A stretch of DNA of 38,061 nucleotides, from NCBI GenBank assembly GCA_027065385.1, contig JAMOOP010000102.1:1-38061 (forward strand), read 5' to 3'. Origin of the DNA: Campylobacteraceae bacterium. Its GTDB lineage: Bacteria; Campylobacterota; Campylobacteria; Campylobacterales; Sulfurovaceae. Position numbers and translations under genes: made by a program. How positions within the stretch are numbered: the first letter of the stretch is position 1; every line of letters begins with the position of its first letter. The notes beneath the pieces are model-generated. The model was not told the origin of the DNA and did not search any database. It saw only the letters and a program-made list of their open reading frames with translations. Below, in pieces: positions 1-38,061 of this stretch.

Positions 1-359
1 ATATTTTAAGAGTAAATCAATTTAACGATGTGGCTAAAAGTAGTTTAGATGAGTGGATATATTTTTTAAAAAATGAGGAGATAGAAAATAGTTTTAAAGC
101 TAAAGGGTTAAATGAAGCAAAAGAGGTTTTAGATGTTTTAAAACTCCAACCAAAAGAGAGAGCAATTTATGAGAGAAAAGAGGATAATAAAAGATATAAA
201 GAGTCTCTATTTTACACAGCAGAGATTAAGGGTGAGAAGAGAGGAGAGAAAAAAGCTAAAATTGAAATAGCTAAAAATTTGATTTTAGCAAAAGTTGATA
301 TAGAAACTATAGCTAAGAGTACAGGTCTAACTATTAATGAAATAGAAAAGCTTAAATAA
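1..359 (+). pseudogene. Rpn-family (PD-(D/E)XK) nuclease/transposase-like protein, 3' part cut by the window edge
   Basis: The reading frame is open from the first bases of the window, so this is the C-terminal part of a longer gene; a GTG at 30 could be mistaken for a start. The segment reading SSLDEWIYFLKNEEI followed by a Lys/Glu-rich helix (EIKGEKRGEKKAKIEIAKNL) and a short helix-turn-helix-like tail (IETIAKSTGLTINEIEKL) is typical of the C-terminus of Rpn/PD-(D/E)XK nuclease family putative transposases. That family promotes RecA-independent recombination and is often present in many copies in sulfur-oxidising Campylobacterota. The catalytic N-terminal domain lies outside the window, so whether the gene is intact cannot be judged. 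It is convergent with recJ. The family call is from recognition of the sequence, not from a search. Confidence 0.6.
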
Positions 360-425
360 TAAAAAATTAAAAATGACATATAAGGGGTCAAGTCATAAAT
401 ACACAGTATTTTAAGATATATCTAT

Positions 426-2027
426 TTATAAATTAATCTCCTCAATCATTAACTGAATAGTTACTTTACCATTAAAGTAATTCTCATTGATAGTATATAT
501 AATATCAACTCTTTGACCTATATTAAACTCCTCTTTAGTTTTAAATAGAACCCCTTTATGGAAGATATTGTTGTGTGAAAAAAGAAATCTTTTATGCTCT
601 TTCTCTTTTCCCATACTATTTACATCTTTAATTGTTACATCTCTAGTTATAAATTTTGGTCTGCTATTCTCTTGTCCATAAGGCTCATAGCCTCTTATTA
701 TATCTATTAGATTAAAGTCTATATATTTAAAATCTAACTCTCCTAATATATCAGGGTCAAGAGTATTTTCATTATAGTTTTGAGCTAAATAGTTAATCTG
801 TAACTCTCTTTTAAACTCTTCTAAATTTTCAAAAGGAAGACTTAATCCAATAGCAGAGTGGTGTCCTCCAAATCTGCTAAGTAGTCTTTTTGATTTAGAG
901 GTTATTTCAAAAAGATTACAGACATGAAAACTTCTACCACTACCTTTTAAATCTCCATTTTCACCTTTTGTTAAAACAATAGTTGGTTTTTTATAAACTC
1001 TTCCTACTCTAGCAGATACAATTCCTACAACTCCCTCATGCCAATTTTCACCATTTACTACAATTATTTTATCATTTGGCTTTACTAAAGATAGAGCTTG
1101 ATTAGTGATTTCTTGTTCTGTAGCTTTTCTTTTATTATTAAATTCAATTAATCTATCTAATCTAACTTTAGCATCAAATATATTAGAACTAAGTAGAAAC
1201 TCTACAGCATATTTAGCATCACTCATTCTACCTGCACTATTAAGTATTGGAGCTATTAAAAAGCCTATGTCTTCGGCGTTTATAAGAGTTTTATCAAATC
1301 TCTCTTTAAAGGCTTTAATGGCAAGAGTATTAGATGAGTTTAAAATTTTAATACCACTATTAACCATAGCTCTATTTATATGCTTTAAAGGCATCATATC
1401 AGCTATAATAGCAATAGCTACTAACTCTAAGTAGTATTTAATATCTATTTTAGTTTTTAAAGCTCTATTTAAAGAGGCTATTAAATACCAAGCTATTTGA
1501 GCTCCACAAACCTCATCATAAGGGAAAGTACAATCTTTCTGTTTTTGGTTTATTATTGCATAAGCTATAGGTAATTTTTTTGGTAAAATATGGTGGTCTG
1601 TAATAATTAACTCTATATTATACTCTCTACACAAATGACTAGCTTCTACAGCAGATATGCCATTATCCACAGTAATTGCTAAATCATAATCGCGAATACG
1701 AGGAATAATAGTCTTAGAAAGCCCGTAACCGTCCTTAAAACGGTTTGGAATGAGCCAGTCAAGCTTTACCCCTATTTGATTAAAAAAGAGCTTTAAAAGC
1801 GTTGTAGAGACAACTCCATCAACATCATAGTCTCCTATTAGAACAATTTTCTCTTTTTTTCTAATAGCATCTACTATTCTATTGGTTGATTTGTCCATAT
1901 CTTTAAAGAGTGATGGATTTGGAAGATTTGATAGAGTTAGAAATCCATCTTTATCAAATCTGGAGTTTAATTTTTTATTAATCTCATTTGGTGTTATTTT
2001 TGGATAGATATTAGCTCTTTTCTCCAT
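426..2027 (-). CDS. recJ: Single-stranded-DNA-specific 5'-3' exonuclease RecJ
   Basis: RecJ degrades single-stranded DNA 5' to 3' in recombination and mismatch/base-excision repair, in the cytoplasm. The 533-residue product has the DHH phosphoesterase motifs in order: GDYDVDG (D66, D68, D70, metal binding), TVDNGIS (D121) and the signature ITDHH (144-146). The NSAGRMSDA segment and the DHHA1 motif [11 protein letters not shown] follow, then a C-terminal OB-like domain. Length is a little under the proteobacterial norm of about 570 and matches other Campylobacterota. The ATG start lies inside the end of pyrG (17-nt overlap), so it is almost certainly translated from the pyrG message. No missing catalytic residue was noticed. 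Confidence 0.95.
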
Positions 2028-3645
2028 TTAAACTCTTTTTAACAAAAGCTAAAATAGATGGGTTTGGATTTTGAAGTCTTGATGTAAACTCTGGGTGAAA
2101 TTGAACACCTAAAAACCAAGGGTGATTATTAACCTCAACTGCCTCTATTAATCCGTTAGACTCTCCTGTAATACTCATTCCATTTAGTTCAAGAGCCTCT
2201 CTATAAGTTGGATTTGCTTCATATCTGTGTCTATGTCTTTCAAAAATGGTTGATGCTCCATAAGCTTCTCTAAGTATTGAGCCTTTTTTAGTATTACACT
2301 CATACTCTCCTAAACGCATAGTTCCACCCATTGGAGAAGTTGTAGTTCTTATCTGTTTAGCACCAGCTGCATCAATAAACTCATCTATTAAGAAGATTAT
2401 AGGCTCTTTACTATTTTGGTCAAATTCAATAGAGGTTGCATCTTTTAAATCTAATACATTTCTAGCAAATTCAATCATAGCTAGTTGCATACCAAGGCAT
2501 ATACCTAAAAATGGTATTTTATGCTCTCTAGCATACTGAATAGCTTTTATTTTTCCTTCTACTCCTCTCTCTCCAAATCCACCTGCTACTAAAATACCAT
2601 CACAATCGACTAGATACTGTTTTGCTGTATTATTCTCTACCTTTTCGCTATCTACCCATTTAATTTCAACTTTAGTATCTAAATTAGCTCCTGCGTGTAT
2701 TAAAGCCTCTGTGAGTGATTTATATGACTCTTTTAAATCTAAGTATTTTCCTACAAAGCCAATAGTTACTCTATTCTTTGGTTCTATGATTTTTCTAACT
2801 AATTCTGCCCACTCTCTCATATTGGGCTTTAAATAGCCTAAATTGAGCTGTTTAGCTATAGGGGTTAGTATCTCTTGGACTTTGAAGTTTAAAGGCACCT
2901 CGTAGATTGTAGAGGCATCTATGGCTTCAATTACAGACTCTTCATCAATATCACAAGTAAAAGCTATCTTTTTTCTAATCTCTTTTGGTATTCTCTCTTC
3001 AGCTCTTAGTATTAACATTTGTGGTGTTATACCAATTCTTCTAAGCTCTTGTACTGAGTGTTGAGTAGGTTTTGTTTTTAATTCATCAGCTGTTCGAATA
3101 TAAGGAAGTAGTGTTACATGGATATTCATAACAACACTTTTACCAAGCTCATGTCTCATTTGTCTAATTGTCTCTAAAAAGGGCATACCCTCCATATCAC
3201 CTGTAGTTCCACCAAGTTCAACAATTAAGATGTCTTTATTCTCTCCTGCTAATATAATTCTATTTTTTATCTCATTTGTAATGTGAGGTACTATTTGTAT
3301 TGTTTTTCCTAGATATTTTCCTTGTCTCTCATTTTCAATAACAGTTTTATATATTTGCCCTGTTGTAAAATTATTATTTTGAGTTAGCGAATTATCTAAA
3401 AATCTCTCATAGTGACCTAAATCTAAATCTGTTTCTGCTCCATCTTTTGTTACAAAAACTTCACCATGTTCTAAAGGTGACATAGTACCAGGGTCAACAT
3501 TGATATATGGGTCTAATTTTAAAACTCCTACTCTAAAACCTGAATGTTTTAAAAGTGTTCCTATACTAGCAGCTGTTATCCCTTTACCTAGAGAGCTTAA
3601 TACCCCTCCAGTTACAAATATGTATTTTGTTTGATTAATTGACAT
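2011..3645 (-). CDS. pyrG: CTP synthase (glutamine hydrolysing)
   Basis: Converts UTP to CTP using ATP and glutamine, the last step of de novo CTP synthesis. At 544 residues it is full length. The N-terminal synthetase domain has the P-loop-like [17 protein letters not shown] (13-29), [14 protein letters not shown] (44-57) and the [10 protein letters not shown] segment (143-152). The C-terminal class I glutamine amidotransferase domain has the nucleophile in GICLGMQLA (C383) and the catalytic His in GVQFHPEF near residue 510. A ribosome binding site AGGAA precedes the ATG. It lies 18 nt downstream of dnaN and overlaps recJ, so dnaN-pyrG-recJ probably form one transcription unit. Finding pyrG rather than gyrB after dnaN is unusual. 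Confidence 0.97.
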
Positions 3646-3663
3646 ATATATTCCTAAAAAAAA

Positions 3664-4728
3664 TTAAACGATTATTGGCATTATAACAGTTATAAATTTT
3701 TTATCCTTTAAAACAAAAGGTAGAGTAGGCTCATTTAATAAAATTTCAAACTCATCTTTCTCTATTTGCGATATAAAGTCTAGTAGATAACGACTATTTA
3801 CATTTAGTTCAAAGTTATTTAGATTAGTATCTATTAGCAATTCAGTTTTTGCTTCTACATTATCAGCTGATAGAGAATTAAAAATTATAGAACCTTTAGT
3901 AAAGATGATTTTTATATCTTGTGATATAGTTATTATTAGTTTAATAGCGTTAATCATCTCTTTTTTAGGAAGTTTTACTATATGCTTTATATCTTTAGGA
4001 ATTATTCGCTCATAGTCAGGAAAATTTCCATTGATTAATCTACTAAAAAAGTAATAATTTCTATTTTGGATAATTATATTAGTTTGGTCATAATATATAT
4101 CTATCTCATTCATAAAAAGTTTTTGAATTTCTAATATAGCCTTTTTAGGAATAATTATTGAAATTTCATTTTGACTAATATTCTCTATAGTAGCTACAGA
4201 CAGTCTTCTAGTATCAGTTCCTACTAATTGGGTTTTATCTTTTTTAATATTCAATAAAGCACCATTTAGTTCAAATTTAGGATTATTGGTATCAATTGAT
4301 GATGATACGGCTCTTAAGGCTCTTATGAGACTAATAGAGTCTAAAGAGATTTTTGATTTATTTTCTATTTGAGGATATTTTGGAAAGCTATTAGGGTTAA
4401 ATATAGGCAATCTAAATTTTGTTTTATTTTGCTTTATATTTAAATTATCTCCTATTAGTTCTAATATTATCTCTTCATTTTTTAAAATTCTAATAATATC
4501 TAGTAGCTTTTTACCATTAGCTGTTATAGCTCCTTCTTGTTCTATTATTATATTTTCTGTTTTTACAATAAGACCTATTTCTGTATCAGTAGCTTTTATT
4601 GTAGCTATACCGTTTTTTGCTTCTATATAGACATGTGATGTAATTTGACTTGCATCTTTTTTTTCTAAAAAAGGTTGCATATTAATTAATATGGACTCGA
4701 TTAAATTTTTTGAAACAACAATTTTCAT
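3664..4728 (-). CDS. dnaN: DNA polymerase III sliding clamp, beta subunit
   Basis: The dimeric ring clamp that tethers DNA polymerase III and many repair enzymes to DNA. The 354-residue product has the three-domain clamp layout: the N-terminal MKIVVSKNLIESILINMQPF, the middle-domain segment containing LVGTDTRRLSVA, and the third-domain end ITVIMPIIV, where clamps usually close with a PMRI/PMxx motif. Length is close to the usual 360-375. The start is supported by an AAGGGAAAA ribosome binding site just upstream. It is separated from dnaA by a 201-nt spacer that contains the DnaA-trio and a DnaA-box array, so initiator binding there could also affect dnaN transcription. Confidence 0.96.
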   Translation of the reverse strand: MKIVVSKNLIESILINMQPFLEKKDASQITSHVYIEAKNGIATIKATDTEIGLIVKTENIIIEQEGAITANGKKLLDIIRILKNEEIILELIGDNLNIKQNKTKFRLPIFNPNSFPKYPQIENKSKISLDSISLIRALRAVSSSIDTNNPKFELNGALLNIKKDKTQLVGTDTRRLSVATIENISQNEISIIIPKKAILEIQKLFMNEIDIYYDQTNIIIQNRNYYFFSRLINGNFPDYERIIPKDIKHIVKLPKKEMINAIKLIITISQDIKIIFTKGSIIFNSLSADNVEAKTELLIDTNLNNFELNVNSRYLLDFISQIEKDEFEILLNEPTLPFVLKDKKFITVIMPIIV

Positions 4729-4740
4729 TTTTTTCCCTTT

Positions 4741-4805
4741 TATGCGATTCTTATTTTTATTTATAAGTAGTAGTAGTAGTAGTACCCCGTGAATAGCGTG
4801 AATAA
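4741..4805 (-). other. Origin unwinding element: DnaA boxes, GC cluster, DnaA-trio and AT-rich DUE
   Basis: Read on the minus strand, two imperfect DnaA boxes (TTATTCACG at 4805-4797 and CTATTCACG at 4796-4788) are followed by the GC cluster GGGG (4788-4785), six consecutive TAC/ACT triplets (4785-4766) and an AT-rich run TTATAAATAAAAATAAG. This is the order of the basal unwinding system described for Bacillus subtilis and proposed in Helicobacter: box, GC cluster, DnaA-trio (3'-GAT-5' repeats on the opposite strand), melted region. Its place between dnaA and dnaN is the expected one. The assignment rests on sequence pattern and position only. Confidence 0.8.
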
Positions 4806-4898
4806 CTTTTTTAAATCCCTAAATCTCGGGCTTTATAGACCCTAAAATATGTGAATAACTATGTGAATAACATGTGAATAACTCAAAGTTATTCACAT
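4788..4898. other. oriC lobe 2: DnaA-box array between dnaA and dnaN
   Basis: Exact DnaA boxes are at 4850-4858, 4862-4870 and 4873-4881 (TGTGAATAA) and 4889-4897 (TTATTCACA). Near matches are at 4788-4796 and 4797-4805. The last two exact boxes sit in a perfect 12-bp inverted repeat, 4872-4883 against 4887-4898, with a 3-nt centre. The form TTATTCACA rather than TTATCCACA is the Campylobacterota consensus. With the lobe upstream of dnaA it makes a bipartite origin, as described for Helicobacter and Campylobacter relatives. This lobe lies next to the unwinding element and probably loads the DnaA filament. Confidence 0.85.
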
Positions 4899-4929
4899 AT
4901 ACTTTGTCTAATTCGATTATAACTTGTTT

Positions 4930-6252
4930 TTAATCAAACTTAGATTTAATTGCGTTTATTTTTGTTGATAATTCATCAATTAATACCTTAAAGTTATCAT
5001 CTACATCTATTAGCTCAATAATTTTTTTAATTGCATGGCTTACTGCTGTGTGGTCTTTCATTCCAAAATAGACAGCAATTTGGGGCATAGAGTTTGGAGT
5101 TAGGTTTCTGGCTAAATATATTGATATTCTTCTAGCTCGTACTACAATACGAGTTCTTTTCTTAGATTTTATATCTGAAAGCTTTATATTTAACTCTTTT
5201 GATACCAACTCCAACACATCATCAATAGATATATTATTCTGTTTTTCAATAAGTTGGTCTTTAATAACATTATGGGCAAATTCAAGAGTTAATTTTTGGT
5301 TCATAAGCCCACTATAGGCATTTAATTTAATAATAGCTCCCTCAATTTCTCGAATATTGCTCCCCATATTAGAGGCTAGAAAGTTAATAATATCGGTGTT
5401 TAGTCTAATTCCATCTATCTCACACTTCTTTTTTATAATAGATATTTTGGTCTCTAATTGAGGAGGTTGAATATCTGCCATTAAACCCCACTCAAAACGG
5501 CTTCTTAGTCTGTCAACTAGACCAGAAATCTTATTTGGTGGTCTATCTGAAGTTATAATAATCTGCTTTTTTGCTTGATGAAGTTCATTAAAAGTGTGAA
5601 AAAATTCCTCTTGTGTCTGCTCTTTTCCACTTAAAAACTGAATATCGTCAATAATAAGCACATCACACTCTCTAAAGTGTTGTCTAAATCTACTCATAGT
5701 TTGTACTCTTAGATGTGAAGTAAATCTATTCATAAACTGTTCAAATGTTGTATATATTACCTTTTTACCTAGTGATATTTGATGGTTTCCAATGGCTTGA
5801 ACTAGGTGAGTTTTTCCTAGCCCAACCCCACCATATAGGAATAGAGGGTTATATATAACACCTGGTTTATCTGCCACACTCTTAGCTGTTGTGTATGCAA
5901 ATTGGTTAGATTGTCCTACAATAAAACTATCAAATGTAAAAGATGGATTTAGTATAGTACTATTTGTTTCATTTCTCTCTTTTCTCTTGCTCTTTTTATT
6001 ACTAGATTTTTTACTATAGGTTGATATTTCAACTTTTGGTTTTATTTTTGTTTCCAACTCAAATAGGTGTGCTATTTGTGGTGAAAATTTTGTTTTAATC
6101 CATTTTGATACTAAGATATTTGGTGCATAAAAGAGTACACTACTCTCTGTTGAGAGCTTATCATCATATATAAGAGGCTTAATATATCGCTCCCAACTCC
6201 TATCGGTCATCTCTTTTTTAAGTTTTTCTATTACTTTTTTTCCTAAATTCAT
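4930..6252 (-). CDS. dnaA: Chromosomal replication initiator DnaA
   Basis: An AAA+ ATPase that binds DnaA boxes, melts oriC and recruits helicase. The 440 residues show domain I (1-70, with WERYIKPL and WIKTKF), a short Lys/Ser-rich linker (about 78-105), then the AAA+ core starting at FTFDSFIVG with Walker A GGVGLGKT (141-148), Walker B VLIIDDIQFLSG, and sensor/arginine-finger segment RLRSRFEWGL. The C-terminal helix-turn-helix carries MKDHTAVSHAIKKI, equivalent to the DnaA signature GxxDHSTVxHA that reads the box. The ribosome binding site AGGAAG precedes the ATG. The gene sits between two arrays of DnaA boxes, which suggests autoregulation. Confidence 0.97.
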   Translation of the reverse strand: MNLGKKVIEKLKKEMTDRSWERYIKPLIYDDKLSTESSVLFYAPNILVSKWIKTKFSPQIAHLFELETKIKPKVEISTYSKKSSNKKSKRKERNETNSTILNPSFTFDSFIVGQSNQFAYTTAKSVADKPGVIYNPLFLYGGVGLGKTHLVQAIGNHQISLGKKVIYTTFEQFMNRFTSHLRVQTMSRFRQHFRECDVLIIDDIQFLSGKEQTQEEFFHTFNELHQAKKQIIITSDRPPNKISGLVDRLRSRFEWGLMADIQPPQLETKISIIKKKCEIDGIRLNTDIINFLASNMGSNIREIEGAIIKLNAYSGLMNQKLTLEFAHNVIKDQLIEKQNNISIDDVLELVSKELNIKLSDIKSKKRTRIVVRARRISIYLARNLTPNSMPQIAVYFGMKDHTAVSHAIKKIIELIDVDDNFKVLIDELSTKINAIKSKFD

Positions 6253-6797
6253 AATCTTCCTAAGTGCGTTTAAGTTTAAATGACTACTACATGTGAATAA
6301 CTATGTGAATAACTTTTTTTGCAAACCTTTCTATTGCCCTAAATCTCGGCGTTTAAAAGCATGTGAAAAAAAGTTATTCACATGTGACAAAATATGTGAA
6401 TAACTTTTTAAAAAACCTTTATAAAGCCCATGGTTTAGGGCTTTTAAAAAAATACCCAACATGTGAATAACTTTTTAAGTTTAGGTATTTCTTAAGCGAA
6501 ACTTAAAAAGTTATTCACATCCCCTTTGAACTTTTTAAATCCCTAAAATTCGGCTTTTAAAAGCTATTAGCTATAAAAAATATTACTTTTATAAAATATA
6601 AAAAAAGTTTATGCTAAGTCACTTAATACTTTTTGATAAAATAGACTATTTTTAACAATTTTAGGCTTAAAATCAGTGAAAAATAGCATATCTTTGGATT
6701 ATATTATAAAAAAGATGTGAATAACATGTGAATAACTTTTGAGTTATTTGAGATTAATTTGTAAATAGAGAGATAGGACAATCTAAATTGTCCTATT
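6253..6797. other. oriC lobe 1: DnaA-box array upstream of dnaA (no gene in this 545-nt spacer)
   Basis: Eight exact DnaA boxes occur: TGTGAATAA at 6292-6300, 6304-6312, 6395-6403, 6462-6470, 6716-6724 and 6727-6735, and TTATTCACA at 6374-6382 and 6511-6519. Degenerate copies lie at 6362-6370 and 6383-6391. Several are arranged as inverted pairs. Interspersed are copies of a second motif, CCCTAAATCTCGGC. A very AT-rich stretch at about 6556-6715 separates the last pair of boxes from the rest. No coding frame, tRNA or other gene was recognised here. The spacer also has to hold the dnaA promoter, which I could not place with confidence. Confidence 0.88.
6461..6520. repeat. Perfect 22-bp inverted repeat carrying two DnaA boxes
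   Basis: The left arm 6461-6482 begins ATGTGAATAACTTTTTAAGT. It is an exact reverse complement of the right arm 6499-6520, with a 16-nt centre (6483-6498). Each arm has a DnaA box at its outer end. It could extrude as a cruciform or hold two DnaA molecules facing each other. Confidence 0.9.
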
Positions 6798-7964
6798 TTA
6801 AATTGCAGATATAGCCTCTTTTTCCATACTTCTATCTTTTTCCCATAATGATTTTAGAAATTTTATAATTTTAATAGATGCTTTTCCATTACCATAAGGG
6901 TTGTGTGCTTGACTCATAACTCTATAGGATAGATTATTATCTAAAAGTATTTGTGCCTCTTTTACTATTTTTTTGGGATTAGTTCCTACAATTTTAACAG
7001 TACCAGCTTCAATAGCTTCAGGTCTTTCTGTTGTATCTCTTATAACAAGTACAGGTTTTCCTAAAGATGGTGCTTCTTCTTGAACTCCTCCACTATCTGT
7101 AATAATAAAATATGATTTACTCATAAGATAGACAAATGCTTCATAAGGTAATGGTTTAATTAGATATATATTTGAGATTTGAGATAAGAGTTTATTAATA
7201 GGTTTTTGAACATTAGGATTTAGATGAACAGGATAGATTATATCTATATTAGGATTATTTAGTGCTAACTCTTTTAGAGCTTTACATATATTAATAAATC
7301 CTTGACCAAAATTTTCTCTACGATGTCCTGTTACTAAAATAAATCTTCTATCTAATTTTAAATCTATTTTATCTAAAATCTTTTTTTCTAACTTTTGATT
7401 TGAATTGATTTTATTAAGAGTAAAAAAGAGTGCATCAATAACAGTATTACCTGTAATAGTAATATTATTAGATTTTTTATTTTCTTTTAATAGATTATTT
7501 CTACTATTTAGAGTTGGTACAAAATGATAATCTGCTAAAATTCCTGTAATTTCTCTATTTGCCTCTTCTGGCCAAGGGCTATATCTATTACCAGTTCTTA
7601 ATCCAGCTTCTACATGTCCTACAGCAATTTTTTGATAGAATGATGCTAAAGATGTAGCACTTGTAGTAGTTGTATCTCCATGAACCAATACTAAATTAGG
7701 TTTAAAATCTTCTAAAACAGCTCTTATTCCTAATAATACATTAGCTGTAATATCATATAAATCTTGACCTGCTTTCATAATATTTAAATCATAAAATGGT
7801 TTTATTTCAAATATATTTAAAACTTGGTCTAACATCTCTCTATGTTGTGCTGTTACACATACCCTTACATGAAAATCATCTTTATACTTTTCAAAAGCTT
7901 TTACTAAAGGAGCCATTTTTATAGCTTCTGGACGAGTTCCAAATACAATTAATATTTTTTTCAT
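6798..7964 (-). CDS. wecB: UDP-N-acetylglucosamine 2-epimerase (non-hydrolysing)
   Basis: Interconverts UDP-GlcNAc and UDP-ManNAc, the entry to ManNAc-containing surface polysaccharides. The 388-residue length is normal. Family motifs in order are [13 protein letters not shown] near the N-terminus, [31 protein letters not shown] with the catalytic acidic residues, [10 protein letters not shown], and [28 protein letters not shown], which binds the nucleotide. A TGATATAAT promoter lies about 36 nt upstream of the ATG (8000-8008, minus strand), so it is transcribed alone, divergently from ruvC. No other polysaccharide gene is next to it, and its end product cannot be told from this window. Confidence 0.93.
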
Positions 7965-7999
7965 TATTTTACTTTCTATATTTTATTTTATTAAATAAT

Positions 8000-8008
8000 A
8001 TTATATCA
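8000..8008 (-). promoter_or_regulatory. Extended -10 promoter of wecB
   Basis: On the minus strand this reads TGATATAAT, an extended -10 box, and predicts a transcript start about 29 nt before the wecB ATG. It is divergent from, and about 43 bp from, the ruvC promoter. Confidence 0.6.
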
Positions 8009-8050
8009 GGTTAGACTAAAACTATATATATATTTAATTTTCTATTATCA

Positions 8051-8059
8051 TGATATAAT
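8051..8059 (+). promoter_or_regulatory. Extended -10 promoter of ruvC
   Basis: TGATATAAT, with the hexamer TATAAT at 8054-8059. The leader to the TTG start of ruvC would be about 18 nt. Confidence 0.6.
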
Positions 8060-8084
8060 TTTTATAAAAGAGAGTAAAAGTAGT

Positions 8085-8564
8085 TTGAAAATATTAGGAA
8101 TAGACCCTGGAACTAGAAATTTAGGTTACTCTATATTAGAGTTAAATAGTGGTAAGATTATATTAGTTGAGGCTGGATTATTAAAGTTTAAAAGTTCTAA
8201 ATTAAAAGAGCAGATGATAGAGTTAGATAAAGGAATAGAACTTATTATAAAAGAGCATAATATTAAAGAGGTAGCTATTGAAGATATATTTTTTGCATTT
8301 AATCCCAAAACAGTTTTAAAACTAGCTCAATTTCGTGGAGCTTTATGTATGAAAATTATTTTAACTATTGGTAATTATAGTGAATATACTCCTCTTCAAG
8401 TAAAAAAGGCTCTTACAGGTAATGGAAAGGCATCTAAAGAGCAAGTGGCATTTATGGTTAAACGACTTTTAGGACTTAAAAAAGATATTAAACCGTTAGA
8501 TATTACAGATGCTATGGCTGTAGCTATTACACATACACAAAGATTAAAATTAAATACTATTTAA
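8085..8564 (+). CDS. ruvC: Crossover junction endodeoxyribonuclease RuvC
   Basis: Resolves Holliday junctions made by RecA and RuvAB, as a dimer in the cytoplasm. The 159-residue length is typical. Catalytic acids are visible: D7 in [14 protein letters not shown], the Glu in [22 protein letters not shown], and the paired Asp near the end in [13 protein letters not shown]. The start is TTG (8085), chosen because it gives the expected [11 protein letters not shown]-terminus and there is no ATG in a better place. A TGATATAAT promoter lies just upstream. The next gene, a SPOR lipoprotein, follows after 59 nt and may be cotranscribed. Confidence 0.95.
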
Positions 8565-8623
8565 TATAAAATCAAGTAAAGCTAAGATAAGCTTATATTA
8601 CTTCATCTTAAAGGGAAAATAGA

Positions 8624-9073
8624 ATGAAAAAAAAATATAGAGCTATTTTATTGACATCAATATTAGTTTTTGTAGGTTGCGAGACTGGAATGAAAAATAA
8701 GGTATCAGGTAATTCAACAGCTAATAACTCTACGGAGTCAGGTATAGTTTCAACAAAAGGTTCAAATGATTACTATAAACCATCTGTACCTAAAAATTCA
8801 GAGATAAGAAAGATATACTCTAAATTAGGGATACCAGGGTATTATATTCAAGTTGGCTACTTTAAAGAGAATAAACCAACAGGAGAGTTTATTAACCGTA
8901 TGGAGTTTTCTCAACTACCATATAAATTACTTAAAAAATTTAGTAATGGTCAAGTTGGATATTATGCACTAATTGGTCCTTATATATCATATAATAAAGC
9001 AGAAGAGATATTAGGAAGTGCAAAAGATTTTGTAACCCCTAATGCTTTTGTTGTTAAAGTGGTTCGTCCATAG
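8624..9073 (+). CDS. SPOR-domain lipoprotein
   Basis: A predicted lipoprotein. The N-terminus MKKKYRAILLTSILVFVGC ends in a lipobox-like FVGC, with Cys19 as the lipidation site. An Asn/Ser/Thr-rich linker follows to about residue 60, then a C-terminal SPOR domain from GYYIQVGYFK to VVKVVRP. SPOR domains bind denuded glycan strands in septal peptidoglycan, so a role in cell division or wall binding is likely; the exact partner is unknown. At 149 residues it is a short example, with no catalytic domain. It may be cotranscribed with ruvC. Its last codons form one arm of a hairpin terminator shared with the convergent Sel1 gene. Confidence 0.8.
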   Translation: MKKKYRAILLTSILVFVGCETGMKNKVSGNSTANNSTESGIVSTKGSNDYYKPSVPKNSEIRKIYSKLGIPGYYIQVGYFKENKPTGEFINRMEFSQLPYKLLKKFSNGQVGYYALIGPYISYNKAEEILGSAKDFVTPNAFVVKVVRP

Positions 9074-9084
9074 GACTCCACTTT
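9056..9084. terminator. Bidirectional hairpin terminator overlapping the end of the SPOR gene
   Basis: Two stacked stems: AAAGTGG (9056-9062) with CCACTTT (9078-9084), and GTCC (9066-9069) with GGAC (9073-9076) around an ATA loop. It lies between two convergent genes and overlaps the last codons and stop of the left one. Confidence 0.6.
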
Positions 9085-9087
9085 CCC

Positions 9088-10056
9088 TTAAAACTTATTC
9101 CCATTTTTATGGTAATCTCCAACTCTTCTACACGCTTGACTTTGTCCTAAATTACATGCTTTTGTAAAATATATAATCGCTTGTTCATCATTTTTTCTAA
9201 CTATATGGTTTTTTGTAGCAAATATTTCACCTAATTTATAACAACCAACTTTACTACCACCCTTACAAGCTTTCTGTGCTGTTTCAAAATCAACTTTACT
9301 GTTAATTTGGGTAATAGACTCTAGTTTATTACAACTTGCTATATCATCAAGGTCACAAGCTCTACTAAAGAACTGTTCAGCTTTTGCTTTATCTTTAGTT
9401 ACTCCAAATGAACCATTTTCATACATATTTCCAAGATTATTACAACCTGATGCTTCACCGTATTGACACGCATCTGTATATAGTGATATAGCCTCAAATA
9501 TATCTTTTCTAACATGAATACCATGAGCGTACATATATGCTAAATCATTACACCCTGCACCAACTCCTTTATCACACACTTTTTCAAAAAGTTGTTTTGC
9601 TCTATATTTACTAGCTTTTGTACCCTCTCCATGATAATACATAGAACCTAAATTATAACACCCCATTAAGTTTCCAAGTTTACATGATTTTTTATATAGT
9701 CCAAAAGCTATACCGTTATGTTTATCTGTGCCTTTACCATTGTTGTATAAATAAGCTAGGTTATTACACGCTACTGCATTATCTAAATCACACGCTTTTT
9801 TATAATACTCTTTTGCATATTCATAATCAATAGATACATCTTTTGTTCCATGGTCATATATTTTTCCAAGTTCATTACATGCACTGCTATCTTGTAAATC
9901 ACATGCTTTTTTATAATAGGTTACATAATCAGCATCTGTTAATGTATCAAGCCCTGTTGTTTTTGTTATAAGATGTCTATTACTTATTCCAATTAAAATT
10001 AATCCTAAGACGACTATTGTTGTAATAATTCCAAGAGTTGAGTTTATTCTTCCCAT
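9088..10056 (-). CDS. Cysteine-rich Sel1-repeat (Hcp-like) protein, membrane-anchored
   Basis: The 322-residue product has one N-terminal hydrophobic segment (about residues 8-26, GIITTIVVLGLILIGI) followed by eight Sel1-like repeats of about 36 residues. Each has the pattern YYKKACDLxxxxACNxLGxxYxxG with a C-x7-C pair, sixteen cysteines in all. This is the disulfide-stapled repeat layout of Helicobacter cysteine-rich Hcp proteins, which are periplasmic or secreted and have been linked to peptidoglycan or beta-lactam binding. The anchor may be an uncleaved signal or an inefficient signal peptide. Repeat 6 lacks the usual loop and is the most divergent. Substrate unknown. It is transcribed alone and ends at the hairpin shared with the SPOR gene. 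Confidence 0.85.
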   Translation of the reverse strand: MGRINSTLGIITTIVVLGLILIGISNRHLITKTTGLDTLTDADYVTYYKKACDLQDSSACNELGKIYDHGTKDVSIDYEYAKEYYKKACDLDNAVACNNLAYLYNNGKGTDKHNGIAFGLYKKSCKLGNLMGCYNLGSMYYHGEGTKASKYRAKQLFEKVCDKGVGAGCNDLAYMYAHGIHVRKDIFEAISLYTDACQYGEASGCNNLGNMYENGSFGVTKDKAKAEQFFSRACDLDDIASCNKLESITQINSKVDFETAQKACKGGSKVGCYKLGEIFATKNHIVRKNDEQAIIYFTKACNLGQSQACRRVGDYHKNGNKF

Positions 10057-10379
10057 TTTATAATCCTTTTTAATATAAAAGAATATCTCTTTTTCTTTAA
10101 TGTGTCAAGATTAAAATAAGATTTTAGTATATATAAAATAAAAATTAAGTTTTTATACTAATAATTTTTTTTAAAAAAATGACATCAAATAATTTAATAA
10201 AACATATAAAATTAAATAATAATCCCGTTTAACACCCCATAATATAAGGAGTTGAAAAAATAAAAAAAATATATTTTTTCTTAAGAAAACCACAATAAAA
10301 CCACAAAATCAATGATATACTTATTAATAATAAAAATAAAAAATATATAAAAAATACCTAAAAGAAGGGAATTAAAATC
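10057..10379. promoter_or_regulatory. 323-nt divergent intergenic region, no gene
   Basis: This AT-rich spacer separates the Sel1 gene (minus) from the NlpC/P60 gene (plus). No coding frame or RNA gene was recognised. It holds an 11-bp tandem direct repeat (10286-10307) and a -10 box (10313-10321) for the rightward gene; the rest is poly-A/T-rich and not explained. Confidence 0.5.
10286..10321 (+). promoter_or_regulatory. Tandem 11-bp direct repeat and promoter of the NlpC/P60 gene
   Basis: AAAACCACAAT (10286-10296) is followed directly by AAAACCACAAA (10297-10307). The extended -10 TGATATACT (10313-10321) begins five bases later, so the repeats cover the usual -35 position. Head-to-tail sites one helical turn apart are typical of OmpR/PhoB-type response regulators acting as activators; the regulator is not known. 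Confidence 0.5.
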
Positions 10380-11096
10380 ATGAAAACAGCTATATTAACA
10401 ACAATATTTTTATCATCTTTAACATTTTTCAATGGATGTTCAGATACTTCACCAAAACCAAATAAAAAATTAGCAAAAGAGTCTCTATCTGTTTATAATA
10501 TTATGGGAATAAAAGAGCCAACTAAACAGAGTTCTCTTTTTGTTGTAAAAGAGGATACTACACCAAAATATAACTTTATAATAACTAATAGTGGAAATTA
10601 TCAAGAGGAGTTTATACCTGTTTCTGATAACATTGAGGTTGTATCTTATGCCTCATATAGACCACAAACTTATAGAGATACAGATATGCTTATTAATAGC
10701 ATTGAAGCAAATGCTAAAAGTTTTTTAGGAACAAAATATGTATGGGGTGCAACAGGTCCTACTAAATTTGATTGTTCTGGATTTACTCAATGGGTATATC
10801 GTGATGTAGGAATAAATATTCCAAGAGTCTCTCGTGACCAAGCAAGAGTTGGAAACTATATAAGTTATAATAATTTAAGAAGAGGCGATATGGTCTTTTT
10901 TGATACTAAAAAACATAAAAAAGGTATTGTAACTCATGTTGGAATATATTTAGGAAATGGGAATTTTATACATGCAAGTTCTGCAGCTAAAAAAGTTGTA
11001 GTATATAATTTTAATGATAAACCTTATTATAAAGAGAGATTTTTATGGGGAAGAAGAGTTGTTCAAGATAGTCCATATTATGCATCAAGCTATTAG
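10380..11096 (+). CDS. NlpC/P60 family endopeptidase lipoprotein (copy 1)
   Basis: A predicted lipoprotein peptidase that cuts peptidoglycan stem peptides. Residues 1-20 form a lipoprotein signal ending FFNGC (Cys20). A low-complexity linker of about 90 residues follows, then a C-terminal NlpC/P60 domain (about 108-232) with the catalytic Cys132 in FDCSGFTQWVY, His186 in VTHVGIYLG and His198 in FIHASS. All three active-site positions are present, so it should be active. AGAAGGGA precedes the ATG. It is about 55% identical by eye over the catalytic domain to the lipoprotein at 21374-22129, so the two are paralogues. Family members usually cleave D-Glu to meso-DAP bonds; specificity here is inferred. 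Confidence 0.88.
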   Translation: MKTAILTTIFLSSLTFFNGCSDTSPKPNKKLAKESLSVYNIMGIKEPTKQSSLFVVKEDTTPKYNFIITNSGNYQEEFIPVSDNIEVVSYASYRPQTYRDTDMLINSIEANAKSFLGTKYVWGATGPTKFDCSGFTQWVYRDVGINIPRVSRDQARVGNYISYNNLRRGDMVFFDTKKHKKGIVTHVGIYLGNGNFIHASSAAKKVVVYNFNDKPYYKERFLWGRRVVQDSPYYASSY

Positions 11097-11205
11097 AGTA
11101 TTTTATAATTATAGTTTTTCTTTTATATTGACAACACAAAAAAACATTATTTTTGGGTTTTTAATTAAAAAAATATAGTTTTTTTTCTCTTTTATAGTTT
11201 TATTT

Positions 11206-11214
11206 TGCTATACT
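11206..11214 (+). promoter_or_regulatory. Extended -10 promoter of the first L,D-transpeptidase
   Basis: TGCTATACT with hexamer TATACT at 11209-11214. The start codon is 28 nt beyond the hexamer. The same TATACT box precedes the second copy. Confidence 0.5.
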
Positions 11215-11241
11215 CAAATTAAAAACTACCATAGGAGAGTT

Positions 11242-12987
11242 GTGAATACTTTGAAAAATATACTATTTATTATTATTACTATAATGTTGGCTGTAGTTAT
11301 TGAGGCAATGACTGTAAACTCTGCAAAAAAATTTAATTCTGCGAATAATCCTTTCCAGACGCTTACTCTAACAAATGAAACATATAATAAAGATGCTTCT
11401 TTATCTGAAATTATATATGGAGAAAAAGTTACAAAGGGTCTAATGGAATTGATTATTGATAATGGAGATAAGACTTTTAAAAATATATCAAATAGAGAGT
11501 TTATTGATAGTATATACAGGGCAAATGGTTATATTCCAATGTGGTTTACAAATAGAGGAGTAAATGCTAGAAAAGTAGATGATTTATTTAAAGTTATTAA
11601 TTCAGATGTTATTTTAGATAGAAAAGGGAATATTTTTAAAAGATATAAGTATTTAAAAAATCGTTTACAAAAAGATAATAATAGAACTATAGAAGAGGAG
11701 TTACTATTAGATATTCAACTCACATCTTTATATAAATCTTATCTCTCATTTCATATATATGGTTCAATAAAATGGTGGAATTTCCAAAATAATTTAAAGT
11801 GGCTAAGAAATAGTAAAATTACTGCTAATTGGGTTACATATACACCAAAATATGATATTCAAACTCTTATGTTAAACTACTCACCATCACAAATAGTCAA
11901 AGCCACTACTCCTACTAGTTTTGGTTATGGTAAGATGTTAAAAGAGTTAAAAAGATTAAAAGAGATTAAAAGAAAAGGTGGTTGGAAAAAAATACCAAAT
12001 AGTTCTCAATTAAAATATGGCAAATCTGGTAAATATGTAAATCTACTAAGAGAGAGATTAAGAAGTTCTGGTGATTATAGATGTTCTACAAAAGAGACTA
12101 GTTATGGTCGTTGTCTTAAAAAAGCTGTTAAGAGATTTCAAAAGAGACATGGTTTATATCCTAGTGGTGCTATAAATAGTTATACTAGAAAAAAGATGAA
12201 TATATCTGTTGATTGGAAAATAAAAAAGGTTCTTCTTAATCTTGATAGAATTAAAAGATTACCAGACCAACCTAATGATAGATATATTATGGTAAATATT
12301 CCTAATTTTAGGCTCTATTATATAGAGAATGGAAAAGAGAAGTTATCTATGAGAGTTATTGTAGGGGATAAAAAACATCACACTCCTATTTTTAGTAATA
12401 GAATATCTTTTATTGTTCTAAATCCGTATTGGATTATACCAGATAGTATTGTTCAAAAAGAGTTAATACCAAAGATGTTAAAAAATCCTAACTACTTAGC
12501 AGAAAAAGGTTATGAGGTTAGAACAAGTTATAATGTTAATAGACCACCAATAGATACAAGTAAGATTGATTGGTATAAGGTACTTAAATCTGGTCAAACA
12601 AAAAGATATAAGTTTATGCAACCACCAGGTCCTGATAATGCGTTAGGCAAAATTAAATTTAAATTTCCAAATCAGTTTTCTGTATATCTTCATGATACCT
12701 CAAATAAAAAGCTTTTTAAAAAAGGACATAGGGCATTTTCTCATGGTTGTATAAGAGTTGCCGAACCAAATACTCTTTTATCAACCTTTGCTAAACATGA
12801 AAAAAGTGTAAATTATAACCGTTGTCAACAGATTTTAAGAGGTAAACATAAGACACAACTAAATTTATCTAATAGTGTTCCAGTTCATATAGTATATCTT
12901 ACAGCATGGATAAATAGTGATGGATTGTTACACTATTGTGACGATATATATCACTATGATAGAAAACAGAGACGAGCTATACGATAA
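11242..12987 (+). CDS. L,D-transpeptidase, YcbB/LdtD type (tandem copy 1)
   Basis: A periplasmic enzyme that makes 3-3 crosslinks in peptidoglycan, or attaches proteins to it. The GTG start (11242) is chosen because AGGAGAG lies 4 nt upstream. Layout of 581 residues: an N-terminal hydrophobic anchor (8-22), the L,D-transpeptidase scaffold domain (about 85-245), a PG-binding-1 domain (about 255-320) and the YkuD catalytic domain (about 346-540). The catalytic motif is HGCIRV (H501, C503), with the supporting His484 in VYLHD. Two cysteines, C281 and C291, sit close together in the PG-binding domain. The next gene is a paralogue of the same layout after a 75-nt gap with its own -10 box. Confidence 0.93.
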   Translation: MNTLKNILFIIITIMLAVVIEAMTVNSAKKFNSANNPFQTLTLTNETYNKDASLSEIIYGEKVTKGLMELIIDNGDKTFKNISNREFIDSIYRANGYIPMWFTNRGVNARKVDDLFKVINSDVILDRKGNIFKRYKYLKNRLQKDNNRTIEEELLLDIQLTSLYKSYLSFHIYGSIKWWNFQNNLKWLRNSKITANWVTYTPKYDIQTLMLNYSPSQIVKATTPTSFGYGKMLKELKRLKEIKRKGGWKKIPNSSQLKYGKSGKYVNLLRERLRSSGDYRCSTKETSYGRCLKKAVKRFQKRHGLYPSGAINSYTRKKMNISVDWKIKKVLLNLDRIKRLPDQPNDRYIMVNIPNFRLYYIENGKEKLSMRVIVGDKKHHTPIFSNRISFIVLNPYWIIPDSIVQKELIPKMLKNPNYLAEKGYEVRTSYNVNRPPIDTSKIDWYKVLKSGQTKRYKFMQPPGPDNALGKIKFKFPNQFSVYLHDTSNKKLFKKGHRAFSHGCIRVAEPNTLLSTFAKHEKSVNYNRCQQILRGKHKTQLNLSNSVPVHIVYLTAWINSDGLLHYCDDIYHYDRKQRRAIR

Positions 12988-13024
12988 ACCATCTCTTCTA
13001 AGTTTATTTTTTCCTATTTTTAAC

Positions 13025-13030
13025 TATACT
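13025..13030 (+). promoter_or_regulatory. Possible -10 box of the second L,D-transpeptidase
   Basis: TATACT in the 75-nt spacer between the two transpeptidase genes, 32 nt before the ATG. There is no TGn extension, so it is weaker than the first copy's box. Confidence 0.35.
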
Positions 13031-13062
13031 TCAAAAAGATTAAGAAAAAAATAGGGGTCAAA

Positions 13063-14838
13063 ATGAAAACAGACAAATGGATAATAGCTACTCTTTTTTT
13101 TTCAATATTTTTATATGCAGAACCAATCACAAAGGAGAAACCTTTTGATAATTTACCTATAAAAACGGAGATAAAGAAAGATAAACTAAAGGATATAGCA
13201 AAAGAGGATAATAAAACCAGTATTTTAGATAAAGTTCAAATTGATTTAGCACTAAAGCTTACGAAAAAGAGAGTATCTTTACCTAAAGAAATTTCCCATA
13301 AAAAAAGATTTTTAAAACGATTTTATAGACAAAATAGCTATTTGCCATTATGGTTTGATAGTAAAGGTATTAGTAAAAAATCATCAGAACTATTTAAAAT
13401 AATAGAAGATGATATAACTCTAAATAAAGAAGGAAAAATATATAAAAGGTATCTATATTTAAAGAGTTATCTAAAAAGTAAAGATAGAGACAATACTCAT
13501 GCAGAGCTTTATTTAACAGTATTATATATAGATTTTTTAAATCATACTATTTATGGTTCAATTAAATGGAAATCATTTTCTTTACAGTTAAAAAATTTTA
13601 GACGAAGAGGAATACCTGCAAATTGGGTTACATATAAACCAAAATTTAGTATATCTGAACTACTTTTAAAACCTAATATAAAAGATACTATTAATGAAGT
13701 TACTCCTAAAAGATTTGGATATAGCCGACTATTAAAAGCACTTAAAAAACTTATAGAGTTAAAAAAGAGGGGTGGTTGGGAACAACTTCCTCATATTAAA
13801 AAGTTAGAATTAGGAGATAAAGGTTTAATAGTTTTAAAATTAAGAGAGAGATTAGAAGCATCAGGAGATATAGCTGTTTGTGAAAGTACTGCCGTAAATC
13901 TTTTTGAAGCAGAGGATAGTGAAGAGGCAGATATTAAAATTCAACCAGAAGCTACTTTTGATAAGTGTTTAGAAGATGGTGTTAAGAATTTTCAAGCAAG
14001 ACATGGTTTAGAGGCTGATGGAATAGTAGGTAGTGCAACACGAAAAATATTAAATATAACAGTAGAAGATAAAATAAAAAAAGTTTTATTAAATATAGAC
14101 AGAGTTAAATGGTTACCAAGAGAAGAGGATAAAAGATATATAATTGTTAATATTCCTGAATTTATGCTCCACTATATAGAAGATGGCAAAGAGAAAGATA
14201 CTATACCTGTTATTGTTGGAAAAAAAAGACACAATACACCTATATTTAAAGGGGATATATCTTATATTGTTTTAAATCCATATTGGAAAGTACCAGAGGG
14301 AATAGTGAGAAAAGAGATTATTCCACACATGATTAGAAATCCTCGTTATTTAAGAAAAGAGGGTTTAGAGATACATGTAAATTGGTATGAAAAATCTCGT
14401 AAAATCAACCCTTATAATATATATTGGGAAGATTACTATAATGGATATATGAAGTTTCCTTATCGTATAATGCAACCACCTGGACCTAAAAATGCACTAG
14501 GAAAGATAAAGTTTAAGTTTCCAAATAGATTTAATGTATATCTTCACGATACACCAACAAAACGACTTTTTCAAAAAACAAAAAGAGCATATTCTCATGG
14601 TTGTATAAGAGTATCTAAACCTGTAAAACTATTTGAAACTATTGCTTCATTTAATAATATAGATTTAAATAAATCTAAAAAGATTTTAAAAGGAAAAACT
14701 AAAGTACAAATTAATATTGAAAATGTAGTACCTGTTTATATTATATATCTAACAGCAGGATATAGTGAAAAAAATAAAGAAGTTGAGTTTAGAAATGATG
14801 TTTATGGTTATGATAAGATACAAAAGAGAGTCGATTAG
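13063..14838 (+). CDS. L,D-transpeptidase, YcbB/LdtD type (tandem copy 2)
   Basis: A paralogue of the gene just upstream, with the same order: signal peptide ending FLYAEP (about residue 20), a charged linker, scaffold domain (about 80-240), PG-binding-1 domain (about 246-332) and YkuD domain (about 357-550) with HGCIRV (H512, C514) and YLHD. A strong AGGGGT ribosome binding site precedes the ATG. Compared with copy 1 it has about 19 extra acidic residues between the two cysteines of the PG-binding domain (C273 and C302, against C281 and C291). It also seems to have a cleavable signal rather than an anchor. Both catalytic residues are present. The duplication suggests the two differ in location or partner rather than chemistry. 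Confidence 0.93.
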   Translation: MKTDKWIIATLFFSIFLYAEPITKEKPFDNLPIKTEIKKDKLKDIAKEDNKTSILDKVQIDLALKLTKKRVSLPKEISHKKRFLKRFYRQNSYLPLWFDSKGISKKSSELFKIIEDDITLNKEGKIYKRYLYLKSYLKSKDRDNTHAELYLTVLYIDFLNHTIYGSIKWKSFSLQLKNFRRRGIPANWVTYKPKFSISELLLKPNIKDTINEVTPKRFGYSRLLKALKKLIELKKRGGWEQLPHIKKLELGDKGLIVLKLRERLEASGDIAVCESTAVNLFEAEDSEEADIKIQPEATFDKCLEDGVKNFQARHGLEADGIVGSATRKILNITVEDKIKKVLLNIDRVKWLPREEDKRYIIVNIPEFMLHYIEDGKEKDTIPVIVGKKRHNTPIFKGDISYIVLNPYWKVPEGIVRKEIIPHMIRNPRYLRKEGLEIHVNWYEKSRKINPYNIYWEDYYNGYMKFPYRIMQPPGPKNALGKIKFKFPNRFNVYLHDTPTKRLFQKTKRAYSHGCIRVSKPVKLFETIASFNNIDLNKSKKILKGKTKVQINIENVVPVYIIYLTAGYSEKNKEVEFRNDVYGYDKIQKRVD

Positions 14839-14844
14839 TCTTTT

Positions 14845-14905
14845 ATCTTAAATTAATCTTAAATTAAAAATTTACTTGACAACTTAAGTATTTATTTAGT
14901 ATAAT
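14845..14905 (+). promoter_or_regulatory. Tandem 11-bp repeat with full -35/-10 promoter of the small Sel1 gene
   Basis: ATCTTAAATTA occurs twice in a row (14845-14855, 14856-14866). Nine bases later comes TTGACA (14876-14881), an 18-bp spacer, and TATAAT (14900-14905). A consensus -35 is uncommon in this window. The repeat is placed like an activator site for a response regulator. Confidence 0.6.
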
Positions 14906-14950
14906 TCCTAAGTTATATAAAAAAAGTTATTATAACAAAAGGAATTTATT

Positions 14951-15394
14951 ATGAAAAAATGTATTATAATTTTATTACTACTATTACCTCTTACTATGGT
15001 TTATGCTAAGGCTACAATATATCACCTTAATATAGATAAAAGAGTAACACTAAAACATGATATTTTTTATTATGCAAATAAAAAAGGAAATCCAAAAGCT
15101 CAATATGATTTAGCTATGAAATATAAAAAAGGTATAGATACACCAGTTAATTTAAAAAAGGCTTTCTACTATTTCCATAAATCTGCTACCAAAAATTATG
15201 CTCCTGCCCAATATCAATTAGGAATAGCTTTTAGAAGAGGTTTAGGAATAAAACCAAATCAAGAGTTAGCAAGATATTGGATTAGAAAATCTGCAAAAAA
15301 TAGATATACAAATGCTATAAATATCTTTAAAAGATACTACTCACATAAAATGCCTATTAAACAATTTAGATTTCAAACTATTGCTTCAAGATAG
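14951..15394 (+). CDS. Small periplasmic Sel1-repeat protein
   Basis: The 147-residue protein has a clear signal peptide (MKKCIIILLLLLPLTMVYAKA, cleavage after about residue 19). It then has two Sel1-like repeats, KGNPKAQYDLAMKYKKGI and KNYAPAQYQLGIAFRRGLGI, and a third degenerate one at the end. It lacks the cysteine pairs of the larger Sel1 protein at 9088-10056, so it is a different subtype. Sel1 repeats are protein-binding helical hairpins; the partner is unknown, but it follows the two L,D-transpeptidases and may act with them. It has its own strong promoter, including a TTGACA box, and an AAAGGAA ribosome binding site. Confidence 0.8.
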   Translation: MKKCIIILLLLLPLTMVYAKATIYHLNIDKRVTLKHDIFYYANKKGNPKAQYDLAMKYKKGIDTPVNLKKAFYYFHKSATKNYAPAQYQLGIAFRRGLGIKPNQELARYWIRKSAKNRYTNAINIFKRYYSHKMPIKQFRFQTIASR

Positions 15395-15407
15395 TATAGA
15401 ACTTATT

Positions 15408-15416
15408 TGATATAAT
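15408..15416 (+). promoter_or_regulatory. Extended -10 promoter of the ChaA-type antiporter gene
   Basis: TGATATAAT, just after the Sel1 gene stop. An AAGGAAGAAGG ribosome binding site lies between it and the ATG at 15451. Confidence 0.6.
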
Positions 15417-15450
15417 TCTTCTAATTAAAAAAGGAAGAAGGATTTATCAA

Positions 15451-16524
15451 ATGAAAGATTTATCTAAAGAGTATGCTCTTTTTGTTACAATTATCTCACT
15501 TATAATCTTTAGCATTTATGAACATACATTAGCCCATAGTAGCATAGGAAATATTATAGGATTTATAATACTCTTTGCTATAATTATTTACGCTTCACTT
15601 AGCGTTGCACATCATGCTGAGCTATTAGCTGAAAGGTTTGGAGAACCTTATGGTACACTTATTTTAACAATGAGTGCAGTAACTGTTGAGGTTATGATTA
15701 TTGCTATAATGATGTTACACTCACACAACCCTCTTCTAGCAAGGGATACTATATATTCAGCTATAATGTTAGATATAAATGGTCTTTTGGGAGTATCAGC
15801 TATTATTGGTGGTATTAAATTTGGAGAACAGCCATATAATATAGACTCTTCAAACTCTTATCTATCTATGTTACTTGTAGCTATTGGTTTATCTATGATA
15901 CTTCCTCAATTTGTAGATGCTGAACATAAAGATATTTTTATGTGGTTTATAGTTTTTGTATTTATTGCTTTATATTTAGTTTTTACAAAAATACAGTTAA
16001 AAAATCATAAATACTTTTTTGAATATATACCAAATAGTAACTCTTCTAGTAGTGAGTCTCATACAAATTTTAATATAAATCCTTGGTATCATGCAGCTCT
16101 TTTATTTATTTATATTATTTTAATTGGATTTTTATCTGAAATTTTAGCAGTCTTTATGGATAATAACTTAAAAGAGTTAGGACTTCCTCTCGCTTTAGGT
16201 GCTGTAGGAGTTGCAATTATTTCAGCTTCACCAGAACTTATAGTAGCTATTCGTTCAGCACTTAATAATAAAATGCAAACAGTTATAAATATTGCTTTAG
16301 GTGCATCTTTGGCTACTATTTTACTTACTGTTCCTGCTGTTATTATTATTAGTATGTTTTCAGGATTACATATAGAATTAGCTCTTTCTCCAATACAAGA
16401 ACTTCTTTTAGGTTTAACTATTCTTGTAAGTATTGTGAATTTTAATGATGGAGAGACAAATATGTTAGAGGGTTTTTTACATTTTATACTTTTTGTAGTA
16501 TTTGCATTTGTACTATTTTTATAA
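15451..16524 (+). CDS. chaA: ChaA-type calcium/sodium:proton antiporter
   Basis: An inner-membrane cation/proton exchanger of the CaCA superfamily, with about 10-11 hydrophobic segments over 357 residues. The two inverted alpha-repeats that bind the ion are visible. The first contains GEPYGTLILTMSAVTVEVMI with its conserved Glu. The second contains GAVGVAIISASPELIVAIRSA with the SPE motif. Segment HHAELLAERFGEPYGT is characteristic of ChaA. Length matches ChaA (about 360). It has its own promoter and a hairpin terminator at its end. The ion preference (Ca2+, Na+ or K+) cannot be told from sequence alone. Confidence 0.88.
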   Translation: MKDLSKEYALFVTIISLIIFSIYEHTLAHSSIGNIIGFIILFAIIIYASLSVAHHAELLAERFGEPYGTLILTMSAVTVEVMIIAIMMLHSHNPLLARDTIYSAIMLDINGLLGVSAIIGGIKFGEQPYNIDSSNSYLSMLLVAIGLSMILPQFVDAEHKDIFMWFIVFVFIALYLVFTKIQLKNHKYFFEYIPNSNSSSSESHTNFNINPWYHAALLFIYIILIGFLSEILAVFMDNNLKELGLPLALGAVGVAIISASPELIVAIRSALNNKMQTVINIALGASLATILLTVPAVIIISMFSGLHIELALSPIQELLLGLTILVSIVNFNDGETNMLEGFLHFILFVVFAFVLFL

Positions 16525-16528
16525 GAAG

Positions 16529-16546
16529 ATACCCCTTTTGGGGTAT
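16529..16546. terminator. Hairpin between the convergent antiporter and bactofilin genes
   Basis: ATACCCC (16529-16535), loop TTTT, GGGGTAT (16540-16546): a perfect 7-bp stem. It sits in the 34-nt gap between convergent stops and can serve both. The U-tracts are weak. Confidence 0.55.
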
Positions 16547-16558
16547 TAAGTGTTAAAA

Positions 16559-17320
16559 TTAAGCAGTTTCTGTATCAATAATTTCAGGTTTAACTTCTAA
16601 CTGTTTAGGTTTAGTCTCTTCATAAGTAACCATTGTACCTATAACTCGTCCACCCTCTTCAGTTTTAATATTTTTAACAGTAATTTCACCTTGAACAAAT
16701 CCATTTCTACCAACTTCTAGTAGCTCGGAAGCTGTAATTTTACCATCTATTTTACCATTTACAACAACTTTTTTACTCTCTAGTCTTTCAGTTGTTACTT
16801 TTCCATCATGACCTACTTCAATTGTATCATCAGAGTGAACTTTACCATCAACTACACCATGAATTACAACTTTTCTACTCTGAATAGTATTAGCTTTAAC
16901 TTTACCCTCTTTAGAGATTGTAACTATGTTTTTAGAGACTATATCTCCAATTACTGCACCACTAATTAAAAGGTTTTCTGTTTCGATTTTATTAGAAACT
17001 CTTCCAGTTCTTCTAATCTCTAAATCATCACAATATATCTCACCTTTGAGTTCACCTTCAATTGCTACAGTTTCAGCTTTTATAATACCATTTACTGTAC
17101 CAGTTTTTCCTATTGTTACATTTGCAATTGTAATATTACCTTCTAGCATACCATCAATTTGAACAAAGTCACTACCACTAATATTACCTTCTACTTTAAT
17201 ACCTTTTGATATAACTGTTGACGCATTTGGTTTTGTTGGTTTTGGTTTCTCTTTTTGCATAACTTCTACCTCTTTTTTGGGTGTATCCTGAACTTTATCA
17301 TTTTTTCTAAAAAATGCCAT
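16559..17320 (-). CDS. Bactofilin family cytoskeletal protein, extended
   Basis: Bactofilins polymerise into filaments on the inner face of the membrane and place peptidoglycan enzymes. The 253 residues have a Lys/Pro-rich N-terminal tail (1-35), a right-handed beta-helix of repeating GxIxG turns (about 37-230; for example VEGNISGSDFVQIDGMLEGN and VVVNGKIDGKITASELLEVG) and a short acidic tail. The helix region is nearly twice the usual bactofilin core of about 110 residues, as if two cores were fused head to tail. AAAGGGGAAAG precedes the ATG. The gene is alone and diverges from rpmI. In Helicobacter a bactofilin (CcmA) with wall hydrolases sets cell curvature; the nearby wall enzymes make a similar role plausible. 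Confidence 0.88.
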   Translation of the reverse strand: MAFFRKNDKVQDTPKKEVEVMQKEKPKPTKPNASTVISKGIKVEGNISGSDFVQIDGMLEGNITIANVTIGKTGTVNGIIKAETVAIEGELKGEIYCDDLEIRRTGRVSNKIETENLLISGAVIGDIVSKNIVTISKEGKVKANTIQSRKVVIHGVVDGKVHSDDTIEVGHDGKVTTERLESKKVVVNGKIDGKITASELLEVGRNGFVQGEITVKNIKTEEGGRVIGTMVTYEETKPKQLEVKPEIIDTETA

Positions 17321-17507
17321 ATCTTTCCCCTTTCAAATTTAAATGTTTTTATATGACAATAATAACCAATAGTAGCTTAGTAAGTTGAGAATATAAGTAG
17401 ATAGTTATATTTTTTTTAACTCTTTCTTTAAAACAAGAAAAAATATGTTCTTTTTTGTTTTAATAAATTAAGTTTTTATTAAGTTCTAAACTTTAAATCA
17501 ATTTCGA

Positions 17508-17513
17508 TATAAT
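17508..17513 (+). promoter_or_regulatory. -10 box of rpmI-rplT
   Basis: TATAAT in the context CGATATAATACGCG, 45 nt before the rpmI ATG. The leader holds a small CTCAT/ATGAG hairpin at 17520-17534. Confidence 0.6.
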
Positions 17514-17558
17514 ACGCGACTCATTCTCTATGAGATACACTTATCGAAAGGATAAAAT

Positions 17559-17750
17559 ATGCCAAAAATGAAAAGCGTTAAAGGTGCTGTAAAGCGTTTT
17601 AAAGTTAAAAAAAGTGGTAAAATAAAAAGAGGAACTGCTTTTAGAAGTCATATTCTAACAAAGGTTGATGGTGGTCATCACCGTGCAAATAGAAAAGCAA
17701 AATATGTCAGTAAAGCAGATAGAACTAATATTAAAGAGATGATTGTTTAA
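17559..17750 (+). CDS. rpmI: Large ribosomal subunit protein bL35
   Basis: The 63-residue basic protein begins [21 protein letters not shown] and contains [12 protein letters not shown], the bL35 signature, at full length. CGAAAGGA precedes the ATG. It lies 108 nt before rplT. In most bacteria infC (initiation factor IF-3) is directly upstream, but here the upstream neighbour is a divergent bactofilin gene, so the transcript starts at rpmI. Confidence 0.96.
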
Positions 17751-17782
17751 GTTAATAATTTAAACAGTTTAACAAAAGCTAC

Positions 17783-17821
17783 TCCTAATATATTTAGGAC
17801 AAGTTCAAGTATAACACTTGA
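17783..17821 (+). other. Two small hairpins in the rpmI-rplT spacer, possible L20 leader
   Basis: TCCTAA (17783-17788) pairs with TTAGGA (17794-17799), and TCAAGT (17805-17810) pairs with ACTTGA (17816-17821). CAAGT also occurs at 17800-17804 and could pair with the same partner instead. Tandem stems here could be an L20-binding autoregulatory element, which is known for rpmI-rplT in other bacteria, but the structure is not a recognised match. Confidence 0.35.
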
Positions 17822-17858
17822 CACCTATTCTTAAAAAAGACATGGTAAAGGAAACTTA

Positions 17859-18215
17859 ATGAGAGTAAAAACAGGTACAGTAAGAAGAAGAAGACATAAA
17901 AAACTTTTAAAACAGGCTAGAGGTTTCTATAGTGGAAGAAGAAAACACTTTAGAAAAGCTAAAGAGCAGTTAGAACGCTCAATGGTATATGCTTATAGAG
18001 ACAGAAGACAAAAAAAGAGAGATTTTAGAAGACTTTGGATTGTAAGAATTAATGCAGCTGCAAGACTTAATGATATGAACTACTCTACATTTATGCACGG
18101 ACTTAAACTAGCTAATATTGAATTAGATAGAAAAATTTTAGCTGATATGGCTATGAATGCACCAGAAGCATTTACAAAAGTAGCAGAAGCTTCAAAAACT
18201 GCACTTTCGGCATAA
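17859..18215 (+). CDS. rplT: Large ribosomal subunit protein bL20
   Basis: An early-assembly 23S rRNA-binding protein. The 118 residues match the family length, starting [23 protein letters not shown] and containing [26 protein letters not shown], the bL20 signature. A perfect 9-bp hairpin follows the stop. In several bacteria L20 represses its own operon by binding the leader; here the 108-nt spacer between rpmI and rplT would be the place for such a site. Confidence 0.97.
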
Positions 18216-18223
18216 TTTATCTA

Positions 18224-18245
18224 TAACACCATTTAAATGGTGTTA
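18224..18245 (+). terminator. Terminator hairpin of rpmI-rplT
   Basis: TAACACCAT (18224-18232), loop TTAA, ATGGTGTTA (18237-18245): a perfect 9-bp stem 8 nt after the rplT stop. T-rich sequence begins about 25 nt later. Confidence 0.6.
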
Positions 18246-18332
18246 CAGAATGTGACAAAAAAAATCATTTTTATTTTTTTTGATGAAAAGTTCTATTTTT
18301 TTATTTTTATCAGATACAAAAAGTAACATTCC

Positions 18333-18396
18333 TTTAAATTTTCTTAAATTGCTATTACTTATATCTATTATTCGAAATATTGTATGATAATATAAT
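18333..18396 (+). promoter_or_regulatory. Promoter of the fecR-ompA-HD-GYP operon with direct repeats
   Basis: TTTAAATT (18333-18340) and CTTAAATT (18343-18350) are direct repeats 10 bp apart. The -10 box TATAAT is at 18391-18396 and the ATG at 18425. The CTTAAATT core and its distance from the -10 match the repeat before the small Sel1 gene. Confidence 0.45.
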
Positions 18397-18424
18397 CTAA
18401 AATTATTAGAAGAGGTTATATTTT

Positions 18425-18850
18425 ATGAAAAAAACTGTTATACTACTTATCCTATTTGTCTCCGTAATATATGGAAAAAATCCAATAGCAATTGTTAAAT
18501 CAACTGTAGGCAGAGTTGAAATAAAACGACAAAATAGAGTTATGCAGATAAAAATTGGGGCTATTTTAGAAAAAGGAGATATTATTATGACTAAAGGTCA
18601 AAGTAATATAGGTATTATATTTGATGATGGTAGCCGTTTATCACTTGGAGAAAACAGTGTTTTTAATATAAATAGATTTACTTTTAAACCCAATCAAAAT
18701 AGATATAATATTGATTTAAAACTCTCAAAAGGAAAAGCCCTTTTTAATTCAGGAAAAATTGGAAAATTAGCTCCAAAAGCTGTTAAGTTTAGAATACCAG
18801 AGGGTGTAATAGGTATTCGTGGAACAGAATTTTTAGTGGAGGTAAAATAG
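18425..18850 (+). CDS. FecR-domain periplasmic protein
   Basis: The 141-residue protein has a signal peptide (MKKTVILLILFVSVIYG, cleavage near residue 17) and one FecR domain. The domain shows AIVKSTVGRVEI, GAILEKGDIIMTKGQSNIGIIFDDGSRLSLGENS and the closing FRIPEGVIGIRGTEFLVEV. Free-standing FecR domains are periplasmic sensor or carbohydrate-binding-like modules rather than the transmembrane sigma-factor regulator. It is the first gene of a tight three-gene operon; the next gene starts 1 nt after its stop. FecR proteins next to CHASE2 receptors are a recurring pair, so this one probably modulates the CHASE2 sensor encoded two genes downstream. No TM segment other than the signal is seen. Confidence 0.85.
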   Translation: MKKTVILLILFVSVIYGKNPIAIVKSTVGRVEIKRQNRVMQIKIGAILEKGDIIMTKGQSNIGIIFDDGSRLSLGENSVFNINRFTFKPNQNRYNIDLKLSKGKALFNSGKIGKLAPKAVKFRIPEGVIGIRGTEFLVEVK

Positions 18851-18851
18851 A

Positions 18852-19451
18852 ATGTTTAATAGATTTATATTAATATTATTTATAGCAGTTATCTCTTTTA
18901 CAGGCTGTGCATCTAAAAAGAGTCTTATAATTCTTTCTGATAATGGAAAAAGACACAATACAATTATTATTACAACCAGTAAAGGTAGTACGGAGGTAAA
19001 TAAAGTTGGAGGTGTAGTTACCTTAACAAGTAAAAATGATATACCAAAAGTTAATAAAATTATCTCTAAAGAGGAGATAAGAGCTAAATTTAATAATCTA
19101 TATTCTGCAATTCCCAAAAAACCAATTGTATATATAGTCTCTTTTAAAACAGGTTCATTAGAGTTAACAGATAAATCTAAAAAGATTTTTAATAAAGCAT
19201 TAAAGAGTATAGAAAATCGTTCTCCATGTATTGTTGATATTATTGGACATACTGATACAACAGGAAGCTCTAATATGAATATGAAATTATCTTTAAATAG
19301 AGCAAATCTTATTAAATCTATTATTAGAAAAAAGCGTTTAAATATAGTCTCTTTAGTTGCTAAAGGTTATGGAGATAAAGTACTTTTAGTAAAAACCAAA
19401 AAGAATGTATCAGAAGAGAGAAATAGAAATGTAGAGATTTTTATAAAGTGA
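18852..19451 (+). CDS. OmpA-family peptidoglycan-binding lipoprotein
   Basis: The 199-residue protein has a lipoprotein signal ending ISFTGC (Cys19). A variable N-terminal region follows (about 25-85), then an OmpA C-terminal domain (about 92-198) with the peptidoglycan-contacting motifs VDIIGHTDTTGSS, NRANLIKSII and SEERNRNVEIFI. The conserved Asp and Arg that hold the diaminopimelate are both in place. GGAGGT lies in the end of fecR just upstream of its ATG, supporting translation from the same message. It probably anchors the FecR/CHASE2 signalling unit to the wall, or reports wall state; this role is inferred from the operon. Confidence 0.88.
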   Translation: MFNRFILILFIAVISFTGCASKKSLIILSDNGKRHNTIIITTSKGSTEVNKVGGVVTLTSKNDIPKVNKIISKEEIRAKFNNLYSAIPKKPIVYIVSFKTGSLELTDKSKKIFNKALKSIENRSPCIVDIIGHTDTTGSSNMNMKLSLNRANLIKSIIRKKRLNIVSLVAKGYGDKVLLVKTKKNVSEERNRNVEIFIK

Positions 19452-19454
19452 TTT

Positions 19455-21389
19455 ATGATTAGAAATGTTAATTATGCTTTTATTATTATGTTTTTACTAT
19501 TTTTTCATTTTCATTTCTACTCTACTCACTTTATAAAAAAGATTGATTATACCTTTTATGACTTTTTAACTATATTTATTAATAAAAAAAATATAGTTCA
19601 AAAAAGTAATGCCTCTACTGTTATTGTTGATATAGATGAGAGAAGTTTAGAGTATTTTGGGCAGTGGCCATGGCCTAGAATTATTGATGCAGAGCTTATT
19701 AATAAGATAAATTCAATGTACCCATCTGCTATAGCAATAAATATACTATTTCCAGAGTTAGATAGAACTTCACCTAAAGCTATTGAGGATTTTTATAATA
19801 AATTTTTTGATTTAAAAGTTAATTTTAGTTCATCTTCTTTAATTATAAAAGATAATGATGATTTTTTAACAAAAGCTGTAAAAAGTGCAAATGGAGTATT
19901 ATCAATATATTTTAGTAACTATTCAAACAGTAGTAAAAATTGTGAAGAGTTATCCTATAAAAACAATCTTTTATCTTACATATCAACTTCACTAAACGCC
20001 CCTTATATTCTATGTAACCATAAAAGACTTCAAAATAGTGTTAAAGATTTTGGATTTATAAACGCCTCTGCTGATAGTGATGGTATATTTAGAAGATTAA
20101 ATCTATTTATATCTCATAATAGTAATATTTTTCCATCTTTTGGTCTAGCTACACTTTTAAGTATTGATAATAATATAGAGATTATAAAAAAAAACCAATT
20201 TAAACTTCTTAATCATAAAATAAAGATGGATTTAGATAGTAGTGTTTTAATAGATTTTCATACTCCTACACCAAAAGTTATATCTGTAGTTGATATTATT
20301 GATGGAAGAGTAACAGCAAAAGATTTTCAAGGTAAAATAGTAATAATTGGTTCTTCTGTAATTGGATTAAATCCTACATATAGAATATCTAATAATAAAC
20401 AGATTTCAAGTAGTATGATACACGCTTTTTTAATTGAGAATATATTAAAAGAGTCTCTTCATACTCAACCTAAAATTTATAAACAGATAAATATATTTAT
20501 CTCTCTATTTCTATCTTTTTTAGTGCTTATTCTACTTTTTAATAGATTATATATCTATATTTTTATTCTATTTTTTACTATTATAGTTGTCTCTTTTTTA
20601 TATATACTCTTCTTTTATGTAAATGGAATTTATGTATCTATTGGTTATTTTTGGTCTCCTTTTATAATATACTTTTTTACTATTACTCTATTTTTTATTA
20701 TTATTAATGCTAAAGATAAAAATAAATTTTATAAAGAGTTAATGGAGTCTCACTCCTCTACAGTTGAGAGTATTGCTTTAATATCAGCAATTAGAGATGA
20801 TGAGACAGGGGAACATTTAAAAAGAACTAAAATATATATCAAAGAGTTAGCAGAGTATCTTCTTAGCCAAAAACAATATACCAATATTTTAAATGAGAGA
20901 TATATAGACCTTATATATCAAGCAGCACCTCTTCATGATATAGGAAAGTTAGGAATTCCTGATAGTATATTAAAAAAACCAGCTAAATTAACAAAAGAGG
21001 AGTATGAGATTATGAAACAGCACCCAGTTTTAGCTAAAAATGCTATAGAAAAGGCTATGAGATATTATGATAAAAACTCTTTCTTAAATATTGCATATAA
21101 TATAGCATATTATCATCATGAAAGATGGAATGGAAAAGGTTATCCTGTTGGATTAAAAGGTGATGAGATACCACTTGAAGCACAACTTATGGCAATTGCT
21201 GATGTGTATGATGCTTTAGTTACAAAGAGATGCTATAAAGATAGCTTTGGTTTTGAAGAGGCAGAAGAGATTATTATTAGTGGTTCTGGAACTGATTATA
21301 ATCCTATTATTATTGATGCTTTTAAAGTATTACGATATAGATTTAGAGATATCTCCAGAGAGTATAGAGATGGTTATAGTGATGCGTAA
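19455..21389 (+). CDS. CHASE2-domain receptor with HD-GYP cyclic di-GMP phosphodiesterase output
   Basis: A membrane receptor expected to hydrolyse c-di-GMP. The 644 residues hold an N-terminal hydrophobic segment (7-25), a periplasmic CHASE2 domain (about 35-335, with VDIDERSLEYFGQWPWPR and GKIVIIGSSVIG), three TM helices (about 343-365, 367-390, 395-418), and a cytoplasmic HD-GYP domain (about 435-640). The HD-GYP metal site shows HD at 494-495 (LHDIGKLGIPD), HHERWNGKGYP at 554-564 and ADVYDALV at 582-589, so it looks active. CHASE2 is more often joined to adenylate or diguanylate cyclases; the HD-GYP output is a less common pairing. Three nt separate it from the OmpA-like gene. Its end overlaps the convergent NlpC/P60 gene by 16 nt. 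Confidence 0.92.
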   Translation: MIRNVNYAFIIMFLLFFHFHFYSTHFIKKIDYTFYDFLTIFINKKNIVQKSNASTVIVDIDERSLEYFGQWPWPRIIDAELINKINSMYPSAIAINILFPELDRTSPKAIEDFYNKFFDLKVNFSSSSLIIKDNDDFLTKAVKSANGVLSIYFSNYSNSSKNCEELSYKNNLLSYISTSLNAPYILCNHKRLQNSVKDFGFINASADSDGIFRRLNLFISHNSNIFPSFGLATLLSIDNNIEIIKKNQFKLLNHKIKMDLDSSVLIDFHTPTPKVISVVDIIDGRVTAKDFQGKIVIIGSSVIGLNPTYRISNNKQISSSMIHAFLIENILKESLHTQPKIYKQINIFISLFLSFLVLILLFNRLYIYIFILFFTIIVVSFLYILFFYVNGIYVSIGYFWSPFIIYFFTITLFFIIINAKDKNKFYKELMESHSSTVESIALISAIRDDETGEHLKRTKIYIKELAEYLLSQKQYTNILNERYIDLIYQAAPLHDIGKLGIPDSILKKPAKLTKEEYEIMKQHPVLAKNAIEKAMRYYDKNSFLNIAYNIAYYHHERWNGKGYPVGLKGDEIPLEAQLMAIADVYDALVTKRCYKDSFGFEEAEEIIISGSGTDYNPIIIDAFKVLRYRFRDISREYRDGYSDA

Positions 21390-22129
21390 GCACTACTAGA
21401 GTTAACTACTCTCTCACCTCGAAGAAATCTTCTTTTATAGAAAGGTTTTTTATTAAAAGATGTAATAATCACTTTTTTCTTTGCTGAAGATGCGTGTATA
21501 AATTTATTATTTCCAATATAAATCCCTACATGATTTACTTTTCCTCTAAATTTATGTTCTGTATCAAAAAATACTAAATCACCTTTTTGAAGCTCATTAA
21601 AAGATACTTTTATACCAACTTTAGCTTGATGACCTGAATATCTTGGTATGGTTATACCATTTTTCTTATATACATATTTAGTAAAACCTGAACAGTCAAA
21701 ACAGTTTGGTCCATTTGCAGCCCATACATATTTTGTACCTATAAAAGTTTTTGCTGTTTCTATAATCTCATCTTCTTTAGTTAAAGTACTCCAACCATCT
21801 TCAATCTCTGCAATAGTTGTAGGTGTAATATCCTCAACATTACTATCCTCTTCATACTCTATAATTTCTGTTAATTCACCACTTGGTCTAAGAGGTTCAT
21901 TTTCACTTAGTAGTATGTAATTTGAGTTATTGGTATCTAAGAGGGAGGAGGAGTTATCTTCAATATTTTCAGCTAAAAGTATCTCTTTGGGGTTCTCATT
22001 TGGTTTGAGTGTTATGTTTCTATCTGCTGACTTAGATGGAGCAATCTTTGAGACATTATCTTGCGTACAACCTGTTTGAAGAAGTGGTATAATAACCAAC
22101 GCAAGAGAAATTTTCTTGATTTTTCTCAT
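21374..22129 (-). CDS. NlpC/P60 family endopeptidase lipoprotein (copy 2)
   Basis: A paralogue of the lipoprotein at 10380-11096. Its signal ends LLQTGC (Cys21). A longer acidic linker (about 22-120, rich in Asn/Asp/Glu) leads to the NlpC/P60 domain (about 122-245), with catalytic Cys146 in FDCSGFTKYVY, His200 in VNHVGIYIG and His212 in FIHASS. A second cysteine (C143) sits three residues before the nucleophile; copy 1 lacks it. The two genes share the KxFxGTKYVW and PFYKRRFL-type segments. It is transcribed alone, convergent with and overlapping the HD-GYP gene by 16 nt. It is probably a peptidoglycan endopeptidase at the outer membrane or periplasm. Confidence 0.88.
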   Translation of the reverse strand: MRKIKKISLALVIIPLLQTGCTQDNVSKIAPSKSADRNITLKPNENPKEILLAENIEDNSSSLLDTNNSNYILLSENEPLRPSGELTEIIEYEEDSNVEDITPTTIAEIEDGWSTLTKEDEIIETAKTFIGTKYVWAANGPNCFDCSGFTKYVYKKNGITIPRYSGHQAKVGIKVSFNELQKGDLVFFDTEHKFRGKVNHVGIYIGNNKFIHASSAKKKVIITSFNKKPFYKRRFLRGERVVNSSSAYASL

Positions 22130-22199
22130 GTATAAAAGTTTCCTTAAAATAGTTTTTTTTTAACAACAAATGAGCTGTAGTGTTTAAAAATTTACATAA

Positions 22200-22267
22200 A
22201 AATTGTGTAGAAATTGTGTAGAGTTATGTAGAAATAGTAATCTAAATTACATTTTTTATGATATAAT
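22200..22267 (+). promoter_or_regulatory. Tandem 11-bp repeats and extended -10 promoter of the lipoprotein-kpsC-PLD genes
   Basis: AAATTGTGTAG (22200-22210) is repeated exactly at 22211-22221 and followed by the variant AGTTATGTAG (22222-22231). The extended -10 TGATATAAT is at 22259-22267. The three in-phase copies lie upstream of the -35 position, as expected for an activator site. Confidence 0.55.
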
Positions 22268-22290
22268 TGAAGAAAAAATAGGAGATTTCC

Positions 22291-22728
22291 ATGTTAAGAA
22301 AAATAAGACAATTCCCGATTTTTGGGCTTTTATTTATACTTTTGGGGTGTGCTAATAGCAATAATAATCATATTGATGAAGATAATAAAACAAAATTAAT
22401 AAAAACAGAATTAATTAATAAAAAAATAGACAAAAATAGTACTAAAGAGACGATTGAAGAGACTTTTTTAAATGAAATGGGCTTTAACTTTAAGAATGAA
22501 AAGATAATTATAGATTTAAACAAAACAAAAAGTCTCTTTTCAAAAATAACAAATAAGATGGAAGAAAAGGTTAAAGAGATAGAAGATATTAATATAAGTA
22601 AAGAAAGTGGTGTTGTAGTTACAGAAGATAAAGTGGATATAGATTTAAATAGTACTAAAAATTTACTAAATAGTATCTCTTCACTATTTAAAAATATTAT
22701 TTCAGATATAAATAGTACTCTTAAGTAA
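22291..22728 (+). CDS. Lipoprotein of unknown function
   Basis: I do not recognise a family. The 145 residues start with a lipoprotein signal (LFILLGC, Cys19). The rest is Lys/Asn/Glu-rich and predicted mostly helical. It contains two imperfect repeats: IIIDLNKTKSLFSKITNKM (about 69-87) and VDIDLNSTKNLLNSISSLF (about 113-131). A repeated amphipathic helix on an acylated anchor suggests binding along a partner or membrane surface. AGGAG precedes the ATG. It lies 9 nt upstream of the kpsC-like gene and so is probably cotranscribed with it. There is no sign that it is broken. Confidence 0.65.
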   Translation: MLRKIRQFPIFGLLFILLGCANSNNNHIDEDNKTKLIKTELINKKIDKNSTKETIEETFLNEMGFNFKNEKIIIDLNKTKSLFSKITNKMEEKVKEIEDINISKESGVVVTEDKVDIDLNSTKNLLNSISSLFKNIISDINSTLK

Positions 22729-22737
22729 ATCTTTATA

Positions 22738-23694
22738 ATGACAAAATATATATCTATTTCAACCCCATTAATAGAAAATAGTAAAAACTTTTTAAATATA
22801 GAAAAAATTACATTAAAAAGTTTTATATATATATTTAAAAGAGCTACTTTTGTAGGTTGGGGTAGAAAAAAATCTGGTCTTTGGGCTGTAGCTTTTAGTA
22901 AATTAACAGGAAATAAATTTTTACTTTTAGAAGATGGATTTATTCGCTCATTTGGTTTAGGAGTTGAAGGAAGTCCTAGTTTTTCTATAGTAAAAGATAA
23001 TATAGGAATATATTATGATACTACAACTCCCTCTAGGTTAGAGAATATATTAAATAGTTATGATTTTAAAAATAGTAAAGAGTTAATGAAAAAAGCTAAA
23101 GAGGCAAAAGAGAAGATAATAGAGTATAAAATATCTAAATATAATAGTTTTGAAAATATAGATTTAAACTATTTAGATAATGGTAAAAAAAAGGTTCTAA
23201 TTATAGCTCAAACAGCAGGTGATAGCTCTTTAAAATATGGATTAGGAGATAGATTTACAACTAAAGAGATAATAGAGAGTGCTATAGCAGATAATAGTGG
23301 ATATGAGATATATATTAAAATTCACCCAGATGTTCTTTGTGGAAAAAAGAGTTCAGATATTAACCCAAAAGATATTCCAAAAGAGTGTTTTATTTTAAAA
23401 GATAATGCTAACCCTTTGGAATTACTTAAATATTTTGATAAGATTTATACTAAAACTTCAGGTATGGGAATGGAGGCACTTCTACTTAATAAAGAGGTTC
23501 ACTGTTATGGTATGCCTTTTTATGCAGGTTGGGGAGTAACTAAAGATAGACTAAAATGTAAAAGAAGAGAGAGAATATGCACAGTTGATGAGATATTTGC
23601 AGGTTCTTATATATTATATACAGAATATTTTAACCCTTTTACAAAGAAAAAATCAGATATTATTGATATAATTAGATATATTAAAGAAAACTAA
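22738..23694 (+). CDS. KpsC-like capsule beta-Kdo transferase, single domain
   Basis: KpsC proteins add Kdo residues to a phosphatidylglycerol lipid, building the anchor on which group 2 capsules are exported. The 318 residues carry the family motifs: VGWGRKKSG, LLEDGFIRSFGLGVEGSPSFSIVxDxxGIYYD, a Gln/Asp/Ser-rich loop (IIAQTAGDSSLKYG), YIKIHPDV and CYGMPFYAGWGVTKDR. Typical KpsC has about 675 residues with two such transferase modules; this one has a single module, so it may add only one Kdo or modify another lipid. No KpsS or capsule exporter is in the window. It starts 9 nt after a lipoprotein gene and ends 10 nt before the PLD-like gene. Confidence 0.8.
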   Translation: MTKYISISTPLIENSKNFLNIEKITLKSFIYIFKRATFVGWGRKKSGLWAVAFSKLTGNKFLLLEDGFIRSFGLGVEGSPSFSIVKDNIGIYYDTTTPSRLENILNSYDFKNSKELMKKAKEAKEKIIEYKISKYNSFENIDLNYLDNGKKKVLIIAQTAGDSSLKYGLGDRFTTKEIIESAIADNSGYEIYIKIHPDVLCGKKSSDINPKDIPKECFILKDNANPLELLKYFDKIYTKTSGMGMEALLLNKEVHCYGMPFYAGWGVTKDRLKCKRRERICTVDEIFAGSYILYTEYFNPFTKKKSDIIDIIRYIKEN

Positions 23695-23704
23695 GGGTTA
23701 TACT

Positions 23705-24877
23705 ATGAAATTATATTTTAAAATAGTTATGTTTTTGCCATTAATAACTAGCTATATAATTGCTGATAGCTATGCACTATTTAATAATCCATTAGGTAGT
23801 AAGGTAGAGCAAAAAAGAATTATTGACCATATTATAGGTCTAATTAGCAATACTCCAGCAAAAGAGATAATTAGTGCAGGGTTGTATAGTTTTGATGATA
23901 AAAGGGTAGCTAAAGCACTATTAAAAGCAAGGAAAAGAGGTGTTAAAATACAAATTGCTATTGATAGATTTGGAGAACACTATAAAGAAAATAAAAAAAG
24001 AATTGATAAAGGTAGATATGAAAATAGAGTAGTTGTTAATATGCTAAAAGATAAAATAGATAAATTAACTATTTGTGGAGATAATAGAGATAAAAGCATA
24101 CAGAGTTGTATATCAGATAAAAAGAACTCAATTCAACATGAGAAATATTTTCTATTTTCAAAAACTTTTCACCCAACTACACATAAAGAGATGGATAATA
24201 CTGTTTTAGTTACCTCATCTAATATGACAAATACAGCCCAATATATTCAATGGAACGATGCTTTTATCTCTTATGGAGATAAAGATGGGTGGTATAAACC
24301 TTGGTATGATAATTTTCAAAAACAGTTAAATCAAAATCGCAATAGTAGCTATTTTAATCCTAAACTATCTTCTGGTTATTTTGAGTCTAATAGAACAGGA
24401 TATGAAGCATATTTTTCTCCAAGCAGTAAACAGGATATTTTTGCCTCACTTCTAAAAAAGGTAAAAGGTAGTAAAGATGGAGAGTGCAGTTTACTACTAA
24501 ACGAGGCATATTTTACAAACTATAGAAAAAAAGTAGCTAATGAGCTAATAAGAATTAAAAAGAGTGGTTGTGCTGTTAAAGTTTTAGTATCAAAGCCTAA
24601 AATGTTTGGTAAAAAAATCCGTAAAAAGTTAGCAAATGCAGGAATAGAATATAAATATTTAAGAAATAAAAAACAATATACTCACCATAAATTTATTTTA
24701 TATAAAGGTGATTATGATAATAGAAAAGCTCAAAATATAGTTTGGTTAGGTTCTCATAATCTAACAGATGATGCTAATAGACTTAATGATGAAGTGATTG
24801 TAAAAGTAGCAGAAAAACATATATTTTATGCCTATAAAAAACATTTTGATAACTGTTGGAAGGTATCTGGAAGTTGA
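23705..24877 (+). CDS. Secreted phospholipase D-like protein
   Basis: The 390-residue protein has a signal peptide (cleavage near residue 23, IIADSYA) and two PLD modules. The first has QHEKYFLF (H145, K147) and SSNMT (N173). The second has THHKFILY (H327, K329) and WLGSHNLTDDA (349-359). In both the Asp of the canonical HxKxxxxD is not in its usual place; the HEKxFLF/HHKFILY form is seen in some bacterial PLD-like secreted proteins and may still be active. Possible activities are phospholipase, phosphatidyl transfer or nuclease. It follows a Kdo-lipid transferase gene by 10 nt, which suggests a lipid or envelope substrate. The exact role is not known. Confidence 0.8.
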   Translation: MKLYFKIVMFLPLITSYIIADSYALFNNPLGSKVEQKRIIDHIIGLISNTPAKEIISAGLYSFDDKRVAKALLKARKRGVKIQIAIDRFGEHYKENKKRIDKGRYENRVVVNMLKDKIDKLTICGDNRDKSIQSCISDKKNSIQHEKYFLFSKTFHPTTHKEMDNTVLVTSSNMTNTAQYIQWNDAFISYGDKDGWYKPWYDNFQKQLNQNRNSSYFNPKLSSGYFESNRTGYEAYFSPSSKQDIFASLLKKVKGSKDGECSLLLNEAYFTNYRKKVANELIRIKKSGCAVKVLVSKPKMFGKKIRKKLANAGIEYKYLRNKKQYTHHKFILYKGDYDNRKAQNIVWLGSHNLTDDANRLNDEVIVKVAEKHIFYAYKKHFDNCWKVSGS

Positions 24878-24890
24878 GTTATATTTTTTA

Positions 24891-24899
24891 TGATATAAT
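24891..24899 (+). promoter_or_regulatory. Extended -10 promoter of the HlyD-like gene
   Basis: TGATATAAT 13 nt after the PLD-like stop. The ATG at 24924 follows an AAAGAGA ribosome binding site. Confidence 0.6.
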
Positions 24900-24923
24900 C
24901 TATATTAAAAAAAAGAGATATTT

Positions 24924-25715
24924 ATGATAAGATTACTTTTACTACTAACACCTATAATGCTTTTAGCAAAAGTTCACTATGCCCAAGTTGAACCTTTTGA
25001 GACTACTACTCTTAAATCAGCTGTATCTGCACAAGTAGTTAAAGCAGATATATCTTTAGAGGGTAAAAGAGTAAAAAATAGTCTAATTATAGAGCTTGAT
25101 AATAAATTAGATAAAATTAAATTAACATCAGATAGAGAAGCTATTAAATTGATTAAGAGAATGATTTCTATAAATCAAAATACTCTATCTTCTCTTTTAA
25201 AATCATTAGAGAGACAAGAGGCGTATTATAATAGAATAAAGAGTATATCAACTGTATCTATAACTCAAAAAGATAAAGCATTCTATAGTTTTATTAATGC
25301 AAAAACTCAATATCTAAGTGTAAAAGAGAAAATAGAGTCTTTAAAAAAACAGAAACTTGACCTATTATATAATATAAATAGATTACAAGATAGTATTTCT
25401 AAAAAATCAATACGAATTAAAAATAGATTTTTAGATAAACTTTTAGTACATAAAGGTGATTTTGTAAATATGGGTGTTGCATTAGCTGTAATAAAAGATT
25501 TAACAAAAGCAAAACTTGTTATTTTTTTAGAAGAAGATGAACTAAAAGATATAAAATCAAAAAAAATCTATATAGATAATAAAAAGACAAATTATACTAT
25601 ATCTAAAATATGGTCTGTAACTGATAATAAATTTATATCTGCTTATAGAGCTGAAATTATTATTAAAAACCCTAAAGAGCATTTTTCAAAACTTTTAAAG
25701 GTTGAGTTTAAATAA
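24924..25715 (+). CDS. HlyD-like periplasmic adaptor (membrane fusion) protein
   Basis: The 263-residue protein has a short signal peptide (MIRLLLLLTPIMLLAKV). It has the split biotinyl-lipoyl layout of adaptor proteins: a first half (VSAQVVKADISLEGKRVKNSLIIELDN, about 34-60), an alpha-helical coiled hairpin (about 70-160), the second half (LDKLLVHKGDFVNMGVALAVIKD, about 171-193) and a beta-barrel domain to the end. Such proteins bridge an inner-membrane transporter and an outer-membrane channel. No ABC, RND or TolC-like gene is beside it, so the partner must lie elsewhere. Its own TGATATAAT promoter and a following hairpin make it a single-gene unit. Confidence 0.75.
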   Translation: MIRLLLLLTPIMLLAKVHYAQVEPFETTTLKSAVSAQVVKADISLEGKRVKNSLIIELDNKLDKIKLTSDREAIKLIKRMISINQNTLSSLLKSLERQEAYYNRIKSISTVSITQKDKAFYSFINAKTQYLSVKEKIESLKKQKLDLLYNINRLQDSISKKSIRIKNRFLDKLLVHKGDFVNMGVALAVIKDLTKAKLVIFLEEDELKDIKSKKIYIDNKKTNYTISKIWSVTDNKFISAYRAEIIIKNPKEHFSKLLKVEFK

Positions 25716-25716
25716 A

Positions 25717-25737
25717 AGGGTTAACTGTGTTAACCCT
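25717..25737 (+). terminator. Hairpin after the HlyD-like gene
   Basis: AGGGTTAAC (25717-25725), loop TGT, GTTAACCCT (25729-25737): a perfect 9-bp stem just after the stop. It is followed by CTCTCTAT rather than a clean U-tract. Confidence 0.6.
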
Positions 25738-25900
25738 CTCTATAGGCTCTTGATTAATAAAAGCTAAATACTATTTTAATACAGAGTTTTGGAAAAGTTG
25801 CATAATCTCACCTAATATAAATATTTTAAAATTATATCAGAAATAAGATACTATTATAGAGACTATATTTATGGGCTTTACTTTTTTAACTATTTTTTTT

Positions 25901-25909
25901 TGATATAAT
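25901..25909 (+). promoter_or_regulatory. Extended -10 promoter of dapB-purF
   Basis: TGATATAAT about 97 nt before the dapB ATG. The roughly 90-nt leader shows no riboswitch structure that I recognise. Confidence 0.6.
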
Positions 25910-26005
25910 CCTACTTATATTTTCCAAATTAATCTCAATTTTACTACTTTTAAGTTAGATAGAGTATTCTTTGGGAAAAGATAAATTAAATAGCAGGATT
26001 TTAAT

Positions 26006-26773
26006 ATGATAAAAGTAGGAATTGTAGGAAGTACAGGACGAATGGGTGAACACCTTATTAAAAATGTATTAGAAGATAAAGCACTTGATTTAAGTGTATT
26101 ACATGTTTTTGATGAGTTAAAGGTATCTATTCCTGATACTGTTTTAGTTACTAATAGTATGGAAGTTGTGCTAGAAAATAGTGATGTCATCATAGACTTC
26201 TCTGCACCTATTGCTACACAAGATTTATGCGAAAATGCACTTAAAAACCCTACACCATTAGTAATAGCAACAACAGGTTTTACAGAGCATCAACAAAATC
26301 TTTTAATAGAAGCCTCTAAAGAGATGCCAATTCTCTACTCTTCTAATATGTCAGCAGGTATTGCACTTTTAAAACAGTTAGTAGAGCAGGTATCGGCAAC
26401 TTTAAAAGATTTTGATATAGAGATAGTAGAACAGCACCATAGACATAAAGTTGATGCACCAAGTGGTACGGCTCTAACTTTAGGAGAGTTTGCAGCTAAA
26501 GGTAGAGGATTAGATTTAGATAGTGTTAGAATATCCGGAAGAGATGGACAGATTGGTGCAAGAAGCAAAGACGAGATAGCAGTTATGGCTCTTCGTGGTG
26601 GAGATATAGTTGGACGACACACAGTTGGATTTTATAATGATGGTGAGTTTTTAGAGCTAAACCATACAGCTACAAGTAGAGAGACTTTCTCAAAAGGTGC
26701 AATTAGAGCATCTAAATGGGTGGTAAATCAGAAAAGTGGTCTATACTCAATAAATGACTGCTTAGGAATATAG
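26006..26773 (+). CDS. dapB: 4-hydroxy-tetrahydrodipicolinate reductase
   Basis: The second committed step of lysine and diaminopimelate synthesis, using NAD(P)H. The 255 residues show the nucleotide-binding VGIVGSTGRMGEHL at the N-terminus, the VIDFSAP segment, the VIATTGFTE stretch, and the catalytic/substrate region EQHHRHKVDAPSGTALTLGE, with the HHRHK motif intact. ALRGGDIVGRHTVGF is also typical. The product feeds meso-DAP to peptidoglycan, the substrate of the wall enzymes in this window. It starts after a 290-nt spacer with a promoter, and its stop is followed after a single base by the purF ATG, so the two genes are cotranscribed. Confidence 0.96.
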   Translation: MIKVGIVGSTGRMGEHLIKNVLEDKALDLSVLHVFDELKVSIPDTVLVTNSMEVVLENSDVIIDFSAPIATQDLCENALKNPTPLVIATTGFTEHQQNLLIEASKEMPILYSSNMSAGIALLKQLVEQVSATLKDFDIEIVEQHHRHKVDAPSGTALTLGEFAAKGRGLDLDSVRISGRDGQIGARSKDEIAVMALRGGDIVGRHTVGFYNDGEFLELNHTATSRETFSKGAIRASKWVVNQKSGLYSINDCLGI

Positions 26774-26774
26774 T

Positions 26775-28145
26775 ATGTGCGCTATTGTTGGGGTATATGG
26801 CGATGAGAATTCTGCAAAGATTGCATATTATGCACTCTTTTCAATGCAACATAGAGGACAAGAGTCAACAGGAATATCATCGGCAGATGGAGAGAGAATT
26901 CGTCTTATAAAAAAACGGGGTTTAGTAACAGAAGTTTTTGATGAAGATACTTTAAAAAAGCTAGATGGTTGTTGTGCTATTGGACATAACCGATACTCCA
27001 CAGCAGGAGATGACTCTATTTTAGATGCACAACCTGTTTTTGCCAAATATAAATTAGGTGAAATCTCTGTAGCTCATAATGGAAACTTAGTAAATAAGTA
27101 TGAGGTTAGAAATAGACTTATAAATAGAGGTGCAATTTTCCAAACAGGAATGGATACAGAAAATATAGTTCATCTAATAGCTAAAAGTCAAGAGGATAAA
27201 CTAGAAGCTCGTATTAAAGATATGCTTAAAAAAATAGAGGGTGCTTACTGTTTAGCTATTCAGAGTCGTGGAAAGATGTTTGTTATTCGTGATAAATTTG
27301 GAATTAGACCTCTTAGCCTTGGAAAACTTAAAAATGGTACTTGGATAGTTGCAAGTGAAACTTGTGCATTTGATTTAGTTGGAGCTGAATTTATTAGAGA
27401 TGTTCGCCCAGGTGAGATGTTAACTTTTGAACAAGGAAAAGAGCCATTTTCAGAGCAGATTTTTGAACCAGATTATCACCCTTGTGCATTTGAGTATATT
27501 TATTTTGCTAGACCTGATTCTATTATAGATAATAAAAATGTATATAGTATGCGTTTAAAAATGGGCAGACAGTTAGCAAAAGAGACACCTGCTGATATTG
27601 ATTTAGTTTTACCTGTTCCAGACTCTGGAGTAGCAGCAGCTAGAGGATTTGCTGAAGGGTTAGGAGTTCCTTTTGAAATGGGAATAGTTAGAAACCACTA
27701 TGTGGGAAGAACTTTTATAGAACCAACCCAAGAGATTAGAGAGCTAAAGGTAAAACTAAAACTATCTCCTATTAGAGGGTTAATAGAGGGAAAAAGAGTA
27801 GCAATAGTTGATGACTCATTAGTTAGAGGTACAACATCTAAACAGATAGTAAAGATGTTAAAAGAGGCAGGTGCAACAGAAGTTCACATGCGTATAGCTG
27901 CACCTGAAATTAAATATCCTTGTAGATATGGAATTGATACTCCTACAAAAGAGGAACTAATTTCTACTAAATATACTCCTAAAGAGATAGCAAAAGAGAT
28001 GAATGCAGACTCTTTAGGCTTTTTATCTATAGAGGGTTTAAAATCTTCACTTGGGAAAGATAGAGACTACTCATTAGTTAGTTTTGATGGAAACTATTTT
28101 GCAGGTGGAAGTGAAAATAGTCCTGATTGTAAAGATTGCGATTAA
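26775..28145 (+). CDS. purF: Amidophosphoribosyltransferase
   Basis: The first step of de novo purine synthesis: PRPP and glutamine to phosphoribosylamine. The 456-residue protein starts MCAIVGVYG, where Cys2 becomes the N-terminal nucleophile after Met removal (there is no propeptide). The glutaminase half has HRGQEST, HNRYST and AHNGNLVN. The phosphoribosyltransferase half has the PRPP motif VAIVDDSLVRGTTS (342-355). Four cysteines at C237, C383, C452 and C455 (the last two in SPDCKDCD) match the ligands of the [4Fe-4S] cluster in the Bacillus-type enzyme, so an oxygen-sensitive cluster is predicted. It is coupled to dapB. A terminator follows inside the end of the convergent exosortase gene. 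Confidence 0.96.
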   Translation: MCAIVGVYGDENSAKIAYYALFSMQHRGQESTGISSADGERIRLIKKRGLVTEVFDEDTLKKLDGCCAIGHNRYSTAGDDSILDAQPVFAKYKLGEISVAHNGNLVNKYEVRNRLINRGAIFQTGMDTENIVHLIAKSQEDKLEARIKDMLKKIEGAYCLAIQSRGKMFVIRDKFGIRPLSLGKLKNGTWIVASETCAFDLVGAEFIRDVRPGEMLTFEQGKEPFSEQIFEPDYHPCAFEYIYFARPDSIIDNKNVYSMRLKMGRQLAKETPADIDLVLPVPDSGVAAARGFAEGLGVPFEMGIVRNHYVGRTFIEPTQEIRELKVKLKLSPIRGLIEGKRVAIVDDSLVRGTTSKQIVKMLKEAGATEVHMRIAAPEIKYPCRYGIDTPTKEELISTKYTPKEIAKEMNADSLGFLSIEGLKSSLGKDRDYSLVSFDGNYFAGGSENSPDCKDCD

Positions 28146-28147
28146 TT

Positions 28148-28642
28148 TTAAAGATGGTGATTTGTATCACCTCTTTTTAATCTTCTAGTTTTAATAAATA
28201 GTATAAAAAGAAGCAAAGCTGTAAATATAAGTAGAGAGTTTCCTATAAAATCATGAGCTAAAGAGAAGTTACTTTTACTTTGAAGCACTACTTTTGTTAT
28301 AAGCCATATTCTAAAAATATTTATAGAAACAATAGTAATATATCCATATATAATCCATTTTAATTTATGTTGTAAAGATGAAGGAAAAGCAATAATAGAG
28401 GCTAAAAAGAAAAGATAAGGAATTAATCCATTACAATCTTTTTCTATAATTAAACTATAGTGTGAGTCTATTATAATTTTATCTCCAATCATTTGATTAG
28501 TTGGAAGAGTTAATGATGTAAGGTATGATGTAAAATTGGTTTGAATAGAGTTTATTATATCTGCTATAGGAGATATATCAAAGTAAAATATAGCAAATAG
28601 TAAAATTATATTAAACCAATAGAAAATTAAAAATTTTTTCAT
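28148..28642 (-). CDS. Exosortase/archaeosortase-like membrane transpeptidase
   Basis: The 164-residue membrane protein has about five hydrophobic segments and the exosortase catalytic triad: C70 in EKDCNGLIPYLFFLASIIAFP, R111 in NIFRIWLI and H130 in AHDFIGNSLLIF. Exosortases cleave C-terminal sorting signals (such as PEP-CTERM) and transfer the protein to a surface acceptor. It is the last gene of the type II secretion operon: its ATG overlaps the stop of the pseudopilin gene by one base (TAATG), so it is translationally coupled. No protein in the window ends in a motif-TM-basic sorting signal, so the substrate is elsewhere. It is short compared with full EpsH proteins. The exact subfamily is not assigned. 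Confidence 0.8.
   Translation of the reverse strand: MKKFLIFYWFNIILLFAIFYFDISPIADIINSIQTNFTSYLTSLTLPTNQMIGDKIIIDSHYSLIIEKDCNGLIPYLFFLASIIAFPSSLQHKLKWIIYGYITIVSINIFRIWLITKVVLQSKSNFSLAHDFIGNSLLIFTALLLFILFIKTRRLKRGDTNHHL
28150..28178 (+). terminator. Terminator of dapB-purF, inside the 3' end of the exosortase gene
   Basis: AAAGA(T)GGTGAT (28150-28161), loop TTGT, ATCACC-TCTTT (28166-28176), then a run of Ts to 28178. The single T bulge and the U-tract make a good rho-independent terminator for purF. Confidence 0.7.
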
Positions 28643-29253
28643 TATATTTTTGCTGGTACAAACTCATGGTGTTTTCTATTTTCAGCATCTTTACTTAACT
28701 GTGTTGGACTCATTAGTTTTATTTTTGGACGAGCTTTTGATATATTTTGTATCATAAAAGTTTGAACATCTTGTCCTGTTGGTTCTATTATAAATAGTAT
28801 TTTATCCTTTTTTTTACTTCTATATGCTGTAAAAAGTTCTATATTTTTAGATATTTTATCAATTTCAACTTTCTCATCTTCTCTTAGAGGTAGTTTATAA
28901 TCTATTCCTTCTATACGAAGTAGAGTATTATCCTCTTTATATACTAACCATGCCACTTTAGCACTATATAAACCATATAGAGAGTGTTTTGTTTTATTTA
29001 TAATAACTCTATAAAAATTTTTATCTCTATTCTCAATGGTAATATTACTATCTGATTGTAATAAATCTATATATAGAGTTTTTGCACCCTTCATACTATC
29101 TGAACTTCTCTCTAAATAGTGAAAAAGATTTTTATTAGAGGCTCTTAATATATCAGCACTTCTATATAATGCCATTAATACTAATGAGAGTAGCATTATA
29201 GATATAAGCACCTCCAATAGAGTAAACCCTCTTTTTAAATTCTTAATTTTCAA
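28642..29253 (-). CDS. Minor pseudopilin (GspJ-like) of the type II secretion system
   Basis: Carries the prepilin peptidase site KRG|FTLLEVLISIMLLSLVLMAL, with Gly at -1 and Glu at +5. A roughly 180-residue soluble domain follows, rich in beta structure, as in GspJ-type minor pseudopilins. I chose the TTG at 29253, which gives an 8-residue leader and follows the gspE stop. The ATG at 29325 would give a 32-residue leader and a 53-nt overlap into gspE, and is also possible. The call between GspJ and GspI is not secure; size and position favour GspJ. It is coupled to the exosortase gene downstream. Confidence 0.75.
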   Translation of the reverse strand: MKIKNLKRGFTLLEVLISIMLLSLVLMALYRSADILRASNKNLFHYLERSSDSMKGAKTLYIDLLQSDSNITIENRDKNFYRVIINKTKHSLYGLYSAKVAWLVYKEDNTLLRIEGIDYKLPLREDEKVEIDKISKNIELFTAYRSKKKDKILFIIEPTGQDVQTFMIQNISKARPKIKLMSPTQLSKDAENRKHHEFVPAKI

Positions 29254-29272
29254 TTCTAAATTCTCAATTATT

Positions 29273-30811
29273 TTAATCTTCCATAATCCCAATACGAACA
29301 GCCTCTTCATAAGAGGTCTCTCCATTAATTAGCATCTCTTTTAATTTATCTGCAATAGTTATCATTCCAGCTCTTTTAACACCCATTCTTATTTGATGGT
29401 CATTTAATCCATCTTTCATCATGGTTTTTACATCATCATTCATAATAAAGAGTTCACCAACAGCTCTTCTTCCTTTATATCCTGTATAGTCACACTCTTT
29501 ACACCCTTTGGCTGTATAAAAAGTTATATCTGTGGGTAAATTTAACTCATCTATAACTGTTGGAGATAGTTTAGTCTCTTCTTTACAAGAAGGACATAAT
29601 ACTCTTGTAAGTCTTTGAGCTAAAACACCTAAAAGTGTAGAAGAGATTAAAAACTCCTCTATTCCCATATCCATAAGACGACTAAGTGCAGAGGTAGCAT
29701 CATTTGTGTGAAGTGTTGATAGCATAAGGTGACCTGTTAAGGCTGAACGAAGAGCAATATCGGCTGTTTCACTATCTCTAATCTCTCCTACCATTATAAT
29801 ATCTGGGTCTTGTCTAAGTATAGAACGAAGTCCAGCTGCAAAGGTTAGTCCTACTTTTGCATTTACTTGAATTTGATTTACATTTTCAGCATTATATTCA
29901 ACTGGGTCTTCTACTGTAATAATATTTTTATCTGGTGTTGCTATATGTTGCAGACATGCGTGAAGAGTTGTTGATTTTCCTGAACCTGTAGGACCTGTTA
30001 CAAGTATCATACCATGTGGGTGGGTTAATAATCTATTTAAATCTTTTGTTAACTGTTCTGAAAATCCTAAACTTTGAAGAGTTGGAATATTTTCGCTCTG
30101 CATAAGCATTCTCATAACAACTCTTTCACCATAATATGTAGGCAGAACTGAAACCCTAATATCTAAAGTCTTACCTGCAATAGTAACTTGAGTTCTACCA
30201 TCTTGTGGAACTCTCTTTTCTGATATATCTAAATTTGATATAACTTTAATTCTTGATATAACTAGACCTGTAATATTTTTATCTATATCAAGGTGTTTTT
30301 TTAATGCTCCATCAATTCTAAGTCTAACTTCACCCTTTTTCTCTAGTGTCTCAATATGAATATCAGATGCACCCTTTTTTATGGCTTGGAAAAATAGAGA
30401 GTTAACAAGCTTTACAACAGGAGCTGACTCTTCATTTGATAGTAAATCTTGTGAATTTCGTATAAAGTCAAGTAAATCAGACTCAACCTCAATAATATCA
30501 TCTCCACTTTCAGTTGAAATCGAGTCAAAATCACTACCTGTTTTAATCTCTAAAAACTTATTTTGTAATCTCTCAAAGCTATCTCTATCAACTTCTACTA
30601 TAGGATAATCTATATCTAATTTAGATAAATGATTTAGTGCCATTGCCATATTTTTTTTATCAATTACTGTGCATTTCTTTCCTTGAACAAAAGCAAAAAG
30701 AAGATGATGTTTCATAGCCAAAGTATTATCAATCTCTTCACTCCAAAATGGTTCTAAGTCAATATTTTCAATAAATGGTAATCTAATCACTAAATGTAGT
30801 CCCTTCATCAT
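29273..30811 (-). CDS. gspE: Type II secretion ATPase GspE
   Basis: The cytoplasmic hexameric ATPase that drives pseudopilus assembly. The 512 residues have a divergent N-terminal domain (1-125), then the T2SSE core with Walker A GPTGSGKST (273-281), the Asp box ITVEDPVEY, Walker B DPDIIMVGEIRDSETA, the His box LSTLHTNDA, and a zinc-binding CPSC...CKEC cluster in the C-terminal part. All motifs are intact. Its start overlaps gspD by 29 nt; two adjacent ATGs (30811, 30808) are both possible. The gene is a true secretion ATPase rather than PilB-type by operon context (secretin, GspC, GspL/M-like). Confidence 0.93.
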   Translation of the reverse strand: MMKGLHLVIRLPFIENIDLEPFWSEEIDNTLAMKHHLLFAFVQGKKCTVIDKKNMAMALNHLSKLDIDYPIVEVDRDSFERLQNKFLEIKTGSDFDSISTESGDDIIEVESDLLDFIRNSQDLLSNEESAPVVKLVNSLFFQAIKKGASDIHIETLEKKGEVRLRIDGALKKHLDIDKNITGLVISRIKVISNLDISEKRVPQDGRTQVTIAGKTLDIRVSVLPTYYGERVVMRMLMQSENIPTLQSLGFSEQLTKDLNRLLTHPHGMILVTGPTGSGKSTTLHACLQHIATPDKNIITVEDPVEYNAENVNQIQVNAKVGLTFAAGLRSILRQDPDIIMVGEIRDSETADIALRSALTGHLMLSTLHTNDATSALSRLMDMGIEEFLISSTLLGVLAQRLTRVLCPSCKEETKLSPTVIDELNLPTDITFYTAKGCKECDYTGYKGRRAVGELFIMNDDVKTMMKDGLNDHQIRMGVKRAGMITIADKLKEMLINGETSYEEAVRIGIMED

Positions 30812-33020
30812 ACTCTATACCAGTATTTATTTGGTCTAAATTAATCTTTTTATTTGGTTGATTAATTGTATCTAAAATAGATTCACTTCTTATAGTATTA
30901 TCCTCTTTGCTCTCTATATAAGAGTCATCTGTAATCTCTTTTGGTATTATAGGAGACTCTTCTACTTCGCTAGAGCTAGATATAGTCTCATATCTACTAT
31001 CTTTTGATTTACTAGAGAATGTAACATGTTCTTTATTATCTTTCATACCAAGTCGTCTCTGTTCTAATTTATTTAATACAATTTTATTAAATTTCTCTTG
31101 AATAGAGTCTAACTCCTCTAAATGTTTTCTTAGAGTTACTAAATCTGTACTCTTTTTTACTATATATGGTGTAAGATATATTACAACATTAATTTTACTT
31201 TTAGCCTCACCTTGTGAAGTAAATAGTTTTCCTAAAATTGGAATGTCTCCTAAAATTGGAATTTTTGTAAAACTTTTTCCTGTTGATGTTTTAATTAATC
31301 CACCTAAAATAATAGTCTCTGCATTATTAACTATAGCATTTGTTTTAACTGACCGTTTAGTGGTGGTTGGTCTATCTGCTGATGCACCAGAACCGGGTAA
31401 AATATCTTCAATAGTTGTCTCAACCTCTAAAGATACTTTATTATTACTAGATAGTCTAGGTTTTACTTTTAAAGTTATACCTATATCTTCTCTACTGTAG
31501 TTATTAAGAACATTTGAACTTCCTTGTGTACTCTGTTGAGATTGAGTTAAAATAGATTGTGTTCTTCCTACATAGATAGTTGACTCTTTATTATTTGTAC
31601 TTAGTACAGATGGCTCTGATAATATTTGTGCAGCACCATTCTGTTTTAAAAGGTCAAGACTTAAACCCATAGAGAAAATCTGTTTAATTCCACTCTCAAA
31701 AGAGAAATTACTTGTTGTCTCTCTACCTATTGGATTTCCTGCATCATTATAAACTGTTTTTGTACTACCTTGATTTAAAAAGCTCATAAGTTCTCCTGAA
31801 ATCGCTAAAGGTGCAGCACCAGAGTTTGCAAGTAGCGAAAATACTCCTTTTGATGTAATTGCTCCCCCACTAAATCCATATTTTAATCCTATTTTTTCAG
31901 AAAGGTCGGTATTAACTTCTACAATTTTAGCTTTAATATATACTTGTGCTTTTTCTATATCTAAGGCATCTATAGTCTGTCTAATATTTGCAATTTGAGC
32001 CTTGTTTGCTAAGACTATTAGTGCATTTCTCTCTACATCACTAGCAATTACAGCTTTTTTAACCTTTTTATCTTTTTTTGGCAAAGGTGAACGGGGATTT
32101 CTTTTTACTGGAACTCTTGCCCCTTTTATTACTGCATGTATAGAACCACTTGAACCTAAATTCCCTGTCATTTGAGGCAGAAGTTTAGCTAAAATCTTTT
32201 CCATCTCTTCAACATTTGAGTTTTGAAGTGGAATAACATACATCTTTTGAATATCTTCATCTTCTCCTTTTACATCAAGCTCTCTAATATATCTAACTAA
32301 CTTATTTATATTTCTGCTATTTCCAATTAAGATAATAGAGTTACTACTCTCATCTTTTAAAACAGATACCTTTTCACTTTTAATATCTTGCGGAAAAAGT
32401 GTTTTTGACATACTAAGAATATTTGGAAATACTGTTTTAACATAAGCATTTTGTAAAGTTACAACTCGACTTGTTTTTTTCTCTCCATGCTCTATTTTAT
32501 CTATTAATTTTTTAACAGATTTTAGAGTTCTAGGATAAGCAGTAATAGCCAAAAGGTTATTATTTTTAAATGAAACAACTTTAGCACTTTTATGTAATAG
32601 TGGTTTTATTTTTGTTCTAATAACAGCTGCATTTACGCTATTTAATTTAAATATAACAGTCTCCATTGTACCACTATTTCTTCTACTTATACTACTTCTA
32701 ACAGGTAACCCTTTTCCTGCAGCATCTGGGCTTCTTACAACTTGGTAGTAATCACCTTGATTTATTAGAGTCATCTTTTTACTCTCTAAAATAGCATTAG
32801 CAAGAGGAATTAGTTGACTCTTATCAATAGGTTTATTAGATACAAAATTTATTTTTCCTTTTATCTCTCCATCAATTAATATATTTTTACCAGTAATCTT
32901 ACCAACCATTTTAATAAAATCACCAATCTCTAAATTTTTAAAATTTACATTGACTTTTTCTGCATAAGTAAAAAGGGTTAATATCATAATTAATCCCAAT
33001 ACTCTTTTAATGAATTTCAT
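30783..33020 (-). CDS. gspD: Type II secretion outer-membrane secretin GspD
   Basis: Forms the outer-membrane gate. The 745 residues have a signal peptide (cleavage near residue 20, FTYAEK), an N0 domain (VNFKNLEIGDFIKMVGKITGKNILID), N1-N3 modules (for example VFKLNSVNAAVIRTKIKPLL and MYVIPLQNSNVEEMEKILAKLL), a Lys/Pro-rich insert in N3, and the secretin beta-barrel with AQILSEPSVLSTNNKEST and VPILGDIPILGKLF. About 110 residues follow the secretin domain, rich in Ser, Glu and Asp; they may be an S-domain or a lineage-specific tail. It overlaps both neighbouring genes, gspC by 14 nt and gspE by 29 nt. Confidence 0.94.
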   Translation of the reverse strand: MKFIKRVLGLIMILTLFTYAEKVNVNFKNLEIGDFIKMVGKITGKNILIDGEIKGKINFVSNKPIDKSQLIPLANAILESKKMTLINQGDYYQVVRSPDAAGKGLPVRSSISRRNSGTMETVIFKLNSVNAAVIRTKIKPLLHKSAKVVSFKNNNLLAITAYPRTLKSVKKLIDKIEHGEKKTSRVVTLQNAYVKTVFPNILSMSKTLFPQDIKSEKVSVLKDESSNSIILIGNSRNINKLVRYIRELDVKGEDEDIQKMYVIPLQNSNVEEMEKILAKLLPQMTGNLGSSGSIHAVIKGARVPVKRNPRSPLPKKDKKVKKAVIASDVERNALIVLANKAQIANIRQTIDALDIEKAQVYIKAKIVEVNTDLSEKIGLKYGFSGGAITSKGVFSLLANSGAAPLAISGELMSFLNQGSTKTVYNDAGNPIGRETTSNFSFESGIKQIFSMGLSLDLLKQNGAAQILSEPSVLSTNNKESTIYVGRTQSILTQSQQSTQGSSNVLNNYSREDIGITLKVKPRLSSNNKVSLEVETTIEDILPGSGASADRPTTTKRSVKTNAIVNNAETIILGGLIKTSTGKSFTKIPILGDIPILGKLFTSQGEAKSKINVVIYLTPYIVKKSTDLVTLRKHLEELDSIQEKFNKIVLNKLEQRRLGMKDNKEHVTFSSKSKDSRYETISSSSEVEESPIIPKEITDDSYIESKEDNTIRSESILDTINQPNKKINLDQINTGIEYDEGTTFSD

Positions 33021-33861
33021 ACTCTAACTCCATATCTTGATTATTTCTTGTTATACCTAGCGTTAGGCTATCTATATCTCCTATCTCTTTATAAAAAGAG
33101 AAAGCTGCGTTATAACTATTTAACTCTTGTCCATTAATAGATTTTAAAATATCGCCTCTTTTCAGACCTAACTTTTCAAAGTCACTACCTCTTTTTACAA
33201 AGTTTACTTTAAATCCATCTAAAATACCATCTGTTTTATGCTCTCCAATACCAACATCTTTCCATATTTTATCAATATCTTTAGTATAAGAGGTTAGTAG
33301 CCCTTTAGATACAATCTTACTCTCTCCATCACTACTTACTATTATCCCTTTATCTTTTAACTTATCTTTTATTTTCTGTTTAGTTGGTGTAGATTTAATC
33401 ACCTTTATTGCATTAGGATTTTTAATAGTACTTCCTTCTAACATTAGTTTAAACTCTTTTCCACCCTTTTTAAATATTGCATAATCAGCTCCAGCTGATA
33501 CTAATATAAAACCATCTATATCTTCACCTTTAGATAATACTTTTGTTTTATTTGCTTTTGAAACAGTTACTACTAAACTCTCTTTAGAATTATATAATGC
33601 TAAAAGTTTTATTCCTCTCATAGTAATAACAATAGGTGCTTTTTTAGGTTTTTTTACAGCTTGTATAGGTGCTGTTTTTGATTTATTTGCTAATTTTACA
33701 CGATAATATAGAGGTTTTAATTTAGCTTTTTCAATATGCTCTACTCCTGAATTTGGCAAAAATAGTAAAGAGATGGTAAACCAAACTATTTTAACAACTA
33801 TTATAATGGCTAATATAAAGACTATTTTAGAAAGAAGTTTATTAATTAAAAAATTTTTCAT
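33007..33861 (-). CDS. gspC: Type II secretion protein GspC-like (PDZ)
   Basis: An inner-membrane protein linking the platform to the secretin. It has one TM helix (about 14-35), a linker, a homology-region domain (about 70-150, with ITMRGIKLLALYNSKESLVVT) that binds the secretin N0 domain, and a C-terminal PDZ domain (about 215-284, with LDGFKVNFVKRGSDFEKLGLKRGDILKSINGQ). I place the start at the ATG at 33861, because AAGGGG sits 8 nt before it. An ATG at 33879 would add six residues. Next to gspD, as in most type II loci. It overlaps the gene upstream by 20 nt. Confidence 0.85.
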   Translation of the reverse strand: MKNFLINKLLSKIVFILAIIIVVKIVWFTISLLFLPNSGVEHIEKAKLKPLYYRVKLANKSKTAPIQAVKKPKKAPIVITMRGIKLLALYNSKESLVVTVSKANKTKVLSKGEDIDGFILVSAGADYAIFKKGGKEFKLMLEGSTIKNPNAIKVIKSTPTKQKIKDKLKDKGIIVSSDGESKIVSKGLLTSYTKDIDKIWKDVGIGEHKTDGILDGFKVNFVKRGSDFEKLGLKRGDILKSINGQELNSYNAAFSFYKEIGDIDSLTLGITRNNQDMELEYEIH

Positions 33862-34360
33862 AATATAACCCCTTATCATCTTTTTTCAAAAAACCTCTAA
33901 ATGAGTTAATATCTTTTGCTTTAACAACTCTTAAAAATATTTTATTCATATTTAAATATATACCACCTTTAATCTCCCCAAAAGAGCCAACTCCATCTAT
34001 TGAAATTTTATAAGGTTTAAAAATGCTAAAAATAGTTGTAGCACTATTTATACTTTTTGGTACAATATTTTGTATAGCTTTATCGGTACTTACTTGCTCA
34101 ATAGATAGTTTATTATATAGAAAAAATATATTTAAATCTAGTGATTTTATTTTAGCAACTTTAATGCCTTTTACAAAAATATCAGCATCTTTAATAGAAA
34201 GCCCCAAAAGATTATCACTAAATTTTTCATTACTTATAACAATACCATTTTTATGTAACTCTTTTTCTATTTTATAGTAAATCTCTTGCTTTGGAGCAAA
34301 AATTAGTAAGAAAAATAGAAATAGAAAAGAGCCACCAATCATCTTTTTTACCATTTGCAT
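33842..34360 (-). CDS. GspN-like type II secretion protein (tentative)
   Basis: The 172-residue protein has one N-terminal TM segment (about 7-22). A periplasmic domain of beta character follows, with IKDADIFVKGIKVAKIKSLDLNIF and VGSFGEIKGGIYLNMNKIFLR, like parts of GspN, which has a similar anchor plus beta fold. GspN is usually about 250 residues, so this is short or a distinct relative. Its place between the GspM-like and GspC-like genes fits GspN. It overlaps gspC by 20 nt and the upstream gene by 13 nt (7 nt if the ATG at 34354 is used). Confidence 0.5.
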   Translation of the reverse strand: MQMVKKMIGGSFLFLFFLLIFAPKQEIYYKIEKELHKNGIVISNEKFSDNLLGLSIKDADIFVKGIKVAKIKSLDLNIFFLYNKLSIEQVSTDKAIQNIVPKSINSATTIFSIFKPYKISIDGVGSFGEIKGGIYLNMNKIFLRVVKAKDINSFRGFLKKDDKGLYYEKFFN

Positions 34361-34764
34361 ATTAACTCCACTCTATATTTCTCTTTACCTTGTTTATCTA
34401 TTTTTAGTTTTACAATCTGAAAAGGGTTATTCATAATATGCTTTATAACACTATTTAGCTCTTTTATATTAAGTCCTTTATATTTTACAATAACCTTTTG
34501 ACCTCTCTTTTTAAATGACTCTAGCTTATTTTTAGATACTATAGTTTTAAAAAGGTTAATTTTCTTTAAAATACTCTTACTTTTCCAAACCTTTTTAAGC
34601 TCTACTACTCTACTTATTTCACTAATAGATGACTCTATATCGGTCTTTTTATTTTTTACAAAACTATCTGCACTACTTTTATAAAAAATAGCATATATTA
34701 CAAAAATAGAGGCAATAAAGACTATAAGTTCATTTTTAAATCTTTTTAATATCATTAAATTCAT
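34348..34764 (-). CDS. GspM-like inner-membrane protein of type II secretion
   Basis: The 138-residue protein has one TM helix near the N-terminus (about 12-30, ELIVFIASIFVIYAIFY). A coiled-coil stretch (about 35-75) and a small alpha/beta domain (about 85-137, with KVIVKYKGLNIKELNSVIKHIMNNPFQIVKLKI) resemble the ferredoxin-like fold of GspM. GspM partners GspL to recruit the ATPase to the membrane. The start overlaps the end of the GspL-like gene in an ATGA, typical of translational coupling. The assignment depends on topology, size and order; sequence similarity to GspM is always weak. Confidence 0.6.
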   Translation of the reverse strand: MNLMILKRFKNELIVFIASIFVIYAIFYKSSADSFVKNKKTDIESSISEISRVVELKKVWKSKSILKKINLFKTIVSKNKLESFKKRGQKVIVKYKGLNIKELNSVIKHIMNNPFQIVKLKIDKQGKEKYRVELICKW

Positions 34765-35678
34765 AGAACCCTCTCTACTCTAACTACACTACCCTCTTTT
34801 TTAGCTGTTAGATTTTTTTTAGTAGCATTGCTTATTATCTGATTTATAGTAGCCTTATTAGCTTCTATAACTGCTGATACTTTCTTTTCATCAACTGTTA
34901 ACTCTTTTAAATGACTATTACTAGATAATAGTTTTGAAATATCTTCAATTGTATCTCGTTTAAGTCGCTCTATTTTATCTATTGGTTCATATTGAGCTAA
35001 TATACTTTTTCGAATACGACTAGAGCTAAGTTTAGAGTTTTTTGATATTAGTAACTCCTCTTTCTCTTCGCTATCTGCTATTGAACTTTTAACCCTATTC
35101 CCCTCTAAGATAAAAATTGTACTTAAAATAGTAAGTAAAATAGTTATAGCCACAGTCTGCTTTAGTGGTATTAATGAACCAAAAGAGCTACCAATAGATA
35201 TACCATGATTTAAAGATAAATCTTTTAAATCTAAATCTTTATAAATATATTTACTACCCATTAATCTTTTAGGTACTAATGCTACTATATTATCAATTGT
35301 TTTAAGAGCCGTTTTCTCTCCTAAATTTATTGCATTATCTAATTTATCTGATAACTCTTGAGCAAAAAATATTTTTCCAATTTGATATTTTTTTAACCCC
35401 CTACTTTCTAAAAATAAACTCATTTCATCTATATCATAGGCAAAAAAACACCAATACTCTTCACACTTATATACAAAAAATTGATACTCTTTGCTTTTAT
35501 CTAAATAGTCATCAAAAAGAGATGGGGCTATCTGTTTAGCTTGATATGCAAATTTAACACCCAATTCCTCTTTTAAAAAGGTGTAAAATTGTGGTGTAAG
35601 TATTATATCAATATTTTCATTTGTTGTGATATTTGGCATATCTTTATGGACTAATAATCTTTTATTAGATTTCCCCAT
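34761..35678 (-). CDS. GspL-like protein of type II secretion
   Basis: About 305 residues: a cytoplasmic N-terminal part (about 1-165) that is shorter than the actin-like domain of classical GspL, one TM helix (about 173-192, VAITILLTILSTIFILEG), a coiled coil (about 195-235), and a C-terminal ferredoxin-like periplasmic domain. GspL holds the ATPase GspE at the membrane together with GspM. The ATG at 35678 is preferred over a TTG at 35687. It overlaps gspK by 14 nt and the GspM-like gene by 4 nt. The call rests on topology and gene order. Confidence 0.6.
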   Translation of the reverse strand: MGKSNKRLLVHKDMPNITTNENIDIILTPQFYTFLKEELGVKFAYQAKQIAPSLFDDYLDKSKEYQFFVYKCEEYWCFFAYDIDEMSLFLESRGLKKYQIGKIFFAQELSDKLDNAINLGEKTALKTIDNIVALVPKRLMGSKYIYKDLDLKDLSLNHGISIGSSFGSLIPLKQTVAITILLTILSTIFILEGNRVKSSIADSEEKEELLISKNSKLSSSRIRKSILAQYEPIDKIERLKRDTIEDISKLLSSNSHLKELTVDEKKVSAVIEANKATINQIISNATKKNLTAKKEGSVVRVERVL

Positions 35679-36591
35679 TAAACTCAAAATTTACGCTCCT
35701 TTCATCAGAATAATCAAAACTAAAGCTATAATATCTATCTCTATATGCATAACTCTCTTCACAATGCATGGCATTTAGAGCTTTTTGTGAAAAAAGTTTT
35801 TTATCGAAAGGCTCTGTTGTATCGTTTTGTGCTAAAAACTCTTTTAATGTCATTTTATCCTCTTCTAAATTTGTATCTACTATCCAATCATCTTTAACAC
35901 TTTGTAGTGGAATATCAAATGCTATAGATATAAGTTCTGGTGAAATATATACTCCATCTATAAGAGCTTTATTAGTTACATCTATAAATATAAAATATTT
36001 ATCCCATGGAACTTTAAAAACCTTAGCATCATCATATCTTAAACGATAGTCCAATAAAATATTATAAAATTCATTTTTAGATAGAATACCTTTTTGTTTA
36101 CCTAATCTTGTTTTATATTCAAGATTTGGCATATCTTCACCATTTACTTTGGCTAATATAATCTCTTCTAATTTATTTGGCTCTTCTATCTCATATTTTT
36201 CCAATATATCTGCTAACACTTTTCTAGCCAACTCTAGCCGTTTTGGAATTTTTTTTGTAAACTCTTTATTAAGCCACTTAATAGGAATAGCTACTAAAAG
36301 TGGTGTGCATTTTAAATTTATATTAAATCCACTTTCATTCTCATTTAACATAAGTGGCAAGGTATATATCATCTCTATTTTTTTACTATCTACCTTTCCT
36401 TTTGGAAAAAATCTTTTTAAAATTTCGGTTGTATTTTTATATAAAAGATTTCCTTGTATAAGTGATGATACCTTTGAGGCATCTTTTTGTACCTTTTCAA
36501 GATATGAAAAAGATACGGCAACTATAGATAATATAGATGCTATTATTAAAAGTGTTATAAAAAGGGCAATACCTTTTTTTGTTTTATCCAT
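35665..36591 (-). CDS. gspK: GspK-like minor pseudopilin
   Basis: It starts MDKTKKG|IALFITLLIIASILSIVAVSF, a short leader with Gly at -1 and a hydrophobic helix that lacks the usual Glu at +5, as is typical of the tip pseudopilin GspK. The soluble domain is large (about 280 residues), also as expected for GspK, with an inserted alpha-helical region. I use the ATG at 36591; a TTG at 36603 would add four residues. First gene of the minus-strand operon, divergent from gspG with 64 nt between start codons. A TATAAT on the minus strand (36628-36623) is the likely promoter. Confidence 0.85.
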   Translation of the reverse strand: MDKTKKGIALFITLLIIASILSIVAVSFSYLEKVQKDASKVSSLIQGNLLYKNTTEILKRFFPKGKVDSKKIEMIYTLPLMLNENESGFNINLKCTPLLVAIPIKWLNKEFTKKIPKRLELARKVLADILEKYEIEEPNKLEEIILAKVNGEDMPNLEYKTRLGKQKGILSKNEFYNILLDYRLRYDDAKVFKVPWDKYFIFIDVTNKALIDGVYISPELISIAFDIPLQSVKDDWIVDTNLEEDKMTLKEFLAQNDTTEPFDKKLFSQKALNAMHCEESYAYRDRYYSFSFDYSDERSVNFEFNGEI

Positions 36592-36620
36592 TATAAAGCT
36601 CAATTCAAGTAAAATCGCTA

Positions 36621-36630
36621 TTATTATAAC
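36621..36630. promoter_or_regulatory. Overlapping divergent promoters of the two type II secretion operons
   Basis: The segment TTATTATAAC reads TATAAT on the minus strand (36628-36623, toward gspK) and TATTAT or TATAAC on the plus strand (toward gspG). Shared -10 sequences could coordinate or alternate the two transcripts. Confidence 0.45.
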
Positions 36631-36655
36631 TAAAATTAACTAAGGAATTTTAAAT

Positions 36656-37132
36656 ATGACTAAACTTTACAATACAACTGTAAAAAAAGAGGTGTTATCT
36701 AAAAATAACAAAAGAGAAAAAAAAGCTTTCTCTCTTATTGAGTTATTAGTTGTTATTCTTATTTTAGGTCTTTTAGTAGGTCTTGTTGCACCAAAAGTTA
36801 TTGGTCAAGGTACACAAGCTCAAATAAAACTTACATGCACACAGATGGGTAGTATAAAAGAGGCACTAAAGATGTTTAAACTAGATAATGGTAAATATCC
36901 AGATACAGATGAAGGAATAGAAGCATTAGTATCTAATCCAGATGCAGAAAAGTATCCAAACTATTCAGGCTCTCCATATCTTGAAAAACTTCCAAAAGAC
37001 CCATGGGGTAAATATTTTACTTATGTCAAAAATGGAAAAGATTTTAAAATTATTAGTTTAGGACCAGATAGAGCAGAGGGTGGAACTGACGAAGATGCTG
37101 ATATTGAATTTCCAAAATGTAGCGATAGATAG
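36656..37132 (+). CDS. gspG: Type II secretion major pseudopilin GspG
   Basis: The main building block of the pseudopilus. The 158 residues have a 24-residue leader ending EKKA|FSLIELLVVILILGLLVG, with Ala instead of Gly at -1, Phe at +1 and Glu at +5. The GspG signature follows: DNGKYPDTDEGIEALVSNP, PYLEKLPKDPWGKYFTY and the calcium loop LGPDRAEGGTDEDADI. AAGGA lies before the ATG. It runs divergently from the rest of the secretion genes and is followed after 13 nt by another pseudopilin gene. The leader is longer than usual for GspG (about 6-10). Confidence 0.93.
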   Translation: MTKLYNTTVKKEVLSKNNKREKKAFSLIELLVVILILGLLVGLVAPKVIGQGTQAQIKLTCTQMGSIKEALKMFKLDNGKYPDTDEGIEALVSNPDAEKYPNYSGSPYLEKLPKDPWGKYFTYVKNGKDFKIISLGPDRAEGGTDEDADIEFPKCSDR

Positions 37133-37145
37133 ATAGATTATTAAA

Positions 37146-37670
37146 TTGAAAAAAGCTTTTACACTAATAGAGCTAATTATAGTTGTAATGATTATATCAT
37201 TAGTTGGTTTTTTAGTATTTTCAGAAGCTGTTAAACAGACTAAAAGACCTGATAAATTAGACCCTTTAACACTATCATCAACACTTAAAAACTCTTTTTC
37301 TTATAGTGAGGATATAGAGTTTTTTTGTATTCAAAACTCTAAAGATTGCTATATAGCAAAAGGTGCTGATATTTTACCCTTTAAAGGAAATATTGATTTT
37401 GGTAATAATTTAGAGATTTATACTATTGATAAAAATAATCAATTAGTTCAAATAGAAGATTTTGGTAGAATAAAAGATAAAAAAATAACTTTTAGATATA
37501 CCATATATGCCAATGGTAGTACAACACAACTTATACTATCTAATGATACAGCGGTTTACTATCTTCCAAGCTATTTTGGTGAACCTAAAAAAGTGGAAGA
37601 TTTAGATAGTGCTAAAAAACTTTGGATAAAAGATGAGTATAATTTAAAAGATAGTGGGAATTACTATTAG
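37146..37670 (+). CDS. Minor pseudopilin (GspH/I-like)
   Basis: The TTG start at 37146 gives a four-residue leader MKKA|FTLIELIIVVMIISLVGFLVF, with Ala at -1 and Glu at +5, followed by a 150-residue soluble domain of beta character (IDFGNNLEIYTIDKNNQLVQIEDFGRI). It is 13 nt after gspG and must be cotranscribed. Class (GspH or GspI) is not resolved; size fits GspH. No GspF platform gene follows; instead the locus ends at an IS630 fragment, so gspF and the prepilin peptidase must lie elsewhere. Confidence 0.8.
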   Translation: MKKAFTLIELIIVVMIISLVGFLVFSEAVKQTKRPDKLDPLTLSSTLKNSFSYSEDIEFFCIQNSKDCYIAKGADILPFKGNIDFGNNLEIYTIDKNNQLVQIEDFGRIKDKKITFRYTIYANGSTTQLILSNDTAVYYLPSYFGEPKKVEDLDSAKKLWIKDEYNLKDSGNYY

Positions 37671-37744
37671 TTCTATAGCTAAAATCAAATCTTATTAAGT
37701 ACCTATCCAAAATTGATTTCATAAAAATATGATAAAATAACAGA

Positions 37745-37948
37745 ATGAGAAAAGTAGAAGTATTAACAAAAGAAGAGAAACAAGAACTAGAGGCTATTAA
37801 AAAGAACTATCCAACATATACAGAAAGAGATAGAGCATCAGGAATACTATTAAGTTATAGAGGATATAGTCCAAAGGAGATAGCAGAAATATTTGAAATA
37901 AGTAGGAGAATGGTATATAATTGGTTAGATGAATTTACTACACTTTAG
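37745..37948 (+). pseudogene. IS630-type transposase N-terminal fragment
   Basis: The 67 residues form the N-terminal helix-turn-helix of IS630/Tc1-mariner type transposases: YPTYTERDRASGILLSYRGYSPKEIAEIFEISRRMVYNWLDEF. A complete gene would continue with the linker and the DDE catalytic domain, but a stop follows at 37948 and no frame downstream to the window end resumes the family sequence. I take it as a truncated remnant, although a single-domain gene cannot be excluded. Residues RRMVYNWLDEF are the recognition helix. It has an upstream TATGATAAAAT that may be a promoter. Confidence 0.65.
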
Positions 37949-37987
37949 ACAAAAAAATGAAAAATTAGGGAAGATATAAGCAAAAAG

Positions 37988-38026
37988 ATGATTATTATGT
38001 TTTATCAAAATGCACATAATAATCAT
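37988..38026. repeat. Perfect 13-bp inverted repeat after the IS630 fragment
   Basis: ATGATTATTATGT (37988-38000) and ACATAATAATCAT (38014-38026) are exact reverse complements around a 13-nt loop. No U-tract follows. It may be an element end, a REP-like hairpin or a folded leader for a gene past the window. Confidence 0.6.
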
Positions 38027-38061
38027 AGAAATTATACTACAAAGTATCAAATATAGAGATA

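Follow-up and report, generated by a model that had tools for sequence, protein, structure and literature searches.

Replication origins consisting of two lobes around dnaA have been described in Helicobacter, Arcobacter, Wolinella and Sulfurimonas (PMC5043019; this and the following publications are cited from excerpts), and the arrangement oriC1-dnaA-oriC2 with unwinding in oriC2 was shown experimentally in three Campylobacterota (PMC5043019). In DnaA-trio systems, a pair of DnaA boxes is followed by a GC-rich spacer, the trios and an AT-rich DNA unwinding element (DUE) (PMC8235120, PMC8287927), and in oriC2 of Helicobacter pylori the trio is needed for unwinding (PMC8235120). The reason for the split of some origins is described as unknown in the excerpts cited (PMC6052347, PMC4285127). 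Among the literature matches listed, titles and abstract openings named neither Sulfurovum origins nor natural cases in which dnaA has left the space between the lobes.

Here, we describe a window of 38,061 bases (the whole stretch of DNA that was analysed) from an assembly of 2.66 Mb in 175 contigs. As the relatives found via DnaA include named Sulfurovum records, its source is labelled Sulfurovum-like. Judged from the sequence, positions 4729-6740 are very probably the chromosomal oriC of this Campylobacterota bacterium and of the known bipartite oriC1-dnaA-oriC2 type, with a mechanism that we infer. This assignment follows from 12 exact DnaA boxes against 0.85 expected, which are half of the 24 in the assembly, from the domains of DnaA, the presence of HobA, an R1 box with a trio, the matching oriC2 of the relative G015 and the GC-skew minimum of the relative G036, and from the published relatives with oriC1-dnaA-oriC2 and oriC2 unwinding (PMC5043019) and with the H. 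pylori trio (PMC8235120).

Gene context and DnaA boxes

In the window, dnaA (440 aa; 4930..6252, minus strand) is followed by dnaN (354 aa; 3664..4728, minus strand), both assigned by Pfam, and past dnaN by pyrG and recJ, both named by eye. DnaA carries the N-terminal, AAA+ and C-terminal DNA-binding domains (Pfam), and the assembly also encodes HobA, which is the DnaA partner in Campylobacterota. Upstream of dnaA, the intergenic space of oriC1 with eight exact boxes extends over 545 bp to the next gene, that of a UDP-GlcNAc 2-epimerase (6798..7964, minus strand; Pfam), an atypical neighbour which separates oriC1 from ruvC (8085-8564; named by eye and by matching relatives), so that ruvC is not directly upstream of oriC1. 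In 51 of 63 locus rows ruvC was found upstream on the opposite strand, and several of the other 12 have dnaA at a contig edge; ruvC upstream of oriC1 is the usual context and not a functional requirement.

Twelve exact boxes of the form TTATTCACA had been predicted, eight upstream of dnaA (6292-6735) and four between dnaA and dnaN (4850-4897), and all of them were recovered at these places. The window contains exactly these 12, whereas dinucleotide shuffles of it gave a mean of 0.85 and a maximum of 3 exact boxes. With the rate taken from the shuffles, Poisson probabilities of ~5e-14 for four boxes in 48 bp and ~2e-21 for eight boxes in 444 bp were obtained. The other 12 exact boxes of the whole assembly are scattered singly without a cluster, and a reversed control pattern occurs 64 times in the assembly. 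One-mismatch boxes showed no enrichment across the whole window (25 found versus 23.7 expected), leaving only the exact form as informative. Degenerate boxes, also part of the original prediction, were present when a relaxed pattern was applied, two in oriC1 and two in oriC2; the box core in the window is TTCAC.

The core of oriC1 (6289..6412, minus strand) contains the boxes 6292(-), 6304(-), 6374(+) and 6395(-), and is followed by a middle part (6456..6520) with 6462(-) and 6511(+) and by an outer pair (6716..6735, minus strand) of 6716(-) and 6727(-), 11 bp apart; the degenerate boxes of this lobe (relaxed pattern) are located at 6362-6370 and 6675-6683. Relative to the box at 6395 and in the direction of dnaA, the exact boxes stand at -332 and -321 (+,+), -116 (-), -67 (+), 0 (+), 21 (-), 91 (+) and 103 (+). 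A promoter-like TTCACA-18-TATAAT at 6703-6732 (minus strand) points toward dnaA, with its first hexamer inside the outer DnaA box; promoter-like sites were not in excess in the window (20 found versus 21.9 expected).

oriC2 and the probable unwinding element

The oriC2 cluster (4850..4897) comprises the boxes 4850(-), 4862(-), 4873(-) and 4889(+). On the minus strand toward dnaN, a degenerate, R1-type DUE-proximal box TTATTCACG (4797..4805) is followed by a degenerate box CTATTCACG adjoining the trio (4788..4796), by the short G-rich spacer GGG leading from box to trio (4785..4787), by a DnaA-trio in the form of a perfect (TAC)6 on the strand of dnaA (4767..4784), and by an AT-rich stretch up to the start of dnaN (4729..4766), the probable DUE from its sequence and from its position as in Campylobacterota oriC2 (PMC5043019). 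The sequence features of a DnaA-trio/BUS element are found here, namely two boxes, a short GC-rich spacer, at least three trios and the right polarity. From this order, melting would be expected in oriC2, and as the unwinding element sits in oriC2, this is taken as the opening lobe and oriC1 as the accessory lobe. The unwinding element with its trio (4729-4805) had been overlooked in the original prediction, whose span is correct for the boxes but stopped at 4788, whereas the functional origin probably reaches about 4729. With a TCAC core required at a distance of 18-27 bp from a TAC-like run, an R1-like box plus trio was detected in 78 of 95 locus entries, with some genomes entered twice. As a point against the assignment as oriC, (TAC)n is not unique to the origin, and a longer run exists elsewhere in the assembly. 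This longer perfect TAC repeat (G000:C17, L156, about C17:12608-12634) lies in a long coding frame and represents a trinucleotide microsatellite apart from the origin.

Comparison with described origins

The predicted two-lobe origin of the Helicobacter type agrees with the locus in position, TTCAC core, box orientation and dnaA-dnaN order; clusters of DnaA boxes on both sides of dnaA with dnaN next to them, as define a bipartite oriC, were found. With Sulfurimonas denitrificans, Arcobacter butzleri and Wolinella succinogenes, the window shares oriC1 upstream and oriC2 downstream of dnaA, dnaN as next gene and the TTCAC core, as well as a DUE-proximal box pointing to the DUE and a distal oriC2 box in the opposite orientation (PMC5043019). 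Its 12 exact and 4 degenerate predicted boxes compare with 8-10 footprinted boxes in these species (PMC5043019), from which, as far as the excerpt describes them, it differs by oriC1 boxes spread over about 445 bp and by the epimerase gene before ruvC. H. pylori likewise has two lobes around dnaA and a GC-rich spacer plus DnaA-trio by the last oriC2 box (PMC8235120), but its ts1/ts2 boxes differ from those of the window, where the trio is a perfect (TAC)6, and the excerpt of PMC6052347 places its dnaA between punB and comH, without ruvC as upstream neighbour. The incAB-dnaA-incC origin of Bacillus subtilis with its BUS also shows two lobes, paired boxes, a GC spacer and a trio (PMC8235120, PMC8287927), but this organism belongs to a different phylum and has a different box consensus, and the layout is likened by description without implying homology.

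Box richness, conserved spacing and GC skew

Exact boxes near dnaA were counted in the window and 29 relatives (900 bp upstream and 600 bp downstream of dnaA, as contigs allow), and six or more were present in 9 of these 30 loci: the window (12), G019 (9), G011 (6), G007 (6), G003 (8), G027 (17), G016 (17), G001 (6 within range) and G013 (18, including two within the end of dnaA). A survey of 63 rows combined 60 loci found via DnaA with three added as known to be box-rich (window, G016, G027) and is biased in this respect; 56 of the 60 loci were usable after omission of L087, L100, L083 and L085, where dnaA abuts the edge of its contig and upstream counts were meaningless, and boxes may be undercounted in truncated rows close to a contig end (e.g. 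L059, L075). More than five exact boxes up to dnaN were detected in two of the 56 usable loci (25 in G013 and 11 in G001), the three chosen loci having 12 (window), 15 (G027) and 17 (G016). The window is box-rich but not alone, and its origin is a further box-rich case of the known Campylobacterota bipartite oriC, with a clear trio element. The upstream lobe had been called unusually rich and long; it is indeed long and rich, but its richness is shared by several other members of the genus. In relatives at 74-77% DnaA identity, the upstream space is for the most part about 110 bp long and contains 1-3 exact boxes.

From -67 onward, oriC1 has counterparts in G015, G013 and G001 whose box positions agree to within 2 bp, the minus box of G015 being TTATTCACG, and a pair similar to the outer one is present in G013. 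In oriC2, the spacing of 0, 16, 27 and 39 with R1 at 92 is identical in the window and G015, and both sequences share 84% identity over 184 bp. The 124-bp oriC1 core of the window is 84% identical to that of G001 and 80% to that of G013 over nearly the full length, the respective DnaA proteins being 70-72% identical. With 74%, the core is less similar to that of G015 than to those of G001 and G013, against the DnaA and PyrG trees and with G015 as the nearest relative by DnaA.

The local skew of the window was noisy; it became steadily positive no earlier than about 10 kb, which is some 3 kb beyond the origin, and returned to negative values around 15-18 kb and 28-36 kb. The support from skew is that of a relative and not of the window organism: for G036, a family-level relative with a main contig of 1.46 Mb sampled in 40 pieces of 20 kb, the cumulative GC-skew minimum fell on the piece at 73-93 kb and the next sampled piece, from 109.5 kb, was positive, with dnaA at 107.7-109.0 kb. 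The skew maximum fell on the piece starting at 1.13 Mb, which is about 1.04 Mb away from the minimum and not opposite to it; the replichores look unequal, or the assembly order looks off.

Relatives with dnaA outside the lobes

In the three metagenome assemblies (MAGs) G001, G013 and G015, the lobes are separated by about 274-330 bp and dnaA does not lie between them. G001 and G013 show the order ruvC (divergent)-dnaA-oriC1-oriC2-dnaN-pyrG-recJ on single contigs, which places the oriC1 module downstream of dnaA. No box was detected in the ruvC-dnaA space of either, the relaxed pattern included, nor any TTATTCACN box in the dnaA upstream region of any of the three. G013 carries a tandem array of 13.8 copies of a 21-bp unit, each with one DnaA box, which starts inside the dnaA 3' end (L031, G013:C29, about 9606-9894; L024, 1202-1490). 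Its period spaces the boxes about two helical turns apart, which is also the arrangement of plasmid iterons.

In G015, both lobes are found at the end of contig C40, separated by 274 bp, as a box-rich origin of adjoining lobes (L038, about 9344-10498). Its sole detected dnaA and dnaN are located on contig C113, where 11 bp separate them, boxes are absent, and a peptidase gene and a pseudouridine synthase gene are their neighbours. About 20 bp within the last 50 bases of its pyrG contig C46 (L039) resemble the dnaN 3' end, and the original locus may contain a remnant of dnaN, or a second copy may lie in an assembly gap. The last part of the G015 spacer aligns with the dnaA 3' end of the window and runs straight into oriC2; none of 200 dinucleotide shuffles scored as high against the window dnaA end, and 1 of 200 against the own dnaA of G015. 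One frame of this spacer reads FKLFIDNFFTKIN, to be set beside FKVLIDELSTKIN of DnaA, and a protein-level search of the spacer led to no clear dnaA remnant. Apparently, a decayed dnaA 3' end touches oriC2 in G015. Eight comparisons of the G013 and G001 spacers revealed no clear dnaA remnant, the best of them (G001 versus G015 dnaA) being reached by 7 of 200 shuffles.

The window and G015 were joined in the DnaA and PyrG trees (100/100 in both), as were G013 and G001 (100/100 for DnaA, 100/99 for PyrG), and the two pairs were kept apart, with starred branches in the PyrG tree forcing two changes. As both trees keep the pairs apart, two separate events of dnaA displacement are indicated, and at least in the G015 lineage dnaA was, to judge by these sequences, lost from between the lobes.

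Proposed mechanism and alternatives

For initiation, DnaA would occupy the cluster in oriC2 (4850-4897) together with the R1-type boxes (4788-4805); its filament would then grow past the GGG spacer, reach the single-stranded (TAC)6 trio and melt the AT-rich DUE in front of dnaN. As accessory lobe, the 8-box oriC1 would gather DnaA, could join the oriC2 complex by DnaA-DnaA contacts, thereby looping dnaA out, and may repress dnaA. Such looping is possible, as published for relatives, but probably optional, since in three relatives no dnaA intervenes between the homologous lobes.

It is rather unlikely that only oriC2 works as origin, which would then be monopartite, and that the boxes upstream of dnaA function in its autoregulation and in DnaA titration. 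Of the two lobes, only oriC2 contains the unwinding element, and oriC2 together with DnaA was sufficient for unwinding in vitro in relatives (PMC5043019). Campylobacter jejuni, which shares the working lobe between dnaA and dnaN, has an oriC reported as probably monopartite (PMC6052347), and an exact box is found 26-27 bp before the dnaA start in 20 of 30 loci. However, displacement of dnaA in G001, G013 and G015 left the oriC1 module beside oriC2 with its spacing kept, and because boxes are absent upstream of the displaced dnaA while oriC1 is kept, a role in the origin fits better than a role in the dnaA promoter. Less probable still is an essential function of dnaA looping between the lobes in initiation: loops joining the lobes were seen by electron microscopy in about 25-30% of DnaA-bound plasmids from three Campylobacterota (PMC5043019), but the three relatives have lobes about 274-330 bp apart without dnaA between them, where contact could be made over a shorter loop. 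Similarly improbable is an origin of the rearranged loci from metagenome assembly errors. All three are MAGs, the origin, pyrG and dnaA-dnaN of G015 lie on three contigs, and the dnaN-like 3' end by its pyrG points to a remnant or to a second copy missing from the assembly; yet G001 and G013 are separate assemblies of sister lineages with the same order on single contigs, and in G015 the origin sequence runs uninterrupted through both lobes, with a dnaA-like 3' remnant still in place. A titration site for DnaA (comparable to datA) with the true origin elsewhere, as might be suggested by the many exact boxes and the 21-bp tandem box array of G013, is highly improbable in view of the R1 box, trio and AT-rich stretch in order, the dnaA-dnaN context, the skew minimum at dnaA in G036 (40 sampled pieces) and the lack of a cluster among the other 12 exact boxes of the assembly.

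For the bipartite oriC1-dnaA-oriC2 origin that we prefer, the lobes might tentatively be regarded as a self-contained cassette of fixed geometry with an optional intervening gene, dnaA having left the space between them in two independent lineages (G015; G013 with G001), with looping dispensable and control shifted to titration; we consider this plausible, if somewhat short of probable. If true, adjoining lobes would work over a spacer of about 0.3 kb with 11-15% G+C, the relocated dnaA would have lost its upstream boxes, and initiation control would move from autoregulation to DnaA titration, in the extreme in G013 with its tandem 21-bp box array. The value beyond the known type is that relatives keep the lobes together while dnaA leaves, by which the split of origins becomes testable. 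The window with lobes 1.4 kb apart and dnaA between them and its nearest relative G015 with about 0.27 kb form a natural pair, which bears on the intervening gene, the loop and the dnaA-promoter boxes in initiation control.

Palindromes and terminator-like sites

An imperfect palindrome AAATCCC-N8-GGGCTTT lies between the box cluster and the R1 box (4813..4834). The pattern AAA-N-CCC-N8-GGG-N-TTT was found in the window at 4813-4834, 6423-6444 and 6537-6558, and without mismatch at 9 distinct sites in the assembly, 3 of these in the window origin. It is also present on the G000 contigs C91, C94, C105 and C136, of which C91 and C136 each contain three copies within 200 bp, one of each three being mismatched; the copies on C136 are near an ORF that resembles Cas2 by eye. 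As the pattern is dispersed in the assembly, the palindrome is enriched in the origin yet not specific to it. A hairpin or terminator was rejected, as the arms do not covary (0.531 complementary versus 0.564 between sequences) and 4888 of 5000 shuffles scored as high, in a set of 14 sequences hand-picked and hand-trimmed from 63 distinct rows, which left out rows not aligning without gaps or more distant. Terminator-like sites in the window numbered 5 versus 0.9 expected, one of them being the inverted box pair at 4872-4898.
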